A DNA stretch of 64,000 bases. Source: Oscillospiraceae bacterium (GTDB lineage Bacteria; Bacillota; Clostridia; Oscillospirales; CAG-272). The notes under the pieces are model-generated. The model was not told the origin of the DNA. It was given only the letters and a program-made list of their open reading frames with translations, and ran no database searches. Below, in pieces: positions 1-64,000 of this stretch. How positions within the stretch are numbered: the first letter of the stretch is position 1; every line of letters starts with the position of its first letter. The stretch lies in assembly GCA_015063895.1 (NCBI GenBank), contig SVTG01000001.1, forward strand, positions 77,260 through 141,259, written 5' to 3'. The position numbers were made by a program, and so were the translations under genes.

Positions 1-132
1 GCCGTGATCACCGACGAGGCTCCCAAAAAGAAGACCACCAGAAAGCCCGCCGCAAAGAAGACCGCGACCAAGAAGGATGCCGCTACCGAAGAGGTAAAGG
101 CTGAGGCTGAGGAAGTAAAAACTGAGGAGTGA
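1..132 (+). CDS. tig: C-terminal end of probable trigger factor (partial)
   Basis: An open frame enters from the left edge and stops at TGA 130-132, giving the last 43 residues of a protein. The visible part is low complexity: a basic stretch rich in Lys, Ala and Thr (KKKTTRKPAAKKTATKK) followed by an acidic Glu/Ala/Val stretch. No catalytic domain lies in the window. Trigger factor, a ribosome-bound peptidyl-prolyl isomerase and chaperone, is usually encoded just before clpP-clpX, and clostridial versions often carry such charged tails, so the assignment rests on synteny plus the tail. The tail itself resembles histone H1-like tails and could in principle belong to another protein. Confidence 0.6.
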   Translation, partial: AVITDEAPKKKTTRKPAAKKTATKKDAATEEVKAEAEEVKTEE

Positions 133-147
133 TCCTCTTTTATGACG

Positions 148-175
148 TATAGCCGCGGCGTTTGTCGCGGCTATA
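148..175 (+). terminator. Hairpin between tig and clpP
   Basis: A perfect 10-bp stem TATAGCCGCG / CGCGGCTATA closes an 8-base loop, 16 bases after the tig stop. No T-run follows, so it may be a weak terminator, a processing site or an mRNA-stabilising hairpin rather than a full intrinsic terminator. Confidence 0.5.
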
Positions 176-221
176 CCATTCTCATTATAAAATATCTAAA
201 AATGGAGGTTTTAACAGAATT

Positions 222-827
222 ATGATGGATTTTTACCGCAATAACGCACTGGTTCCCATGGTTGTGGAGCAAACGGGACGTGGTGAGCGCTCCTACGATA
301 TTTTTTCGCGCCTGTTAAACGACCGTATCGTATTTTTGTCCGATGAGGTAAACGATACCACCGCTTCTCTTGTTGTGGCACAAATGCTGTTCCTTGAGGC
401 GCAGGATCCCGATAAAGATATTTGCTTTTATATCAACAGCCCCGGTGGGTCCGTTACCGCAGGTATGGCCATTTACGACACGATGAATTACATCAAATGT
501 GACGTATCGACCATCTGCATCGGTATGGCTGCCTCGATGGGTGCATTTCTGCTCTCTTCCGGCACCAAGGGCAAGCGCTTCGCCCTGCCGAACAGCGAGA
601 TCATGATCCACCAGCCCCTTGGCGGTGCCAGAGGCCAGGCCTCCGATATCAAGATCCAGGCCGACCTGATCCTGCGCACGCGCGACACGCTGAACCGTAT
701 CCTTGCCGAGAATACCGGCAAGAGCATTGAGGAGATCGCACGCGATACCGACCGCGATAACTTTATGACGGCAGACCAGGCACTTGCCTACGGCTTGGTT
801 GACCAGGTGCTGGCAAAGCGCAACTAA
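222..827 (+). CDS. clpP: ATP-dependent Clp protease proteolytic subunit ClpP
   Basis: This is the serine-protease subunit of the cytoplasmic Clp protease, forming a double-heptameric barrel that degrades proteins unfolded by ClpX or other AAA+ partners. The 201-residue product has the family length. The nucleophile serine is in [11 protein letters not shown], the histidine in MIHQPLGG and the aspartate in the TDRDNFMTA region. The frame is open upstream to a TTG at 162, but that start lies inside the hairpin. ATG 222 (or ATG 225) is preceded by GGAGG at 204-208 and gives the usual ClpP N-terminus ([20 protein letters not shown]). clpX follows 17 bases downstream, so the two are probably co-transcribed. 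Confidence 0.96.
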
Positions 828-844
828 AATAAAACGAGGTAACT

Positions 845-2164
845 ATGGCAAACACAAATTCCGGTAAGAGTACGGGAAACGGCGCCCATCATTGCTCCTT
901 TTGCGGCAGAAATGAAAATCAGGCGATCCTGATCCCCTCTACCACGGGTGTTTATATCTGCAATTTTTGCGTAGAGGCATGCGCCGATCTGCTTGACGAG
1001 TTTGAGGCGCCTGCCGCAGCTGACAACGGCTTTACTGCCGAAACGCTGCCTCGCCCCACGATGATCAAGGCGGCGCTTGACGAATACGTGATCGGTCAGG
1101 ATGCAGCGAAGATCGCATTGTCCGTTGCCGTCTACAACCACTACAAGCGCATTCTTCACGCCGAAAAGCAGACCGGCGCCAAAAAGCGCCGTAACAGCAA
1201 AAGCGAGGAGCCGACAAGCGAGGTGGAGCTGCAAAAAAGCAACGTGCTACTGCTTGGCCCCACGGGCGTTGGCAAGACGTATCTTGCACAAACGCTGGCA
1301 AAGACCTTAAAGGTTCCCTTCGCCATTGCCGATGCTACAACGCTGACAGAGGCAGGCTACGTTGGTGAGGACGTGGAAAATATTCTGCTGCGCTTGATCC
1401 AGGCCGCTGATTTTGATATTGCTCTTGCCGAACGCGGCATCATTTATATTGATGAGATCGATAAGATCACCCGCAAGAGTGAAAACCGCTCGATCACGCG
1501 TGACGTATCGGGCGAAGGCGTGCAGCAAGCCCTTTTAAAGATTTTAGAGGGCACGGTTGCCAACGTCCCCCCTCAGGGTGGACGCAAGCACCCCAATCAG
1601 GAATTTATCCAGATCAACACCAAAAATATTCTCTTTATTTGCGGTGGTGCATTTGAGGGGCTTGAGGCGCTGATCGAAAAGCGTAAGGGCAACCAGACCG
1701 TGGGCTTTGGCGGCGAGATCCTGAAAAAGGCCGAAAAAAAGAAGGCAGGACTTTACCGCGACGTGTTACCGCAGGATATCGTCAAATACGGTCTGATCCC
1801 CGAATTGGTTGGCCGTGTGCCGGTTGTCGTCGCACTTGACGAGCTTGACCGTGACGCACTGGTGCGCATTATCAGCGAGCCCAAAAATTCACTGGTTCGC
1901 CAGTATGAAAAGCTATTTGAAATGGACGGTGTGAAGCTGAGCTTTGCCAAGGACGCCCTGGAGGCGATTGCCGAGCTGGCGCTTGAGCGCAATACAGGTG
2001 CGCGCGGTCTGCGTGCCATTATGGAAAACCTGATGCTGGAGACCATGTATGAGATTCCCGCACGCAAGGACGTGGCCGAGGTGCGCATTACCGCAAAATC
2101 CGTAAGGGGCAAGGAAAAGCCACAGTATATTTTACTGCGCGATACCCTGCCCGAGGCTGAATAA
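845..2164 (+). CDS. clpX: ATP-dependent Clp protease ATP-binding subunit ClpX
   Basis: AAA+ unfoldase that recognises tagged substrates and threads them into ClpP. The 439-residue protein begins with the zinc-binding dimerisation domain (CSFCG ... CNFC, a C4 site at about residues 18-43). The AAA+ module follows: Walker A GPTGVGKT, pore-1 loop [10 protein letters not shown], Walker [11 protein letters not shown] and sensor-2 GARGLRAI. An RBS (CGAGGTAA) precedes ATG 845, and a strong intrinsic terminator follows the stop, so tig-clpP-clpX forms a complete transcription unit on the right side. Confidence 0.97.
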
Positions 2165-2166
2165 TC

Positions 2167-2202
2167 AAAAAACGCTCTTGTAACGGTACAAGAGCGTTTT
2201 TT
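2167..2202 (+). terminator. Intrinsic terminator after clpX
   Basis: A 16-bp perfect stem with 4-base loop ACGG (2183-2186): AAAAAACGCTCTTGTA pairs with its complement, and the 3' arm ends in TTTTTT. It starts 2 bases after the clpX stop. Confidence 0.93.
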
Positions 2203-2241
2203 AAACACATAAAATTCACACAAGGTTTGTGGCTTTTACGG

Positions 2242-2270
2242 TTGATTTTTTTAAAAAACTATGTTAATAT
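2242..2270 (+). promoter_or_regulatory. Putative sigma-A promoter for the 2323-3847 pair
   Basis: TTGATT (2242-2247) and TAATAT (2265-2270) are 17 bases apart, in an AT-rich stretch after the clpX terminator. An overlapping TATAAT at 2268-2273 would need a 20-base spacer, so the exact -10 is uncertain. Confidence 0.45.
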
Positions 2271-2322
2271 AATATAGTATAGAAAAGCCATTTGCCCCCA
2301 TATAGTTTACGGGGGTGATGCT

Positions 2323-2850
2323 ATGCGCTTCTTCTCGCCAAGCAACAAGGAAAATATCTTTGCCCGCTTGCTGCTGCGATATTTTTTTTACTACCTTATG
2401 GCGTTTTTCTTAGGCTCGTTTCTGTGTCGTCGCGGTTTGTTACCTATGATACCGAGCAACGCTGCGCTTTTGGGGATTTTTCCTGTATCGTTTGCACTTT
2501 TCGCCGTTCTGCTGACGGTCGGAAACACCTATTTGGCCATACTTGTGATGGCCAAGGGCGCTTATGACGCTGCCCTGTTTTTGCGCATCGTGCGACTCGC
2601 CGCCCTTGGCGAAATTAACTTTTTGGCATTTAATGCTTGCTTTTTCCTGCTTTTTTTAGGCGTGCTGCTTTTTTTGGTGGCCGCCACACGTGCTTGCCTT
2701 TGTCTTTTTTTGTCTGCATCACGCGATATTCGGTTTATTTTTTCAAAAGGCTTTGCACGTTTTTTACCCGATGCGCTGTGTCTGCTTGTCCTCGCGATCT
2801 TTTCCTATTTGCTTTGGCAACGCTTGCTTATCATGCTACCCTTATTCTGA
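2323..2850 (+). CDS. Small polytopic membrane protein of unknown function
   Basis: A 175-residue, very hydrophobic protein with about five predicted membrane segments (for example FFYYLMAFFLGSFLC, ILVMAKGAYDAALFLRI region, NACFFLLFLGVLLFLVAA, ALCLLVLAIFSYLLW). I do not recognise a family and see no catalytic motif. The start is preceded by GGGGGTGAT. It lies 25 bases before the next gene, a YesL-like membrane protein, and the two probably share a promoter at about 2242-2270. The name is descriptive only; a function in the envelope is an inference from hydropathy. Confidence 0.75.
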   Translation: MRFFSPSNKENIFARLLLRYFFYYLMAFFLGSFLCRRGLLPMIPSNAALLGIFPVSFALFAVLLTVGNTYLAILVMAKGAYDAALFLRIVRLAALGEINFLAFNACFFLLFLGVLLFLVAATRACLCLFLSASRDIRFIFSKGFARFLPDALCLLVLAIFSYLLWQRLLIMLPLF

Positions 2851-2875
2851 TATTTTTACTTGGAAAGGAAAAAAT

Positions 2876-3847
2876 ATGGGAAATGAAAAAAGAACGTGGT
2901 TCCTGCTCGGCCGCGAAAAGCCCGATGCCGAGATCGAGGATACCACACCGACGCTCAAATATTTTTTTAAGCTGCTGTGGCGCAGGGCCGCAAAGCTGCT
3001 GACGCTGAATTTAATGATGGTCTTTCAGGTGCTGCCCTTGGTGGTGGCGGTATTGGTTTATTTCTTCGGTGCCACCACACCGACCGTGGAGCACGCTGTA
3101 TACGCCCCCTTGCTTGGTACGTATATTGCAGGCGGTTCACCTGCGGCAGGCACGCTGATCGGCATATTCGGGCAGCAGTTAAACGTTCCCGTGCTGACTC
3201 CGTGGCGCGTCGTCATCATCGTTGCCATGATCGTCATTACCGCGCTGACCTGGGGCTGGCAAAATGTAGGTGCCGCTTATAATCTGCGCAGTATGGTTCG
3301 GGGTGATTCCACGTTTTTGTGGTCGGATTATTTTTACGCCGTGCGCCGCAATTTGAAGCAAGGCTTCATTTTCGGTATCATTGATCTTCTTGTGATCTTT
3401 GTGCTCGCCTACGATATTTTCTATTTTTATTCCCTTTCTCTTTCCTTCGGCTACGGGTTGATGTACGGCCTCACGCTGGCGCTTGCCATCATTTATATCG
3501 CCATGCGCTTTTACATTTATCCTATGATGATCACCTTTGATCTTTCCATCGTTAAGCTCCTCAAAAACGCCCTGCTCTTCACTATGCTTGGCATCAAGCG
3601 CAACGTAGTGGCCCTGCTTGGCATTTTGCTCGTGGTGGTATTCAATGTGGTCAGCATCGTTTGGGGGCTTTCGATCGGTCTTTCGGTTACGATCATTCTA
3701 CCCTTCTTCTATTTACTCGCGCTGATCGGCTTTATTTCCATGTACGCCGCTTATCCCAACATTAAACGCTATATGATCGATCCGTATGAAACAAGCGGCA
3801 AGGATAACGGTGGAGAAGCTGCCGCTATCCCTGAAGCAAACGACTGA
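2876..3847 (+). CDS. YesL-like (DUF624) family membrane protein
   Basis: A 323-residue integral membrane protein with about six transmembrane helices. The segment around GAAYNLRSMVRGDSTFLWSDYF, with its conserved Gly, Arg-x-Met-x-Arg-Gly and Phe-x-Trp-Ser-Asp-Tyr/Phe pattern, and the following KQGFIFGIIDLL are typical of the DUF624/YesL family. That family is common in clostridia and often found near carbohydrate uptake genes; its molecular function is not established. The frame is open far upstream, but ATG 2876 has a GGAAAGGA ribosome-binding site and matches the family start. Its 3' end overlaps the convergent deacetylase gene by 23 bases, leaving no room for a terminator between them. Confidence 0.82.
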   Translation: MGNEKRTWFLLGREKPDAEIEDTTPTLKYFFKLLWRRAAKLLTLNLMMVFQVLPLVVAVLVYFFGATTPTVEHAVYAPLLGTYIAGGSPAAGTLIGIFGQQLNVPVLTPWRVVIIVAMIVITALTWGWQNVGAAYNLRSMVRGDSTFLWSDYFYAVRRNLKQGFIFGIIDLLVIFVLAYDIFYFYSLSLSFGYGLMYGLTLALAIIYIAMRFYIYPMMITFDLSIVKLLKNALLFTMLGIKRNVVALLGILLVVVFNVVSIVWGLSIGLSVTIILPFFYLLALIGFISMYAAYPNIKRYMIDPYETSGKDNGGEAAAIPEAND

Positions 3848-4511
3848 CCGTTACAAATTCAAAGCCCAATTCCTGCAGCATTGGTATGATCTGCCGCAAT
3901 GCCGCAGGGGTTGGGCTGTTTTTGCCGATAAAATCATGCATGAGAATGATCGCACCGTCACGCGCATGCTCGCGCACGTTTTTGACGATCTCACCGATCG
4001 GTGTGTGCGCCCAGTCGCGTGTATCAATGCTCCACATGACGATGGTATACCCGTTTTCGGCACAAAAGGTCTTCATTTCCTCATTAAATACCCCTTCGGG
4101 TGGTCGAAATAAACGCACGGGCCTCCCGGTTTGCCGCAAAAGCACCTCAGAGCAAGCCGCCATATCACGCTTAAGAGCCGCGGCATTTGTTTTGGCGGTA
4201 TGATAATGATGGTAAGTGTGGTTGCCGATCTCGTGTCCCTCCTGAAGCTCACGCGCAATCAGCTTCGGGTAGTATTCCGCATTACTCCCCACAACGAAAA
4301 AGGTGGCCTTCACGCCGTATTCGGCAAGGATCTCCAGAATTTCGGGTGTGTAACGCGGGTGCGGTCCGTCGTCAAAGGTAAGTGCAATGCGTTTGACGCC
4401 GTCCGTACTCGTTCTGCGATAAACGACCTCCGCTTCGGCACCGACGGCAAGCGGCGCTACAGTCAGTGAAAGTATGAGTAAGATCGCCAGCCCCGCAAAA
4501 GCCCTTTTCAT
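3825..4511 (-). CDS. Polysaccharide deacetylase (NodB domain), secreted
   Basis: A 228-residue protein with an N-terminal signal peptide (MKRAFAGLAILLILSLTV...GAEA) followed by a complete NodB/CE4 domain. Motif 1 is TFDDGP, motif 2 is HEIGNHTYHH (the His residues of the metal triad), motif 3 is RLFRPPEG, motif 4 is WSIDTRDW and motif 5 is ILMHD. The family removes N-acetyl groups from peptidoglycan or chitin-like sugars outside the membrane. ATG 4511 overlaps the TGA of the upstream deacetylase as ATGA, so translational coupling favours it over ATG 4523. It forms a two-gene unit with the PdaA-like gene; an external peptidoglycan substrate is inferred. Confidence 0.9.
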   Translation of the reverse strand: MKRAFAGLAILLILSLTVAPLAVGAEAEVVYRRTSTDGVKRIALTFDDGPHPRYTPEILEILAEYGVKATFFVVGSNAEYYPKLIARELQEGHEIGNHTYHHYHTAKTNAAALKRDMAACSEVLLRQTGRPVRLFRPPEGVFNEEMKTFCAENGYTIVMWSIDTRDWAHTPIGEIVKNVREHARDGAIILMHDFIGKNSPTPAALRQIIPMLQELGFEFVTVSRLLQG

Positions 4512-5293
4512 CGTGCCCGACATAATTCATCTAACGTGCCGAAGCGATAACCGTCCTGCTTCAGCCTTGTAATAACGGGAAGCAAAACAGCGGCGTTGGT
4601 ATCGGACGTCGGGTGCAGCAATAGCACGGCCCCGTTGTGGATATTCTCAAAAATTTTCTTTTCGGCAAATGCTGCGCCTGGTTGCTTGTTGTTATCCCAG
4701 TCGGCATACGCAAAGCTCCAAAAGACGGTTTTATACCCAAGCGAGGCTACACTATCCAGCATTTCAAGCGAAAAGCTTCCCTCAGGGGGTCTGAAATAGG
4801 GACTTGTGCCCTCGCCCGTAGCATGCTGCACCGCCATTTCTAGCCTTTTGATCTCCTCTTCAATTTCCGCCTTGTCCGCGTGGCTTAAATTTTTATGGCT
4901 TGCCGTGTGATTGCAGATCAGATGACCCTCTTCCTTCATACGGCGCAGAAGTGCCGGATTTTCGCTTGCCAGATGCTCTAACACAAAAAAAGCGGCAGGC
5001 GTATCCGTTTCCTTCAAAATATCTAAGATCTTTGCAACGTTCCCGTTTTCATATCCCGCATCAAACGTGAGATACACCACCTTCTCGGGGTTATGATCAT
5101 CATGCAGATGGTCAATATAAACACCGCCGTGCGATTCTACCACGGCAAGCTCCTGCGGTGCCAATGCTTGCTTGCCGTTTTGTCTGCGCGCACAGTACCA
5201 ATGCATTTCACGTATGGGTGCCGCTGCACAAGAAAGCGTCATGATGCTGTAAAGCATAAAAACGCATAAGATCACGGCTATGATTTTTTTCAT
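4508..5293 (-). CDS. pdaA: PdaA-like peptidoglycan N-acetylmuramic acid deacetylase
   Basis: A 261-residue secreted NodB-domain protein with signal peptide MKKIIAVILCVFMLYSIM. It shows the features that separate PdaA from general deacetylases: YLTFDAGYENGN in motif 1 (Asp-Ala-Gly-Tyr-Glu-Asn in place of DDGP), CNHTASH, FRPPEGSFS, VFWSFAYADWDNNKQP, and GAVLLLHPTSDTNA. PdaA makes the muramic-delta-lactam of spore cortex in Bacillus, which fits the sigma-G gene at 59980-60753. ATG 5293 is preferred over ATG 5302 because GAGAGGTGATC lies at the right distance. The promoter region is squeezed between this start and the MITE at 5366. Confidence in the family is high; the spore role is inferred. Confidence 0.85.
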   Translation of the reverse strand: MKKIIAVILCVFMLYSIMTLSCAAAPIREMHWYCARRQNGKQALAPQELAVVESHGGVYIDHLHDDHNPEKVVYLTFDAGYENGNVAKILDILKETDTPAAFFVLEHLASENPALLRRMKEEGHLICNHTASHKNLSHADKAEIEEEIKRLEMAVQHATGEGTSPYFRPPEGSFSLEMLDSVASLGYKTVFWSFAYADWDNNKQPGAAFAEKKIFENIHNGAVLLLHPTSDTNAAVLLPVITRLKQDGYRFGTLDELCRAR

Positions 5294-5365
5294 CAGGATC
5301 ACCTCTCTTTTTTATTATTGTGTATCAGAAAACAATCATTACCCACCACAATTTTTGCCTTACGT

Positions 5366-5765
5366 AAAAAGTGCTGTGCACCAATAGATGATGATTTTAG
5401 CGGAAAATTTATAAGTGCGAGCATCGCATTTGACCAGTCAAATGCACTTGGGCTAAGCCCAAACCCATATTACAAGCAGAAAGAGCAAGAGTAAAAGGAT
5501 AAACTTCCTTCTATTCTTGCTCTGTTCGTTTTTATGAATGAATTGATGCTGACGCATCATGAATTGGCTTCGCCATGATTTGCTCGCGGAATTGCCGTGC
5601 AATTCATCGCTCACATGAATTGAATTGCAACCAATGTGCCGTAAGGCACAATTCATGCCGCAGGCAATTCACGAAAGCACGGCTTTCAATTCACGCAACT
5701 GCAAGGTTGCAATTCATTGCGTGTTATCCTTAACGGAGAACACGCATTGGTGCACAGCACTTTTT
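5366..5765. mobile_element. MITE-like 400-bp element with perfect terminal inverted repeats
   Basis: The two ends are exact inverted copies: AAAAAGTGCTGTGCACCAAT at 5366-5385 and its complement at 5746-5765. There is no credible reading frame between them. The interior is almost wholly made of short hairpins: 5416-5428, 5426-5445 (GCATTTGAC/GTCAAATGC), 5448-5462, 5482-5523 (AGAGCAAGA/TCTTGCTCT), then a run of mini-hairpins to 5746 separated by AATTCAT/AATTCAC. I see no clear target-site duplication. The right end lies 6 bases from the stop of the 5772-6431 gene, and the left end is about 70 bases upstream of pdaA. Confidence 0.75.
5545..5710. repeat. Array of mini-hairpins spaced by AATTCA
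   Basis: Successive stem-loops, each with a different stem, are separated by AATTCAT or AATTCAC (or the complement): GATGC/GCATC 5545-5558, TGGC/GCCA 5565-5575, AATTGC/GCAATT 5590-5604, CAATTCAT/ATGAATTG 5600-5622, TGTGCC/GGCACA 5635-5650, TGCC/GGCA 5656-5666, GAAAGC/GCTTTC 5673-5687, GCAAC/GTTGC 5695-5710. Stem sequences vary while the spacer is kept. That is unlike a CRISPR array, where the repeats are constant and the spacers vary. Confidence 0.8.
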
Positions 5766-5771
5766 TTGAAA

Positions 5772-6431
5772 TTATTTTTTATCGTACTCGTCGATATGTT
5801 CCTTTACGTAACGGAAGAGCCTGCCCTCAAAGCAACGTCTGTTTTTCACAAAAAACGGCACGATACGAGCTTGCAGACGCACTGAGTCGCATTTCATTTC
5901 AAACAAAATATCGGCCATTTCCTTGTCACCGCCTGCCTTAACGGCACGGCAGACCGCCGCCAGAGTCTTTTTCTCGGTAGCCTCAAATAAAGCCAATATC
6001 TCGGTTTCGGATAAGCCTGAGAGATCGTAAAGCATTTTAAAGGCTACGGGCGTGCGATAAGCAGGCTCGGCCTGCAAGGCCATTTCTAAATTTTTGGGAA
6101 TACCGTTCCACAGGTCAAGTGTGTTCTCGGTAAAGGCGGAAAGAAAGTGCGTAAGATTGTCCTCCACAAAAGCAAAGGTCAGATCCTTTGGAGAAAGTGT
6201 CAGGTTTCGACGGCGGTCAAATAAAAACGGATTGGTGTGTGCCGCGACCAGTCGGTGTGCCAGATAAAGACAAATACAGCCGCCAATCAGGGTTACGCCT
6301 GCCACAATGCCAAAGAACACCGCAAGCCCTGTTTTGATGACACAAGCCAAAATAAAGCTGATAAAGGCCACGGCAGACAGGCCAAACGCACAATAGCGAT
6401 AGTCTTTTGCATTAAACTTATTTTCTCTCAT
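5772..6431 (-). CDS. Hypothetical protein with two N-terminal membrane helices
   Basis: A 219-residue protein. Residues about 14-58 form two closely spaced hydrophobic helices (GLSAVAFISFILACVI and VAGVTLIGGCICLYL), followed by a soluble helical domain of about 150 residues rich in Leu, Glu and Lys. I recognise no family or active-site motif. A good RBS (GAGGTC) precedes ATG 6431. It sits 14 bases downstream of pcrA in the same direction and is probably co-transcribed with it. The 3' end abuts the MITE at 5765, so its native terminator may have been displaced. A cytoplasmic helical domain anchored in the membrane is the most that can be said. Confidence 0.72.
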   Translation of the reverse strand: MRENKFNAKDYRYCAFGLSAVAFISFILACVIKTGLAVFFGIVAGVTLIGGCICLYLAHRLVAAHTNPFLFDRRRNLTLSPKDLTFAFVEDNLTHFLSAFTENTLDLWNGIPKNLEMALQAEPAYRTPVAFKMLYDLSGLSETEILALFEATEKKTLAAVCRAVKAGGDKEMADILFEMKCDSVRLQARIVPFFVKNRRCFEGRLFRYVKEHIDEYDKK

Positions 6432-6445
6432 AATGCGACCTCATT

Positions 6446-8848
6446 TTATGTTTTCTTCAGTTTTGCGTATGTTGCCATCAGTTTTTTGGTGCCCTTGACA
6501 TCAAACGCAATTTCATATAAATAGTCAGCGCCCATTTTTTGAACCGATAGGATCTCTCCCTCGCCAAAGAGCATATGGCGCACACGGTCGCCCGGCTTGA
6601 AGATCTCAAGCTCCCTTACAGCGGGGCGTTGAGATGTGCCGACCGTGATACGGTCGCGATTGCCTTGGCTGCCTTGATAGCTTCCACGGTAAGCGGCCGT
6701 CTGTCCCTGATAGGTGGCAAAGCTTCCCTCTTGCCTTTTTTCGGGCAGCTCCAGCAGCACCTCGGGAATTTCCGCTAAAAAGCGCGATGGGGGATTTGCA
6801 CCCGTGCGCCCGTAAAGCATGCGCGATTTTGCATGCAAAATATAAAGCTCGTCCTTGGCGCGGGTAATGGCAACGTAAGCCAAGCGGCGCTCCTCCTCCA
6901 GCTCGTCAGGGCCCGACGTCAGCGTTTGAGTGCCCGGGAAAAGCCCCTCCTCAAAGCCCGGCAAGAACACCTGCGGAAATTCAAGACCCTTGGCGCTGTG
7001 GATCGTCATCAGCACGACCGCATCGGCGTTTTCGTCATAGCGGTCAACGTCGGCCACCAGCGCCGTTTCCTCCAGAAATTCGGTCAAGGTCGGCGTGTCG
7101 GTGTTATCCTGATATTCCTTGACGTTTGAAATAAATTCATCAAGGTTGTCAAGGCGCTCGGCCTCCTCGGGGCCCATGTCGGCGATCATCTGGCGGTAGC
7201 CCGTTCGCTCCAGGACCTCCTTGACGAAATCGTCAAGTGCCATAACGCCTGCAAGGTCGGTCAAGTCACTGATAAGCTTGGTAAAGCCGATCAGCGTCGC
7301 AGCAGAGCGCGAGAGTGCCATGTATTGATCGGCACGTGCCATCACGTCAAACATACTGCATCCTTCCACCACGGCGATCTCGCGCACGGCATCAAGCGTC
7401 TTATCACCCAGCTTGCGACGCGGCTCGTTGACGATGCGTAAAAGACGCTCCTGGTCGGTGTGGTTGTTGATGAGCTGCAAATATGCCACGATATCGCGGA
7501 TCTCCTTGCGGTCGGAAAAGCGCACGCCACCCAGCATACGGTAAGGCACAGCACTTCTCGCAAAGGCCATTTCAAGGGCGTTTGACTGTGCATTGGTGCG
7601 ATACAGCACCGCAAAATCTCGGTAGCGCATGCCTTCGTTTACGACCTTACGCGTAATAATATCAATGATCGTACGTGCCTCGGCGTTCTGATGATCGGGA
7701 TTGAGAAGATGGATCTTTTTACCCTTACCGCGGTTTGTCCAAAGAGTTTTCCCTTTTCTGCCCTCGTTGTGCGAGATCACGGCGTTGGCGGCATCCAGAA
7801 TCGATTGGGTCGAGCGGTAATTCTGCTCAAGGCGGATAATTTTAGCCTCGCTGAATACGCGGTCAAAATTCAGAATATTCGCAATGGTCGCGCCGCGGAA
7901 TTTATAAATACTCTGGTCGTCGTCCCCCACCACCATCAGATTGCGCCAGCCGCCCGAAAGCAGGGCTGTAAGGCGAAACTGGGCTTCGTTGGTATCCTGA
8001 TACTCGTCAACCGATACGTAGCGGAATTGGCTCTGATAGCTTTGAAGGATCTCGGGATTGGCCTCAAGGAGCCTGACGGTGCTCAGAATGATGTCGTCAA
8101 AATCCAGCGCGTTGGAGGCGGCGAGCCGTTTTTGATAAGCCTCGTATACTGTGGCGATCTGCTTATCTCTGAAATCGCACCCGATCGCAAAGGTATATTC
8201 CTCGGGCGTTATCAGCTTATCCTTGGCGCGGCTGATAGCGTTTTGCACGGTTTTGTGCGAAAGAACCTTATCGTCAATATTCAGCTCCTTCATGACAGCC
8301 TGAATCGCCTTTTTGCTGTCGTCCGTATCGTATACCGAAAAGCCCTCCTTAAGACCTGCCGCCTCGTGGTAGCGGCGCAAAATACGCATACAGATCGAGT
8401 GGAAGGTACCCGCCCAAATACTGCTTGTCAGGTCGGGATTTTCGGGGAACGCGCGCGCAAGACGCGCTTTGATCTCCCCTGCCGCCTTGTTTGTAAAGGT
8501 GATGGCAAGCACGCGCCAGGGGGGACAGGGGCTATTGGTAAATTCGGATAAAAGAATTTCAAGGTCCCCATCACCGATATCACCCTTGGCAGCCTCCTCA
8601 AGCGATGCAACGTGAGCCGCATCCAGGTCAAAGGGCACGTAATCACTGTGATAGGCGTTACCGAAGCGGATCATATAGGCGATGCGGCGCACCAAGACCG
8701 TTGTTTTACCGCTGCCTGCCCCCGCTAAGATCAGCAAGGGGCCGTTGATGTGATAAACAGCCTCGCGCTGCTCGGGATTCAGCGAGCGATAATAGCGGTC
8801 AAATAAAGCGCGCTTGACGGCAAGATAGCGTTGTTGTAATTCAGACAT
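6446..8848 (-). CDS. pcrA: ATP-dependent DNA helicase PcrA/UvrD
   Basis: An 800-residue superfamily 1A helicase that unwinds DNA 3' to 5' in repair and plasmid or phage replication. Motifs in order: GAGSGKTT (Walker A, about 43-50), TFTNKAA (Ia), VDEYQDTNEAQ (II), GDDDQSIYKFRGA (III), LEQNYRST (IV), MTIHSAKGLEF (V), and EERRLAYVAITRAK (VI). A C-terminal Tudor-like domain (PGDRVRHMLFGEGEI) is the RNA-polymerase-binding module of PcrA. Residues about 62-108, between motifs I and Ia, are an insertion absent from Bacillus PcrA. ATG 8848 has a GAGG RBS; a longer frame upstream is unlikely. The terminator of the NQ-repeat gene lies just before it. Confidence 0.95.
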   Translation of the reverse strand: MSELQQRYLAVKRALFDRYYRSLNPEQREAVYHINGPLLILAGAGSGKTTVLVRRIAYMIRFGNAYHSDYVPFDLDAAHVASLEEAAKGDIGDGDLEILLSEFTNSPCPPWRVLAITFTNKAAGEIKARLARAFPENPDLTSSIWAGTFHSICMRILRRYHEAAGLKEGFSVYDTDDSKKAIQAVMKELNIDDKVLSHKTVQNAISRAKDKLITPEEYTFAIGCDFRDKQIATVYEAYQKRLAASNALDFDDIILSTVRLLEANPEILQSYQSQFRYVSVDEYQDTNEAQFRLTALLSGGWRNLMVVGDDDQSIYKFRGATIANILNFDRVFSEAKIIRLEQNYRSTQSILDAANAVISHNEGRKGKTLWTNRGKGKKIHLLNPDHQNAEARTIIDIITRKVVNEGMRYRDFAVLYRTNAQSNALEMAFARSAVPYRMLGGVRFSDRKEIRDIVAYLQLINNHTDQERLLRIVNEPRRKLGDKTLDAVREIAVVEGCSMFDVMARADQYMALSRSAATLIGFTKLISDLTDLAGVMALDDFVKEVLERTGYRQMIADMGPEEAERLDNLDEFISNVKEYQDNTDTPTLTEFLEETALVADVDRYDENADAVVLMTIHSAKGLEFPQVFLPGFEEGLFPGTQTLTSGPDELEEERRLAYVAITRAKDELYILHAKSRMLYGRTGANPPSRFLAEIPEVLLELPEKRQEGSFATYQGQTAAYRGSYQGSQGNRDRITVGTSQRPAVRELEIFKPGDRVRHMLFGEGEILSVQKMGADYLYEIAFDVKGTKKLMATYAKLKKT

Positions 8849-8864
8849 ATGTACCTCATTATAG

Positions 8865-8889
8865 AAAAAGGGGTGCAAAACAGCACCCC
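8865..8889 (-). terminator. Intrinsic terminator between the NQ-repeat gene and pcrA
   Basis: On the minus strand GGGGTGC / GCACCCC with loop TGTTTT is followed by TTTTT. It begins 17 bases after the stop of the microprotein gene and lies 17 bases upstream of pcrA's ATG, so pcrA expression probably depends on read-through or on an unrecognised promoter. Confidence 0.8.
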
Positions 8890-8905
8890 CAAAAAACGGA
8901 TTGTT

Positions 8906-9052
8906 TTAGCGGTTGTTGTTCTGGTTCTGATTTTGGTTCTGGTTTTGGTTTTTGTTCTGATTCTGATTTTTGTTTTGGTTCTGATTCTTGTTTTGATTTT
9001 GGTTCTGGTTCTGGTTTTGGTTCTGGTTTTGGTTCTGATATTGATTGTTCAT
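8906..9052 (-). CDS. 48-residue Asn-Gln dipeptide-repeat microprotein
   Basis: The minus-strand frame reads MNNQYQNQNQNQ..., then alternates Asn with Gln or Lys for nearly its whole length and ends QNNNR-stop. Of 48 residues, all but Met, one Tyr, one Arg and three Lys are Asn or Gln. It has a proper gene layout: AGGAG eight bases before ATG 9052 and an intrinsic terminator after the stop. Asn codons are AAC and AAT and Gln codons CAA and CAG, so the repeat is kept at protein level and not as a simple DNA repeat. Such runs are prion-like or low complexity. I know no assigned function; a spore or structural role would be a guess. Confidence 0.72.
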   Translation of the reverse strand: MNNQYQNQNQNQNQNQNQNQNKNQNQNKNQNQNKNQNQNQNQNQNNNR

Positions 9053-9091
9053 CACACTATCTCCTCTTTTTGTATTTCACAGGTGTCAAGG

Positions 9092-9120
9092 ATAGTGTGC
9101 GCGCCACGCCGTGGCACTAT
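9092..9120 (-). other. Hairpin after the 9121-10545 gene, ahead of the NQ-repeat gene
   Basis: On the minus strand ATAGTG (9120-9115) pairs with CACTAT (9097-9092), with an inner CCACG/CGTGG stem. No T-run follows. The segment CACACTAT (9099-9092) can instead pair with ATAGTGTG (9060-9053), which spans the gap between the RBS and ATG of the NQ-repeat gene, so two exclusive structures are possible. Confidence 0.45.
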
Positions 9121-10545
9121 TCATTCAAACTCAAATCTTTCTTTGATCTTCCCGTAAATCAGCGTTAAGGTGTATCCGAGATACACGGCAAAGACAAGCC
9201 CGAGTACAAAATCGGGGATCCAAAGTGCTTCCATCAGGCGAAAGGCCTTTTTGTTTGGCCAGGTTTGAAAATAATCGTACAGGAAGGAGCACAGCGCACT
9301 TACGGCGCCCAAAATGCCGCACTTGATAAACTGCCAGTCAAATTCATTGCGCACGCGCAAATAGTGGCGCTCTTCAAAGGCCGCATCGGCGTTTGACGGT
9401 TGATAATAGCCCCATTTGATCAGTAGAGCGCGCAGTAAAAACAGCAAGCAAAAAAGAAGCGCGAGAAATACCAAAAATTCAAAAAAGGAGGTCAGCCACA
9501 TAGCAAAATATTCACGGGCAACCTCTTCGCTGCGATTGATATCCGCCCCTTTATGCGCTGACACGAAAAGAAAGGTCTTGGAAGTCGAGATCGCGGCACA
9601 CACGGTGTAAAGCCCAACGCTGATCAGTGACGGCAGCATACGCTTCAAGGGCAATTTCATTAATAAAATGCCTGCCAAAATCAGAATGCCACCTAAAACG
9701 TCGGGAAAAATATCCTGTAAGTCAATGTAAAAATCCACCGCAAAACAAGCGCCTGCACCGATCAGAGCAAGAGCTGTTGCCACACGGGCCTTGACGTGAA
9801 CACCGGGGTGTGACGCAACAAACGCCGCATAGCGTGCACCGAGCGCACGGCGAAAGTCGGTTTGTCTTTTTACATACAAAAAATAGCGTAGCAGGACGAT
9901 AAGATAGACAATGCCGCCAATGAGCGCGGGTATGATCACCAGCAGGCGCATCACACCAATAAAGTCGTAAAGCCGAACAAACGGCGAATCCACGTAGGTG
10001 CTGTTCAGAAGGGCCGCAAATTCGGGCAGCAGCAGTAAGGCCTCCTTGCAGATCAGAAAAATAACGGCAAAGCGCGCCATATGCTCAGTGCGCGATCTGC
10101 GTGCATAATGCACGCCGTAAAGCGCGTCACAGTCATGGCGGATAGCAAGCGTATCCATAGCGTCAAACAGCTTTTGAAATGCAAGAACTGCAAAAAGAGT
10201 GCCGAGCGTAGCGCCAAGAAAAGCGATGATCAGTATCAAAACCTCCTGCTCGCCCATGGCGCTGCCCCCGAAGGTGAAGATCAGCAGCAACCCCTTTACG
10301 ACGTCGATCGCGGCAAAACGCAAAAAGGCGATCTGTGCCTCACGCATCGCGCCCGAAAATCTGGCAAACGGTATCAGGGCCAGGGAGATCAGTAAGGCAC
10401 CGATAAAATCAGGGAAAATATCAATAACGGCAAAGTAAGGATTGAAGAAAAAGCAAAGTCCGAAGCACACGAGCCCGAAGCCAAGCGTCCTCTTTTTTGA
10501 GGATCCGTCTGTCACGGTGTGTGTTGGTGGTGTTTGTCCGTTCAC
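9121..10545 (-). CDS. Polytopic membrane protein with internal repeats, unknown function
   Basis: A 474-residue protein with about ten transmembrane segments. The motif D-I-F-P-D-x-x-G-x-x-L-I occurs at residues 42-53 (DIFPDFIGALLI) and again at 278-289 (DIFPDVLGGILI), and a weaker form at 441-452 (LWIPDFVLGLVF). This suggests internal duplication of a membrane unit. No transport or catalytic signature is recognised. The start is GTG 10545, with AGGAGG eight bases ahead and one base after the stop of the preceding membrane-protein gene, so the two are surely translated from one mRNA. Both follow secA. Confidence 0.75.
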   Translation of the reverse strand: MNGQTPPTHTVTDGSSKKRTLGFGLVCFGLCFFFNPYFAVIDIFPDFIGALLISLALIPFARFSGAMREAQIAFLRFAAIDVVKGLLLIFTFGGSAMGEQEVLILIIAFLGATLGTLFAVLAFQKLFDAMDTLAIRHDCDALYGVHYARRSRTEHMARFAVIFLICKEALLLLPEFAALLNSTYVDSPFVRLYDFIGVMRLLVIIPALIGGIVYLIVLLRYFLYVKRQTDFRRALGARYAAFVASHPGVHVKARVATALALIGAGACFAVDFYIDLQDIFPDVLGGILILAGILLMKLPLKRMLPSLISVGLYTVCAAISTSKTFLFVSAHKGADINRSEEVAREYFAMWLTSFFEFLVFLALLFCLLFLLRALLIKWGYYQPSNADAAFEERHYLRVRNEFDWQFIKCGILGAVSALCSFLYDYFQTWPNKKAFRLMEALWIPDFVLGLVFAVYLGYTLTLIYGKIKERFEFE

Positions 10546-10546
10546 G

Positions 10547-11131
10547 TTATTTCCCTCCTTTCTTTTGCGGCACCTCTACACTGTCGCTGCCCTCGGGCAA
10601 AATAAAGCGGTAGCAGCGGAAAAAGAGCCATACGTTTAAGAAAATACACAAATACCGTAAAATCGTGATCGGCAGCACAAAGGCGGCGGCGTGCGGGATC
10701 GGTAGCTTGATGATCAGATAGATCACCTGATAAATAGCAAGAAACGTCAGGTTACGCCAAGCGCTGCTTTGCAGCTGAAAAAGTGCCATTTCGGTGGCAA
10801 GTGAGGCGATGGCCCACAAAATAAGGGCGACCAGCGCAAAGGCATATACAAAATACAGCCATTCTACCACAGTAAAGACGGTGCCCTCAAAGAAGCTGCC
10901 CCCCGCAAAAAGCCCTGCCCTGACAAAGCTTGAAACGGTATAATAAAGACCGAACAGGGGTGCCGGCAGCGACACGAAAAACGCGTGGTAAAAGCGCTTA
11001 TGATAGGGCGAAAGACGGTAAAGCCCAAGGCTGATCAACGGATAGCCAAGCAGCATCGCCGCTGAAAAAATCGAGATCACGGGCATCACGCTTGTGAAAA
11101 AATACCCGATCAATACCAATCCAAATCCCAT
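10547..11131 (-). CDS. Small polytopic membrane protein, unknown function
   Basis: A 194-residue protein with about five hydrophobic helices and a short charged C-terminus (EVPQKKGGK). It starts at ATG 11131 behind a GGAAGGGAGG Shine-Dalgarno, 29 bases after the secA stop, and ends one base before the next membrane-protein gene. I recognise no family. The tight arrangement with the 474-residue membrane protein suggests that they act together. Co-transcription with secA is likely from spacing, but nothing in the sequence ties them to secretion. Confidence 0.75.
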   Translation of the reverse strand: MGFGLVLIGYFFTSVMPVISIFSAAMLLGYPLISLGLYRLSPYHKRFYHAFFVSLPAPLFGLYYTVSSFVRAGLFAGGSFFEGTVFTVVEWLYFVYAFALVALILWAIASLATEMALFQLQSSAWRNLTFLAIYQVIYLIIKLPIPHAAAFVLPITILRYLCIFLNVWLFFRCYRFILPEGSDSVEVPQKKGGK

Positions 11132-11160
11132 AGGCTTCCCTCCTTCCTTTCAGGTTACTA

Positions 11161-13902
11161 TCAGTTGTTTTGATTTGCGCCGCAGCATTTTTTGTACTTC
11201 TTGCCGCTACCGCAGGGGCAAAGGTCATTTCGCCCGACCTTTTCGGCCTTGCGCACGACAACGATCTTCTTCTTGCCGTTCCCCGCACCCTCAAAGTTTT
11301 CCTGCAAGGGCTTAGCCAGCTGTATGCGGTGTACGGGCTGGGGACGCGGAACGACGGTCAGCACACGGCGAGCGGTCTCGTCGCGGATATCTGCAATCAT
11401 TGCCTCAAACATATCCGAGCCCTGAATACGGTATTCGTTGACGGGGTCTCTTTGCGCGTAGGCCTGCAGGCCGACGCTGCCCTTGAGGTCGTCCATCGCA
11501 TCGATATGCTCCATCCAGTGGCGGTCAACCGACTGCAAAAGCACCGAGCGCTCTACCTCGCGGAAAATTTCAGCACCGAAGCGTGCTTCCTGCGCGGCAT
11601 ATCTTTGTTCGGCGCGCTCGATCAGCAAGGCAGCGATCTTGTCAGCGCCGTTCTTCTCATCTGCCAGTGCCGCAAGGTCGTCGTTTTCGGTTAAAAGATA
11701 GGCGCGGTAAACAGCCTCCAGCCCCTCAAGATTGCGTGTCTCCTCGCTGCCGTCACCCATAAAGTGCGCCACGTTTTCTTCAATCGTGGAACGGATCATG
11801 GTAAGGATCGTTTCGGAAATGTTTTCACCGTTTAAGACCTCAAGACGCTGTCCGTAAATCAGATTTCTCTGCTGGTTCATCACGTCGTCGTAGGTCAGCA
11901 CGTTCTTACGGCGCTTGAAGTTGTTGTCCTCAATGCGCTTTTGCGCGTTTTCGATCGAGCTGGAAAGAATTTTAGCGTTAATGGGCTGATCGTCGGGGAG
12001 CCCCAAGCGCTCAACCAGTCCCGCAATGCGATCTGCACCGAACAAACGCATCAGATCGTCCTCAAGCGAGAGGAAGAAGCGCGATTCACCCGGATCTCCC
12101 TGACGGCCCGAACGGCCGCGCAGCTGGTTGTCAATACGCCGGCTTTCATGTCGCTCGGTACCGAGAATATAAAGACCGCCCGCCTCGCGCACACGCGCGG
12201 CTTCGGGGGCAATTTCTTCCTTAAAACGGGTATTGAGCGCATGGAAGACCTCACGCGCCTCACGCACGGCATCATCGTCAATATCGGTCGTACCCGTAGC
12301 CACAGCGATCATTTCCTCGGTAAAGCCCTGCTTGCGCATTTCATTTTTGGCCAAAAACTCGGAATTGCCGCCCAGCATAATGTCAGTACCGCGTCCCGCC
12401 ATATTGGTAGAGATGGTCACGGCACCGAATTTACCTGCCTGTGCAACGATCTCGGCCTCGCGCGCGTGCTGCTTGGCGTTGAGGACGTTGTGCTTGATGC
12501 CCTCACGCTTCAAACGCGCGGAAAGCTCCTCGGACTTATCCACGCTGACCGTACCGACAAGTACGGGCTGTCCCTTCTCATGGCATGCCTTGATCTGTGC
12601 CACGATCGCGTCGATCTTACCCTTTACGTTTTTATAGACTGCGTCGTTGTGATCAAGTCGGATCATCGGCTTGTTGGTGGGTACCTCTACTACGTCAAGT
12701 GCGTAGATCTCACGGAATTCCATCTCCTCGGTCAGCGCCGTGCCCGTCATGCCCGACAGCTTGCCGTACATGCGGAAATAATTCTGGAAGGTGATTGACG
12801 CCAGCGTGCGGTTTTCCTTTTGTACCTCAACGCCCTCCTTGGCCTCGATCGCTTGGTGCAAGCCGTTAGAATAGCGGCGTCCGGGTATAATACGACCCGT
12901 GAAGGCGTCAACGATCATAACGCCGTTTTCGTTGACCACGTAATCCACATCGCGGCGCATCACGCCCCAGGCGTGAATGGCTTGATTGACGTGATGGGCG
13001 ATCTCGGTGTTGGCGGGATCACCGTAGTTTTCAAGCTCAAAAAATTCTTCGGCAAGCTTGGCACCGCGCGGCGTCAGTACGGCACTGCGCCCCTTTTCGT
13101 CGACCAAATAATCTGCCTCAACGTCGTCTGTGGCCTCCTTGTGATCCAGCTCCTTGCGCACCTGCTTGGTCATACGGCGCACCAAGGTGTTTGCGCGCTC
13201 GTAAAGGTCGGTGGATTTTTCCCCCGCACCCGAAATGATCAGGGGCGTGCGTGCCTCGTCAATGAGGATAGAGTCCACCTCGTCCACAATGGCAAAGACG
13301 TGCCCGCGCTGTACCATGTCGGATTTGTAGACCACCATATTATCACGCAAATAGTCAAAGCCGAACTCATTGTTGGTGCCGTAGGTAATATCGGCATTAT
13401 ATGCCGCCTTCTTTTCATCGGGATTCAGCCCATGCACCACAAGACCGGTCGACAGACCCATGAAGGCATAAACGCGCCCCATCTCCTCGCTGTCGCGACG
13501 TGCCAGATAATCGTTTACGGTCACGACGTGCACACCCTTGCCCGTCAGGGCGTTCAGATAGGCAGGCATCGTGGCAACCAGCGTTTTACCCTCACCCGTT
13601 TTCATCTCGGCGATGCGTCCTTGATGCAAAATAATGCCACCGAGAAGCTGCACGTAAAAGGGGCGCTTCCCCAGCACGCGGTCATCTGCCTCGCGCACAG
13701 CGGCAAAGGCATCGACCAAAATATCGTCAAGCGTTTCACCGCCTGCAAGTCTTGCCTTCAGGGTATCGGTAACGCCCGCCAGCTCCTCGTTAGACATGGC
13801 GGCATATTTGGGAGCCAATGCTTCGATCTCATTGGCGATACGGCGCAGCTTTTTGATTTGTCGGTCACTGTACGAACCGAATATTTTGCGAAAGAGTCCC
13901 AT
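11161..13902 (-). CDS. secA: Preprotein translocase ATPase SecA
   Basis: The 913-residue motor ATPase drives proteins through SecYEG at the cytoplasmic membrane. Visible parts: Walker A MKTGEGKT, the DEAD-like motif VDEVDSILIDEARTPLI, the preprotein cross-linking and helical scaffold regions, GRGTDIMLGG and QLRGRSGRQGDPG in the second RecA-like domain, and a C-terminal SEC-C zinc motif CPCGSGKKYKKCC that contacts SecB or ribosomes. Length and order are standard. ATG 13902 is preceded by CGGAGGAAAG. Possible -10 hexamers lie at 13924-13938. No prfB follows; two membrane proteins follow instead. Confidence 0.98.
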   Translation of the reverse strand: MGLFRKIFGSYSDRQIKKLRRIANEIEALAPKYAAMSNEELAGVTDTLKARLAGGETLDDILVDAFAAVREADDRVLGKRPFYVQLLGGIILHQGRIAEMKTGEGKTLVATMPAYLNALTGKGVHVVTVNDYLARRDSEEMGRVYAFMGLSTGLVVHGLNPDEKKAAYNADITYGTNNEFGFDYLRDNMVVYKSDMVQRGHVFAIVDEVDSILIDEARTPLIISGAGEKSTDLYERANTLVRRMTKQVRKELDHKEATDDVEADYLVDEKGRSAVLTPRGAKLAEEFFELENYGDPANTEIAHHVNQAIHAWGVMRRDVDYVVNENGVMIVDAFTGRIIPGRRYSNGLHQAIEAKEGVEVQKENRTLASITFQNYFRMYGKLSGMTGTALTEEMEFREIYALDVVEVPTNKPMIRLDHNDAVYKNVKGKIDAIVAQIKACHEKGQPVLVGTVSVDKSEELSARLKREGIKHNVLNAKQHAREAEIVAQAGKFGAVTISTNMAGRGTDIMLGGNSEFLAKNEMRKQGFTEEMIAVATGTTDIDDDAVREAREVFHALNTRFKEEIAPEAARVREAGGLYILGTERHESRRIDNQLRGRSGRQGDPGESRFFLSLEDDLMRLFGADRIAGLVERLGLPDDQPINAKILSSSIENAQKRIEDNNFKRRKNVLTYDDVMNQQRNLIYGQRLEVLNGENISETILTMIRSTIEENVAHFMGDGSEETRNLEGLEAVYRAYLLTENDDLAALADEKNGADKIAALLIERAEQRYAAQEARFGAEIFREVERSVLLQSVDRHWMEHIDAMDDLKGSVGLQAYAQRDPVNEYRIQGSDMFEAMIADIRDETARRVLTVVPRPQPVHRIQLAKPLQENFEGAGNGKKKIVVVRKAEKVGRNDLCPCGSGKKYKKCCGANQNN

Positions 13903-13923
13903 TCTTTCCTCCGATTTACATAA

Positions 13924-13961
13924 ATTATAACTATTATACTACACTAAAAAGAAAAATGCCA
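13924..13961 (-). promoter_or_regulatory. Probable secA promoter region
   Basis: Two TATAAT hexamers on the minus strand (13938-13933 and 13929-13924) lie just ahead of secA, but neither has a good -35 at 17 bases (TGGCAT and TCTTTT). The pair is suggestive only. Confidence 0.4.
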
Positions 13962-14000
13962 TACAAAACGCAAAAAATTTGCAAAATATTTTCACAGCGC

Positions 14001-14029
14001 TTGCAACATGCTCACAAATCGATTATAAT
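14001..14029 (+). promoter_or_regulatory. Sigma-A promoter for trmL-mnmA
   Basis: TTGCAA (14001-14006) and TATAAT (14024-14029) with a 17-base spacer, 37 bases before the trmL start. Confidence 0.8.
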
Positions 14030-14065
14030 GTAGGGTGAAGATCCCCAAACTCAAAGGAGCACGTT

Positions 14066-14575
14066 ATGGCACGCATTCACATCGTTTTATTTGAGCCTGA
14101 AATTCCGCAAAATACGGGCAACGTGGCACGCACCTGTGCAGCCACAGGCGCCGCCTTGCATCTGATCCGCCCTTTAGGCTTCGCCATTGACGATAAAAAG
14201 CTCAAGCGTGCGGGGCTTGATTATTGGGATAAGCTTGATATTACGTATTACGACGGGCTTGACGATTTTTTTGCAAAGCACCAAGGTAAAACGGTATATT
14301 ATTTTACCACCAAAGCGAGAAACACCTATGCCGACGTATCCTACGGCGACGAGGTGTATCTCATGTTTGGCAAAGAAAGCGCAGGCCTGCCCGAGGAGCT
14401 GCTTTTCAAGAATCCCGATACTGCCGTACGCATTCCAATGCGCGATAAGCTGCGTAGCCTGAATTTGTCAAATTCGGTAGCGATCGCCGTATACGAGGTG
14501 CTTCGTCAAGGTCATTTTGAGGGATTACAGGAGGCAGGAAGCCTTACCAAATACGATTGGAATGATTTAGCATGA
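14066..14575 (+). CDS. trmL: tRNA (cytidine/uridine-34-2'-O)-methyltransferase TrmL
   Basis: A 169-residue SPOUT methyltransferase that 2'-O-methylates the wobble nucleotide of certain leucine tRNAs. The TrmL-type N-terminus PEIPQNTGNVARTC, the LIRPLGF segment, and the knot motifs MFGKESAGLP and LRSLNLSNSVAIAVYE are all present. Length is typical for the minimal SPOUT enzyme. A strong promoter lies upstream and the stop overlaps the mnmA start as ATGA, pairing two wobble-position tRNA-modifying enzymes in one transcript. Confidence 0.93.
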   Translation: MARIHIVLFEPEIPQNTGNVARTCAATGAALHLIRPLGFAIDDKKLKRAGLDYWDKLDITYYDGLDDFFAKHQGKTVYYFTTKARNTYADVSYGDEVYLMFGKESAGLPEELLFKNPDTAVRIPMRDKLRSLNLSNSVAIAVYEVLRQGHFEGLQEAGSLTKYDWNDLA

Positions 14576-15627
14576 ACGAAAACAGTATTATGATCGCGAT
14601 GAGCGGTGGTGTTGACAGCGCGGTCGCTGCCTATCTTGCCGCCAAGGGGCGGCGTGCCGCGGGGGTGACGATGAGCCTGGCCTTTGAGGAGGACCCGCAT
14701 CGCGAAAATACCCTGCGCGATATTGCCGATGCGGCCGCCACCTGCCAAAGGCTGGGGCTCCCTCACCTGGTAGCAGACCTCGCCGTCGCATTTCAAGAGC
14801 GCGTGATCACGCCCTTTATGGCGGAATATTTACAAGGAAACACACCCAATCCGTGCGTAGACTGCAATAAGCACGTCAAATTTGGGGCATTGATCGATTT
14901 TGTCCGTCAAAACGGTTATTCGCGTATTGCCACGGGTCACTATGCGCGGCTGGAGCGCACCCCCGAAGGCAGATATCTGCTGCGCCGTGCAAAGGACAGC
15001 ACCAAGGATCAGACCTATATGCTGTATGCCTTATCTCAGGACGTGCTTTCCATGACCGAATTTCCCCTTGGCGACATGACAAAGCAGGAAGTGCGGTCTT
15101 TGGCAGCCGATCTTGGCCTCGTGGCGGCACATAAAAGCGACAGCCAGGATATTTGCTTTATTCCAAACGGTGATTACGGCACTTTTATCGAGAGGCACAC
15201 CGATACTCCGATCGTAGCGGGCGACTTTCTTTCCCTTGACGGGCGCGTGCTTGGCCGCCACCGCGGCGTGATACACTATACCGTAGGACAGCGCAAGGGG
15301 CTTGGCATTGCCCTCGGTCACCCTGCGTTTGTGGTAAGAAAATCGGTTACCGACAATACCGTGACACTGGGTAATAACGAGGATTTGTTTACCACACGCT
15401 TGACTGTCCGAAACGTGAACCTGATTCCCTTTGACACCTTACGGGCGCCCACAAGGCTTTTGGCTAAGGCGCGCTACCGCCAGGAGGCGGCCCCTGCCCG
15501 CGTGGAGCAGACCGATACCGATGAGCTGACGGTTGAATTTGAAACGCCGCAGCGTGCCGTTTGCGCAGGGCAATCCCTTGTGCTTTACGATGATGAGTAT
15601 GTTGTCGGCGGCGGAAAGATCCATTAA
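14572..15627 (+). CDS. mnmA: tRNA-specific 2-thiouridylase MnmA
   Basis: A 351-residue enzyme that introduces sulfur at position 2 of the wobble uridine of Lys, Glu and Gln tRNAs, using ATP and a persulfide relay. The PP-loop SGGVDSAVAA is at the N-terminus, the first catalytic cysteine in NPCVDCNKHVKF, GHYARL follows, and the second catalytic cysteine is in SDSQDICFI. The C-terminal beta-barrel ends at GGGKIH. ATG 14572 is translationally coupled to trmL through ATGA. A hairpin terminator follows at once. Confidence 0.96.
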   Translation: MNENSIMIAMSGGVDSAVAAYLAAKGRRAAGVTMSLAFEEDPHRENTLRDIADAAATCQRLGLPHLVADLAVAFQERVITPFMAEYLQGNTPNPCVDCNKHVKFGALIDFVRQNGYSRIATGHYARLERTPEGRYLLRRAKDSTKDQTYMLYALSQDVLSMTEFPLGDMTKQEVRSLAADLGLVAAHKSDSQDICFIPNGDYGTFIERHTDTPIVAGDFLSLDGRVLGRHRGVIHYTVGQRKGLGIALGHPAFVVRKSVTDNTVTLGNNEDLFTTRLTVRNVNLIPFDTLRAPTRLLAKARYRQEAAPARVEQTDTDELTVEFETPQRAVCAGQSLVLYDDEYVVGGGKIH

Positions 15628-15632
15628 AATAG

Positions 15633-15664
15633 GCGCCCGAGCGACTGCTCGGGCGCTGGCTTTT
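15633..15664 (+). terminator. Intrinsic terminator after mnmA
   Basis: GCGCCCGAGC / GCTCGGGCGC with loop GACT (stem arms 15633-15642 and 15647-15656), then TGGCTTTT. It also separates the convergent PBP gene, but the minus-strand side lacks a good T-run. Confidence 0.85.
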
Positions 15665-18147
15665 CAGGCACCTGCGCGGCGGTGCCAAAATTCGTCAACG
15701 GTGTGAACAGGACATGTGTGATTAAACGGCACAACGTCAAGTCCAATGCCATAAAACTGCTTTGTTTCGTGATTTTTAGAATAATACGGCTCATTGTAGG
15801 ATAAATATTGTTCTTTTTCAAGATAGGCACCACCGTAAGAATAGGGTGCGTCCAGCACCTTTATCTGCCTCGGAAACAGGCGTGAAACGCGCAGCAATGC
15901 CACTTTTTTACACCCTTCAAGGGGGCAGCGCGGCGTGGCGATCCCACCCGCTGCGCAGTAGTCGATCGATACATGTGTGTGGCAGTGCTCACTTGGTACC
16001 GTTCCCTTTTTAAAGTAGCCGATCTCACTGCGATCGCCTCTTGGGTCAAGCTGACAGCACTCACCGAGCAGGAGCCCCGAATCCTTACAGTAACGCGCCG
16101 CCACCACGTTTTCTGCTGTGTCAAACTGCCGTTTGCTAACACCGAAAATTTGCGTTGCCTCCTGCATCACTGCATCAAAAATGCGCAGCGCGTGATTCCC
16201 CGGCACGTCCGCAACGGACTTGGGGTATTCATATCCATACCATACACCGCAAAGCAGCTCGGGCGTATAGCCGATAAACCATTTATCGCAATTATGGCTG
16301 CTGGTCCCCGTCTTTCCCGCGACGTCAAGCGTATTTTTTAGGGTGAGAGCCTTGCCCGTACCGTCCCTCACGGCGTGGCGCAGCATCATCGTCATAATGG
16401 AGGCGGTGTCCTCGCCAAGGACCCTACGGTCACTTTGCTTGTTTTCAAGCAGCACCTCCCCCTTGCTGTCAACCACCTTCAGATAGCTGCGCGGACTTTC
16501 AAATACGCCACGGTTGGAAAGCGCTGTGTAGCCTCCCAGTAATTCACGCAGACTAACGCCCCGATACTGCTGTCCTAGTGCCAATGATGCCGCCCCCATA
16601 TCTGCCTCCCCCGATAGCGAGGTAAACCCAAGATCCTTACTCAAAAAGCGATAAGAGGCGTGATTGCCAAGTCGCTTTAAAACAGAAACCGCCACGGTAT
16701 TGACCGATTCGGTCAGGGCCACGTTTACGTTGGTAAGACCGCGATAAAGGTTCGGAGAATTGCGCGGCCAGGGTGCGCCGTTGTCAAGAAAGCTCAGCGG
16801 AATATCGTCAAAAACCGTAGCGTACGTGATGAGGTCGCGCTCAAGCGCGGGGGCGTAGACCGACAAGGGCTTGATGACCGAGCCTGAGGGGCGCCGCGCA
16901 TCGGTTGCATAATTTTGGATACGGTTTGAGCTTTTTTCCCCAACGGCGCCCGCCACCGCCAGAATATTACCGTTTTGCGGATCAACGATCATCAAGGCGC
17001 TTTGCGCCTGCTCGCCGTTTTCGTGCACGGGAAAATGCGTACTGTCAAGATAATAAGCCTCTACCGCTTGCTGCATTTCACGGTGCATGGGCAAATAGAT
17101 CTTCAGCCCCCCGCAATAAACCAGCCGCGAGGCCGCGGCCTCGGTATATCCCTTTTCCCTGACAAGCGCTTTGATGACGTCGTTTACCGCCATATCGGCA
17201 TACCAGGAATTGACGCGCCCGTTCATCGCGCTTTCATTGAGGTTCAGCTTGACCTCGGTTGCCACCGCCACGCGATATTCACGCGCAGTGATCATCTCTT
17301 GCGCCAGCATTTCCCCCAAGATCGCGTCACGGCGTTTTTTGTTCCACTCGGGATGCCGAATGGGGTCATACCTTGTTGGATTGTTGGTAATGGCGGCAAT
17401 CGTGGCACATTCTTCTAACGTCAGATCCGCCGGCTCCTTGGAAAAATAAGCGTTGGATGCCGTTTTCACACCGTAGCACCCACCCGCCAAATTGACAACG
17501 TTTAAATACTGCTCTAAAATATCGTGCTTTGAGAGCTTTCTTTCAAGGTCAGCCGCGCGCATCAGCTCCCCCACCTTACGCGAAACGCTTTTCTCATTAT
17601 CTCCCGTGAGATTTTTGATCAGCTGCTGTGTGATCGTAGAGCCGCCAAAGCTGCGCTCGCCGCCCGTCACGTAATTACAGATCGCAGAAAGCGTGCGCAG
17701 CCAATCAATACCGCCATGCTCGTAAAAGCGCTTGTCTTCAATGGCAATAAAAGCATTTTGCAGATGCGGCGGCATCTCCTCCAGCTTGCAGTACAGTGCG
17801 TTTTCAAAGCCGCTGATGCGGTCATCGGCAAGCTCTATTGCCTCCCCCTCGTTATCGTAATAATAAAGCCGTGTGGTACGGTCGCTGACACCGATCGAAA
17901 AAAGCTCCTCGCTCATAGCGCGCTCCGGCACCGTCACGGCCCACACGGCGCCCATGACGACAAGCAGCGTGCATAACAGCAAAAAAACGAAAGAAGACCA
18001 CAATATCACACGCAGAACGCCAACACCTTTTCTTTGCAAAAAAAACACCCCCGATCTACCCGTATTTTTCGGGTGAGCGAGGGTGAAAATACTGGTCTTT
18101 CGATGGTAAAAGACACGGTTTTTGTTATTTGATTTTATTTTTGTCAT
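15664..18147 (-). CDS. Class A penicillin-binding protein (transglycosylase/transpeptidase)
   Basis: A bifunctional enzyme that polymerises and crosslinks peptidoglycan outside the membrane. The 827-residue frame has a basic cytoplasmic tail, one membrane anchor (about 45-70), a GT51 domain (IEDKRFYEHGG, GGSTITQQLIKN, RKVGELMRA, NLAGGCYGV) and a transpeptidase domain with SVIK (SxxK serine), SVN (SxN) and KTGTS. The C-terminal region resembles that of other clostridial PBP1a proteins. ATG 18147 overlaps the dnaE stop as ATGA. However, a strong terminator lies inside the first 40 codons (18038-18085), so a later start such as a GTG just before the membrane anchor is possible. Confidence 0.9.
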   Translation of the reverse strand: MTKIKSNNKNRVFYHRKTSIFTLAHPKNTGRSGVFFLQRKGVGVLRVILWSSFVFLLLCTLLVVMGAVWAVTVPERAMSEELFSIGVSDRTTRLYYYDNEGEAIELADDRISGFENALYCKLEEMPPHLQNAFIAIEDKRFYEHGGIDWLRTLSAICNYVTGGERSFGGSTITQQLIKNLTGDNEKSVSRKVGELMRAADLERKLSKHDILEQYLNVVNLAGGCYGVKTASNAYFSKEPADLTLEECATIAAITNNPTRYDPIRHPEWNKKRRDAILGEMLAQEMITAREYRVAVATEVKLNLNESAMNGRVNSWYADMAVNDVIKALVREKGYTEAAASRLVYCGGLKIYLPMHREMQQAVEAYYLDSTHFPVHENGEQAQSALMIVDPQNGNILAVAGAVGEKSSNRIQNYATDARRPSGSVIKPLSVYAPALERDLITYATVFDDIPLSFLDNGAPWPRNSPNLYRGLTNVNVALTESVNTVAVSVLKRLGNHASYRFLSKDLGFTSLSGEADMGAASLALGQQYRGVSLRELLGGYTALSNRGVFESPRSYLKVVDSKGEVLLENKQSDRRVLGEDTASIMTMMLRHAVRDGTGKALTLKNTLDVAGKTGTSSHNCDKWFIGYTPELLCGVWYGYEYPKSVADVPGNHALRIFDAVMQEATQIFGVSKRQFDTAENVVAARYCKDSGLLLGECCQLDPRGDRSEIGYFKKGTVPSEHCHTHVSIDYCAAGGIATPRCPLEGCKKVALLRVSRLFPRQIKVLDAPYSYGGAYLEKEQYLSYNEPYYSKNHETKQFYGIGLDVVPFNHTCPVHTVDEFWHRRAGA
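18038..18085 (-). terminator. Strong intrinsic terminator within the 5' end of the PBP frame
   Basis: On the minus strand CACCCTCG pairs with CGGGGGTG, then ACCCG with CGGGT, closing a 7-base loop, followed by eight T residues (18045-18038). It lies 59 bases after the dnaE stop. It looks like a full terminator or attenuator for the dnaE operon, yet is in frame within the long PBP reading frame. Confidence 0.8.
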
Positions 18148-21100
18148 TTCGGTACGACGTTATCCGCACCAAGCAGACGGCAAAGCGCCCCAAAACGCTC
18201 GGGCGTAAGGTCAAAGCCCTCTTGCTGCTTATGATAAACCTTAGTCGATGCATCAAACACCGAAACGGGTGTCTTGCCGCGCGCCGAGGCGAGCAGATGC
18301 ATCACCTGCGTGCAAGCGGGTGCTTGCAGCGAGGGCACGCGCAAATATAACGTGCGTACGCGTGCAAGGGTAGCGGCGTCGGGCAATACAACGCCTTCCT
18401 GTGCGTGAGCTTGCTGCTGTGGCTGTGATGTTTGTGCAACGCCGTTTGGCAACAGCTCCTCCATGCGCGTGACAAGGATCTTGGGTGGCTCGTCCTCGCG
18501 CAAAGAGACCGTTCCCTCCACGCGTACCACCGCATCAGCCGCGATCAGGGCGGCAAAGCGCTCTCTTATCTTGGGAAACGCCAGGCACTCGATCTCGCCC
18601 ATGCGATCCTCCACCGTAAAAAAGGCCATCTGCTCTCCCGTTTTGGTAGCTTTTGTCGTAAGGGCGGTGATAATACCCGCAACGGCCGCATTGTCGCGGT
18701 CAAACACGGTCTGCTCCTCCCCCTCGGCGCCCTCTAAAATAGCTCTGATGCTTTGCACGCGCGCCACGGAAAGCGCTTCGGAAAAGCCGTCAAGCACGTG
18801 TCCCGAGAAGTACATACCGGCCGCTTCCTTTTCCTCGGCCAATAAGCGTCGCAAGGGATATTCGGGCAGCTCGGGATAGCTGACACGGGGTGCTTCGCTG
18901 ATAATCGAAGAAAACATATCAAGCTGGCCCGTGAGGTTTGTGCGATTTTTGCTTTGCAGATTATCGATCATTTGCTCATAGACCGCCATCAGGCGGCTAC
19001 GGTACACCCCAAGCGTATCAAAGGCACCCGATTTGATCAGGGCCTCTACCTGACGCTTATTGAGGTCGTGCGTCGACATACGGTCAAGGAAATCGTCAAA
19101 CGAGCGATAGGGGCCGCCGATACGGCGCTCCTCCACCACAGCCTCAAGAAACTGTCGCCCTACGTTTTTCAGGGCAAGAAGCCCGAAGCGGATATGCTCG
19201 CCCGAGACGCTGAAATGGATCCCCGATTCATTGATATCGGGTGGCAGCACGCGAATACCGCGCTTGCCCGCCTCGGAAATATAGGCAGCGATCTTTGGCA
19301 TATTACCAAGCTCAGAGGTCAGCAGCGCCGCAAAATAAGCCTTGGGCGCGTGCTCCTTCAGATATGCGGTTTGGTAAGAGATCACCGCATAAGCCGCCGC
19401 GTGGCTCTTGTTAAAGGCATAATTGGCAAAGCTTGACAGCTCATCGAAAAGCTCGCCCGCCGCCGTGCGGTCAATGCCGTTTGCCAGGCACCCGTCAAGA
19501 AAGCCCTCGCGCTCCGCCGCCATTACGGCGGCCTTTTTCTTTGCCATCGCGCGGCGCACCACGTCGGCGTGACCGAAGGTGTAACCGGCAAGCTCGCGGA
19601 AGATCTGCATCACCTGCTCCTGATAGACCACACACCCGTAGGTGGCGCGCAGGATCGGGGCAAGCTGTGGGATTTTATAAACGACCTTTTCGGGGTTTTG
19701 ATGGTTTTCAATGAACGTCGGAATCGAATCCATCGGTCCCGGGCGATACAGCGCAATGGCCGCCACGATATCCTCAAAGCAGTTGGGCGCAAGGCTTTGC
19801 AGCATCTGGCGCATGCCGCCCGACTCCAGCTGAAACACGCCTGACGTCGCCCCCTTGGCGATCAGACGGTAGGTGGCGGCATCGTCAAGCGGAATACGCT
19901 CAATGTCAAAATCAGGATCCTCGGTACGGATCAATGCCACGGCATCGTCGATGATCGTCAGATACCGAAGCCCGAGAAAGTCAAACTTCAAAAGCCCCAG
20001 CGCCGCTACGGTATCCATATCGTATTGCGTGACGACCACGCCGTTGCTGGCGGCAAGCGGTAAATAGGTGGCAAGCGGACGCTCGGTGATCACGATTCCC
20101 GCTGCGTGAATTGACATATTTCGCGGCATTCCCTCAAGGGCCATTGCAAGGTCGATCAGCTTTTTGAAAACGCCCTTGCTCTCGTAAAGCTTTTTAAGAT
20201 CGGGCAGCTTCAGCGCGTCGGCAATGGTAATGCCCAGCTCACGGGGGATCGCCTTGGCAACGGCGTCGACCTCCTGATAAGAAATGCCGAGCGCGCGCCC
20301 CACGTCACGTACCGCTGCGCGGGCGGCAAGCGTGCCAAAGGTAATAATCTGTGAAACGTGATCGCGGCCGTAACGCTCGGTCACGTATGCAATCACCTCA
20401 TCGCGGCGGTTGTAGCAGAAATCCACGTCAATATCAGGCATGCTGACACGCTCGGGGTTCAAAAAACGCTCAAAAAGCAGGTCAAAGGCAAGCGGATCAA
20501 CGTCGGTAATACCCAAAAAGTAAGCCACGACCGACCCCGCACCCGACCCACGCCCGGGTCCTACGGGAATTTTTTTGGATTTGGCAAAATTCACGTAGTC
20601 CTGTACGATCAGAAAGTAATCAGCATACCCCATGCCCGCGATCACGGAAAGCTCATAGGTCATGCGCGCGCGATACTCCTCTAAAGAAAAACGGTCGGTT
20701 GCCAGCTGCCCTGCGGCCTCACGGCGCAAAAAACCGCTCTCGGCAAGGTCACGCAGATACGAAACGGCATCGCGCCCGTCGGGACACGGGAATTTCGGCA
20801 AATGATTTTGCTCAAAATCAAAGGCAAAGTGACAGCGCTCGGCAATTTTGACGGTATTTGCCACGGCACCCTCAAAGGCGCCGAACAGCATTTCCATCTC
20901 GCCCGTATCCTTATAGTAAAATTCATCGGTCTCAAAGCCGATAGGGCGCCCGTCGTCAAGACGGGAGTTGGTTTGAATACACATAAGCACCGCCTGCGTT
21001 TCGGCATCCTCGCGGCGCAGGTAATGGCAATCGTTGGTAGCGACCAAGGGCAGCTGACAAACCTTTGCCAGCCTGGCAAGCAGCGGCAGGATCTGCTTTT

Positions 21101-21644
21101 GCTCGGGCAGTCCGTGATCCTGTATTTCGATATAAAAGCGGTCAGGGCCGAAAATAGCGGCATACTCCCTTGCCGTTTGGCACGCACCCTCAAAATCGCC
21201 CGCCACAAGCTGCTGCGGTATACGCCCTGCCAGACACCCCGAAAGTGCGATCAGCCCCTCGGCGTGAGAGCGCAGTAGCTCAAGATCAACACGGGGCTTG
21301 GCGTAAAAGCCCTCGGTAAAGCCGCGTGATACGAGGTCAATGAGATTACGGTAACCGATCTCGTTTTGACAAAGCAGCACCAGATGGTTGGGGTGCGCAT
21401 CACTGCTTCCCTTGCCAAAGCGCGAGCGCGGCGCCACATAGACCTCGCACCCGATGATCGGCTGAATGCCCTCGGCCACGCACGCGCGATAAAAGGCCAC
21501 GGCACCGTACATCACGCCGTGATCGGTGAGGGCCACTGCCTTGTGTCCGCATTCCTTGGCGCGACGCGCAATATCCTTGATACGGCAAGCGCCGTCAAGC
21601 AGGCTATATTCACTGTGAAGATGCAAATGAACGAATCCCGACAC
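18144..21644 (-). CDS. dnaE: DNA polymerase III subunit alpha DnaE
   Basis: A 1166-residue replicative C-family polymerase. The N-terminal PHP domain keeps its histidine pattern (HLHLHSEYSLLDG, ALTDHGVM). The palm contains GPGRGSGAGS and the catalytic PDIDVDF. Fingers and helix-hairpin-helix regions follow, then an OB fold (AAVAGIITALTTKATKTG) near residue 1000. In clostridia this DnaE works beside PolC, which is not in the window. The start is GTG 21644 with AGGAGG nine bases ahead; no upstream ATG in frame is better. It follows whiA by 15 bases and overlaps the PBP start by four. Confidence 0.97.
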   Translation of the reverse strand: MSGFVHLHLHSEYSLLDGACRIKDIARRAKECGHKAVALTDHGVMYGAVAFYRACVAEGIQPIIGCEVYVAPRSRFGKGSSDAHPNHLVLLCQNEIGYRNLIDLVSRGFTEGFYAKPRVDLELLRSHAEGLIALSGCLAGRIPQQLVAGDFEGACQTAREYAAIFGPDRFYIEIQDHGLPEQKQILPLLARLAKVCQLPLVATNDCHYLRREDAETQAVLMCIQTNSRLDDGRPIGFETDEFYYKDTGEMEMLFGAFEGAVANTVKIAERCHFAFDFEQNHLPKFPCPDGRDAVSYLRDLAESGFLRREAAGQLATDRFSLEEYRARMTYELSVIAGMGYADYFLIVQDYVNFAKSKKIPVGPGRGSGAGSVVAYFLGITDVDPLAFDLLFERFLNPERVSMPDIDVDFCYNRRDEVIAYVTERYGRDHVSQIITFGTLAARAAVRDVGRALGISYQEVDAVAKAIPRELGITIADALKLPDLKKLYESKGVFKKLIDLAMALEGMPRNMSIHAAGIVITERPLATYLPLAASNGVVVTQYDMDTVAALGLLKFDFLGLRYLTIIDDAVALIRTEDPDFDIERIPLDDAATYRLIAKGATSGVFQLESGGMRQMLQSLAPNCFEDIVAAIALYRPGPMDSIPTFIENHQNPEKVVYKIPQLAPILRATYGCVVYQEQVMQIFRELAGYTFGHADVVRRAMAKKKAAVMAAEREGFLDGCLANGIDRTAAGELFDELSSFANYAFNKSHAAAYAVISYQTAYLKEHAPKAYFAALLTSELGNMPKIAAYISEAGKRGIRVLPPDINESGIHFSVSGEHIRFGLLALKNVGRQFLEAVVEERRIGGPYRSFDDFLDRMSTHDLNKRQVEALIKSGAFDTLGVYRSRLMAVYEQMIDNLQSKNRTNLTGQLDMFSSIISEAPRVSYPELPEYPLRRLLAEEKEAAGMYFSGHVLDGFSEALSVARVQSIRAILEGAEGEEQTVFDRDNAAVAGIITALTTKATKTGEQMAFFTVEDRMGEIECLAFPKIRERFAALIAADAVVRVEGTVSLREDEPPKILVTRMEELLPNGVAQTSQPQQQAHAQEGVVLPDAATLARVRTLYLRVPSLQAPACTQVMHLLASARGKTPVSVFDASTKVYHKQQEGFDLTPERFGALCRLLGADNVVPK

Positions 21645-21659
21645 GGCATTCCCTCCTTT

Positions 21660-22505
21660 TTAAGTCGTCTTGGTGCCTTCGGCAAAGGCAATGATCTTTT
21701 GTAATCTGTGGTTAAGGCCCGATTTTGTCAGCGTGGGATTGTGCTTTTGCGCGAGCTCGGGCAAAGATACGTCGGGATTTTCCTCGCGCAGAAGCGCCGT
21801 ATAGCGCAGCTCCTCGGGCATCGCCTCAAACAAGCCCCTTTGCCTGAGATCGGCAATGGCCGCCAGCACGCGGCCCGAGGCCTTGACCGCGCGGCGGATA
21901 TTTTGCGTTTCACAGTTTGTCAAACGGTTTTCCTCACTTCTGATATCCCGTGTGATCTTGGCATTCATCAAGGCAAAAAGCGCCTGATTGGCACCAAGCA
22001 CGCTCAAAATATCCTCTATCACGGCATTTTTCTTGAGATAGATCCCGTAACCGCCATCGCGGCAAGCACGCACCTTCCCCTCCCAGCCGTGCGATTGCAG
22101 GGCACGCAGGATCAGGTCGCGGCCCTCCTCTTCTATGGCGTGAAATTCTATGTGATAGCTTTTTTCGGGATCGGTTGCCGACCCTGCGGCGATCAGTGCA
22201 CCGCGCAAAAAGGCAAGACTGCATTCGGGGCAGGCAAAATTTGGCGGCACAAGCAGATCGCCAAGGAGCTGCTGTGACGAAAAAAGCATCGTCGCGCCGT
22301 CGATCAAGGCAGTTTTTCTATAAAACTGACGGTAAACGCGCGCACATTCGCGGCGTGAGCACAATGCAGAAAGCTTTAAAAGCACCTTGCCCGTTTTGGT
22401 TTGCGCTGCGTTCAAAAATAAGCCCCGCAAATAAGCCGCACGGCAGCAGGGTGCGTGCGGTGGTGCAGCGATCAGCTCTTCCTTCAGGGCAAGTGAATAA
22501 TTCAT
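21660..22505 (-). CDS. whiA: Sporulation/cell-division transcription factor WhiA
   Basis: A 281-residue DNA-binding protein with a degenerate LAGLIDADG homing-endonuclease-like N-terminal domain (CCRAAYLRGLFLNAA, CSLAFLRGALIAAGS) and a C-terminal helix-turn-helix domain (SLPELAQKHNPTLTKSGLNHRLQKI). In actinobacteria it activates sporulation septation; in Bacillota it influences division. It is coupled to murB through ATGA (22502-22505). The genes rapZ and yvcK, normally between murB and whiA in clostridia, are absent here. Confidence 0.94.
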   Translation of the reverse strand: MNYSLALKEELIAAPPHAPCCRAAYLRGLFLNAAQTKTGKVLLKLSALCSRRECARVYRQFYRKTALIDGATMLFSSQQLLGDLLVPPNFACPECSLAFLRGALIAAGSATDPEKSYHIEFHAIEEEGRDLILRALQSHGWEGKVRACRDGGYGIYLKKNAVIEDILSVLGANQALFALMNAKITRDIRSEENRLTNCETQNIRRAVKASGRVLAAIADLRQRGLFEAMPEELRYTALLREENPDVSLPELAQKHNPTLTKSGLNHRLQKIIAFAEGTKTT

Positions 22506-23422
22506 TTCTTTTTCTCCGTAATATACCGAATTTCGGGCACAGGCCGAAATCCGCGTTCTTTTTCTACAATTTCTTGTATCTTTCCGATCAGCGTGAGCAC
22601 GTCGGCAGCGGTCGCACCGCCGAGATTGACGATAAATCCCGCGTGCTTGGACGATACCGCGGCATTGCCGCAGCGCATACCCTTCAGGCCCAGCTCGTCT
22701 AAAATTTTGCCCATCGGCTCACCCGAATCGGGACGCAGAAAAACGCTTCCCGCACTCGGCTGCTGTAAGGGCTGCGTGTCCCTTCGCCGTGCGAGAAATG
22801 CTTTGATCCGCGCTTGCAGCACAGCGGGAGGGGCAAGGTCCACCAGTTGAAATGCTGCTTGCAAAATAATGGCGTTATTTGTTTGGAAATCGCTTTTACG
22901 ATAACAAAAACTCAATTCTTTGTTAAAATATGTTGTTATTTTATCGCCGTACGGCTCGTAGCAAACCACGTATTTGATCAAACTGCCGAGGTCTTTTCCG
23001 TGGGCACCTGCGTTCATATAAATACCGCCCCCCACAGTTCCGGGTATCCCTGCCGCAAAGCAAAGATCGCCATATCCGGCCTTTGCCGTGCAGTGCGCAA
23101 GGCGCGGCAACAGCACCCCGCAATCGGCACGTAAAATGCCGTTTCCCTCCCATTTTACAGCGTCAAGGCGGACCGTGCGCACCAGAACAGACGGCAGATC
23201 GGTATCGTCAAACAGGATATTGCTTGCCCGACCGATCAGGGCATAAGAAAGCGCCGTTTGCCGACAAAGCGCCAGCACGTCGCAAAGCTCACCGATGCAG
23301 CAGGGCTCCACCACGTAAGGGCAAGCGCCGCCGATCCTGAAGGTAGAGAGTGTGGCAGTCAAAACGTTTTTCCGATAAGCAATGCTCCTGTTTTTTAAGG
23401 CTTCCTCAAAGCCAACGCTCAA
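22502..23422 (-). CDS. murB: UDP-N-acetylenolpyruvoylglucosamine reductase MurB
   Basis: A 306-residue FAD enzyme that reduces UDP-GlcNAc-enolpyruvate to UDP-MurNAc in the cytoplasm, the second step of peptidoglycan precursor synthesis. FAD-binding parts are STFRIGG and GIPGTVGGGIYMNAGAHG; the catalytic serine is in SAGSVFLRP and the C-terminal glutamate in PEIRYI. Lack of the extra loop marks it as type II. The start is TTG 23422, overlapping the stop of the HAD gene as TTGA; no alternative ATG gives a full N-terminus. Confidence 0.95.
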   Translation of the reverse strand: MSVGFEEALKNRSIAYRKNVLTATLSTFRIGGACPYVVEPCCIGELCDVLALCRQTALSYALIGRASNILFDDTDLPSVLVRTVRLDAVKWEGNGILRADCGVLLPRLAHCTAKAGYGDLCFAAGIPGTVGGGIYMNAGAHGKDLGSLIKYVVCYEPYGDKITTYFNKELSFCYRKSDFQTNNAIILQAAFQLVDLAPPAVLQARIKAFLARRRDTQPLQQPSAGSVFLRPDSGEPMGKILDELGLKGMRCGNAAVSSKHAGFIVNLGGATAADVLTLIGKIQEIVEKERGFRPVPEIRYITEKKK

Positions 23423-24105
23423 AGCACAAGCGGCAGCAGCTCGTGCAGTGCCGCGATCTCAAAGTCGATCTTCATTCCCTCGGGCGCCTTTTTTCTGTTG
23501 GGATTAAACCAGCAGGTCGTTAGCTCTGCATCGATCCCACCCTGGATATCAGAGCTCAGCGAATCTCCGATCAGCAGAGTGCTTTGCGGTGCAAAGCCTT
23601 CAATTTGCTCAGCCACCGCTTCAAAATAGCCGCGGTGAGGCTTTTCAAAGCCTATTTCTTCAGAAATAAATACGCCTGAAAAATACGCCTTTATGGCCGA
23701 CGCGGCAAAACGCCTTGTCTGCACGCTTTTGATGCCGTTTGTGACAATATACAGCTTGCAGGCCGACGAAAGCGTGCGACACACGTCAAGTGCACCGTCA
23801 ATCAGCAGCGTTTGCGCGGAAAGCGCCTCCACGTAAGCGTTTGCCATACGTGCGGCCTCGCAAGAAAAGCCGAATTTTTGACAAAATTCTTCAAATCTTT
23901 GCGTCCGCAAAGCAGTTTTTGTAATCTCGCCGCGCTCAAGGCGCCGCCACATCTCATCGTTGATGCGGCTGTATGCGGCGATCAGGTCTGCGGTCGGCGC
24001 AATATCAAAGCATTGCAGCGTTTCGGTTATCGCGTTTTGTTCGGCAGCCGAAAAGTCAAACAGCGTGTTATCTGCATCAAACAGCAGCGTTTTAAATCGC
24101 GGCAT
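23419..24105 (-). CDS. HAD-superfamily nucleotidase, YjjG-like
   Basis: A 228-residue haloacid-dehalogenase phosphatase. Motif I is LLFDADNTLFDF (nucleophile Asp), motif II IVTNG, motif III the lysine in EEIGFEKPHRGYF, and motif IV LLIGDSLSSDIQGG. The helical cap and the WFNPNRKKAP segment match YjjG, a nucleotidase acting on non-canonical pyrimidine nucleotides; substrate is inferred. ATG 24105 is favoured over GTG 24117 because GGTGGTGA sits at normal distance and the predicted transcript start (about 24125) leaves little room. It is the first gene of the HAD-murB-whiA-dnaE unit. Confidence 0.85.
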   Translation of the reverse strand: MPRFKTLLFDADNTLFDFSAAEQNAITETLQCFDIAPTADLIAAYSRINDEMWRRLERGEITKTALRTQRFEEFCQKFGFSCEAARMANAYVEALSAQTLLIDGALDVCRTLSSACKLYIVTNGIKSVQTRRFAASAIKAYFSGVFISEEIGFEKPHRGYFEAVAEQIEGFAPQSTLLIGDSLSSDIQGGIDAELTTCWFNPNRKKAPEGMKIDFEIAALHELLPLVL

Positions 24106-24131
24106 ACACGTCACCACCCTTCACTTTCTCC

Positions 24132-24160
24132 ATTATAACCGAAAAATGACAAAATTTCAA
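24132..24160 (-). promoter_or_regulatory. Sigma-A promoter for the HAD-murB-whiA-dnaE operon
   Basis: On the minus strand TTGAAA (24160-24155), 17-base spacer, TATAAT (24137-24132). It gives a leader of only about 20 bases before ATG 24105. Confidence 0.82.
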
Positions 24161-24190
24161 GTCACAAACACAATATATCTGCATTTTCTC

Positions 24191-24219
24191 TTGCTTTTTC
24201 CCACATAATGTAGTATAAT
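24191..24219 (+). promoter_or_regulatory. Sigma-A promoter for the 24254-32588 operon
   Basis: TTGCTT (24191-24196) and TATAAT (24214-24219), spacer 17 bases, ahead of an RBS AAAGGGG. It is divergent from and adjacent to the minus-strand promoter at 24132-24160. Confidence 0.8.
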
Positions 24220-24253
24220 AACTTTTAAGTATAAATTTAAAGGGGATTTTTGC

Positions 24254-25399
24254 ATGAAAAAGAACAATCTCAAAATCGGTATCATCGGCTTCGGTGCTAT
24301 GGGCAAAACGCACGCGTACGCTGTGCAGAATCTTCCCTTTTTCTTTGGCAACCTTCCCTTTCGCGCTACGGTCGAGGGCGTGGTCACGCGCAGCCTTGAA
24401 AAATCTCAAGCGATCTGTGATACCTACGGTATTCCACTGGCCCTGACAAACGAGGACGATCTTATAAATAACCCCGAAATCGATGCCATCGATATCTGCA
24501 CGCCGAATATTCTGCATTATGAGACTGCGAAAAAGGCCCTGCTGGCGGGCAAGCACGTTTATTGTGAAAAGCCGCTGTGTGACACCTATGAAAAAGCAGG
24601 AGAGCTGGCACAGCTCGCCAAAAGTCGCTGCCTTGTCAATATGACTGTTTTTAACAATCGCCACCTGACGGCTGTGATCCGCGCAAAGCAGCTCATTGAC
24701 GAAGGGCGCCTTGGCCGCATTTTACATTTTGATATGCAGTACCTGCATAATTCCTGCATCGATCCCGACCGTACGGTAGGCTGGAAGCAAAACAGCGACG
24801 TTTGCGGCGAGGGCGGCGTGCTGTTTGACCTCGGCTCGCACGTGCTTGACCTTGCAGTCTTTTTGTGCGGTAAGGTAAAAACCATCAGCGCCAAGTCCCA
24901 GATCGCCTACCCCACGCACAAAACAAGCTCGGGTGACGATTGGCAGACAAACGCCCCCGAGGCATTTTATATGATGACTACCACCACAGAGGGTGCCACG
25001 GGCATGATCACCGCCAGCAAGCTGACCTCAGGCGCTTGTGACGATCTGCGTTTTGCCATTTACGGTGAGCGCGGCTCTGTGCGCTTCTCGTTGATGCAGC
25101 CGAATTTTCTTGAGTTTTACGATGCAACCGTCTCCGATAAGCCACAGGGCGGCACGCGCGGCTACACGCAGATCGAATGCGTCGGCAGAGCCCCTGCCCC
25201 GGGCGGTGTATTCCCCGCCCCCAAGGCACCCGTTGGCTGGCTCACGGGGCACGTGATGAGTATGGGGCGTTTTTTGGAGGCCGTTTATCACGGCACCGAG
25301 GCAGACCCCGATTTTGAAAGCGCCGCCTACGTACAATATCTGATGGACGTTGCACTGCGCGCAGACAAGCAAGGGCGTAGCCTGGAGGTCACACTATGA
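24254..25399 (+). CDS. Gfo/Idh/MocA-family NAD(P)-dependent oxidoreductase
   Basis: A 381-residue sugar- or inositol-type dehydrogenase. The Rossmann fingerprint IGIIGFGAMGKTHA is at the N-terminus, the catalytic EKPLCDT (Lys) at about residue 112, and the DLGSHVLDLAVFL segment carries the conserved Asp and His of the substrate site. The C-terminal alpha/beta domain is complete. The substrate cannot be told from sequence. It is first in an eight-gene operon and overlaps coaE by ATGA; the pairing with coaE is not a known functional link. Confidence 0.9.
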   Translation: MKKNNLKIGIIGFGAMGKTHAYAVQNLPFFFGNLPFRATVEGVVTRSLEKSQAICDTYGIPLALTNEDDLINNPEIDAIDICTPNILHYETAKKALLAGKHVYCEKPLCDTYEKAGELAQLAKSRCLVNMTVFNNRHLTAVIRAKQLIDEGRLGRILHFDMQYLHNSCIDPDRTVGWKQNSDVCGEGGVLFDLGSHVLDLAVFLCGKVKTISAKSQIAYPTHKTSSGDDWQTNAPEAFYMMTTTTEGATGMITASKLTSGACDDLRFAIYGERGSVRFSLMQPNFLEFYDATVSDKPQGGTRGYTQIECVGRAPAPGGVFPAPKAPVGWLTGHVMSMGRFLEAVYHGTEADPDFESAAYVQYLMDVALRADKQGRSLEVTL

Positions 25400-26007
25400 A
25401 GGTGATCGGTCTCACGGGCCCCAGCGGCGCGGGTAAGACCCTTGCCGCAGAGATCTTTGCAGCCTTTGGCGTGCCGACCATTGATGCCGATGCCGTTTAT
25501 CACGACATTTTAGCGCGCGGTGATGATTGCACCAAGGAGTTGGCTGCTGCCTTCGGGCGCGAGATCTTAGACAAAAACGGTCTTGTTTCGCGCAGAGCCC
25601 TCGCCAATACGGTATTTGGTAAGCCCGACACCCCCACACTTTTGCATACTTTAAATACGATCACCCATAAATATGTTATGAGCGATATCAAAAAAATGCT
25701 ATCGTCCATGGCAGCCGCGGGAATTTCTGCCGTGCTGCTTGACGCACCGCTTTTATTTGAAGCCAACGCTCAAACGCTTTGTGACGTCGTAATAGCGCTG
25801 CTCGCCCCCTACAGCCAACGCCTCTCGCGTATCATAGAACGCGACGGTATCGATGAGGCGGCAGCCGCCAAACGCCTTGCCGCCGGAAAAGACGATGCCT
25901 TTTACCGTTCGCGATGCGGATATATTCTTGAAAACGACGGCAACAAGGCAGCTCTGACTGATAAGATCAAAAAGCTGTTGATGGAAACGGGAGTGGTTGT
26001 TGTTTGA
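25396..26007 (+). CDS. coaE: Dephospho-CoA kinase CoaE
   Basis: A 203-residue P-loop kinase catalysing the last step of coenzyme A synthesis, phosphorylation of the ribose 3'-hydroxyl. The N-terminus IGLTGPSGAGKT holds the P-loop, IDADAVYHD the substrate-binding Asp, LDAPLLFEAN the conserved Asp-x-Pro-Leu-Leu-Phe-Glu, and R-x-x-R-I-I-E-R-D the lid. Length is typical. The start is coupled to the preceding gene by ATGA and the stop to the transglycosylase by TTGA. Confidence 0.95.
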   Translation: MKVIGLTGPSGAGKTLAAEIFAAFGVPTIDADAVYHDILARGDDCTKELAAAFGREILDKNGLVSRRALANTVFGKPDTPTLLHTLNTITHKYVMSDIKKMLSSMAAAGISAVLLDAPLLFEANAQTLCDVVIALLAPYSQRLSRIIERDGIDEAAAAKRLAAGKDDAFYRSRCGYILENDGNKAALTDKIKKLLMETGVVVV

Positions 26008-26585
26008 AGTCGGCGTTACCGAAAAGGTGGCTCTCTGCCACGCTGTGTCTTTTTCTCATTGTCTGTTTACTTGTATCGGTCGTCTGCCTTGACGAGGGCT
26101 CGCGCGCAGGACGTGAGCGCTTGTATTACGACAGTGTCCTCACCGCAGCCGATGCCTTTGATCTGTCGCCCGCGCTCATTTTAGCCGTTATTCGCACCGA
26201 AAGCGACTTTTACAAAAACGCCAGATCGGCAGCAGGGGCCGTGGGGCTGATGCAGCTGATGCCCGATACCTTTTCTTACCTGCGCGACACCTTTTTTGAG
26301 GAATCGCTCTCAAGCGACGCCATCTGGCAGCCAACCGTCAATATCCGCTACGGGGCATTTTATCTTTCGTATTTGTTGAAGAAATTTGAAAGCCTTGACG
26401 TAGCGCTTGCCGCTTACAATGCGGGCGAGGGGCGCGTGGCACTCTGGCTTGAGGATCGCTCGCTTTCCCCCGACGGACGCACCCTTCTCAGGATCCCCTA
26501 TGCAGAAACCGAAAACTACGTTTCACAAACAAAAAAATATTACCGCCATTATCTGAAAAAATTTCACTTGAAGGAGCATATATGA
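26004..26585 (+). CDS. Membrane-anchored lytic transglycosylase (Slt/GH23 domain)
   Basis: A 193-residue protein with one N-terminal membrane segment (LSATLCLFLIVCLLVSVV) and a GH23 domain: the catalytic glutamate in RTESDFYKNARS, GAVGLMQLMPDT and AAYNAGEGRV are diagnostic. It cleaves the MurNAc-GlcNAc bond of peptidoglycan, outside the membrane, leaving 1,6-anhydro ends. Start TTG 26004 overlaps the coaE stop. In clostridia the coaE-slt pairing is common. A spore-specific role is possible but not shown. Confidence 0.92.
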   Translation: MKSALPKRWLSATLCLFLIVCLLVSVVCLDEGSRAGRERLYYDSVLTAADAFDLSPALILAVIRTESDFYKNARSAAGAVGLMQLMPDTFSYLRDTFFEESLSSDAIWQPTVNIRYGAFYLSYLLKKFESLDVALAAYNAGEGRVALWLEDRSLSPDGRTLLRIPYAETENYVSQTKKYYRHYLKKFHLKEHI

Positions 26586-27970
26586 ACAAGCAAGAGCTTT
26601 CAAAAAAACTGCTTTACACCAAAAAAAGCGTTTATGAAAAAACCGATGCAAAAAGAATTGAGGCTGCGTTTGATTATGCCAAAGGGTACGCCGCCTATCT
26701 TGACGCCGCCAAGACCGAGCGTGAGGCCGTTGCCGTATCGATTGAAATGGCACAGGCTAAGGGCTTCAAGCCTTATACCATAGGGCAGCCCCTGCAGGCA
26801 GGCGATAAATACTACTATAACAACCGCAACAAGAATTTGTTTTTGTTCGTCATCGGCACTGAGCCGATCGAACACGGTATCCGCATCAACGCCGCGCACA
26901 TTGATTCACCGCGCCTTGACCTCAAGCCCTGCCCCGTGTATGAGGATGGCGGCATGAGCTTTTTCAAAACGCATTATTACGGCGGTATCCGCAAATATCA
27001 ATGGGTGGCAACTCCGCTTTCTTTGCACGGTGTGATCGTGCGAAACGATGGCACCCCTGTCACGGTCAACATCGGTGAGGACGACAACGACCCCGTATTT
27101 TATATCAACGATCTTCTCCCCCACCTCGGGCACGAAACAGATAAAAAGCCGCTCGGCGAGGCGTTTCCCGGCGAAAAGCTGAATATTCTCATCGGCTCCC
27201 GTCCCTATGACGGTGAGGCGGGGAGCGAGAGCATCAAGCTCAATACCCTCGCACTCCTTTACGACAAGTACGGCATCACCGAGGAGGATTTTCTTACTGC
27301 CGAGCTTGAGCTGGTTCCCGCCTTCAAGACGCGCGATATCGGCTTTGACCGTGCTCTCATTGGTGCATACGGTCATGATGACCGCGTTTGCGCATACCCT
27401 GCCCTTACGGCGATCCTGGCAGAAAATGCCCCCAGATCCACACTGATGTGCGTGCTGGCAGATAAGGAGGAAACGGGTAGCGAGGGCAATACGGGCATGA
27501 AATCCTTACTCCTACTTGACCTGATCAACGAGATCTCCCTTGCTCTTGGCGGCAATCCTGCTACCGTGCGCAACAACTCGAAATGTCTTTCAGCCGACGT
27601 TTCCTGCGCCTATGACCCCAATTTTGCCGATGCGTTTGAAAAACGCAACACCCCCATGCTCTCCTGCGGCGTTGTGCTGACGAAATATACGGGCGCACGC
27701 GGAAAATCCTCTACCAACGATGCACGTGCCGAATACGTAGGCTGGCTGCGCGGTGTGATGGACCGTGCTGGCGTCGTTTGGCAAACGGGCGAGCTTGGTA
27801 AGGTTGACGGCGGTGGCGGCGGTACTGTTGCCAAATATATTGCCAATCATAATATTGAAACCGTTGACCTCGGTGTGCCCGTCATTTCCATGCACGCCCC
27901 CTACGAGGTTGTTTCCAAGGTTGACGTATACGAGGCTTACCTCGCATTCTCTGCCTTTTCCCGTGCCTGA
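26582..27970 (+). CDS. apeB: M18-family metalloaminopeptidase
   Basis: A 462-residue cytoplasmic aminopeptidase of the aspartyl-aminopeptidase family, forming dodecameric tetrahedra in known members and removing N-terminal residues with two metal ions. Ligand regions are AAHIDSPRLDLK (His), YGHDDRVCAYP (Asp), DKEETGSEGNTG (Glu pair), SCAYDPNFAD (Asp) and the final VPVISMHAPYEV (His). Length agrees with the bacterial members. ATG 26582 overlaps the previous stop as ATGA; its own stop overlaps prfA's ATG by one base (TGATG). Confidence 0.92.
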   Translation: MNKQELSKKLLYTKKSVYEKTDAKRIEAAFDYAKGYAAYLDAAKTEREAVAVSIEMAQAKGFKPYTIGQPLQAGDKYYYNNRNKNLFLFVIGTEPIEHGIRINAAHIDSPRLDLKPCPVYEDGGMSFFKTHYYGGIRKYQWVATPLSLHGVIVRNDGTPVTVNIGEDDNDPVFYINDLLPHLGHETDKKPLGEAFPGEKLNILIGSRPYDGEAGSESIKLNTLALLYDKYGITEEDFLTAELELVPAFKTRDIGFDRALIGAYGHDDRVCAYPALTAILAENAPRSTLMCVLADKEETGSEGNTGMKSLLLLDLINEISLALGGNPATVRNNSKCLSADVSCAYDPNFADAFEKRNTPMLSCGVVLTKYTGARGKSSTNDARAEYVGWLRGVMDRAGVVWQTGELGKVDGGGGGTVAKYIANHNIETVDLGVPVISMHAPYEVVSKVDVYEAYLAFSAFSRA

Positions 27971-29037
27971 TGTTAGATAAGCTTGAAGCAGCCATCGCGC
28001 GCTTTCAGGAGCTCTCCCGTCGCTTGGAGGACCCGGGCGTCGCGGCCGATGCCGCCACGTATACGGCGCTGGCTAAGGAATATCGGCGCCTCGCACCCTT
28101 GGCCACCACCGCGGCGGAATATACCGCCGCGCAGCAAGCAGCCGCTGAGGCATCGCTGCTGCTGCAGGAAAGCGACGACAGCGAATTAAGGGAGCTGGCT
28201 GCGGCCGAACTCAGCGAAGCGCATGAGCAAATGGCCCTACTGGAGGAAAAGCTGAAGGTATTTTTACTGCCCCGCGATCCGCACGACGACCGCAATGTGA
28301 TCGTTGAAATACGCGCCGGGGCGGGCGGTGAGGAGGCGGCACTTTTTGCGGCAGTTCTTTACCGTATGTATACCATGTATGCCGAATCGGTCGGCTTTAA
28401 GACCTCGCGTGTGAGTGAAAACGAAACAGAGCTTGGCGGCTTTCGCGAGATCGTATTCATGGTAGAGGGCGACGGCGCCTATTCGCGCTTTAAATTTGAA
28501 TCGGGCGTGCACCGTGTACAGCGCGTGCCCGTGACCGAATCGCAGGGTCGCATCCAGACCTCCACCGTAACCGTGGCCGTCCTGCCCGAGGCTGAGGAGG
28601 TCGACGTTGAGATCAACCCTGCCGATATCGTAATGGAATCCTGCAAAAGCAGCGGTGCGGGCGGTCAGCATATCAATAAGACCGAATCTGCCGTGCGCCT
28701 GACCCACAAGCCAACGGGTATCGTGGTAGAATGTCAGGAGGAGCGCAGTCAGTTCAAAAACCGCGATAAAGCAATGAAAATGCTGCGTGCCAAGCTCCTT
28801 GATATCAAGCGCACCGCGCAAGAAAAGGAGATCGCAGGCGAGCGCCGCGCACAGGTAGGCACAGGCGACCGCAGCGAGCGGATCCGTACCTACAATTACC
28901 CACAGGGGCGCCTGACCGATCACCGTATCGGTCTTACGCTCTACTCTCTTGATAAAATACTCAACGGCAACGTCGGTGACGTGATCGATGCGCTCATCAC
29001 CGCTGACACCGCCCTGAAGTTGGGGCGCGAGCCGTAA
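27970..29037 (+). CDS. prfA: Peptide chain release factor 1
   Basis: A 355-residue factor that reads UAA and UAG and triggers hydrolysis of peptidyl-tRNA. The peptide anticodon is in VPVTESQGR (P-V-T, RF1 type), and the catalytic loop is GAGGQHINKTESAV with the GGQ glutamine that PrmC methylates. The N-terminal helical domain is alanine rich. prmC usually follows prfA in clostridia but here sua5 follows directly, so the methylase must be elsewhere. Confidence 0.97.
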   Translation: MLDKLEAAIARFQELSRRLEDPGVAADAATYTALAKEYRRLAPLATTAAEYTAAQQAAAEASLLLQESDDSELRELAAAELSEAHEQMALLEEKLKVFLLPRDPHDDRNVIVEIRAGAGGEEAALFAAVLYRMYTMYAESVGFKTSRVSENETELGGFREIVFMVEGDGAYSRFKFESGVHRVQRVPVTESQGRIQTSTVTVAVLPEAEEVDVEINPADIVMESCKSSGAGGQHINKTESAVRLTHKPTGIVVECQEERSQFKNRDKAMKMLRAKLLDIKRTAQEKEIAGERRAQVGTGDRSERIRTYNYPQGRLTDHRIGLTLYSLDKILNGNVGDVIDALITADTALKLGREP

Positions 29038-29051
29038 AAAGGAGTTTTCAT

Positions 29052-30101
29052 TTGAAAACCGAGCAAATTTTGATCACAAATATCGCACAGCAAGAGCCTG
29101 ATATCGCGCGTGCCGCCGAAAAGATCAGGGCGGGCGAGCTGGTGGTGTTTCCCACCGAGACCGTATACGGCCTCGGGGCTGACGCCACAAACGAGGCGGC
29201 TGTGCGCAGCATCTACGTGGCAAAAGGGCGCCCGTCGGACAACCCCTTGATCATACATATTGCCACCCCCGAGGATGCCGAGCGCTATGCGCTGACAAAC
29301 AAAACCTATTATAAGCTTGCCGAAAAATTTATGCCGGGGCCCTTGACGGTCATTTTGCCAAGGCGCAAGAGCGTTTGCGCGGCTGTCACCGGCGGTCTTG
29401 ACACCGTTGCGGTGCGCTGCCCCTCTCACCCCGTAGCAAGAGCGCTGATCGAAAGGGCGGGTGTTGGCATTGCCGCCCCCTCCGCCAATTTATCGGGCCG
29501 CCCCTCTCCCACCACCGCCGCACACGCCAAGGAGGACCTTGACGGGCGCGTTTCGATGATCCTTGACGGAGGCGAGGCTGAGGTGGGGCTTGAATCCACC
29601 ATCGTGGCGCTTGACGGCGACGTCGGCACGCTTTTGCGCCCCGGCGCCATTACCTACGATGCCCTTTGCTGTGTTTGCCGCGAGGTCAAGGTGGCACCTG
29701 CTGTGCTCCGTCGCCTTGCCGAAAACGAGCGTCCGCTCTCCCCCGGCATGAAATACCGCCACTATGCGCCGCGCGCACCGCTCACGCTTCTGGAGGGCGA
29801 GAAAAATGCCGTGCTCGCGTATCTGAAAACACTTTCTGTCGACAGCAGCATCGGTATTCTTTGTTACGACGAGGAGATCCCCCATTTACAGGGCAAGGCA
29901 CATTTGTTTGGTATCGGTGGCGAGCAGGATCTGCAAACGCAGGCACACCGCCTGTTTGCCGTACTGCGCGAGGTAGACGACCACCCCGAGATCACCGCCG
30001 TATACGCCCATTTACCGCCGCGCGAGGGGCTGGGGCTTGCCCTTTATAACCGCTCGATCCGTGCCGCGGCACATACTGTGAAAAAAATACAAGAAATATA
30101 A
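29052..30101 (+). CDS. ywlC: L-threonylcarbamoyladenylate synthase (Sua5 type)
   Basis: A 349-residue enzyme that makes threonylcarbamoyl-AMP from threonine, bicarbonate and ATP for tRNA t6A37 synthesis. The YrdC domain (residues about 1-210) shows FPTETVYGLGADA, KGRPSDNPLI, and PSANLSGRPSPTT. The linker SPGMKYRHYAPRAPL leads to the Sua5 domain (about 230-349), which distinguishes it from the shorter TsaC. The start is TTG 29052 behind AAAAAGGAG. A TsaD-like paralogue lies at 47997-48962. Confidence 0.94.
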   Translation: MKTEQILITNIAQQEPDIARAAEKIRAGELVVFPTETVYGLGADATNEAAVRSIYVAKGRPSDNPLIIHIATPEDAERYALTNKTYYKLAEKFMPGPLTVILPRRKSVCAAVTGGLDTVAVRCPSHPVARALIERAGVGIAAPSANLSGRPSPTTAAHAKEDLDGRVSMILDGGEAEVGLESTIVALDGDVGTLLRPGAITYDALCCVCREVKVAPAVLRRLAENERPLSPGMKYRHYAPRAPLTLLEGEKNAVLAYLKTLSVDSSIGILCYDEEIPHLQGKAHLFGIGGEQDLQTQAHRLFAVLREVDDHPEITAVYAHLPPREGLGLALYNRSIRAAAHTVKKIQEI

Positions 30102-30119
30102 AGAAAGGTAGGATAGGAG

Positions 30120-32375
30120 ATGGCCAAGAAAAAGTCCTCCCCCGTTACCGAACTCTCTGAAATCGTTCCTGCACCCGCAACGCCACAGCCCATTACCGAA
30201 ACCATTGAAAAAAACTACATGCCCTACGTTATGAGCGTGATCGTGTCGCGTGCCATTCCCGAGATTGACGGCTTGAAGCCCTCACACCGCAAGCTGCTTT
30301 ATACCATGTATAAAATGGGGCTTCTCACGGGTAACCGCACCAAGAGCGCCAATATCGTAGGACAAACGATGAAATTAAATCCACACGGCGACGCTGCCAT
30401 TTATGAAACCATGGTGCGCCTTACGCGCGGCAACGCGGCACTCCTGCACCCGCTGGTGGATTCCAAGGGTAGCTTCGGTAAGCATTATTCAAGCGATATG
30501 AAATATGCTGCCTCCCGTTATACCGAAGCTAAGCTTGATAGCTTCTGCCAAGAGCTTTTTGCGGGTATTGATAAGGACGCGGTTGATTTTGTTGACAACT
30601 ACGACAACACCATGAAGGAGCCCATGCTGCTGCCCACCACCTTCCCGAACGTGCTGGTTACTCCCAACGTCGGTATCGCAGTCGGCATGGCCTCCAATAT
30701 CTGCTCGTTTAATTTGGCCGAGGTCTGTGACGGTGCGATCGCGCTTCTGAAAAACCCGAAAACGACCACAGACAAGATCCTTGACCTCATCAAGGCTCCC
30801 GATTTTTCGGGCGGCGGTCTTATCGTGTACGACCGCGAGCAAATGCGTCGCATTTACGAAACAGGACAAGGGTCCTTCCGTATTCGCTCGCGTTACAGCT
30901 ACGATAAGGCGGCAGGGTGCATTGATATTTTACAGATCCCCTACTCTACCTCGATCGAGGCGATCCTTGACAGCATCGCCACACTCGTAAAGGAGGGCAA
31001 GCTAAAGGAGATCACCGATTTCAGAGATGAGATCGATCTCAACGGCTTCAAGCTGACCCTTGACCTGAAAAAAGGCACCGATCCCGACAAGCTGATGGCG
31101 CGCCTTTTCAAGATCACGCCCCTTGAGGATAGCTTTAAGTGCAACTTTAACGTGCTGATCGACTCCTCCCCCCGTCAGCTTGGCGTGGTGGATATTTTAA
31201 GGGAATGGATCAAATTCCGCACCGCGTGCGTGCGCCGTGAGCTTTGCTTTGATCTGAAGAAAAAGCAGGATCGCTTGCATCTGGTCACGGGCCTTGGCAA
31301 AATTTTGTTGGATATCGATAAGGCTGTGCGCATTATCCGCCAGACCGAAAGCGATGATCTGGTCGTGCCCGAGCTGATGCGCGGCTTTGGCATTGACGAG
31401 GTGCAGGCCGAGTATATCGCCAATATCAAGCTGCGTAACCTCAACAAAAAATACATTGTGAACTGTATTCAGGAGATGGAGAGCCTGAAGGCCGCCATTG
31501 CTGAAATTGAGGAGATCTTGGGTGACGAGCTGAAGCTTCGTGCCAAAATCGCCGCCCAACTGACGGAGATCAAGAAAAAATACGGTCAGCCGCGTCGCTC
31601 GCAGCTGATCTATGCCGCCGATATTCCCGAGGAGCCTGACGAGGAGCCCGTTGAAAACTATCCCGTAAGGCTGGTGCTCACCAAAGAGGGCTATTTTAAA
31701 AAGATCACCTTCCAGTCGCTGCGCGGCAATGATGAGCAAAAGCTCAAGGAGGGTGACGATATCGCGCAGATCTTTGATGCCGAAAACAAAGACAACCTGC
31801 TGATCTTCACCGACCAGGCACAGGTCTATCGCGTGGCGGTAGACGATTTTGAGACCACCAAGGCCTCGGCTATGGGTGATTTCTTAAACGCCAAGCTCGC
31901 CATGGATAAAGATGAGCGCCCGATCTTTATGCGCGTGCAAAACACCTATCCCGAGGGAGAAAATATGGTGTTTATCTTTGAAAACGGTAAGGGTGTACGC
32001 GTGCCGATCACCGCTTACGTGGCAAAGGGTAACCGCCGCAAGCTGACGGGTGCCTTTTCCAAAAATTCTCCCATTGTGGCCGCCTTCTACGAGGTGGAGA
32101 AGGATCCGTTTGAGCTCCTGCTCCTCTCCGATGCCGACCGCGCCATTGTCATTAAGAGCTCGCTGATTCCCATTATGACAACGCGCTCCTCGGGCGGCGT
32201 TACGCTGATGAGCCTGGGCAAAAAGGAAAAGCGTATCGTCGAGGCCACACAAAGCTTTACCGACCGTTTTGGCGACGGTAAGGGCTATCGCAAGTATAAA
32301 ATTCCCGCTGCGGGTGTTTTGTTAAACGAAAAAAACATTGATGCCATGCAGATCAGCATGGACGACACTTTATAA
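30120..32375 (+). CDS. GyrA/ParC-like type II topoisomerase A subunit
   Basis: A 751-residue DNA breakage-reunion subunit. The N-terminal winged-helix/tower region contains YVMSVIVSRAIPEIDGLKPS and the catalytic tyrosine Tyr134 in AASRYTEAKL. In the quinolone pocket, the positions matching E. coli GyrA Ser83 and Asp87 are Ala92 and Glu96 (NPHGDAAIYET). The C-terminal pinwheel is present but I see no GyrA-box (QRRGG), so it is more ParC-like. No B subunit is adjacent; it follows sua5 by 18 bases and is followed by a small membrane protein, so the partner gene must be elsewhere. Confidence 0.88.
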   Translation: MAKKKSSPVTELSEIVPAPATPQPITETIEKNYMPYVMSVIVSRAIPEIDGLKPSHRKLLYTMYKMGLLTGNRTKSANIVGQTMKLNPHGDAAIYETMVRLTRGNAALLHPLVDSKGSFGKHYSSDMKYAASRYTEAKLDSFCQELFAGIDKDAVDFVDNYDNTMKEPMLLPTTFPNVLVTPNVGIAVGMASNICSFNLAEVCDGAIALLKNPKTTTDKILDLIKAPDFSGGGLIVYDREQMRRIYETGQGSFRIRSRYSYDKAAGCIDILQIPYSTSIEAILDSIATLVKEGKLKEITDFRDEIDLNGFKLTLDLKKGTDPDKLMARLFKITPLEDSFKCNFNVLIDSSPRQLGVVDILREWIKFRTACVRRELCFDLKKKQDRLHLVTGLGKILLDIDKAVRIIRQTESDDLVVPELMRGFGIDEVQAEYIANIKLRNLNKKYIVNCIQEMESLKAAIAEIEEILGDELKLRAKIAAQLTEIKKKYGQPRRSQLIYAADIPEEPDEEPVENYPVRLVLTKEGYFKKITFQSLRGNDEQKLKEGDDIAQIFDAENKDNLLIFTDQAQVYRVAVDDFETTKASAMGDFLNAKLAMDKDERPIFMRVQNTYPEGENMVFIFENGKGVRVPITAYVAKGNRRKLTGAFSKNSPIVAAFYEVEKDPFELLLLSDADRAIVIKSSLIPIMTTRSSGGVTLMSLGKKEKRIVEATQSFTDRFGDGKGYRKYKIPAAGVLLNEKNIDAMQISMDDTL

Positions 32376-32393
32376 TAAGGAAGGTAAAAAGTC

Positions 32394-32588
32394 ATGAACA
32401 AAAAGAAAAAGCTCACCGTACAGATCCTCGCCATCGTTTTGTCTGTTCTGATGGTCCTGAGTATTGCTTTCTACACCGTCTTTATGATCGTAGACAGCAT
32501 CAAGGCCAAGAAGGAAGCCGAGAAAAAGGAACAGGAAAAGACCGAAGCTGCCGAGCTGGTGCCTGCTACTGTATATTACGTGGCATGA
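32394..32588 (+). CDS. Small single-span membrane protein
   Basis: A 64-residue protein: a basic start (MNKKKKLTVQ), one hydrophobic helix (about 10-33, ILAIVLSVLMVLSIAFYTV), then a highly charged Lys/Glu segment (KAKKEAEKKEQEKTEA) that may form a short coiled coil, and a hydrophobic tail ending TVYYVA. RBS AAGGAAGG precedes ATG 32394. It is the last gene of the operon, 18 bases after the topoisomerase gene, and is followed by a terminator. I recognise no family. Confidence 0.72.
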   Translation: MNKKKKLTVQILAIVLSVLMVLSIAFYTVFMIVDSIKAKKEAEKKEQEKTEAAELVPATVYYVA

Positions 32589-32603
32589 TCCGCACCGTAT
32601 GGC

Positions 32604-32635
32604 AAAAAGTCGCCCTTGAAAAAGGGCGGCTTTTT
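32604..32635 (+). terminator. Intrinsic terminator of the 24254-32588 operon
   Basis: CGCCCTT / AAGGGCG with loop GAAA, extended outward by AAAAAG / CTTTTT across one G-U pair. Confidence 0.92.
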
Positions 32636-32647
32636 GTTTATTATATA

Positions 32648-32676
32648 TTGAATTTTGGCGTAAAGCGTGATATAAT
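32648..32676 (+). promoter_or_regulatory. Sigma-A promoter (extended -10) for the M81 operon
   Basis: TTGAAT (32648-32653), 17-base spacer, TATAAT (32671-32676) preceded by TGA, an extended -10. Transcription should begin near 32683. Confidence 0.85.
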
Positions 32677-32690
32677 TTTTTCAAGAAAAA

Positions 32691-32707
32691 CAGCCCCAAA
32701 GGGGCTG
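32691..32707 (+). other. Leader hairpin at the 5' end of the M81 mRNA
   Basis: CAGCCCC / GGGGCTG with loop AAA, starting about 8 bases after the predicted transcript start and ending 3 bases before GGAGG. Position suggests an mRNA-stabilising or translation-tuning 5' hairpin; there is no T-run, so it is not a terminator. Confidence 0.55.
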
Positions 32708-32721
32708 CATGGAGGTTTATG

Positions 32722-34215
32722 ATGACAAAACACGTTTTTATTGCCAGCTTACAGCAGGAAACCAGTGCATTTAACCCTGTTATTTCTCCAAAAACCATGT
32801 TCTTTGACTTCAACTGTGAAGAATTGAAGGGCACGGAGGGCATGACGGGTGGCTTAGTAGATACCCTGTCAGCCGCCGAGGGCGTACGCGTCACCTACGG
32901 TCAATCCCTGGAGGCCGATAGCGGCGGTCCCCTGAACGATGCCGTATGGCAGAATTTCTTGAAGGGCGTGCTTGACGACATTGCCGCCAAGGGTCCCTTT
33001 GACGGTATCGCACTGGCGCTGCACGGCGCCACCAGCTCGCTGACGACCCCCGATATCTGCGGCGAGGTCGTTGCCGCCGTACGTGCGGCTGTGGGGGAAG
33101 CTGTGCCGATCGCCGTATCGCACGACCTGCACGCAAACGTCACCGCAAAAAGCGCAAAAAATGCCGACTATATCTGCGGTTACCACGAATATCCTCACCT
33201 TGACACCTACGAAACCGGCGTGCGCGCCGCAAAGCTTCTGTTAAAGCACATGGCAGGTGAAGTGCAAAAGACCGCCTACGCCGCCATTCCGATGATCGCC
33301 CCCGCACACGCCTATACCACCACTAAGGGCGCATTGCTGGCACTTGTCAACGATGCAAAGGCGATGGTTGAGCGCGGCGAGATCTCTGATTTCAGCTTGT
33401 TTGAGGCACAGCCCTGGCTGGACGTGCCCGAATTTGCCAGCGCCGTGATCGTGATCGCAAAGGACGAGGCAACCGCTACGCGCGTGGCAAACGATCTCGC
33501 GAGGCGCCATTTTGCCCTGCGCAAGGAGCTGCAGGGTCCCCCTCTTCTCAGCGTTGATGAGGTGATCAAAAAGGCACTTGCCAACAAAACGGGCAAGCCC
33601 GTGGTTCTGGTAGACTCCTCCGACTCAAGAGGTGCCGGGTCTACTGCCGACAGCGCCGCCGTGATCGAGGCACTGCTCCCCTATCGCGACGAGATCCGTG
33701 CAGCGGTTGGCGTGAGTGATGCACCCGCCGTGGAAAAAGCCTTTTCGCTTGGCGTCGGTGCCGTTGCCGACTTCACACTCGGTGCCACCGTAGCACCCAA
33801 GATCTCCAAGCCCGTCCTTGTGAAAAACGCACGCGTAAGAAGCCTGCACCTTGGCGACTTCACGGCTGTTGGTCCCCTTGCACGCGGCACACGCTCAAAT
33901 TGCGGTCTTGTGGCTGTGCTTGAGGTCGGCAAGATCCTGATCCAGGTATCCAAGCAGAGCGACAATGAAAAGGATATCGGCTTCTACCGCAGCTTTGGCA
34001 TTGATCCCGAATTTTGCCAGCTTGTCAGCGTCAAGGCCTGCACCTCGCTGCGTGCGGGATATACACCCATTTCCGCCGAGATCTGCAATGCAGATACGCC
34101 CGGTGCCACAGGCGCCGTTTTGACAAAGCTTGATTATCAGCAGCGCCCCGTACCCCTCTACCCCATGGAAGAGATCACCGAGGACGATATCGTAAAGGCT
34201 GTTTGCTACCGATAA
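32722..34215 (+). CDS. M81-family metallopeptidase (MlrC-like), copy 1
   Basis: A 497-residue protein of the MlrC/DUF1485 family. The N-terminal QQETSAFNP is typical, and metal-ligand motifs are visible in SHDLHANVT (Asp and His) and CGYHEYPHLDTYETG (His). The founding member, MlrC, cleaves linearised microcystin in Sphingomonas; most relatives have unknown substrates. GGAGG at 32711-32715 is 6 bases from ATG 32722 and only 3 from ATG 32719, so the second ATG is chosen. A closely similar copy follows 21 bases downstream. No signal peptide, so it is probably cytoplasmic. Confidence 0.88.
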   Translation: MTKHVFIASLQQETSAFNPVISPKTMFFDFNCEELKGTEGMTGGLVDTLSAAEGVRVTYGQSLEADSGGPLNDAVWQNFLKGVLDDIAAKGPFDGIALALHGATSSLTTPDICGEVVAAVRAAVGEAVPIAVSHDLHANVTAKSAKNADYICGYHEYPHLDTYETGVRAAKLLLKHMAGEVQKTAYAAIPMIAPAHAYTTTKGALLALVNDAKAMVERGEISDFSLFEAQPWLDVPEFASAVIVIAKDEATATRVANDLARRHFALRKELQGPPLLSVDEVIKKALANKTGKPVVLVDSSDSRGAGSTADSAAVIEALLPYRDEIRAAVGVSDAPAVEKAFSLGVGAVADFTLGATVAPKISKPVLVKNARVRSLHLGDFTAVGPLARGTRSNCGLVAVLEVGKILIQVSKQSDNEKDIGFYRSFGIDPEFCQLVSVKACTSLRAGYTPISAEICNADTPGATGAVLTKLDYQQRPVPLYPMEEITEDDIVKAVCYR

Positions 34216-34236
34216 GCGGTTTTTTGGAGGTTTATG

Positions 34237-35727
34237 ATGAACAAAAGCATTTATATTGCGGGGATTCAGCAGGAAACCAGCGCGTTTAATCCTGTTGTTT
34301 CCACAAAAGCCATATTCAAGGACTATAACTGTGAGGAGCTGAAGGGTACGCGCGGTATGATGGGCGGTATGGTAGATACACTTTTTGCCGCCAACGTGCA
34401 GCTGACCTACGGGCAATCCTTAGGTGCTGCCAGCGCAGGCCCCATTGACGATGCCGTATGGCAGAATTTTTTAAAGGGCGTGCTTGCTGACATTGCCGCA
34501 AAAGGCCCCTTCGACGGCATTGCACTTGTGATGCACGGTGCCACCAGCTCGCTTTCCACCCCGGACGTGTGCGGTGAGATCGTTGCCGCCGTACGCGCGG
34601 CTGTGGGGGAAGCTGTACCGATCGCGGTATCACACGACCTACACGCGAACGTTACCCAAAAAAGCGCAAAAAATGCCGACTATATCTGCGGTTACCACGA
34701 ATATCCCCATCTTGATATCTATGAAACCGGCGTGCGCGCCGCAAAGCTTCTGTTAAAGCACCTGGCAGGTGAAGCGCAAAAGACCGCCTACGCCGCCATT
34801 CCGATGATTGCCCCCGCGCACGCCTACACCACCACAAAGGGCGCACTGCTCGCGCTTATAAACGACGCAAAGGCCATGGTGGAAAGAGGCGAGATCGCGG
34901 ACTTCAGCTTGTTTGAGGCGCAGCCCTGGCTGGACGTGCCCGAATTTGCCAGCGCCGTGCTTGTAACCGCCAAGGACGAGGCAACCGCTACGCGCGTGGC
35001 AAACGACCTTGCGAGGCGCCATTTTGCCCTGCGCAAGGAGCTGCAGGGTGAGCCTCTGCTGACCGTTGACGAGGTCATCAAGCGGGCTCTTGCCAACAAA
35101 ACGGGCAAGCCCGTGGTGCTGGTAGACTCCTCCGATTCAAGAGGTGCCGGGTCTACGACCGACAGCGCCGCTGTCCTGGAAGCGCTGCTGCCCTACCGCG
35201 ATGAGATCCGTGCGGCCGTGGGTGTCAGTGATATCCCCGCCGTTGAAAAAGCCTTTTCGCTTGGCGTCGGTGCCGTTGCCGACTTCACGCTCGGCGCGAC
35301 GATCGCCCCCTCGCTTTTCAAACCCGTTCACGTTAAAAACGCGCGCATACGCAGCCTGCACCTCGGCGATTTTGTCATGGCAGGCCCGATCGGACGCGGC
35401 GGACGCGCAAATTGCGGCCGCGTGGCGGTTCTTGAGGTCGGAAAGATCCTGGTTCACGTATCCGAGATCAGCGACGGCACAAGGGATATCAACTATTTCC
35501 GCAGCTTTGGCATCGATCCCGAATTTTGCCAGCTTGTCAGCGTCAAGGCCTGCACCTCGCTGCGTGCGGGATATACGCCGATCGCCGCCGAGTTCTGCAA
35601 CACCGACACGCCCGGTGCCGCAGGTGCTGTTTTGACAAAGCTTGATTATCAGCAGCGCCCCGTGCCGCTTTACCCTTTTGAGGAAATTAACGAGGGCGAT
35701 ATTCAAGCGGCCGTTTGCTATCGCTAA
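34237..35727 (+). CDS. M81-family metallopeptidase (MlrC-like), copy 2
   Basis: A 496-residue tandem paralogue of the preceding gene, alike along the whole length with all metal-ligand motifs retained (SHDLHANVT, CGYHEYPHLDIYETG). The leader GGAGGTTTATGATGA is the same as in copy 1, so the duplication included the RBS. Again the second ATG (34237) has the better spacing. Stretches of near-identical DNA, such as that encoding KDEATATRVANDLARRHFAL, alternate with diverged stretches, for example residues around SLFKPVHVKNARIRS. Different substrate preference of the two copies is possible but untested. Confidence 0.88.
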   Translation: MNKSIYIAGIQQETSAFNPVVSTKAIFKDYNCEELKGTRGMMGGMVDTLFAANVQLTYGQSLGAASAGPIDDAVWQNFLKGVLADIAAKGPFDGIALVMHGATSSLSTPDVCGEIVAAVRAAVGEAVPIAVSHDLHANVTQKSAKNADYICGYHEYPHLDIYETGVRAAKLLLKHLAGEAQKTAYAAIPMIAPAHAYTTTKGALLALINDAKAMVERGEIADFSLFEAQPWLDVPEFASAVLVTAKDEATATRVANDLARRHFALRKELQGEPLLTVDEVIKRALANKTGKPVVLVDSSDSRGAGSTTDSAAVLEALLPYRDEIRAAVGVSDIPAVEKAFSLGVGAVADFTLGATIAPSLFKPVHVKNARIRSLHLGDFVMAGPIGRGGRANCGRVAVLEVGKILVHVSEISDGTRDINYFRSFGIDPEFCQLVSVKACTSLRAGYTPIAAEFCNTDTPGAAGAVLTKLDYQQRPVPLYPFEEINEGDIQAAVCYR

Positions 35728-35760
35728 GATCATTTTTCCGTTTTGAAAGGATATACTGCC

Positions 35761-37827
35761 ATGGAAAAAAGCTATGCGTTCAGAGATCGCATGCGGCAGG
35801 TCCACAGACCGGATCGCCGTATAGAAAAGCCCCTCCCCTCGGGTCAGATCGAAATTACAGCGCGCTGGCAGATCGCCCTTCCCGAAGACGAGCTCTTAGC
35901 CACAGTTGCTAAGGATCTTCAGGATTATTTTGCCGTTTCAATGGGACTTTCCCTTGCCGTTTGCGAGGACGCAGTATCAGAATACGCCATTACTTACAAA
36001 ATCGACCCCACGCTTGAGGGTGACGGCAGCTACCGCGTAGCCGTTACCGAAAAACAGGTCTGCCTTGTCGGCAAGGACGCTCGCGCCGCTGCTCAGGCAA
36101 GCTACCTGCTTGAGGATATCTGCAACTTGGCACAGGCCCCCTACCTTGCTATTGGAAATACCGACCGTACGCCTATATTCCGCTGTCGCATGGTCCACTC
36201 AGGCTACTGTATTGATGAATACCCCGACGAGCATCTGAATGCCATCGCACACAGCGGCGTAAATACCATTCTGGTATTTGTAGCAGGCGTGAACCAAGCC
36301 CCCTCTCACCCCTTGGATTTTAATGATCTCATCAAAAGAGCTGCAAAATATGGGCTTGACGTCTACGCTTACAGCTATATGAAAAGCCGCCTGCACCCCG
36401 ATGACCCGAAGGCTGAGGCGTTTTATGACGGGCTCTACGGTGAGCTGTTTCGCAAGTGCCCCGGCTTTAAGGGCATCGTATTCGTCGGGGAGAGCGTAGA
36501 ATTCCCCAGCAAGGATCCCCGCACCTGCGGGCGTTTGCGCCTTGACAATATCGGCCCTGACGGCAAAAAAATCGACCCGCGCCCTCTCCCCGGCTGGTTC
36601 CCCTGCTGCGACTACCCCTTGTGGCTCGATATGGTCAAGCGCACGATCAGGCGCGTGACCCCCGATGCCGACATAGTTTTTTGGACCTATAACTGGGGCT
36701 ACTGTGCCGAGGAAGACCGCGTCGCACTCATTGATGCGCTCCCCACCGACATCAGCCTGCAAGCCACCTTTGAAATGTTTGAGGACGACGAAAGACAGGG
36801 TGTGCCCACACGCTCGACCGACTACACGCTCTCAGCACCCTATGCAGGCAAGTATTTTATCAGTGAAGCAAAGGCAGCTCGCAAGAACGGCATTCCGCTG
36901 TATTCTATGACCAACGCAGGTGGCCTTACCTGGGATACGGGCGTGGTTCCCTATCAGCCCGCCCCCTACCAATGGTTAAAGCGTTATCAGTCCATTCGTG
37001 ACTGTCACGAGGCCTACGGGCTTTGCGGCTCGATGGAATGCCATCATTACGGCTTCTATCCCTCCTTTATCTCTGATCTTGCTAAGGAATATTTTACCGC
37101 CCACGATCCCGACGGCGAGGAGATCATCAAAAAGTTAATTATCAGAGATTGGGGTGCCCAAAATGTTGAAGCCGTGACAAAAGCCTATCGCCTTTTCAGC
37201 GATGCCAACCACGACATTATCACAAGCAACAAGGACCAGTACGGTCCCCTGCGTATCGGCCCCGCCTATCCGTTGGTGCTCTTTGAGGACGAAAATATTA
37301 CGATCCCCTCCAGTCCCACGGCGCACTTTAACATCAACTGGATCTGCTTTTCCCGCTACAAAACCTCAAAGCCCTTGTCAGACCCCACCCAGCGCGCAGT
37401 TTTCGAGGGTGAGATCCGCGTGTATCAAAGCGTTGCCGACCGCATGCTTGAAGCCGCCACGATCCTCAAGGGTCTGTTACCCACCCTACCGCAAAACATG
37501 CGCGACGAGGCACAGCGCATTGCAGGCACCGTTGAATTTATGGGGCGTTCGCTCCTGACCGCCTATCACGTCAAGCGCTGGTACGTGGAAAAGGTCGCCA
37601 TTGCCGAGCATGACGGTGACCTCACCACCCATATCCATGCTCTGCGCGAGATCGGCGAGGCCGAGATCGCAAACGCAAAAGCATCTCTGCCCTTGGTGGA
37701 TTTTGATTCCCGTCTTGGCTATGAGCCCAGTATGGAATATGCCGCCGACCGCGAGCATATTACCTGGAAGATCTCTGTCATGGAGCGTATCCTGCGCGAG
37801 GAGCTGCCCACACTTGCAACCGAATAA
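35761..37827 (+). CDS. Glycoside-hydrolase-like protein (GH20b-type N-terminal domain plus barrel)
   Basis: A 688-residue protein without a signal peptide. Residues about 20-140 resemble the alpha/beta GH20b domain found before GH20, GH67 and GH84 catalytic barrels (DGSYRVAVTEKQVCLVGKDARAA). Next comes a barrel-like region starting PIFRCRMVHSGYCIDEYPDE, with HSGVNTILVFV, KGIVFVGESVEF (possible catalytic Glu) and DIVFWTYNWGY, then a helical C-terminal domain. I cannot name a CAZy family; an acid-base Glu is only suggested. It is last in the M81 operon, and co-transcription with two peptidases suggests breakdown of a glycopeptide or amino-sugar conjugate (inference). Confidence 0.68.
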   Translation: MEKSYAFRDRMRQVHRPDRRIEKPLPSGQIEITARWQIALPEDELLATVAKDLQDYFAVSMGLSLAVCEDAVSEYAITYKIDPTLEGDGSYRVAVTEKQVCLVGKDARAAAQASYLLEDICNLAQAPYLAIGNTDRTPIFRCRMVHSGYCIDEYPDEHLNAIAHSGVNTILVFVAGVNQAPSHPLDFNDLIKRAAKYGLDVYAYSYMKSRLHPDDPKAEAFYDGLYGELFRKCPGFKGIVFVGESVEFPSKDPRTCGRLRLDNIGPDGKKIDPRPLPGWFPCCDYPLWLDMVKRTIRRVTPDADIVFWTYNWGYCAEEDRVALIDALPTDISLQATFEMFEDDERQGVPTRSTDYTLSAPYAGKYFISEAKAARKNGIPLYSMTNAGGLTWDTGVVPYQPAPYQWLKRYQSIRDCHEAYGLCGSMECHHYGFYPSFISDLAKEYFTAHDPDGEEIIKKLIIRDWGAQNVEAVTKAYRLFSDANHDIITSNKDQYGPLRIGPAYPLVLFEDENITIPSSPTAHFNINWICFSRYKTSKPLSDPTQRAVFEGEIRVYQSVADRMLEAATILKGLLPTLPQNMRDEAQRIAGTVEFMGRSLLTAYHVKRWYVEKVAIAEHDGDLTTHIHALREIGEAEIANAKASLPLVDFDSRLGYEPSMEYAADREHITWKISVMERILREELPTLATE

Positions 37828-37835
37828 ACAATGCA

Positions 37836-37866
37836 AAAACCACCTATGCACAGCATAGGTGGTTTT
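37836..37866. terminator. Bidirectional terminator between the M81 operon and the peptidase-like gene
   Basis: AAAACCACCTATG / CATAGGTGGTTTT, 13-bp perfect stem with loop CACAG; T-runs follow on both strands, so it serves both convergent units. Confidence 0.92.
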
Positions 37867-37889
37867 CTTTCTTTATCAAATCATATATT

Positions 37890-38363
37890 TCAAGACGTTT
37901 TCCGTTTTACAAGGCGGCGCAAAAGCCCCCACGTGCGACGCGGCAAAAAGCGAAGGCGTCGCAATGGAAAAACGCAGTGCCAAAAGCTGTAAAAGCGATA
38001 CGAAAAAGCACCAAGCTCAACACGCTTCTCACCGCGATAATAGGCGCTGACGACAGCCACCACGCTTTCGCGCGGCACACCGTATTCAAGGGCGGTTTGG
38101 TTATCGCCGCAAAACACGGGCCTGCCCTCTTGATCCCATTTGATCAGGCGATGCAGCACGTACGCACCGTTTTCCCTACGATATAGGCAAATATCGCGCT
38201 TTTTGAGCACGCTTGGTGCCACCAAAATCACGCTGTCACGTCCCTCTTTCAAGAGCGGCAGCATACTGGTGCCACGCGGAAAAAGACGGAATTCGCCCCC
38301 CTCACCGATGACCTCCTTGATAAGGGGCACCAGCTCGTTCATGGAAAAAGCGTTATTCTGCAA
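37890..38363 (-). CDS. S24/S26-family signal-peptidase-like protein
   Basis: A 157-residue protein with the LexA/signal-peptidase fold: the nucleophile region PRGTSMLPLL (Ser33), then DSVILVAP, KKRDICLYRR, and YVLHRLIKW, and a basic C-terminus ending KRKTS. It lacks the N-terminal membrane anchor of type I signal peptidases, and I cannot place the catalytic lysine with confidence. The start is taken as TTG 38363, which overlaps the PqqD-like gene and has AGGGGG about 10 bases ahead; ATG 38342 is an alternative. It is the last gene of the glyS-kinase-PqqD unit. Confidence 0.75.
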   Translation of the reverse strand: MQNNAFSMNELVPLIKEVIGEGGEFRLFPRGTSMLPLLKEGRDSVILVAPSVLKKRDICLYRRENGAYVLHRLIKWDQEGRPVFCGDNQTALEYGVPRESVVAVVSAYYRGEKRVELGAFSYRFYSFWHCVFPLRRLRFLPRRTWGLLRRLVKRKTS

Positions 38364-38619
38364 CGGCGCCTACCCCCTTCAGGGTATCAAGGAAGGCCAC
38401 GGCATGTGCCTTAGCGGTCTCGGCGTCAATCTCATAGGCATTTGTGATCGCCCCGACAAGCTCGTCAAGCGTGATATCGTTTTCAAGCATATCCCAGATA
38501 AAGCTACCCGTACCGTTTACCGAGATCATACCGTTAAAGCGCTTGGTAGCGGCGCCAACGGCCACGATCACGTATTGCGGGCCTATTTTGCGTTTGATAA
38601 AATCCCTACTCCGTTTCAC
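38353..38619 (-). CDS. PqqD-like peptide chaperone / RiPP recognition element
   Basis: An 88-residue protein with the PqqD fold signature: FNGMISVNGTGSFIWDMLEND followed by DELVGAITNAYEID and AFLDTLKGVG. PqqD proteins bind leader peptides and hand them to modifying enzymes such as radical SAM proteins; stand-alone ones also sit beside HPr-kinase-like genes. The frame could begin at GTG 38631, but the AAAGGAG at 38639-38633 is then one base away, so GTG 38619 is preferred; spacing (13) is still long. It overlaps the kinase 3' end and the peptidase-like 5' end, a tightly coupled trio. No precursor peptide gene was found. Confidence 0.78.
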   Translation of the reverse strand: MKRSRDFIKRKIGPQYVIVAVGAATKRFNGMISVNGTGSFIWDMLENDITLDELVGAITNAYEIDAETAKAHAVAFLDTLKGVGAVAE

Positions 38620-39337
38620 AGTCGTTTCCACTCTCCTTTACATACATTCCCTGAAAGGCTACGATCGCCGCCTCGGGCAGCATATTGCAATGCAACAAAT
38701 ACGTGGGGGTGCTTGTCACCAGCGAATCAAGCAGCTCAAGAAAGCGCTCGGCCATCTCCTGCTCCTCGGGCATCAGCACCTGTCCGAACAGGCGCGAGAT
38801 CATTTGTGCGCTCTCAAGAGGTGCGATGGTATTTTCCTTGCCGCGCTCCAAAAAGCAGATCGCCTGCAGGGGAACACTGACGTTACCGCCCAGCTTTTCC
38901 TTGCCGCGCCACGGCGTGCCGTAAGCGATCCATTTGCCTTCCCTGCGGCGCAAGATCGGCTTATCGCCGTTAATAAAGAAGACGCGCTCACCAAATACCT
39001 GCTGCCAAAGCGCCGTGTGCGTGGATTTTCCCGTGCCGCTGTGAGCGGCAAAGGCATAGCCCTTGCCGTCACAGGAAATGACGGAAGCGTGAAAGACCAT
39101 CGCATCAAAGCGCGGCAGCTGCAGGGCGATCTGGCGATAGACGCAAATAGACTCCAAATACCCGTCAGAAGAGCTGTAGGGATTATCCTCGCGCTCCCTC
39201 TCAAGCTCCTCGTCGCTGACACGAACGGTGATATCCGCCACGTCAAACTCAGCTAAAAATTCGCGGCAAAAATCAAACACGAAAGGATACCTATTCTCTA
39301 TTGTCACGTTCAAATCTGCGATACGAATACCAAACAT
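38606..39337 (-). CDS. HPr-kinase-like serine kinase (PqqD-associated)
   Basis: A 243-residue protein with a Walker A AAHSGTGKSTH at residues about 97-107 and a Walker-B-like FFINGDKPILRR, the pattern of HprK-related kinases found with PqqD proteins and of lasso-peptide kinases. The N-terminal half (about 1-80) is a separate mixed domain. It lacks the N-terminal DRTGG-type domain of true HPr kinase/phosphorylase, so it is not the carbon-control enzyme. It starts at ATG 39337 behind AAAGGATATC, 33 bases after glyS, and overlaps the PqqD-like gene. The substrate, likely a peptide Ser/Thr, is unknown. Confidence 0.8.
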   Translation of the reverse strand: MFGIRIADLNVTIENRYPFVFDFCREFLAEFDVADITVRVSDEELEREREDNPYSSSDGYLESICVYRQIALQLPRFDAMVFHASVISCDGKGYAFAAHSGTGKSTHTALWQQVFGERVFFINGDKPILRRREGKWIAYGTPWRGKEKLGGNVSVPLQAICFLERGKENTIAPLESAQMISRLFGQVLMPEEQEMAERFLELLDSLVTSTPTYLLHCNMLPEAAIVAFQGMYVKESGNDCETE

Positions 39338-39370
39338 ACGATATCCTTTCTACTTGAATTTAAGATCCGA

Positions 39371-40786
39371 TCAAAATGCAAGACGCTTTTCAATATAAGC
39401 CTTGAGCTCGCTGATGGGCAAGCGCACCTGCTCCATGGTGTCACGGTCACGTACCGTTACGCAGTTATCGGCAGGCTTTTCGGCGTCACCCACAGTCTCA
39501 AAGTCAACGGTCACGCAAAGAGGCGTACCGATCTCGTCCTCACGGCGGTAGCGCTTACCGATCGAGCCCGTCTCGTCGTAATCAACGGCAAAATATTTTG
39601 CCAGCTCGTCGCGCACCTCGAGTGCTTTTTCCGAGAGCTTTTTGGAAAGAGGCAGCACTGCCACCTTGTAGGGGGCAAGCGCGGGGTGCAGGCGGAGTAC
39701 CACACGGGTATCGTTCTTAGCCGCGTCGATCACCTCTTCGTCGTACGCATCAACCAGGAAAGCAAGCGCCACACGGTCAGCACCAAGAGAGGGCTCTACT
39801 ACGTAGGGCACGTAATGCTCGCCCGTTTCGGGGTCAAAATAGGTCAGATCCTTGCCGCTGTGCTTGGCGTGCTGAGAAAGGTCGTAATCGGTGCGGTCAG
39901 CAATGCCCCACAGCTCGCCCCAGCCAAACGGGAACAGGAACTCAAAGTCGGTGGTGCCCTTCGAATAGAAGGCAAGCTCCTCGGGATCATGGTCGCGCAA
40001 ACGCAGATTCTCTTCTCTCATACCGAGATCAAGGAGCCACTTCTTGCAATAATCCTTCCAGTATGCAAACCATTCAAGGTCGGTGCCGGGCTTGCAGAAG
40101 AACTCCAGCTCCATCTGTTCAAATTCGCGGGTACGGAAGGTGAAGTTACCGGGCGTGATCTCGTTACGGAAGGATTTACCGATCTGGCACACACCAAAGG
40201 GGAGCTTGCGACGTGTGGAGCGCTGGATCGCGGGGAAATTCACAAAAATACCCTGTGCGGTCTCGGGACGAAGATATACGGTGTTGGCGCTATCCTCGGT
40301 AACACCGATGAAGGTTTTGAACATCAGGTTGAACTTTTTAATGGCGGTAAAATCCTGCTTACCGCAGGTGGGGCAAACGATACCCTTTTCCTCAATGTAA
40401 GCAGACATCTGCTCAAAGCTCCAGCCTGCGGGATTGTCGTCAAGGCCGTTTTCAAAGGCATATTCCTCGATCAGCTTATCTGCACGGTGACGCGCCTTGC
40501 AGGCCTTGCAGTCCATCAAAGGATCGGAAAAGCCGCCCACGTGACCGGAGGCCACCCAAGCCTCGGGGTTCATAATGATCGCACTGTCAAGCCCCACGTT
40601 ATAACGGCTTTCCTGTACGAACTTTTTCCACCAAGCGCGCTTGACGTTGTTTTTGAATTCTACGCCAAGGGGGCCGTAATCCCAAGAGTTGGCAAGGCCG
40701 CCGTAAATCTCAGACCCGGGGAAGATAAAGCCACGGTTCTTGCAAAGCGCTACGATTTTTTCCATTGTTTTTTCGCTGTTGTTCAT
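39371..40786 (-). CDS. glyS: Glycyl-tRNA synthetase (homodimeric class II type)
   Basis: A 471-residue single-chain enzyme of the eukaryotic/archaeal alpha-2 type, not the bacterial GlyQ-GlyS tetramer. Visible are the N-terminal [20 protein letters not shown], class II motif 2 region ([20 protein letters not shown]), motif 3 around [12 protein letters not shown], a CPTCG zinc-like pair, and the C-terminal anticodon-binding domain ([14 protein letters not shown]). Promoter with full consensus lies directly upstream; no T-box leader fits in the 77-base gap. The kinase/PqqD/peptidase trio is downstream in the same transcript. Confidence 0.95.
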
Positions 40787-40830
40787 ATCTGACTCCTAAA
40801 AAATATTGTTTTTTATGATTTGATTTTATT

Positions 40831-40859
40831 ATTATAAAACAGTTTTTCGGCAGTGTCAA
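40831..40859 (-). promoter_or_regulatory. Consensus sigma-A promoter for glyS and the downstream cassette
   Basis: On the minus strand TTGACA (40859-40854), 17-base spacer, TATAAT (40836-40831): a perfect match to the vegetative consensus. It starts right behind the ybaK stop. Confidence 0.92.
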
Positions 40860-40863
40860 TACC

Positions 40864-41337
40864 TCAAACCGTAATATCCGAAAGGACAGCACCAACAAAC
40901 GCAACAAGGTCTGCCGTTTTCAGCAACAGCTGTGCACCGCGCACACCTGCGCTGACGGTGATCTTTTCCTGCATAGCCGCCAAATGACTGAAATAAGTCG
41001 GAAATTTCTTTTTCATACCGATCGGTGAGCAGCCGCCGCGGATATACCCCGTCAGCGCCAGCAGATCCTTCACGGCAACCATTTCAAGGCGCTTGTTGCC
41101 CGTGACCTTAGCCGCCTTTTTCAAGTCGATCTCAAGGTCTGCGGGGATACAAAAGACCACAGGTCCGCTTTTATCACCGCGCGCTACGAGTGTTTTAAAT
41201 ACCATTTCGGGCATAAGCCCGATCTCCTCGGCAATATGGGTAGCGGCGAGATTGTTTTCGTCAACCTCATATTCCATCACCTCAAAGGAGACCCTTGCAG
41301 CATCTAAAATACGCATGACGTTGGTCTTGTTTTTCAC
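40864..41337 (-). CDS. ybaK: Cys-tRNA(Pro)/Cys-tRNA(Cys) deacylase YbaK
   Basis: A 157-residue trans-editing enzyme that hydrolyses Cys-tRNA(Pro) and related mischarged tRNAs in the cytoplasm. Family marks: ATHIAEEIGL, the conserved lysine in MVFKTLVARGD, IPADLEIDLKKAAK, and YIRGGCSPIGMKKKFPTY. The start is GTG 41337, overlapping the recN stop as GTGA; an internal ATG at 41316 is a weaker choice since it has no RBS. It is the last gene of the nusB operon; no terminator separates it from the glyS promoter. Confidence 0.92.
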   Translation of the reverse strand: MKNKTNVMRILDAARVSFEVMEYEVDENNLAATHIAEEIGLMPEMVFKTLVARGDKSGPVVFCIPADLEIDLKKAAKVTGNKRLEMVAVKDLLALTGYIRGGCSPIGMKKKFPTYFSHLAAMQEKITVSAGVRGAQLLLKTADLVAFVGAVLSDITV

Positions 41338-43019
41338 CGAAACGCCCTCCCCTCGTCGATCATTTCAGCCGCGGCACGACGTGTGGTTTCCGTCACGTCA
41401 ATGCCACCAAGGATCCGCGCGACCTCACCCTCGCGCCCTGCCGCGTCCAGCGGCAAGACCGTGGCCACGGTGCGCCCCTCCTGCTCGTGCTTGCTGATCT
41501 TGTAGTGTGTAGTGGCAAGCGAGGCGATCTGTGCGGAGTGCGTCACGCACAAAACCTGCATCTTTTTGCCCATTTCGGCAAGCTTGATGCCGATCTTGCG
41601 CGAGGTCTTTCCCGAAATACCCGTATCCACCTCGTCAAACACCGCCATACCGACGCCGTCACGGTCGTTTAACACGCCGCGCATCGCCAGCGTCACACGT
41701 GCGAGCTCGCCGCCCGAGGCAACGCGATCAAGGGGCATCAGCGCCTCACCCTTATTGGTAGAGATCATAAATCTGACCTCGTCGGTGCCGTCGGGTGTTA
41801 ACACACCCGTATCACGCACGGCGATCTCAAAGCGCACGGCAGGCATATCAAGGAAGGCCAGCTCCTCGGCTATTTGCCCATCAAGCTGCTTGGCTGCTGC
41901 CACGCGTGCCGCGTGTGCATCGGCGGCAAGGCGGTAAAGCTCCTTTTCGGTCGCTTTGATCTCACGCTCCAGGGCCGCCAGCACCTCGTCTGCATTGTCC
42001 ATTTGCTGCAGCTTCCCTGCCGCCTCGGCGCGGAAAGCGAGAATATCGGCGATCTCGGCACCGTATTTGCGCTGAAGCTTGCTGATGGTATCAAGGCGCG
42101 CCTCGGTTTGGTTCAGGGCCTCGGTGGGATCACCGTCCACCTCCTCGCCGAAATCGCGGGCGGTATTGGCAATATCCTCTACCTCATAGCCGATGCTCTT
42201 CAGACGCGCTGCCAGCTCCTCGGCCTCGGGCACGGCCCCCGAAATAGAGGAAAGTGCGGCGGCTGCACGCTCTAAAATAAGCGCAGCGGAGGCCTTTTCA
42301 CTACCCAGCAGCACATGATAGGCAAAGCTTGTGCCCTTGGCGATCTTTTCGGCATATTGGAGCTTGGTGCGACGGGCAAGCAGCGCCTCCTCCTCGCCCA
42401 CCTTTAATTTTACCGCGTCAATTTCGGCAATCTGAAAGCGCAGAATATCACAAAGGCGCATTTTTTCGGCGCTATCCCTTGTGAGCTCACTCTTTTGACG
42501 CAGCAAGGCGCTTCGCTTCTGATAAAGTGCGCGATATGCGTCAAGCACGCCCCCTAGCGCCGCGACACCGTCAAGCATCGAAAGCTGAGTCGCCGGGTGC
42601 ATAAAAAGCTGATTGTCGTTTTGCCCGTGTATGCTGACAAGATATTTTGACAGCTCGCGCAGCAGCGTCTGCGAGAGCACACGGCCGTTCAGGCGTGCCG
42701 CCGTCTTGCCGTTCCCGTCAAGCGTGCGCTGCAAAAGCAGCTCCTCGGGCGCCTCGCCCTCGTCAAGCAGTCCTACCTCACGCAAATAAGCGGTGGCAGC
42801 CTCCCCCACGTCACAAAAAACGGCGCTGACAAGACCGCGCTCGGTGCCGTGGCGTAAAAGATCGCGCCTTGGCTTACCGCCGAGCAAAAACAAAAGCGAA
42901 TCGATCATCACCGATTTGCCCGCACCCGTTTCACCCGTCACGGCCAGAAGCCCGTCGGTAAAATCAACGTCAAGCGCGGCGATGATCGCCATATTTTCAA
43001 TATGGAGAGATTGCAGCAT
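41334..43019 (-). CDS. recN: DNA repair protein RecN
   Basis: A 561-residue SMC-like ATPase acting early at DNA double-strand breaks. The N-terminal LHIENMAIIAALDVDF and Walker A GETGAGKSVMID, a long central coiled coil (about residues 150-360), and the C-terminal signature SGGELARVTLAM with Walker B AVFDEVDTGISG are present. argR precedes it by three bases and ybaK follows by a GTGA overlap. spoIVB and spo0A, which usually follow recN in spore formers, are not here. Confidence 0.95.
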   Translation of the reverse strand: MLQSLHIENMAIIAALDVDFTDGLLAVTGETGAGKSVMIDSLLFLLGGKPRRDLLRHGTERGLVSAVFCDVGEAATAYLREVGLLDEGEAPEELLLQRTLDGNGKTAARLNGRVLSQTLLRELSKYLVSIHGQNDNQLFMHPATQLSMLDGVAALGGVLDAYRALYQKRSALLRQKSELTRDSAEKMRLCDILRFQIAEIDAVKLKVGEEEALLARRTKLQYAEKIAKGTSFAYHVLLGSEKASAALILERAAAALSSISGAVPEAEELAARLKSIGYEVEDIANTARDFGEEVDGDPTEALNQTEARLDTISKLQRKYGAEIADILAFRAEAAGKLQQMDNADEVLAALEREIKATEKELYRLAADAHAARVAAAKQLDGQIAEELAFLDMPAVRFEIAVRDTGVLTPDGTDEVRFMISTNKGEALMPLDRVASGGELARVTLAMRGVLNDRDGVGMAVFDEVDTGISGKTSRKIGIKLAEMGKKMQVLCVTHSAQIASLATTHYKISKHEQEGRTVATVLPLDAAGREGEVARILGGIDVTETTRRAAAEMIDEGRAFR

Positions 43020-43022
43020 AGC

Positions 43023-43478
43023 TTAACCGGCCTTCATCATAATGTGAATACGCTCGCTGATGCTCTTTGCGGCGTCCTCACTCTTGGTCACTACCATAAT
43101 GGTATCGTCACCTGCAACGCAGCCAAGCACCTCAGCAATGGCAAGATTATCCACACCGGCAGCTACTGCCTGTGCAAGACCCGGGTAGGTCTTAATGACG
43201 ATCATATTCATGGCGTATTCTACGCTGATGATCGAATCTACCAAGGCGGCATTGAACTTCAGCCCCGATACCATATCCTCACGCTTGGGAGCAACATAGC
43301 GGTATGTGCCACGGTTGGTGAGCACCTTGGTCAGCTGGAGCTCGCGAATATCGCGCGATACGGTGGCCTGCGTCACGGTATAGCCCTCGGCCATCAGACG
43401 GTCGATCAGGTCGTCCTGCGTTTCCACGTGAAAGCGATTTACGATCTCAAGAATTTTCTTTTGTCTGTTGCTTTTCAT
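43023..43478 (-). CDS. argR: Arginine repressor ArgR/AhrC
   Basis: A 151-residue hexameric regulator. The N-terminal winged helix (RQKKILEIVNRF, TQATVSRDIRELQLTK) binds ARG boxes and the C-terminal domain (GCVAGDDTIMVV) binds arginine with the Asp-Asp pair. ATG 43478 has AAAGGAG at ideal spacing; the longer frame to 43499 overlaps nadK without RBS. In clostridia this gene sits in the recN operon and no arginine genes are nearby. Confidence 0.95.
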   Translation of the reverse strand: MKSNRQKKILEIVNRFHVETQDDLIDRLMAEGYTVTQATVSRDIRELQLTKVLTNRGTYRYVAPKREDMVSGLKFNAALVDSIISVEYAMNMIVIKTYPGLAQAVAAGVDNLAIAEVLGCVAGDDTIMVVTKSEDAAKSISERIHIMMKAG

Positions 43479-43489
43479 ATCTGACTCCT

Positions 43490-44365
43490 TTATTCGCAAG
43501 CATTCATTTTGCTTTTCAGTACGTTATAAAAGCCGCTGTCGGTAAAGCGGATCAGGGAGGTTTGCAGGCGTGAGGTCGTCACGGTCACGCTGTCGCCGCG
43601 ATAGATCTCAAAGTTGATCTTACCGTCAACCGTTAAGTACAGCATTTTTTCGCGCTGGCAGGTATTTTTGATGGCCAGCACGGTATCGTCACGGAAGACG
43701 AGCGGTTTTGCCGCGAGCGAATGCGGGCAAATGGGCGTTACGCAAAAGCACCCCAGGTGCGGATCGATAATAGGTCCCCCCGCTGCCATCGAATACGCAG
43801 TAGAGCCCGTGGGCGTCGATAGGATCACGCCGTCGGCGCGGTAGGTCGTCACAGGCTTGCCGTTGGCCGAAAGCTCAAGATCTACGATGCGCGCCACCGA
43901 TCCGTTAGAGATCACCGCATCGTTTAAGGCAAAGGATTCGGCACGCACGCCCCCGCTTTCGGTTTTCACGGTAATATGCAGCATGGCACGCTTATCAAGC
44001 GTATATTCGCCCGTAAACAGCTTTCCGAGCTCGGAGATCTGATTGACCTCCAGCTCCGCCATAAAGCCAAGACGCCCCATATTGACCCCCAGCAGGGGCT
44101 TGTTATAGGGGGCGGCACGGCGTGCCGCATCAAGGATCGTACCGTCACCGCCCAGCACCACGATGGCATCTGCTTGTCTGTAAAGCTCGTCAAGTGACAA
44201 ATAGACAAACTCCTTGCGGTTTTTATGCATACGGAAGATCCTGTCCTTGTTAATTGAGGATAGCAGGACCGTTGCCCCGTGCAAAACAAGCTCCTCCGCC
44301 ACGGCGATGGCGGCGTTGGCCTTGTCGTAAATATTAAAATTGGTAACGATTGCGATTTGTTTCAT
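43490..44365 (-). CDS. nadK: NAD kinase
   Basis: A 291-residue enzyme making NADP from NAD and ATP or polyphosphate. Motifs: VVLGGDGTILDAAR (GGDG), GVNMGRLGFMAEL, ALNDAVISNGS and TPTGSTAYSMAAGGP. Length is that of Gram-positive PpnK. ATG 44365 overlaps the tlyA stop as ATGA; the stop lies 11 bases before argR's start. Confidence 0.96.
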   Translation of the reverse strand: MKQIAIVTNFNIYDKANAAIAVAEELVLHGATVLLSSINKDRIFRMHKNRKEFVYLSLDELYRQADAIVVLGGDGTILDAARRAAPYNKPLLGVNMGRLGFMAELEVNQISELGKLFTGEYTLDKRAMLHITVKTESGGVRAESFALNDAVISNGSVARIVDLELSANGKPVTTYRADGVILSTPTGSTAYSMAAGGPIIDPHLGCFCVTPICPHSLAAKPLVFRDDTVLAIKNTCQREKMLYLTVDGKINFEIYRGDSVTVTTSRLQTSLIRFTDSGFYNVLKSKMNACE

Positions 44366-45144
44366 ATCAGCAAAATCACCGCCTTATCCTTCACAGTTTT
44401 TTCAACGTCAACAATGCCCTTCGGTGTCGCGTTTAATTTAAAATAAGCCAAAAATTCCTCGTTTCCGTCACCCCCGAGAATGGGAGAGGGGGCAAGTCCC
44501 ACGGGCACAAGCCCCACCGCACACGCCGCATCCAGCACACGCGCAACGGCAAAAATGCGATCCTTTTCGTGCCGCACGATGCCCTGCTTATTCAGCGCCC
44601 CGCGCCCCGCCTCAAACTGCGGCTTGATCAGCGACACAAGGGCGCCGCCTTCATTTAGCACCGCGGGGATCTGCGGCAAAATATAGGTCTGCGAAATAAA
44701 GGAAACGTCCATCACGGCAAGATCGACCTTGCCCGTGTCGGTCGCGCTGAGATACCGCGCGTTATATTTTTCAATGTTACGCACGCGCGTGTCCGCTAAC
44801 AGCTTTGGGTGCAGCTGCCCGATGCCTGCATCGACCGTAACGGCACTTTTGGCACCGTTTTGAAGCAAGCAATCGGTAAAGCCGCCCGTAGAAGCACCGA
44901 TATCAAGCACGGCAAAACCGCTGGGGTCAATGCAAAAGCAGGAAAGCGCCGCCTCCATCTTCTCGCCGCCACGCCCGACGTATTTTTTCGGGGTAACGGT
45001 CACCGCGGGATCCCCCGCGATCTCCTTGGCGGGCTTTGTTATCACAGTACCGTTTACAAGGACAAGCCCCTCCTCGATCAGGCGCTTTGCGCCCTCTCGG
45101 CTGTCGGCCAATCCATGGGATACCAAATAAAGATCGAGTCGCAT
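44362..45144 (-). CDS. tlyA: TlyA-family rRNA (cytidine-2'-O)-methyltransferase
   Basis: A 260-residue protein with an N-terminal S4 RNA-binding domain (MRLDLYLVSHGLADSREGAK) and a Rossmann methyltransferase domain: VGRGGEKMEAAL, VLDIGASTGGFTDCLL (SAM site), AVMDVSFIS and LIKPQFEAGR. TlyA methylates 16S and 23S rRNA and influences capreomycin sensitivity in some species. Start ATG 45144 is 3 bases after the YuiD-like gene. The order ispA-(dxs)-tlyA-nadK-argR-recN is the standard one, with dxs missing. Confidence 0.93.
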   Translation of the reverse strand: MRLDLYLVSHGLADSREGAKRLIEEGLVLVNGTVITKPAKEIAGDPAVTVTPKKYVGRGGEKMEAALSCFCIDPSGFAVLDIGASTGGFTDCLLQNGAKSAVTVDAGIGQLHPKLLADTRVRNIEKYNARYLSATDTGKVDLAVMDVSFISQTYILPQIPAVLNEGGALVSLIKPQFEAGRGALNKQGIVRHEKDRIFAVARVLDAACAVGLVPVGLAPSPILGGDGNEEFLAYFKLNATPKGIVDVEKTVKDKAVILLI

Positions 45145-45147
45145 CTC

Positions 45148-45654
45148 TTACGCCGCGGGAAAAATGATGGGAAACAGGAACCCTTGGCAGAAAAACGCCA
45201 TGGCAACGCCAAGCAGCGCGCCAAACAGCACCTGCAAGGGGGTGTGACCCAATAATTCGGAGAGCATATCAAAATCAAAGGTCGTGCGCTTTTTATTCAG
45301 CTCTCTTGTGACCTGATTGATCACCGCCGCCTGCTTACCCGACTCACGGCGCACGCCTGCGGCATCACGCATTACGACCACGGCCAACACGCCCGAGATC
45401 GCAAACAAGGGACTGTTAAAGCCATAAAGGATACCGCACGAAAAGCAGGTGGCGCAAACCGCCGCCGAGTGCGAGCTCGGCATACCGCCGCTGCCTAACA
45501 AAAAGCGCAGTAAGGAAAGCCCGTCGCGATGCTTGGGACTGGTAAAAATTTTCAAGATCTGTGCCATCAGCCACGCAAACACAGCGCAGATGAGCACACG
45601 GTTGGTAAACAGATCTATGATACTGCTCTTTAATTCAAACACATCAAAATTCAT
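45148..45654 (-). CDS. Divergent PAP2-family membrane protein (YuiD-like)
   Basis: A 168-residue membrane protein of the acid-phosphatase/vanadium-haloperoxidase-related DUF212 family. Marks are LKIFTSPKHRDG, GSGGMPSSHSAAV (the phosphatase-like Pro-Ser-Ser-His-Ser) and VVMRDAAGVRRESGKQA, plus LSELLGHTPLQVLFGALLG. About four helices. The activity is not established. It lies between ispA and tlyA where dxs is expected; a role on polyprenyl phosphates would fit the position but is only inference. Confidence 0.88.
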   Translation of the reverse strand: MNFDVFELKSSIIDLFTNRVLICAVFAWLMAQILKIFTSPKHRDGLSLLRFLLGSGGMPSSHSAAVCATCFSCGILYGFNSPLFAISGVLAVVVMRDAAGVRRESGKQAAVINQVTRELNKKRTTFDFDMLSELLGHTPLQVLFGALLGVAMAFFCQGFLFPIIFPAA

Positions 45655-45660
45655 AGCTTA

Positions 45661-46545
45661 TCAACACTTTCTAAGAATCAGATAATCAGCAAGCTCCAGT
45701 AAAACGTCAGTACCCTCAATAGATGCAATAGCCGTCTTTGCCTCCTCGGTCACGCGGCGCGCCAGCGCCAGCGCCTCGGTGGGCGTATAGTAGGTGATAA
45801 AGGTCGTTTTGGCAACGTCAGAGCCCACGCTCTTGCCTGCGGTTTCGGTATCCGCCGTCACGTCAAGCACGTCGTCAACGATCTGAAAGGCAAGCCCAAT
45901 GCCTGCCGCATAGTTCCGAATGGCAGCCACGCGCGCATCGTCGGGCGCAAGACCTGCGGCCACGGCACCGAGCACAGCAGATGCCACGATCAGAGCACCC
46001 GTTTTATTTTCGTGCAGCTTTCGCAAAAGCACAAGCGGCAGCTTTTTCGTCTCTCCCGTAAGATCCATGATCTGACCGCCGATCATGCCGCACGAGCCCG
46101 CGGCGCGCGCGAGCACTGCCACTGCATGACGCACGGCTGTCGCATCCAGCGCCTGTGTGCCCGACAGCACGTCAAAGGCGTCCGTCAGAAGCGCGTCGCC
46201 TGCGAGAAGCGCCGTTGCCTCACCGAAGGCCTTGTGGCAGGTGGGGCGTCCGCGACGCAGATCGTCGTTATCCATACAGGGCAGATCGTCGTGAATAAGG
46301 GAGTAGGTGTGCACCATCTCTACCGCCATCGCACACGGCAACGCCGCCGCATCTGTGCCGCCGAACAAGCGACAGCATTCCAGCACGAGCGTGGGGCGAA
46401 TGCGCTTGGCGCGCGGTGCCAGCAGGCTGTAAGCGGCGGCATTTTGTACAGGGGCAAAATCGGGGTCGGTCTTGGCCGTATACCCCTTGAGCGCCTGCTC
46501 TACCATTGCCGCATTTTCTCCAAGTCGTTTTACAATATCGATCAT
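45661..46545 (-). CDS. ispA: Polyprenyl (geranyl/farnesyl) diphosphate synthase
   Basis: A 294-residue trans-isoprenyl diphosphate synthase that condenses IPP with allylic diphosphates. The first aspartate-rich motif is LIHDDLPCMDNDDLRRG, with the two extra residues typical of bacterial farnesyl synthases, and the second is QIVDDVLDVTAD; KTTFITYY follows. ATG 46545, one base after the xseB stop, has GGTGA at 6 bases; TTG 46557 and GTG 46554 are alternatives. Confidence 0.94.
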   Translation of the reverse strand: MIDIVKRLGENAAMVEQALKGYTAKTDPDFAPVQNAAAYSLLAPRAKRIRPTLVLECCRLFGGTDAAALPCAMAVEMVHTYSLIHDDLPCMDNDDLRRGRPTCHKAFGEATALLAGDALLTDAFDVLSGTQALDATAVRHAVAVLARAAGSCGMIGGQIMDLTGETKKLPLVLLRKLHENKTGALIVASAVLGAVAAGLAPDDARVAAIRNYAAGIGLAFQIVDDVLDVTADTETAGKSVGSDVAKTTFITYYTPTEALALARRVTEEAKTAIASIEGTDVLLELADYLILRKC

Positions 46546-46546
46546 A

Positions 46547-46771
46547 TCATTCACCAAAAGGCTCGGTCACAAAGCCGTTATCGGTCCTGCGTACCGCCTC
46601 AATACGCTGCTCAGCCTCATCAAGACAGGCCGTGCAAAAGCGGATCAGCTTCATACCCTCTTCATAATACCGCAACGCCTCATCAAGCGGCACGTTGCCT
46701 GCCTCCAGCTTCTCAACGACCGCCGTGAGGTTTTTCATAGCCTGTTCAAATTTCAATTCTTCGTTCGCCAT
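46547..46771 (-). CDS. xseB: Exodeoxyribonuclease VII small subunit
   Basis: A 74-residue helical subunit that assembles several copies on XseA. KFEQAMKNLTAVVEKLEAGN and PLDEALRYYEEGMKL are the family signature. ATG 46771 with AAAGGTGAT is preferred to GTG 46780. It overlaps the xseA stop by nothing useful (xseA stop 46773-46775 lies inside its RBS-start gap), so coupling is tight. Confidence 0.93.
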   Translation of the reverse strand: MANEELKFEQAMKNLTAVVEKLEAGNVPLDEALRYYEEGMKLIRFCTACLDEAEQRIEAVRRTDNGFVTEPFGE

Positions 46772-46772
46772 A

Positions 46773-47981
46773 TCAATCACCTTTCGCGAGTTCAGTTACG
46801 GTGGCCATTGCCACACCGTCACGCAGGCGCACGTGCAGTCGGTCGCCAACCGACAGCCCCGACACCGAGCAAACTGCCTTTCCCTGCCCGTCAAACACGG
46901 CAGCATAGCCGCGTGCAAGCACCGAGAGGGGCGATAGCGTCTGCATTTTACCGCACAGGGCGGCAAAGCTGTTTTTCTGCTTCAGAAATAACATATCAAG
47001 CGCTGCTTCCTGCTTTTGGGTAAGGTAGGAAAGCTCCATACGCTTGTCCGCTACGTAATTTTGCGGATTTTGCATCGGGCGCGCGGCGGCCAGGTCCTTC
47101 ACGGCCGTGCGCAGCGCGGCGATCTTTCCCTCTATTGCGCCCTCCAGCGTATGCGCCGCACCAAGCAGCTGCTGACGCAGCTCGGTCTTATCGGGCACCG
47201 CCAGCTCCGCCGCGGCGGAGGGGGTGGGGGCACGCAGATCCGCGACAAGATCGCACAGTGTAAAATCGGTTTCATGACCGACTGCGGAAATCACGGGAAT
47301 ACGTGAGGCTGCCACGGTGCGCGCCAGCGCTTCGTCATTGAATGCCCACAGATCCTCAGCGGATCCGCCACCGCGACCGATGATCATGACGTCAACGGGC
47401 AGCTGATCGTTGAAAAAGCGCACGCCGCCAACCAGGCTTTCGGGTGCTGAGCGCCCTTGCACCAGCGCGGGATACAGCACCACACGCGCCAAGGGAAAGC
47501 GCCGCCCTAAGATATCGATCATATCACGTACGGCAGCGCCTGTGGGTGAGGTGACAAGACCGATCGTCTGCGGTGCCCTCGGCAGGGGCTTTTTACGCGC
47601 CTCATCGAACAGCCCCTCAGCCGCCAGCTGACGCTTCAGCTGCTCAAGGGCAAGATACAGGGCGCCAAGGCCGTCGGGCTGCATCAGATTGACGTAGATC
47701 TGGTATTGCCCGTCGCGCGGAAAAACCGAAACGCGGCCCGTCAGGATCACCTTCATGCCGTTTTCGGGTCTGAAATTCACGTATTGCGCGGCAGAACGGA
47801 ACATAACGGCACGCAAAGTGCCCGTTTCGTCCTTGAGAGAAAAGTAAAAATGCCCTGATTTATGGTGGGTAAAGTTGGCGATCTCCCCTCTGACCGAAAG
47901 GTTGGCCAAAAAGGGATTCGCATCCATCGTCATGCGCAGGTATTCATTCAGTTGTGTGACTGTCAAAAGCTCTGCTGACAT
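46773..47981 (-). CDS. xseA: Exodeoxyribonuclease VII large subunit
   Basis: A 402-residue catalytic subunit that degrades single-stranded DNA from both ends. The N-terminal OB fold (TVTQLNEYLRMTMDANPFL, SGHFYFSLKD) is followed by the nuclease domain (GLVTSPTGAAVRDMI, IIGRGGGSAEDLWAFND, SAVGHETDFTLCDLVADLRAPTPSAAAE) and a coiled-coil C-terminus (LSVLARGYAAVFD). AAAAAGGAGAT precedes ATG 47981. Standard clostridial location downstream of nusB. Confidence 0.96.
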   Translation of the reverse strand: MSAELLTVTQLNEYLRMTMDANPFLANLSVRGEIANFTHHKSGHFYFSLKDETGTLRAVMFRSAAQYVNFRPENGMKVILTGRVSVFPRDGQYQIYVNLMQPDGLGALYLALEQLKRQLAAEGLFDEARKKPLPRAPQTIGLVTSPTGAAVRDMIDILGRRFPLARVVLYPALVQGRSAPESLVGGVRFFNDQLPVDVMIIGRGGGSAEDLWAFNDEALARTVAASRIPVISAVGHETDFTLCDLVADLRAPTPSAAAELAVPDKTELRQQLLGAAHTLEGAIEGKIAALRTAVKDLAAARPMQNPQNYVADKRMELSYLTQKQEAALDMLFLKQKNSFAALCGKMQTLSPLSVLARGYAAVFDGQGKAVCSVSGLSVGDRLHVRLRDGVAMATVTELAKGD

Positions 47982-47996
47982 GACGCGATCTCCTTT

Positions 47997-48962
47997 TTAA
48001 TCGTTTTGTGTTGCGAGCGCACGCGCGCGACAGATCAGCGCAACGCCTGCGGCGTTATCGGCGGAAAACGCAGGCTCGGCAAAATAGATCTCACCGCCGA
48101 GTGCCCTTATCAATTCCCTTGCCATGATGCGGTTGCTCATCACGCCCCCCGAAAACAGGAGCGGCAGGTCTGGCGTGCGTGCGCGCATGTGTGAAGCAAG
48201 CGCCGATAGCGTGCGCGCAATAAAATCAAGCACAAAGGCCGCCACCAGAGGCTTATCTTCGGTTTCGCGGTATAGCCTTAAGGCCATATTTTCAAGCCCC
48301 GACAAATGACACGCGCCACCCTCAACGGCAAGGCGCGGCCTTGGTATTTTCTTAGTATTCTGCCCTGCCAGCACCTCAAGATGCGGTCCGCAGGGAAAAG
48401 GCAGCCCCAGCGCGACACCCACGCGGTCGACCGCTTGCCCCGCATGCAGATCAACGCTGCCGCCAACGGGTGTAATGGCAAGCTCGGCGCCGTTTAGCGT
48501 CACCTCAAGCATATCCGTGGTACCGCCCGATACGTGAAAGGCGCCGAAGCAGCGCCCCTGCAAGGGAGAAAGTGCCCCTGAGGAATACAGCGCCGCCATC
48601 AGGTGCCCCGCCTGGTGTGAGCAGGTAAAGATCGGCAGGGCCCCGGAAGCCGCCAGCGCATGCGCCGCCACGCCCCCCGATAAAAAGCAAGGCATATAGG
48701 AATCCGCCTCGTCGCGCGGTGCGCGGGAATAGCAGACGGCCACGGGAGTCAGTCCTTTGATCGCTGTGCCGAGCCTGTCCATGAGCTGCGGCAGATTTTT
48801 CACGTGTGCAAACACTGCCTCACTTTGCCGAAGCCCACGCTCCCCCGCCTTGACGGGTAAGGGTGCCTTAAGGTTTGCCAGCACCTCTCCCCCGTCGCTG
48901 ACCGCAGCCACCGAGGTCGTGTAATTGCTGGTATCAATGCCAATATAGCAGGCGTTATGCAT
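47997..48962 (-). CDS. TsaD/Kae1-like paralogue (peptidase M22 fold)
   Basis: A 321-residue ASKHA-fold protein similar to TsaD but divergent. It keeps the metal site: His116 and His120 in CSHQAGHLMA and Asp302 in FSADNAAGV, and the nucleotide region FSGGVMSNRI. TsaD proper makes t6A37 in tRNA with TsaB and TsaE; the differences in the N-terminal half, such as GIDTSNYTTSVA and GGVAAHALAA, suggest a paralogue and not the housekeeping TsaD. It is fixed between nusB and xseA. ATG 48962 is chosen; GTG 48974 is possible, and both overlap nusB. Confidence 0.82.
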   Translation of the reverse strand: MHNACYIGIDTSNYTTSVAAVSDGGEVLANLKAPLPVKAGERGLRQSEAVFAHVKNLPQLMDRLGTAIKGLTPVAVCYSRAPRDEADSYMPCFLSGGVAAHALAASGALPIFTCSHQAGHLMAALYSSGALSPLQGRCFGAFHVSGGTTDMLEVTLNGAELAITPVGGSVDLHAGQAVDRVGVALGLPFPCGPHLEVLAGQNTKKIPRPRLAVEGGACHLSGLENMALRLYRETEDKPLVAAFVLDFIARTLSALASHMRARTPDLPLLFSGGVMSNRIMARELIRALGGEIYFAEPAFSADNAAGVALICRARALATQND

Positions 48963-49374
48963 TTGCGGCACCAAGCAGCTCGTCCTTAATGCTGTTTAAT
49001 ACGCCGTTGACAAAGGCGCGTGCGCTTTCCTCGTCAAACTTCTTGCAAAGCTCTACTGCCTCGTTGATCGCCACGTGATGCGGCACGTCGTCAACGTAGC
49101 GCATTTCATAAATAGCCAAACGCAGAATGGAGCGTGATACACGCGAGATGCGCGTGACCTTCCAGCCCTTCGCGTGCTTGTTGATCAGCTCATCAAGCTC
49201 GCCTTGGTGCTCACAGACACCAAAATAGACGGTCTTGATATAAGCATCTTCCTCAATTTCACGGTTTTCGGTCGAAAGCGCGAAAATATCGGCTCTTTCT
49301 TCATTTTTCTTAAATTCGGTTTCAAAAAGCAATTCAAATGCAGCCTCACGGGCCATACGTCTGTTCATAGCCAT
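48955..49374 (-). CDS. nusB: Transcription antitermination factor NusB
   Basis: A 139-residue all-helical protein that binds boxA with NusE/S10 and prevents early termination of rRNA transcription. Signature parts: RRMAREAAFELLFETEF, ISRVSRSILRLAIYEM, VAINEAVELCKKFDEESARAFVNGVL. AAGGAAC precedes ATG 49374. It is the first gene of an eleven-gene operon driven by the promoter at 49428-49456. Confidence 0.95.
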   Translation of the reverse strand: MAMNRRMAREAAFELLFETEFKKNEERADIFALSTENREIEEDAYIKTVYFGVCEHQGELDELINKHAKGWKVTRISRVSRSILRLAIYEMRYVDDVPHHVAINEAVELCKKFDEESARAFVNGVLNSIKDELLGAANA

Positions 49375-49427
49375 ATCAGAGTTCCTTTTCTTGATTACAA
49401 ATGCAAATAATAATATAGTTCTTTAAT

Positions 49428-49456
49428 ATTATATATCTCTCATCGGTCAAAGTCAA
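49428..49456 (-). promoter_or_regulatory. Sigma-A promoter for the nusB operon
   Basis: On the minus strand TTGACT (49456-49451), 17-base spacer, TATAAT (49433-49428). Confidence 0.85.
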
Positions 49457-49490
49457 GAGAAATTGATGAATATTTGTATAAAAATGCACA

Positions 49491-49523
49491 AAAAGCGGAG
49501 AACGCGTGGCGTTCTCCGCTTTT
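49491..49523 (-). terminator. Intrinsic terminator after rubredoxin
   Basis: A 15-bp perfect stem AAAAGCGGAGAACGC / GCGTTCTCCGCTTTT with a 3-base loop, 18 bases after the rubredoxin stop; the arm ends in TTTT on the minus strand. Confidence 0.9.
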
Positions 49524-49541
49524 GAAATCTAACAAATGGCG

Positions 49542-49718
49542 TTATTCGTCGCTATCGGCACCGATTTTTTCAAAATCCTCCTTGGACGCGCCGCAAAGCG
49601 GGCAAACGTAATCCTCGGGCAGATCCTCGAAATCAGTTCCCTCGGCGATGCCGTTTTCGGGCTCGCCGGCACGGGGGTCATACTCATAACCGCACAGTGC
49701 ACATACGTAGGTTGCCAT
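49542..49718 (-). CDS. Rubredoxin
   Basis: A 58-residue iron-sulfur protein carrying single electrons in the cytoplasm. Two CxxC pairs bind the iron: [12 protein letters not shown] near the N-terminus and [13 protein letters not shown] near the C-terminus, with the usual acidic middle and [20 protein letters not shown] precedes ATG 49718; a promoter and a terminator make it a monocistronic gene. Rubredoxins pass electrons to oxygen- and peroxide-detoxifying enzymes (rubrerythrin, flavodiiron proteins) in anaerobes; no partner is adjacent. A frame of similar length in another phase across this locus is spurious. Confidence 0.96.
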
Positions 49719-49756
49719 AAAAAATCCTCCTCCATTTTCAAAGGTTGGTACTATAT

Positions 49757-49785
49757 ATGATAATCACACACTAAGCCCTTGTCAA
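49757..49785 (-). promoter_or_regulatory. Sigma-A promoter for rubredoxin
   Basis: On the minus strand TTGACA (49785-49780), 17-base spacer, TATCAT (49762-49757). Confidence 0.82.
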
Positions 49786-49839
49786 TACCATTTTTGAGCA
49801 TTTTTTTATTTTTGGCAATATATACAAAAAATCAACGGA

Positions 49840-50475
49840 TCATTCCTGCTCGGCGCGCGAGAGATAGATCTTGGCAATGTCAGCGATCATTTGTGCCGAG
49901 CCCTCTACGCCAAGGAGCGTGCTGTCAATGGAAAGATGATAATTATCAAACTTGCCCCATTTTTTGCCCGTATAAAAATTATAGTAGTTCACACGGCGCT
50001 TATCGGTCTTGGCGATCATCGCCGCAGCCTCGTCACGGCTGACGTGATACTCCCCTGCAATACGGGAGATGCGCTCCTCCTTATCGGCATACACAAACAC
50101 GCTGATGCGGTTGGGGTGGTTGCGCAGCACGTAGTCGGCACACCGACCGATGAAAATGCAATTCTCCTCCTCAGCAGCGCTTCTGATGATCTCGGTCTGC
50201 GTGATAAAGAGCTGATCGTTGATCGGCACGTCAACACCAATACTACGGGCACCGTACATGGAGGAGCCGATGGCCAGCGTGTAAAGCAGGCTGTTGGTCG
50301 CCTTTTCGTCCACACGGCGCAACGCGTCCGGATTGATGCCGTTTTTTTGTGCAGCCATAAACAAGAGCTCCTTGTCGTAAACGCGGAAGCCGAGTAATTC
50401 ACCAAGGCGCACGCCGATCTCTCTGCCGCCGCTGCCGTACTGTCTGCCGATCGTAATAGCCAATTTACCTGCCAT
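49840..50475 (-). CDS. Cytidylate-kinase-like family protein
   Basis: A 211-residue P-loop protein of the Cytidylate_kin2 family: TIGRQYGSGGREIGVRLGE (P-loop with GSGG), YDKELLFMAA, CIFIGRCADYVL and R-x-x-x-Y-Y-x-F in RRVNYYNFYTGKKWG. These clostridial proteins are related to CMP kinase but their substrate has not been shown; true Cmk is usually linked to ispH or rpsA. AAGGAGGAAAAGATC precedes ATG 50475. It has its own promoter. Confidence 0.88.
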   Translation of the reverse strand: MAGKLAITIGRQYGSGGREIGVRLGELLGFRVYDKELLFMAAQKNGINPDALRRVDEKATNSLLYTLAIGSSMYGARSIGVDVPINDQLFITQTEIIRSAAEEENCIFIGRCADYVLRNHPNRISVFVYADKEERISRIAGEYHVSRDEAAAMIAKTDKRRVNYYNFYTGKKWGKFDNYHLSIDSTLLGVEGSAQMIADIAKIYLSRAEQE

Positions 50476-50512
50476 GATCTTTTCCTCCTTGTAAAAAAGG
50501 GTTTACAGCTTT

Positions 50513-50541
50513 ATTGTAGCACATTTTTTTTGCTTTGTAAA
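50513..50541 (-). promoter_or_regulatory. Sigma-A promoter for the cytidylate-kinase-like gene
   Basis: On the minus strand TTTACA (50541-50536), 17-base spacer, TACAAT (50518-50513). Confidence 0.75.
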
Positions 50542-50597
50542 GAGGATATGTGTGCTATTGAGAAGAAAGTACGAATAGATTTTTTTGAGGTGAAAAA

Positions 50598-52157
50598 ATG
50601 AAAACAAAGCAACAGTATCTTTATAACGCCCTACTGGCCGCGGCCGTCACGCTCCTGATGCGCACGGTCAGCGTGGCCTTCAACGTTTATATATCGGGGC
50701 GCGTCGGTGCCGAGGCAATGGGACTTTTATCACTGGTCGGCGGTGTTTACAGCTTTGCGGTAACCCTGGCAACCTCAGGCATACACCTGGCAACCGTACG
50801 CACACTCTCCGAGCGTTTGCAGCGCTCCGGTGGCAGGGAGAATCGCAAATGCTTGCAGGCCTGCCTTTCTTACGCTGCCTTTTTCGGCTCTCTTGCCACA
50901 GTCCTGCTCTTTTTGCTTGCCAAACCGATCGGGCTTCTCGTGCTCAAGGACACGCGCACGGTAAAGGCGCTCACCATGCTTTCCTTCACACTCCTGCCGA
51001 TCGCCGTGAGCGCTGTCTTTAACGGTTATTTTACAGCCGTACGCCGCGCCTACAAGAATGCCATAGCACAGATCAGCGAGCAGGCGGTAAAGATCACGTT
51101 TACCTCGTATCTTCTGACGGCGGTAGCGCCGAAAAGCACCGAGGGCGGGCTCATTGCCATATTGATGGGCGGCGCCGTGGCCGAGGCGCTGACGCTTGCT
51201 CTGAACCTCGTGCTTTTTCTGCTTGATAAGCGCCGTTACAAGGGCGTTACGCAGCAAAAAAACACGGCGCCTGTGCGTGTGGCAGCGGTGGCACTCCCTG
51301 TTGCCATCAGTGCATATATGCGGTCTGGTTTACTAACAATAGAACATATTTTAATCCCAAGAGGACTTTCAGCCTATGGAGCAGGCAGCGCCGCGGCGCT
51401 CGCCGCCTACGGCACGCTGCAAGGCATGGCCCTGCCCGTGATCCTATATCCCGCCGCCATTCTATCCTCCTTTTCGGCACTTCTGATCCCCGAGATCACC
51501 GAGCAGCAGAGTGCCAATAACCGCCATGAAATACGCTATATCGCCGGTCGCGCTTATCAGATCTCTCTGCTCTTTTCCATTGGCACCGCGGCCGTCATGC
51601 TCTTTCTCTCGCGCGAGCTCGGTACGGTGCTTTACAAAAACACACAGGTCGGTTACTTCATCAAATGCCTCGCGCCCCTGATCCCCATTATGTATCTTGA
51701 CACCGCCACCGACGCCCTGCTGAAGGGACTGGGTGAGCAGGTCTATTCCATGAACGTCAATATTGCCGATGCCCTGCTTTCGGTCGTTTTGGTCTTCTTC
51801 TTAGTGCCGCGTATCGGTATTCACGGCTATATCGTCACGATCTACGTGACCGAGATCTTTAACGCGGCGCTGAGCATCGTGCGTCTTTTGCGCGTGAGCA
51901 GCTTTCGCCCGCGTCCCGTGCGCTTGCTGCTCTTTCCCTTGCTTTCCGCCCTCGGTGCCGCAGCGCTTGCCAATATCCTCTTTCATTATATAATGGTGCC
52001 GCAAAACGGCGGCGGACTGACGGTACACGTAGGGAGCTTCCTGATCCTTTACGCCACACTTCTGATCCTGACGGGTACGTTGCCACGGCAAGACCTAAAA
52101 TGGCTCAAAAATTTGTTTTTTTGCAAGAGGGAGCCTTCGTGTGTGGAAAAAAGCTGA
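50598..52157 (+). CDS. SpoVB/MurJ-like flippase (MOP superfamily)
   Basis: A 519-residue integral membrane protein with about 14 helices. The N-terminus LLMRTVSVAFNVYISGRVGAEAMG and the region LPVAISAYMRSGLLTIEHILIPRG match SpoVB-type members of the polysaccharide-flippase superfamily. SpoVB is needed for spore cortex and relatives flip lipid-linked precursors across the membrane. GAGGTG precedes ATG 50598. No clear promoter was found in the 122-base divergent gap. A general oligosaccharide exporter is the alternative. Confidence 0.85.
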   Translation: MKTKQQYLYNALLAAAVTLLMRTVSVAFNVYISGRVGAEAMGLLSLVGGVYSFAVTLATSGIHLATVRTLSERLQRSGGRENRKCLQACLSYAAFFGSLATVLLFLLAKPIGLLVLKDTRTVKALTMLSFTLLPIAVSAVFNGYFTAVRRAYKNAIAQISEQAVKITFTSYLLTAVAPKSTEGGLIAILMGGAVAEALTLALNLVLFLLDKRRYKGVTQQKNTAPVRVAAVALPVAISAYMRSGLLTIEHILIPRGLSAYGAGSAAALAAYGTLQGMALPVILYPAAILSSFSALLIPEITEQQSANNRHEIRYIAGRAYQISLLFSIGTAAVMLFLSRELGTVLYKNTQVGYFIKCLAPLIPIMYLDTATDALLKGLGEQVYSMNVNIADALLSVVLVFFLVPRIGIHGYIVTIYVTEIFNAALSIVRLLRVSSFRPRPVRLLLFPLLSALGAAALANILFHYIMVPQNGGGLTVHVGSFLILYATLLILTGTLPRQDLKWLKNLFFCKREPSCVEKS

Positions 52158-52168
52158 ATTTTCACCCA

Positions 52169-52202
52169 TTTTTGCAAGTTTTACTTTCAAATCTTGCAAA
52201 AA
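52169..52202. promoter_or_regulatory. Inverted repeat upstream of pckG
   Basis: TTTTTGCAAG (52169-52178) and CTTGCAAAAA (52193-52202) are perfect 10-base inverted copies 14 bases apart. No T-run follows, so an operator or weak terminator are both possible. TTGCAA recurs in the -35 at 52279. Confidence 0.4.
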
Positions 52203-52278
52203 TTTCTCCCTGAAATTGCCAAAAAACCTTATAAGGGATTTTTAATTGTTAACATTTTGTAACCTTTGAAAGTTTTAG

Positions 52279-52307
52279 TTGCAAATTGTGCAAAAATATA
52301 GTAAAAT
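52279..52307 (+). promoter_or_regulatory. Sigma-A promoter for pckG
   Basis: TTGCAA (52279-52284), 17-base spacer, TAAAAT (52302-52307), 54 bases before the pckG start. Confidence 0.72.
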
Positions 52308-52360
52308 GGGAATTGTAGATTTGACTGCTACACAGTCCAAAATTTAGGAGGAGAAACACT

Positions 52361-54157
52361 ATGAAACATTTGACCACCAACAAGCATGTTGTGTCGTGGA
52401 TCGAAGAAATGGCCGCTATGACCCAACCCGACAAAATCGTTTGGATCGACGGCACCGAGGAGCAGGCTGAGGCTCTGCGCGCCGAGGCTTGTGCTACCGG
52501 CGAGATGATCAAGCTCAACCAGGAAAAGCTTCCCAACTGCTACCTGCACCGCACCGCCGTGAACGATGTTGCGCGTGTTGAGGGCAGAACCTATATCTGC
52601 ACCGAGAAGAAAGAAGATGCAGGCAACATTAACAACTGGATGGCTCCCGCCGAGATGAAGGCTAAGCTCTTCAAGCTCTACACCGGCGCCATGAAGGGCC
52701 GCACCATGTACGTTATCCCCTACTCCATGGGCGTTGTCGGCTCCGACTTTGCAAAATACGGCATTGAGCTGACCGACTCGATCTACGTTGTACTGAACAT
52801 GCTCATCATGACGCGTGTCGGCACCAACGTGCTTGAGGCACTTGGCGACAGCGCAGACTATATCAAGGGTCTGCACGCTAAGGCTGATATCGACGAGGAG
52901 AACCGCTATATCACCCACTTCCCCGAAACCAACGAGATCATGTCTGTAAACTCCGGTTACGGCGGAAACGTTCTGCTTGGTAAAAAGTGCTTCGCACTTC
53001 GTATCGCTTCTTACCTCGGCCGCAAAGAGGGCTGGATGGCTGAGCACATGCTCATCCTCGGCGTGAAATACCCCAACGGCGAGAAGAAGTATATCACCGC
53101 AGCATTCCCCTCCGCTTGCGGTAAGACCAACCTTGCCATGCTCATTCCCCCCAAGGCTCTCAAGGCTGAGGGTTATGAGGTTGAGTGCGTAGGTGACGAC
53201 ATTGCTTGGCTGCGTGTCAACAAGGAAGACGGCAAGCTTTACGCCGTTAACCCCGAGAACGGCTTCTTCGGCGTTGCTCCCGGCACCAACGAGAAGTCCA
53301 ACCCCAACGCACTTCACACCTGCCTGCGCGACACCATCTTCACCAACGTTGTGCACGACACCAAGAACAACACCGTTTGGTGGGAGGGCCTTGACAACAA
53401 TCCTCCCCAGCCCGGCGATGCCATCGACTGGAAGGGCAATCCTTGGGACTGCACCAAGTATGACAAGAAGGATAAGTCCACCTGCGGCGCACACCCCAAC
53501 TCCCGCTTCACCGCTCTTGCTAAGAACTGCCCCTGCATTTCTCCTGAGTTTGACAGCCTGAAGGGTGTTCCGGTATCCGCTATCGTATTCGGCGGCCGCC
53601 GCGCAAAGACCGCTCCCCTGGTTTACCAGTCCTTCAACTGGCAGCACGGTGCCTTCGTTGGCTCCATCATGGCCTCCGAGACCACCGCAGCCGCTGCAGG
53701 TGCCGTTGGCGTAGTTCGCCGCGACCCCATGGCTATGCGTCCCTTCGTTGGCTACAACATGGGTGACTACTGGCAGCACTGGCTCGATATGGGCAAGGTC
53801 ATCCCGAACGCTCCCAAGATCTTCCACGTGAACTGGTTCCGCACCGACGACGAGGGTCACTTCATCTGGCCCGGCTTCGGTGACAACCTCCGCGTTCTTC
53901 TTTGGATCCTTGCTCGCTGCGAGGATAAGGTTGACGCCATCGAGACTGCCATCGGCTACGTTCCGAAGGCTGAGGACATCAACATTGAGGGTCTTGAGGA
54001 CGTAACCATTGATACGATCCGCGACCTGCTTACCGTTGACACCGCCTCCTGGAAGGCTGACGTTGCTAACATTAAGGAGTTCTACGCACAGGTAGGCGAC
54101 GCTGTTCCCGCTACCATGTACGAGGAGCTTGCTGCTCTTGAGGCACGTCTTGGCTAA
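52361..54157 (+). CDS. pckG: Phosphoenolpyruvate carboxykinase (GTP)
   Basis: A 598-residue enzyme interconverting oxaloacetate and PEP with GTP/GDP. The kinase P-loop with the reactive cysteine is FPSACGKTNLAML, the metal and nucleotide sites lie in VGDDIAWLRV and GFFGVAPGTNEKSNP, and the GTP-type C-terminus has ETTAAAAGAVGVVRRDPMAMRPF. The GTP form is less usual in clostridia than the ATP form and often runs in the PEP-to-oxaloacetate direction. TAGGAGGAG precedes ATG 52361. Codon use is strongly biased (GCT, AAC, CTC, GAG), unlike its neighbours, pointing to very high expression. Confidence 0.97.
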   Translation: MKHLTTNKHVVSWIEEMAAMTQPDKIVWIDGTEEQAEALRAEACATGEMIKLNQEKLPNCYLHRTAVNDVARVEGRTYICTEKKEDAGNINNWMAPAEMKAKLFKLYTGAMKGRTMYVIPYSMGVVGSDFAKYGIELTDSIYVVLNMLIMTRVGTNVLEALGDSADYIKGLHAKADIDEENRYITHFPETNEIMSVNSGYGGNVLLGKKCFALRIASYLGRKEGWMAEHMLILGVKYPNGEKKYITAAFPSACGKTNLAMLIPPKALKAEGYEVECVGDDIAWLRVNKEDGKLYAVNPENGFFGVAPGTNEKSNPNALHTCLRDTIFTNVVHDTKNNTVWWEGLDNNPPQPGDAIDWKGNPWDCTKYDKKDKSTCGAHPNSRFTALAKNCPCISPEFDSLKGVPVSAIVFGGRRAKTAPLVYQSFNWQHGAFVGSIMASETTAAAAGAVGVVRRDPMAMRPFVGYNMGDYWQHWLDMGKVIPNAPKIFHVNWFRTDDEGHFIWPGFGDNLRVLLWILARCEDKVDAIETAIGYVPKAEDINIEGLEDVTIDTIRDLLTVDTASWKADVANIKEFYAQVGDAVPATMYEELAALEARLG

Positions 54158-54189
54158 TTAACGCAAACGCGTAAATACCAATCCATCAC

Positions 54190-54224
54190 AACGCCCCCAC
54201 GGCATGCCGTGGGGGCGTTCCTTT
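54190..54224 (+). terminator. Intrinsic terminator after pckG
   Basis: AACGCCCCCACGG / CCGTGGGGGCGTT with loop CATG, followed by TCCTTTT. Confidence 0.88.
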
Positions 54225-54235
54225 TAAAAGCAAAG

Positions 54236-54270
54236 GCCACGGCGGTGATCCTCACCGCCGTGGCTTTTTT
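54236..54270. terminator. Second terminator, between pckG and the convergent MBL gene
   Basis: GCCACGGCGGTGA / TCACCGCCGTGGC with loop TCC, then TTTTTT on the plus strand; on the minus strand CTTTGCTTTT follows. It is the second of two consecutive hairpins. Confidence 0.88.
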
Positions 54271-54272
54271 GT

Positions 54273-55838
54273 TTAAGTATTACTTGAAATATAGTCAGCC
54301 TTATGATTTTGATTGGTCACCACAATAGGCAGATCCGAGAGCAAGCGCACCGCAAAGGGCTTATTTTCGGGAATGCCCCGATGATCCCTGGAGGCGGGAT
54401 TGTAAAAGCGCGTTTCGGTTTCAACACCGCCACCCATCAGGGACACCGTCTTTAAGCTTCTGCCGGGCAGCGTCGCGATCATACACTCCACGTTCTCACT
54501 CTTATCCTCAAAATACAGATCAATGCGCACCTTGGCAGGCAAGTAGGTGGTATTTAAAAGTGTAAAGGTCAGATCCTCCGCAGAAGCCGTGTTCAGATCA
54601 GAAAAGATCCAACAAAGTGCACCGCTTTGATCGCGCCCTATGCGGAAAGCACGCTCGAGGGCCACCCTGGCATCGGGCAGCGGACGGTACGGCAGCATAA
54701 CAGTACGTTGCTTATCCCCTGTAATGATCTCCTCTACCGTCGGCTTTTGCATGATATGAGCGGTGCCCTCGCGGTAGGTACAAAACGAGGTGTACGCGTG
54801 ATAATCCGACACAGGCAGGAAGCAGACCGTGGGGGCAATGAGATCGTAGCCCGCAATTTCCCCTGCCGCCGTACCCGATTGAAAGCCGTGGTGCGGTATC
54901 TGCAAAATATCGGCCTTCAGATATGCGCCGTAGCGCTGTGGAAGCTTGGCAATGCTAAAGGAGGCGTCGGTCGTCCACAAGATCACCTGACCACCCAGCT
55001 CCATGCGAATGACAAGAGAGGTCGCATTGATATTATCCGAGGCGTGAACGGTATCGCCAAGAGTTGCTAAGATCTCACACGTGGCGTCACCGATCTGATA
55101 GATCTGGCCCGTGTGCGGCATATACGTAGCAGCCCCCATTTGGGTAACGCAGGCCTGCATCAGAGGAATATTGTCAAACGGAGAAGCGTGCTTGATAAAC
55201 TGCTCCTCGGCCTTTAATTTGGGATAATGCACCACGTCGTCGTGCGACGGAAAATTATACAGCACACGCTCCAAGCGGACCTTTGCTCCATACAGCTCAA
55301 CAAATTTGATAAAGCAATGGAAATGGTCGCTATGCGGATGCGAAAGGATCCACGCGGCGATCACGGGCGTTTCGTCGGGGCTTGTCTTTTTCAGACACTG
55401 ATAAAGGCGCGTGGCGTCTGGCTCAAATTCTCTGCCGCCGTCGATCACAATAAAGCGCCCGTCCGAAAGGCGAATGACGTAGCTCATACCGTAATCCTCA
55501 AGCATGACCTGCGTGATCTGGGGCGAGACGATGCGCTCACCGCAAGGAGCTGCAAACTCAAAATAGGCTGTGCGCTGCTCAAGCACGAGAGAAAGCTCGT
55601 GCGTGTGCTCAAAATAATTCAAAAACAGCGCCTGCCCCTCGCCGCCAAAAGCCACAAAGGTATGCCCGATGGCCGCGCGGCGCTCCTTTTCGCAAAAGCC
55701 GCACGCACAGGCATATTCGGTATAGCGCGCCAGGGCCGCTTCATCGGCTCCCTCGATCAGCACGACCTCTGCCGTTTCGTTTTCGCGGTTTTTAAAAAAG
55801 CTTGTCTCACCAAAAGCGGGCATGGTAAATTGCTCCAT
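54273..55838 (-). CDS. Metallo-beta-lactamase-fold hydrolase with extra domains
   Basis: A 521-residue protein. After an N-terminal beta-rich segment (about 1-115) comes an MBL domain with GRFIVIDGG, the metal motif LSHPHSDHFHCF (HxHxDH) near residue 170, a later Asp in WTTDASF, and the final His in IPHHGFQSG. The C-terminal about 120 residues form a beta-type domain. No signal peptide. ATG 55838 follows GGAGGGGATATA and the promoter at 55869-55897. The substrate is unknown; ComEC-like MBL domains and phosphodiesterases are the closest I can suggest. Confidence 0.8.
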   Translation of the reverse strand: MEQFTMPAFGETSFFKNRENETAEVVLIEGADEAALARYTEYACACGFCEKERRAAIGHTFVAFGGEGQALFLNYFEHTHELSLVLEQRTAYFEFAAPCGERIVSPQITQVMLEDYGMSYVIRLSDGRFIVIDGGREFEPDATRLYQCLKKTSPDETPVIAAWILSHPHSDHFHCFIKFVELYGAKVRLERVLYNFPSHDDVVHYPKLKAEEQFIKHASPFDNIPLMQACVTQMGAATYMPHTGQIYQIGDATCEILATLGDTVHASDNINATSLVIRMELGGQVILWTTDASFSIAKLPQRYGAYLKADILQIPHHGFQSGTAAGEIAGYDLIAPTVCFLPVSDYHAYTSFCTYREGTAHIMQKPTVEEIITGDKQRTVMLPYRPLPDARVALERAFRIGRDQSGALCWIFSDLNTASAEDLTFTLLNTTYLPAKVRIDLYFEDKSENVECMIATLPGRSLKTVSLMGGGVETETRFYNPASRDHRGIPENKPFAVRLLSDLPIVVTNQNHKADYISSNT

Positions 55839-55868
55839 TATATCCCCTCCCTTTGCACTTATAGTTCC

Positions 55869-55897
55869 ATTATACACAAAAAGCGCCTTGATTGCAA
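55869..55897 (-). promoter_or_regulatory. Sigma-A promoter for the MBL-fold gene
   Basis: On the minus strand TTGCAA (55897-55892), 17-base spacer, TATAAT (55874-55869). Confidence 0.82.
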
Positions 55898-55902
55898 GTA
55901 AT

Positions 55903-55936
55903 AAAAAAGAAAAGGCGACTGCATTTTGCAGTCGCC
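55903..55936 (-). terminator. Intrinsic terminator after rplS
   Basis: On the minus strand GGCGACTGC / GCAGTCGCC with loop AAAAT, followed by TTTTCTTTTTT, 14 bases after the rplS stop. Confidence 0.9.
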
Positions 55937-55949
55937 CCTTCTTTGGAGA

Positions 55950-56291
55950 TTAGATCTTTTCTTTAACCTTAGATGCTTTGCCCATACGGTCACGCAGGTA
56001 GTAGAGCTTAGCGCGGCGAACCTTACCGACGCGAACGATCTCAACCTTTGCAACGTTGGGAGAATGAAGCGGGAAGGTCTTTTCAACGCCTACACCGTAA
56101 GAAACGCGTCTGACGGTAAAGGTCTCGGAGATGCCGCCGCCGTGCTTGGCGATAACGGTGCCCTCGAAAAGCTGAATTCTCTCCTTAGTACCCTCAACGA
56201 TCTTGTTGTGAATGCGAATGGTGTCACCAATGCGAATCACGGGTACCTCTGCCTTCAATTGCTCGTTTGTAAAAGCCTGAATCAAGTTCAT
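55950..56291 (-). CDS. rplS: 50S ribosomal protein L19
   Basis: A 113-residue protein of the large subunit at the interface with 30S. Family marks: [59 protein letters not shown], and [19 protein letters not shown]. It is monocistronic here with its own promoter and terminator; trmD and rimM, which often precede it, are not adjacent. The 5' leader (about 80 bases) contains a GCTGCGCAGC palindrome. Confidence 0.97.
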
Positions 56292-56376
56292 TTGTGGCCT
56301 CCTTTAAAATCCGGATGTTCATGCAGAGCTGCGCAGCGGACCACCCTTAAATTCCGTGTAAACACACACGCGTGAT

Positions 56377-56405
56377 ATTATACCACAATTATTTTAAAAA
56401 TGCAA
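56377..56405 (-). promoter_or_regulatory. Sigma-A promoter for rplS
   Basis: On the minus strand TTGCAT (56405-56400), 17-base spacer, TATAAT (56382-56377). Confidence 0.82.
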
Positions 56406-56433
56406 TATGTTTTTTGCATTTTTTTAATTTTTT

Positions 56434-58065
56434 TCAAGCATTTGCCTTTCTTTTAGCCAGAAATCTGATGCCGAATACCGTACCGATCATCAAAGCGATG
56501 CCAATGGGAAGCGAGAGCCACCAGTAAAGACCGACAGCCTGCAGCAGGCCCGCGATCACGTAGCACACGAAGGAAACGGCGGCAACCGTGATGGCGTAAG
56601 GCAGCTGGGTGGATACGTGCTCCACGTGGTTGCACTGTGCACCTGCCGATGCCATAATGGTAGTATCGGAGATGGGCGAGCAGTGGTCACCGCAAACAGC
56701 GCCTGCAAGGCAAGCGGACATACCGATCACAGCGATCTCGCTGCCAAGACCGCCAAAGGCTGCGGAAACGATGGGGATCAGAATACCGAACGTGCCCCAA
56801 GAGGTGCCCGTAGCAAAGGCAAGACCGCAAGCGATCAGGAAGATGATAGCGGGCAGGAAAAGCTTCAGGGCATCGGCATTTTTCAAAAGATTTTCAACAA
56901 ACACGTCGGAGCCGAGCAAAGCGGTGGTGTTCTTCAGCGCAGTAGCCAGCGTCAGGATCAAAATAGCGGGCACCATGGCGATAAAGCCCTTCGGAATAGC
57001 CTCCATTGACTCCTTGAAGCCGATCAGACGGCGCGCCATGAGGTAAATGATGATCACGATCAGTGCAACAAGAGACCCAAGCGGCAAGCCGACGGTAGCA
57101 TCGGTGTTACCGAAAGCACCGATCAGATCCCACTGATAATCGCCTGCGGTAAAGAAACCGCCTACGTGCATCAGCGCAACGATGCAGGAAACGATCAGCA
57201 CAGCGATCGGAATGATCAGGTCAAATACGCGCGCACCTGCTGCACCCTCGGGCAAGCCTTCAAGCTTTTCATCTGCCTCGATAGCGCCGAGGTCACCCTC
57301 GTTCATTGCCTTGAACTCAACCCCGGACATCTTGCCGTAATCAAAGCCAAGCAGCGTAATGGTAAGCAGGAACACGATGGTGAGCAGCGAATAGAAGTTA
57401 TAAGGAATAGCAAGGATAAAGTACTTCAGGCCCTCGCCGTTGGCAACGTGCTCGGAAACGGCAGCCGCCCAGGAGGACACGGGTGCGATCATACAAATAG
57501 GCGCAGCGGTGGCGTCAATGATATAGGCGAGCTTAACGCGCGAGATCTTGTGCGTATCGCAAACGGGCTTCATAACGCTACCGACTGTGAGGCAGTTAAA
57601 GTAGTCGTCAACGAAGATCAAAACGCCCAGAGCAAAGGTGGCAAGCAAAGCACCCGCACGGGTCTTCACGTGAGCTTGTGCCCATTTACCGAAGGCCTGA
57701 GAGCCGCCTGCCTTGTTCAGCAGGATCACAACGGCGCCAAGGATCACGAGGAAGGCAAAAATACCTGCCGTGCCCGAAACCGCCTCGATAATACCGGTGT
57801 TGACAACGGTATCAATGGCTTTGACGGGCGCGAAATCGGCATAGAAAAGTCCGCCGGCCAGCACACCGACAAACAAGGAGCTGAATACCTCCTTGGTAAC
57901 GAGTGCCAGACCGATTGCAATAATGGGCGGCACCAGCGACATAAAGGTCGCAAAATAGGGGGTGTCAGCCTCAGCGGGGGCGGTACGCATGGTGATGGCA
58001 AGCACGACCACAGCGATCACGGCCAGCGCCAGCACGACGAGGTTGATGATCTGTCTTTTTTTCAT
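56434..58065 (-). CDS. lysW: NhaC-family transporter, probable lysine transporter
   Basis: A 543-residue membrane protein with about 12-14 helices and the NhaC/YuiF signature (LILTLATALKNTTALLGSD, ATGTSWGTFGILIPI, GAVCGDHCSPISDTT). The family includes Na+/H+ antiporters and amino-acid antiporters. The lysine riboswitch and terminator directly upstream (58101-58355) indicate repression by lysine, as predicted for the NhaC-type lysine transporters called LysW in Bacillota. ATG 58065 has GAAGGAG at 6 bases; the open frame further upstream is riboswitch sequence. Direction of transport (uptake) is inferred from the riboswitch logic. Confidence 0.85.
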   Translation of the reverse strand: MKKRQIINLVVLALAVIAVVVLAITMRTAPAEADTPYFATFMSLVPPIIAIGLALVTKEVFSSLFVGVLAGGLFYADFAPVKAIDTVVNTGIIEAVSGTAGIFAFLVILGAVVILLNKAGGSQAFGKWAQAHVKTRAGALLATFALGVLIFVDDYFNCLTVGSVMKPVCDTHKISRVKLAYIIDATAAPICMIAPVSSWAAAVSEHVANGEGLKYFILAIPYNFYSLLTIVFLLTITLLGFDYGKMSGVEFKAMNEGDLGAIEADEKLEGLPEGAAGARVFDLIIPIAVLIVSCIVALMHVGGFFTAGDYQWDLIGAFGNTDATVGLPLGSLVALIVIIIYLMARRLIGFKESMEAIPKGFIAMVPAILILTLATALKNTTALLGSDVFVENLLKNADALKLFLPAIIFLIACGLAFATGTSWGTFGILIPIVSAAFGGLGSEIAVIGMSACLAGAVCGDHCSPISDTTIMASAGAQCNHVEHVSTQLPYAITVAAVSFVCYVIAGLLQAVGLYWWLSLPIGIALMIGTVFGIRFLAKRKANA

Positions 58066-58100
58066 AATGACTCCTTCATTTTTGTTTTTGAGGTACAAAC

Positions 58101-58127
58101 AAAAAGGCCGCGGCAGAGCGCCACGGC
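58101..58127 (-). terminator. Riboswitch expression-platform terminator
   Basis: On the minus strand GCCGTGGC / GCCGCGGC with loop GCTCT, followed by TTTTTGTTTG, between the lysine aptamer and the transporter start. Confidence 0.85.
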
Positions 58128-58145
58128 ACAAAAAGACTTGCACAC

Positions 58146-58355
58146 GTGATAGCACTCCACCCAACCGCACCCGATCAAATCAAATTTTGATCTATCAGCT
58201 ACGGATACGTGACAGTACAGCGCATATTCTGCGCTGTACCAACGAGTGAAGACGGAAATCGTCACCCATTTCGGCAACCTCCCCTTTTGCGCGCGGCATT
58301 TCCGTGCCGAAGCCAAGGCTTATCGCGCTACTCATGAAGCTTGCACCTCTATCAC
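58146..58355 (-). promoter_or_regulatory. Lysine riboswitch (L box)
   Basis: Read on the minus strand, P1 is GTGATAG (58355-58349) with CTATCAC (58152-58146). Between them are conserved L-box segments in order: GAGGTGC, CATGAGTAGCG, GGGGAGGTTGCCGAA, a strong hairpin GTACAGCGCA/TGCGCTGTAC (58239-58215), CTGTCACG next to it, and GGTGGAGTGCTATC at the 3' end. The terminator at 58101-58127 follows. Lysine binding should favour termination, lowering transporter expression. Confidence 0.88.
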
Positions 58356-58359
58356 AGCC

Positions 58360-58389
58360 ATTATAAAACAATAAGAAGGAAAAGTCAAG
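58360..58389 (-). promoter_or_regulatory. Sigma-A promoter for the lysine-riboswitch transcript
   Basis: On the minus strand TTGACT (58389-58384), 18-base spacer, TATAAT (58365-58360), immediately before P1 of the riboswitch. Confidence 0.75.
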
Positions 58390-58396
58390 AACGCTT

Positions 58397-59812
58397 TTAA
58401 TATTTTTGGTAATTTTTCAGCAAAAAGCGCCATTTTTTTACCAAAACCTCAAATACCGCCCTGCCCTCGCACCAAAACGGCAGGATCGAAAGCGCCGCCA
58501 AGAGCACACCTGCACGCAACGCCCCCATTGAAACGGCACCTGCTGACAGCAAGAGAAGGAGCAGCGACACAGCGCCCTTTTTAAAATATCGGGAAAAACG
58601 CAAGAACGTGGCGGTGTGATGCGCGCGGCATACAAAAACCGAAAAATAAGCGATAAGCGTAGCCAGCGCCGCCCCCGTAGCCCCCAATTTCGGTATGAGC
58701 AAAAAATTCAGCAAAAGATTCACGCCTGACCCCAGCATAGAGCTAAAGAATACGGGAACACAGCGAAGCGCCGACTGGTACGCTGTGCCAAAAAACCCCG
58801 AAAGCGAGGAAAAAAGCGCTGCCAATACCAAAAACGGCACAAACTGCACCGCCCCACGGTAGTCGGGGGCAAAAAGTACCGTAACGAGCGGCGCGGATAA
58901 GACAAGCAATGCTGCCGCGCCAAAAACCGATACAGGCAAAAGCATGCGGTAAATACGGGCAAAATGCGCGCTGCGCGCTTCCCCCTCGCCCACCTGCAGG
59001 GCGCTATATTGCCACGCCTCCAAAAAGACACCAAGCACAAAGGTAAAAAGCGCGGGGATCCTGGCGGCAGCGGCGTAAACGCCCGTTTCCTCGAGTGAGT
59101 GGTAATGAAGAATAAAATAGCGGTCGGAAAGCGACATCAACCACCAAAAGGCGGCACCGGGGATCAGCGGCAGCCCGTAAGAAAGCATTTTCCCCAGCAT
59201 ACGGCGCGACACGGCTCGCCACGCAAACAAGCGCCACGGACGCAAAAGGAAAAGCAAAAACACACTCGCCGCAAGATCGGAAAGAATAATGCCGAGCAAA
59301 TATCCACGCGCACCAAGACCGCCCACAACAATAAAAAGCATTTGTAAGGAAAGGCTGCAAAGTGCCGTCAGAGGCTGCAAGAGCGCAAATACCGTATACC
59401 CACCCGTCGCACGCAGATATTGTGTCAAAACGCTATGCAGAGACGCGCTCCATACGTAAAACAGCAAGTCATAACGGTAAGCACGCAGCACCGGCCAAAA
59501 TCGCAACAGCGGCAAAAGCAGCAAAAAAAGAAGGCTCCCCGATATTGCCATCACTGCAGCCGTGGAAAGAACAGCGCGCTTTTCCTCCTCCCTTGCTCCT
59601 GCAAAAAAGCGAAAAAGCGTGGGGCCCGCGTGAAGCGTGACAAACGGCATCAACAGGACCGCCGCGCTCACCACAAGATCGGAGGCGCCAAAATCCTCAG
59701 GCGAGAGGGCGGCGGTGTAGAACGGCATCAGCAAAAAGGTGGCCGCTTTCGATACAGCCGCCGACGCGCCGAGCAAAAGCGTGCGAAAAAACAAGCCGCG
59801 ATTTCCTGACAT
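58397..59812 (-). CDS. Oligosaccharide flippase (Wzx/MOP family)
   Basis: A 471-residue membrane protein with about 14 helices. The N-terminus FFRTLLLGASAAVSKAATFLL, the EDFGASDLVVSA segment and GLPLIPGAAFWWLMSLSDRY are typical of polysaccharide-exporting MOP transporters. ATG 59812 after GGGGGTGAG is preferred over an upstream extension. It ends 8 bases before the riboswitch promoter and begins about 170 bases after sigG; no glycosyltransferase genes are near, so its substrate cannot be told. Confidence 0.86.
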   Translation of the reverse strand: MSGNRGLFFRTLLLGASAAVSKAATFLLMPFYTAALSPEDFGASDLVVSAAVLLMPFVTLHAGPTLFRFFAGAREEEKRAVLSTAAVMAISGSLLFLLLLPLLRFWPVLRAYRYDLLFYVWSASLHSVLTQYLRATGGYTVFALLQPLTALCSLSLQMLFIVVGGLGARGYLLGIILSDLAASVFLLFLLRPWRLFAWRAVSRRMLGKMLSYGLPLIPGAAFWWLMSLSDRYFILHYHSLEETGVYAAAARIPALFTFVLGVFLEAWQYSALQVGEGEARSAHFARIYRMLLPVSVFGAAALLVLSAPLVTVLFAPDYRGAVQFVPFLVLAALFSSLSGFFGTAYQSALRCVPVFFSSMLGSGVNLLLNFLLIPKLGATGAALATLIAYFSVFVCRAHHTATFLRFSRYFKKGAVSLLLLLLSAGAVSMGALRAGVLLAALSILPFWCEGRAVFEVLVKKWRFLLKNYQKY

Positions 59813-59873
59813 TTTCTCACCCCCACATTTAGCATGGTGCAAAAAACGCCGCCGCAATCTGACACCTTTTTGC

Positions 59874-59907
59874 AAAAACGGGCGATGCGGCCAGCGTCGC
59901 ATCGCCC
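59874..59907 (-). terminator. Intrinsic terminator after sigG
   Basis: On the minus strand GGGCGATGCG / CGCATCGCCC (59907-59898 with 59889-59880), loop ACGCTGGC, followed by GTTTTTGC. Confidence 0.85.
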
Positions 59908-59925
59908 ATTCAAAGCGCTTTGAAT
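59908..59925. repeat. Perfect 18-base palindrome in the sigG 3' region
   Basis: ATTCAAAGCGCTTTGAAT reads the same on both strands, directly before the sigG terminator. It has no loop, which suits a dimeric protein site better than an RNA hairpin. No family is recognised. Confidence 0.4.
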
Positions 59926-59979
59926 TTTTATTTAAAAAGACATATTTTATCTATTTTTTGAATTTAAATAAGTTAAATG

Positions 59980-60753
59980 TCAAATTTCCTTGCGCATGCG
60001 TTCTAAAGCCCCCTTTTCCAGTCGGCTGACCTGCGCCTGTGAAATGCCAATGCTTTCCGCAATCTCCATTTGTGTTTTGCCATGATAAAAGCGCATTTCA
60101 ATGATGCGTTTTTCGCGTTCGCTAAGCTTTTTCATCGCATCTGCCAGCGCCATGTGCTCCAACCAATGCTCGTCCTGCGCTGAGGTGTCGCTCAGCTGGT
60201 CCATCACGTAAATGGCATCGCCGCTCTCGTTATAAACAGGCTCATAAAGCGAGATCGGCTCTACGATCGCCTCCATTGCCTGCTGCAATGCCTCTCGCGG
60301 CACCCCCAGCTTTTTGGCAATATCGTCAACGCTCGGCTCGCATTCCTTTTCCCTTGTCAGCTCTTCTCTTGCCTGCAAGGCACGGTATGCAAGATCACGC
60401 ACCGAACGGCTGATGCGAATGGAATTGTTATCTCTGATATACCGCCGTATCTCCCCGATGATCATGGGTACGGCATAGGTCGAAAATTTCACGTCAAGGT
60501 CGGTGTTAAAATTGTCCACAGCCTTTACAAGCCCGATGCACCCGACCTGAAACAGATCGTCGGGATTTTCGCGTCTGCCCGAAAAGCGCTGAATGATCGA
60601 AAGCACCAAGCGCAGATTGCCATAGATCAGCTCGTCGCGCGCGGCGCTGTCCCCCGCTTTCATCTTAGCTAAAAGCTCACGCTTTTCTTCATCTGTCAGG
60701 GTCTTCAGATCCGAGGTGTTGATGCCGCATATTTCTACCTTGTTTTTATACAT
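59980..60753 (-). CDS. sigG: RNA polymerase sporulation sigma factor SigG
   Basis: A 257-residue sigma factor for late forespore genes. The N-terminal VEICGINTS is specific to sigma-G; region 2 is DLFQVGCIGLVKAVDNFNTD...KFSTYAVPMIIGEIRRYIRD, region 3 SRSVRDLAYRALQ, and region 4 REKRIIEMRFYHGKTQMEIAESIGISQAQVSRLEK. GGGGAGTAAA precedes ATG 60753. A sigma-F-type promoter is visible at 60781-60809, as expected for spoIIIG. The sigE-spoIIGA pair usually upstream in Bacillus and Clostridium is missing here; the neighbour is a protein of unknown function. Confidence 0.96.
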   Translation of the reverse strand: MYKNKVEICGINTSDLKTLTDEEKRELLAKMKAGDSAARDELIYGNLRLVLSIIQRFSGRRENPDDLFQVGCIGLVKAVDNFNTDLDVKFSTYAVPMIIGEIRRYIRDNNSIRISRSVRDLAYRALQAREELTREKECEPSVDDIAKKLGVPREALQQAMEAIVEPISLYEPVYNESGDAIYVMDQLSDTSAQDEHWLEHMALADAMKKLSEREKRIIEMRFYHGKTQMEIAESIGISQAQVSRLEKGALERMRKEI

Positions 60754-60780
60754 TTTACTCCCCTTTAATGGCGTAATTAG

Positions 60781-60809
60781 AGTATTGCCGTGGGGAATTT
60801 TCGTTATGC
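60781..60809 (-). promoter_or_regulatory. Putative sigma-F promoter for sigG
   Basis: On the minus strand GCATA (60809-60805), 15-base spacer, GGCAATACT (60789-60781). The -10 fits the forespore sigma-F pattern GGnnAnAnT and the -35 fits GYWTA. No sigma-A hexamer pair fits here. Confidence 0.6.
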
Positions 60810-60842
60810 AGCTTTCGCGATTTGTAAAAAATGGTTTTTGCT

Positions 60843-60882
60843 AAAAAGAGGCTGTCTCAAATTGCATTTGAGACAGCCTCTT
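60843..60882 (-). terminator. Terminator after the anchored protein gene (hairpin copy 1)
   Basis: GAGGCTGTCTCAAAT / ATTTGAGACAGCCTC with loop TGC on the plus strand, extended by AA/TT; TTTTT follows on the minus strand. Nearly the same hairpin lies at 61700-61735. Confidence 0.88.
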
Positions 60883-60886
60883 GACA

Positions 60887-61687
60887 TTATGAAACGATCT
60901 TTTTGACAAGTGCCACAGTGCCCTGGTAGCGCACCTCATCGGCATTGTTGCCGAGGATCCCCGGTCTTAACAGGCAGATCACGGTATCCTCAGGGAGATT
61001 ATTGCGAATGGCGCTGTTATCGCGCCACAAGGCGGTTTCAGCGAGCCTGATGCCATAGCAAGCGGTGGTACCGTCCTCACGTGTGGTGAGGATCGCGCCC
61101 GCGGGGAGTGACTCAAAGATCTCCCCAAAATCCACCAGCACCGCACGCCCCGCGCTATATTCCTCAGCGATCCAGGGGGAAACCAGCATCAGCGCCGCAT
61201 CACCCGTCGTCAGATACTGCGTAAAGGCCTGATAGGACTGCGTGCTTTGGTAGCGGTCTACCGTGGCGCCGCTTGGCTGTCCGTTTTCATCGACACGGTT
61301 TTCAAGCGCCCTGATCTCCTCCTCGGAATACACGGTATAATGGCGCAAGGTAATATCCTTTTTGCCGTTACCGTTATAGTCATCGACAAGATAGGTGGCA
61401 AGACAATGACTGACGTCGCGCTGTCCTGCCTCGTTGGTGATATACCCGTAAGGGCCTGCGGTGATCACCACGATATCACCCTCCTCCTCGCGTCCGCACA
61501 TTTGCGCAATGCAAACGGTCAGCACGATAACGACCGCCAGTGCGGCGATCACGGCCCATTTGTGGTGATACCAAAAATTATCAAGCCAGCGATATACCCT
61601 GCCGTGCTCCTTTTCGGGGCGCTTTTGCCCGGGGGCACCGAAGCGGATCTCACGCTCGTTGAGCTTTTCATATTTATTTTCTTCCAT
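60887..61687 (-). CDS. Membrane-anchored protein with extracytoplasmic domain, unknown
   Basis: A 266-residue protein: a charged cytoplasmic tail (about 1-40), one membrane helix (about 44-66, WAVIAALAVVIVLTVCIAQM), then an outer domain of about 200 residues. That domain has segments resembling solute-binding-like folds (GDAALMLVSPWIAEEY, VLVDFGEIFESLP) but I cannot assign a family. A DDYNGNGKKDITL stretch resembles a dockerin-like or EF-hand calcium loop (D-x-N-x-N-x-x-x-D). It is flanked by two near-identical long hairpins and lies between lysS and sigG. Confidence 0.7.
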   Translation of the reverse strand: MEENKYEKLNEREIRFGAPGQKRPEKEHGRVYRWLDNFWYHHKWAVIAALAVVIVLTVCIAQMCGREEEGDIVVITAGPYGYITNEAGQRDVSHCLATYLVDDYNGNGKKDITLRHYTVYSEEEIRALENRVDENGQPSGATVDRYQSTQSYQAFTQYLTTGDAALMLVSPWIAEEYSAGRAVLVDFGEIFESLPAGAILTTREDGTTACYGIRLAETALWRDNSAIRNNLPEDTVICLLRPGILGNNADEVRYQGTVALVKKIVS

Positions 61688-61699
61688 TTTGACTCCTTA

Positions 61700-61735
61700 A
61701 AAAGGGCTGTCTCAAATTTGAATTTGAGACAGCCC
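61700..61735 (-). terminator. Terminator after lysS (hairpin copy 2)
   Basis: GGGCTGTCTCAAATT / AATTTGAGACAGCCC with a 2-base loop, followed on the minus strand by TTTTT. Near-copy of the hairpin at 60843-60882. Confidence 0.88.
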
Positions 61736-61741
61736 CGAAAA

Positions 61742-63265
61742 TCAATCTACGGGCTTCATTGTCGGGAATAGCAGCACGTCACGGATAGACGGGCTGTCGG
61801 TGAGCAGCATCACCAGACGGTCAACACCAAAGCCAAGACCGCCCGTGGGGGGCAGACCGTATTCAAGGGCTGTGACGTAGTCGTAATCCACCTGTGCACG
61901 GCACTTGGGGTCAAGGGCCTTGCGCTCGGCTACCTGGCGCTCAAAGCGCTCCTTTTGATCGATGGGGTCGTTGAGCTCCGAGAAGGCATTGCCAAACTCG
62001 GTGGCATTGATAAAGTATTCAAAGCGCTCGGTATAGGCGGGGTCCCCCGGTTTGCGCTTGGCAAGGGGGCTGATCTCCACGGGATAATCGTAAATAAAGG
62101 TGGGCTGGATCAGCTTCTCCTCAACAAAAGCATCAAAGAACTCGGCGAGAATAGCACCCTTGGTGGGTACCTCGGGCAGGTCTACGTGGTACTTCTTTGC
62201 TACGGCGATCGCTTCCTCGTCGCTCCCGATCTCGTTGAAGTCAACACCGCTGTATTTCTTCACGGCCTCCAGCATCGTCATGCGCTCCCAGTGACCGAGA
62301 TCGATCTCGTGACCGCAATAAGGAATGACAAGGCTGCCGCAGACGTTTTGTGCCACGGTGCGCATCATTTCCTCAACCAGATCCATGAGTGCGTGATAAT
62401 CGGTATAAGCCTGGTAAAGCTCAATGCTGGTAAACTCGGGGTTATGCTTGGGGTCCATACCCTCGTTACGGAAGATACGGCCAACCTCGTATACGCGGTC
62501 CATACCGCCCACGATCAGACGCTTTAAGTAAAGCTCGGTTTCAATACGAAGCACCATATCCATATCAAGGGTATTGTGATGCGTCATAAAGGGGCGTGCC
62601 GAGGCACCGATCTCAAAGGGAGTCAGGATCGGCGTATCCACCTCAAGAAAGCCCTTACTGTCAAGGAATGCGCGCAGCTCGCGCAGGATCATGCTACGCT
62701 TGACAAAGGTATCCTTCACCTCGGGATTGACGATCAGGTCAACGTAACGCTGACGGTAACGCATCTCCTGATCCTTCAGACCGTGGAATTTCTCGGGCAG
62801 GGGCAAAAGGCTCTTGGCAAGCAGCACCACCTCGGTGCAGCGCACGCTGATCTCGCCCATTTTGGTGCGGAACACGGTGCCCTTGATACCGATGATATCA
62901 CCGATATCCATCTTTTTAAAGCCAGCATAGGGCTCCTCGCCGATGACGTCACGGCGCACGTAGATCTGAATATCACCCTTATCGTCACGCAGATGCGCAA
63001 AGCTTGCCTTGCCCATCACGCGCTTGGTCATCATACGGCCTGCCAGGCATACGACAACGTCGGTCTCCGCCTCTGCCTCAAGATCGGCAAAGCGGGCCTT
63101 GATATCCTTTGAATAGCTATCCTGCGGATATTTGGTGATCTGAAAGGGGTCGGCGCCCGCCTCGCGCAGCGCTGCCAGCTTTTCGCGGCGCACGCGCAGA
63201 ATATCACCTAAATTGACTTCCGCCTCGGCGGCCTCAGCCGCCCCGGTTCTCTTTTCTTCTGCCAT
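61742..63265 (-). CDS. lysS: Lysyl-tRNA synthetase (class II)
   Basis: A 507-residue homodimeric synthetase. An N-terminal OB fold binds the anticodon (ADTDVVVCLAGRMMTKRVMG region and GDIQIYVRRDVIGE), and class II motifs follow: motif 1 KRSMILRELRAFLDSKGFLEVDTP, motif 2 VGRIFRNEGMDPKHNPEFT, motif 3 GLGFGVDRLVMLL. The leading residues are an acidic alanine-rich extension. ATG 63265 with TTGAGG is chosen over TTG 63277. It lies 13 bases after greA, the usual greA-lysS pair. Confidence 0.96.
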   Translation of the reverse strand: MAEEKRTGAAEAAEAEVNLGDILRVRREKLAALREAGADPFQITKYPQDSYSKDIKARFADLEAEAETDVVVCLAGRMMTKRVMGKASFAHLRDDKGDIQIYVRRDVIGEEPYAGFKKMDIGDIIGIKGTVFRTKMGEISVRCTEVVLLAKSLLPLPEKFHGLKDQEMRYRQRYVDLIVNPEVKDTFVKRSMILRELRAFLDSKGFLEVDTPILTPFEIGASARPFMTHHNTLDMDMVLRIETELYLKRLIVGGMDRVYEVGRIFRNEGMDPKHNPEFTSIELYQAYTDYHALMDLVEEMMRTVAQNVCGSLVIPYCGHEIDLGHWERMTMLEAVKKYSGVDFNEIGSDEEAIAVAKKYHVDLPEVPTKGAILAEFFDAFVEEKLIQPTFIYDYPVEISPLAKRKPGDPAYTERFEYFINATEFGNAFSELNDPIDQKERFERQVAERKALDPKCRAQVDYDYVTALEYGLPPTGGLGFGVDRLVMLLTDSPSIRDVLLFPTMKPVD

Positions 63266-63278
63266 TTTAAACCTCAAA

Positions 63279-63767
63279 TCAGTCGCGACCTACGCGTACG
63301 ATGCGGTAGGTAAAGTTGTATCCCGATGCCTCAACCACACCCGTGATCACGTCGCCTGCGCGGTGACCGATCAGTGCCTTGCCAACGGGAGATTGGTCGG
63401 AGATCTTGCCGCTGACGATATCGGCCTCGTTAGAGCCGACAATGCGCCACTCGCACTCCTCCTTCAGATCCTCGTCGTATACCGTTACGGTAGAGCCGAT
63501 ATCCACCACGCCGCGCACAGCACGGGAAGCATCGTAAACCTCTGCGTTTTCAATATCGTGCTTGAGCTTAAGGATACGCGCCTCGTTTTCTGCCTGTGCA
63601 TTACGGGCAGCGTCATACTCGGCGTTCTCGGAAAGGTCACCGAAGCCACGTGCGGTAACGATATCGTTTTTAATGCGCTCGCGCTCCTCGCCCTCGCGCC
63701 ATTGCAGCTCCTTGACAAGCTCGTCGTAGCCCTCTTGGGTCATTGTAATCTTCTTGGTATTTGCCAT
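63279..63767 (-). CDS. greA: Transcription elongation factor GreA
   Basis: A 162-residue factor that enters the RNA polymerase secondary channel and stimulates cleavage of backtracked RNA. The N-terminal coiled coil has the acidic tip region FGDLSENAEYDAARN, and the C-terminal domain ends with GVVEASGYNFTYRIVRV. AGAGGAGTTACC precedes ATG 63767. It follows the S41 protease gene by 33 bases. Confidence 0.96.
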   Translation of the reverse strand: MANTKKITMTQEGYDELVKELQWREGEERERIKNDIVTARGFGDLSENAEYDAARNAQAENEARILKLKHDIENAEVYDASRAVRGVVDIGSTVTVYDEDLKEECEWRIVGSNEADIVSGKISDQSPVGKALIGHRAGDVITGVVEASGYNFTYRIVRVGRD

Positions 63768-63800
63768 AACGGTAACTCCTCTATATCAAAAATATATTTT

Positions 63801-64000
63801 TTATTGTTTGGCAGCCGCGATCGCAGCTTGCAGCTGATTGTCCTCGGCCTCGGTCAAAAGATAAATGTTTTTATTTTTCACCGCGTCGTCAAGCGGCGTT
63901 TCAGCCCCGTCGGGGGCAACGCCAATACCGTCGTAATTGACGCCGGACGGCGGATTATAATAGCCTGTAGTCAGCTTCACACCACCGCTGTAGCCAAAGC
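63801..64000 (-). CDS. C-terminal end of S41-family (CtpA-like) peptidase (partial)
   Basis: A minus-strand frame enters from the right edge and ends at TAA 63803-63801, giving about 66 residues beginning FGYSGGVKLTTGYYNPPSG. G-G-x-K-L-T-T-x-Y-Y-x-P-S-G is the signature after the active-site region of carboxy-terminal processing proteases; the tail PDGAETPLDD also fits. The catalytic Ser and Lys and the PDZ domain lie outside the window. In spore formers, CtpB-type members act in forespore signalling, but this cannot be decided from the fragment. Confidence 0.85.
   Translation of the reverse strand, partial: FGYSGGVKLTTGYYNPPSGVNYDGIGVAPDGAETPLDDAVKNKNIYLLTEAEDNQLQAAIAAAKQ

What the first reader, a model, noticed from the sequence alone, without database searches (positions are those of the whole stretch)
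37890..39337. HPr-kinase-like / PqqD-like / S24-S26-peptidase-like cassette without visible substrate, in the glyS operon
Three overlapping genes encode an HprK-related kinase (Walker A HSGTGKST, no phosphorylase domain), a stand-alone PqqD-type recognition protein, and a soluble signal-peptidase-like protein. These types of proteins occur in RiPP and lasso-peptide systems, yet no radical SAM enzyme, transporter or precursor ORF is visible, and the trio is expressed from the consensus glyS promoter. It could be a compact peptide-phosphorylation or peptide-cleavage system with a remote substrate. Gene identities come from sequence motifs; the role is inferred.
Basis: partly seen in the sequence, partly recalled or inferred. 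Interest (0 to 1): 0.72.

Follow-up and report, generated by a model that had tools for sequence, protein, structure and literature searches.

The report
Kinase station with far-off peptide substrates
In a bacterium whose nearest named relatives are Clostridia, three overlapping genes (a predicted kinase, a predicted peptide-binding protein and a signal-peptidase-like protein) are likely the processing station for two near-identical 42-residue peptides encoded on other contigs, each directly behind the gene of a giant protein predicted to be secreted, which would tie a newly described class of phosphorylated peptides to the cell surface.

Summary
The trio is real: an HprK/PEPCK-fold kinase (K), a stand-alone PqqD/RRE protein (P) and a soluble S26-like peptidase (S), in one unit with glyS. 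It corresponds to the LppK-LppB-LppS core of linear polyphosphorylated peptides (LPPs), a RiPP family published in May 2026 (PMC13381572). The missing substrate was found: small peptides with a conserved leader, Y-x-x-P-x-x-E-[VI]-[VI]-x-F-x-x-x-D-[VI]-I-T-T-S. This genome encodes two near-identical 42-aa copies on other contigs, each 20 nt behind an 1820-1838-aa ORF with a signal-like start. Among 197 genomes of the order, 39 of the 42 with such a peptide carry K (56 of 197 carry K); counting only peptides more than 10 kb from K, 33 of 36. In the family it is 53 of 53 (93 of 146 carry K). A column-shuffled leader found 0 of 197. The late leader Ser is Ser in 88 of 90 aligned stretches and never Thr, as expected of the LppK acceptor. 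Unlike described LPPs, the precursors mostly lie elsewhere in the genome, often behind large ORFs, with another leader motif and no exporter or transferase beside the trio. Phosphorylation, cleavage and surface role are inferred. New variant of a known kind.

The parts
38606..39337 (-). K: HprK/PEPCK-fold kinase, 243 aa (LppK-like)
38353..38631 (-). P: stand-alone PqqD/RRE protein, 92 aa (88 aa from the GTG at 38619) (LppB-like)
37890..38363 (-). S: soluble S26/SipW-like peptidase, 157 aa, Ser33 and His71 kept (LppS-like)
39371..40786 (-). glyS (glycine--tRNA ligase), first gene of the unit
   Evidence: a 471-aa gene with the same start precedes K also in L003, L004, L005, L085
40831..40859 (-). 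consensus promoter TTGACA-17-TATAAT before glyS
   Evidence: 12 of 12 match; not proof of function
37835..37867 (-). intrinsic-terminator-like hairpin behind S, 15 pairs

Best explanation
The K-P-S trio is likely an LPP-like maturation station that acts in trans on small leader peptides encoded elsewhere in the genome, here probably two near-identical 42-aa peptides, each encoded 20 nt behind the gene of a giant protein predicted to be secreted. Inferred steps: P (an RRE) binds the Y-x-x-P leader; K transfers phosphate from ATP to the near-invariant Ser of D-[VI]-I-T-T-S (Ser24 of the own peptides); S, helped by P, cuts the leader two residues before that Ser (DII|TTS, by analogy with LppS); the acidic phosphorylated core is exported and works at the cell surface with the giant protein. 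Shown here: the genes, predicted folds, conserved catalytic residues, leader conservation, the two own-genome ORFs with ribosome-binding sites, co-occurrence and neighbourhoods. Not shown: any chemistry, an exporter in this genome, or the surface role.
For: K, P and S match the enzyme set LppK-LppB-LppS, for which phosphorylation of core Ser3, RRE binding of YxxP and RRE-dependent cleavage were measured (PMC13381572). 30 of 152 distinct K loci hold a leader peptide ORF at E below 1e-3 on the fetched stretch, 26 within about 3 kb of K. Own genome: two leader ORFs at E 1e-6, AAAGGAGG before the ATG. Order: 39 of 42 leader+ genomes are K+ (56 of 197 K+; p 3e-24); remote peptides only, 33 of 36 (p 4e-19). 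Family: 53 of 53 (93 of 146 K+; p 1.4e-14); without eight genomes that gave rows to the profile, 45 of 45 (p 6e-13). Shuffled profile: 0 of 197. Leader conserved, core variable in the genus: 19-24 of 24 against 2-3 of 18-19. Late Ser: 88 of 90, others G and D, no Thr. The Tyr-contacting Asp70 of LppB is Asp in 97 of 115 P proteins. Of 78 peptides with room upstream, 44 lie within 60 nt behind an ORF of 300 aa or more, against 44 of 294 other small genes.
Against: 17 of 56 K+ genomes of the order and 40 of 93 of the family have no leader match, among them G279 of the same genus. G066, G101 and G154 have the peptide but no K match. The leader is not the published LPP motif (P-x6-F here, P-x9-F there). 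The window P has His where LppB has Asp70. S has Asp87 and Glu93 conserved, and which of them equals LppS Asp93 is not settled. The exporter of this genome was not sought. Fisher tests ignore shared ancestry, and the profile was trained on peptides found near K. All neighbourhood counts rest on a home-made gene caller.
Confidence: 0.74

Rival explanations
1. Station and peptides are as above, but S cuts directly after the conserved Ser (recalled signal-peptidase rule: small residues at -3 and -1, here T and S), and K phosphorylates another Ser or Thr of the variable core.
For: T at -3 in 61 and S at -1 in 88 of about 90 aligned stretches, often followed by G (36); 75 of 90 cores contain S or T.
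Against: A -1 site would tolerate Ala or Gly; here it is Ser in 88 of 90. LppS cuts two residues before the acceptor Ser, and LppK refuses Thr.
Confidence: 0.14
2. The leader peptides are accessory products of surface-protein operons and not substrates of K-P-S; both simply occur in the same surface-rich lineages.
For: Most peptides (69 of 78) are not near K; no chemistry was tested; many K+ genomes lack a leader match.
Against: In 30 of 152 K loci the peptide is on the same fetched stretch, mostly within 3 kb of K; the leader has the Y-x-x-P motif that discrete RREs bind; 53 of 53 leader+ genomes of the family are K+.
Confidence: 0.08
3. The trio belongs to a lasso-peptide pathway whose cyclase and protease lie elsewhere.
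For: P is nearest to lasso B1 models; rumen lasso clusters carry HPr kinase, PqqD and nucleotidyltransferase genes (PMC7533575, passages).
Against: No Transglut_core3 (B2) match in this genome. Of four Asn_synthase matches only one covers the model, a 679-aa protein with glutamine amidotransferase domains, i.e. ordinary AsnB. The assembly is 93% complete, so absence is not proof.
Confidence: 0.03

Closest known systems
Linear polyphosphorylated peptides (LPP; lppA-K-B-S-D-N of Paenibacillus alginolyticus; PMC13381572, abstract and sections 6-9, 11, 12, 16 read)
   Same: HprK-like kinase, discrete RRE, SpI/SipW-like serine peptidase, no lasso cyclase, YxxP leader, variable core, conserved Ser late in the conserved region; MsbA-like exporter and NTP transferase in some relatives.
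   Different: Precursors remote from the trio in the window genome and mostly so in the order (69 of 78 matches); another leader consensus; exporter and transferase not beside the window trio; precursors often behind large ORFs; stalk proteins with core-like tails; radical SAM enzyme in two loci. The paper looked for precursors within 5 kb of the clusters.
Paeninodin-like lasso peptides (PMC8498205 and PMC7533575, passages only)
   Same: HPr-kinase homologue, PqqD-type B1, NTP transferase, Y/W-x-x-P leader.
   Different: No B2 protease and no lasso-type cyclase found in this genome; an S26-like peptidase instead.
SynChlorMet cassette and HprK-related kinases A/B (NCBIfam TIGR04249, TIGR04352, TIGR04355; TIGR04248 for the PqqD-like protein)
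   Same: HprK-like kinase, and for SynChlorMet a PqqD-like protein, as weak best-named hits.
   Different: All matches are far below the curated cut-offs; the systems' other parts were not searched.

Membership tests
LPP (linear polyphosphorylated peptides) | HprK-like kinase | tested here: met
   Predicted fold matches HprK/P and PEPCK; Walker A kept in 35 homologues
LPP (linear polyphosphorylated peptides) | Discrete RRE | tested here: met
   PF05402 E 2.4e-16; LppB chain 9x8z is second PDB hit, weak, E 0.0028; Asn33 kept, Asp70 replaced by His in the window
LPP (linear polyphosphorylated peptides) | SpI-like serine peptidase with Ser, His and acid | tested here: inconclusive
   Fold and Ser33/His71 met; the acid (Asp87 or Glu93) was not aligned to LppS Asp93
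LPP (linear polyphosphorylated peptides) | MsbA-like exporter and NTP transferase in the same cluster | tested here: not met
   Absent beside the window trio. In 111 relatives with room, 37 have an NTP_transf_5 gene or an ABC protein of 450 aa or more within 6 kb. Two NTP_transf_5 genes elsewhere in the genome
LPP (linear polyphosphorylated peptides) | Precursor motif YxxPxVLxHQxIxFETxxS | tested here: not met
   Here Y-x-x-P and a late conserved Ser, but P-x6-F and D-[VI]-I-T-T-S; the comparison is with the motif as printed
LPP (linear polyphosphorylated peptides) | Phosphorylated, leader-cleaved linear core | not testable with these tools
   Needs expression and mass spectrometry
Lasso peptides | B2 transglutaminase-like protease | tested here: not met
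   No PF13471 match in the own genome (93% complete)
Lasso peptides | Asn-synthetase-like cyclase | tested here: not met
   The only full-length Asn_synthase match is an AsnB with GATase_6/7 domains
RiPP precursors in general | Conserved N-terminal leader with a variable core | tested here: met
   Leader 19-24 of 24, core 2-3 of 18-19 within the genus; 90 distinct peptides share the leader

The most novel reading that the evidence does not exclude
One central kinase-RRE-peptidase station serves dispersed phosphopeptide precursors, each built into an operon with its own giant surface protein. The mature phosphopeptide, whose C-terminal motif is copied on the tails of membrane- or S-layer-anchored stalk proteins, acts as a ligand or clip in assembling or anchoring the giant protein. 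LPP-type peptides would then be parts of the bacterial surface and not diffusible antibiotics.
Probability: 0.3. Interest if true: 0.85.

Novelty: new variant of a known kind. Interest (0 to 1): 0.68.

Why it matters
The paper that describes LPPs says their biological roles are unknown, and it looked for precursors only within 5 kb of the clusters. Here most leader matches (69 of 78) are not near the kinase, and 44 of 78 peptides with room upstream lie directly behind a large ORF (44 of 294 other small genes do). Of those 44 large ORFs, 30 are complete at the start and 25 of these have a hydrophobic N-terminal stretch. That gives a first testable guess at function, a way to find the substrates of orphan RiPP enzymes by leader profile, and one defined Ser to test.

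Tried and rejected
A lasso pathway was rejected: no B2 match and only an ordinary AsnB in the own genome. An ordinary HPr-kinase role was set aside because K's neighbours are an RRE and a peptidase; it was not tested otherwise. YjeF_N and SseB genes that follow the trio in some loci were judged unrelated neighbours. The second PqqD hit of this genome (C9) lies in a SCIFF maturase. The first greedy gene caller picked antisense ORFs and was replaced by codon-usage calling. The exporter label also caught smaller ABC ATPases: 41 of 111 loci had transferase or any such match, 37 of 111 when at least 450 aa is asked for. PDB sequence searches with K, S and the leader profile gave nothing useful. Families not listed by the structural second looks are not excluded.

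Core-tail matching between peptides and stalk proteins: 16 pairs from 15 peptides scored 348 against 222.8 (sd 22.3) by permutation, p 5e-5, but p 0.02 without the three strongest pairs; an earlier set of 15 pairs gave p 2e-4. Pairs are few, L208 and L214 come from one genome, and the filter for stalk proteins is ad hoc, so this is suggestive only. The shuffled-leader control carries the tool's note that an empty answer alone shows little; the true profile on the same genomes is the comparison.

Literature: eight searches in the open PMC library. Only PMC13381572 showed this enzyme set with an SpI-like peptidase. The sections and passages I saw of it do not mention remote precursors or giant surface proteins; its supplements were not seen. 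PMC12710340, PMC7533575 and PMC8498205 were seen as passages.

Full report

Relatives. With the window this is 161 loci, 152 distinct by K. Of 145 with at least 1.2 kb behind K, P adjoins in 110, S in 95 and both in 86. Of 111 with at least 4.5 kb, 37 have an NTP_transf_5-like gene or an ABC protein of 450 aa or more within 6 kb, 6 have both (model identity). The trio is the constant part; exporter and transferase are optional.

The substrate. In 30 of the 152 K loci the fetched stretch holds a short ORF with a common leader (E below 1e-3), in 26 within about 3 kb of K. A profile of it found two ORFs in the window's own genome, on contigs C23 and C17, not on C7 where the window lies: MKKIYEIPTSEL[V/I]YVATCDIITTSPTEDTEEDPGFGGNASVG. 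Each lies 20 nt behind an ORF of 1838 or 1820 aa whose N-terminus looks like a signal peptide (by eye; the 1838-aa one has no Pfam match), with AAAGGAGG before the ATG. Of three other genomes of the genus that were drawn, two have the same kind of leader with a different core, behind a 1001- or 571-aa ORF: leader identity 19-24 of 24, core identity 2-3 of 18-19. The third, G279, has K but no leader match.

Co-occurrence. On the same 197 genomes of the order, 56 have K, 42 the leader and 39 both (p 3e-24). Of 78 leader matches, 9 lie within 10 kb of K and 69 do not. With the 69 alone, 33 of 36 genomes are K+ (p 4e-19); leaving out ten genomes (the own one and those with a peptide near K), 29 of 32 (p 7e-19). 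In 146 genomes of the family all 53 leader+ genomes are among the 93 K+ (p 1.4e-14); without the eight that gave rows to the profile, 45 of 45 (p 6e-13). The column-shuffled profile found 0 of 197. Limits: Fisher tests ignore ancestry; 17 of 56 and 40 of 93 K+ genomes have no match; G066, G101 and G154 are leader+ without K.

Anatomy of the peptides. Over 90 distinct peptides (up to 92 aligned stretches) the leader reads Y(69)/F(17)-x-x-P(62)-x-[IMLV]-E(74)-[IV]-[IV]-x-F(62)-x-x-x-D(91)-[VI]-I(75)-T(61)-T(59)-S(88). Residues after that Ser number 17 at the median, rich in G, D and E. Of 78 peptides with more than 1 kb upstream, 44 lie within 60 nt behind a same-strand ORF of 300 aa or more, against 44 of 294 other small genes of the same loci (p 7e-13). 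Of the 44 ORFs, 30 are complete at the start, 25 of these with a hydrophobic N-terminal stretch, median length of the 30 being 970 aa. Four large proteins were scanned with Pfam: L199 has Flg_new_2, aBig_2, LTD and cadherin-like domains, L197 a beta-helix, L203 two matches below cut-off, L195 none. In L202 and L203 the peptide contains Cys and the next gene is a radical SAM enzyme, in L203 nearest to SPASM RiPP maturases, below cut-off.

Stalk proteins. Several loci also encode a small protein with a signal-like N-terminus, in three scanned cases SLH domains (L197, L203, L211), a linker rich in acidic, Ser/Thr or Pro residues, and a tail like the peptide core, for example EGDNGTGWG in both proteins of L197 and ELPFVPA in both of L048. 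Statistically this is modest (Tried and rejected).

How it works. The LPP paper reports that LppK puts phosphates on Ser3 of the core and not on Thr or Tyr there, that LppS cuts two residues before that Ser, that the cut needs LppB, and that LppB holds the leader Tyr and Pro. Mapped here, the late Ser (never Thr) would be the acceptor and the cut would fall at DII|TTS. LppB Asp70, which contacts the Tyr, is Asp in 97 of 115 P proteins but His in the window; Asn33 is kept in 109 of 115. These steps are inference by homology. An exporter of this genome was not sought; two NTP_transf_5 genes lie in other loci.

Filing. The enzymes are of the LPP kind, but the printed precursor motif and the cluster composition are not met, so I call it an LPP-like variant and not an LPP member. 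Confidence that it works like LPP on the remote peptides is about 0.74; the surface role is a guess at about 0.3.

Noticed in passing
L202 4873-6192 (-) and L203 8558-9883 (+): Radical SAM enzyme directly behind a Cys-containing leader peptide, in L203 nearest to SPASM RiPP maturases but below cut-off: perhaps a thioether-forming variant of the system.
   Followed up: partly
L070, L072, L076 (gene directly upstream of K): Small secreted-looking proteins with dockerin-like repeats (by eye) overlap the K start and end in ..HKIYQP..HKIFQP or ..AEIIRP, without a leader peptide.
   Followed up: no
G000:C16:9182-9898 (-) and G000:C9:32262-32996 (+) (L263, L264): Two NTP_transf_5 (LppN-like) genes of this genome, in loci that look like polysaccharide biosynthesis by eye.
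   Followed up: partly
L265 6325-7903 (-): A standard SCIFF peptide and its thioether maturase in the same genome.
   Followed up: yes
window 32719-35727 (+): Two tandem, similar 497-498-aa ORFs; the first is an M81/MlrC-family protein.
   Followed up: no
relatives G219, G233, G273, G315, G282, G218, G207, G213, G322: K matches with one in-frame stop, perhaps decaying copies or assembly errors.
   Followed up: no
L195-L214, C-termini of the large proteins: Many large proteins before the peptide end in a similar stretch (roughly Y-x-x-x...L-x-x-A-x-x-x-Y-x-x-A-x-x-Y, by eye); a shared C-terminal domain is likely but was not modelled.
   Followed up: no
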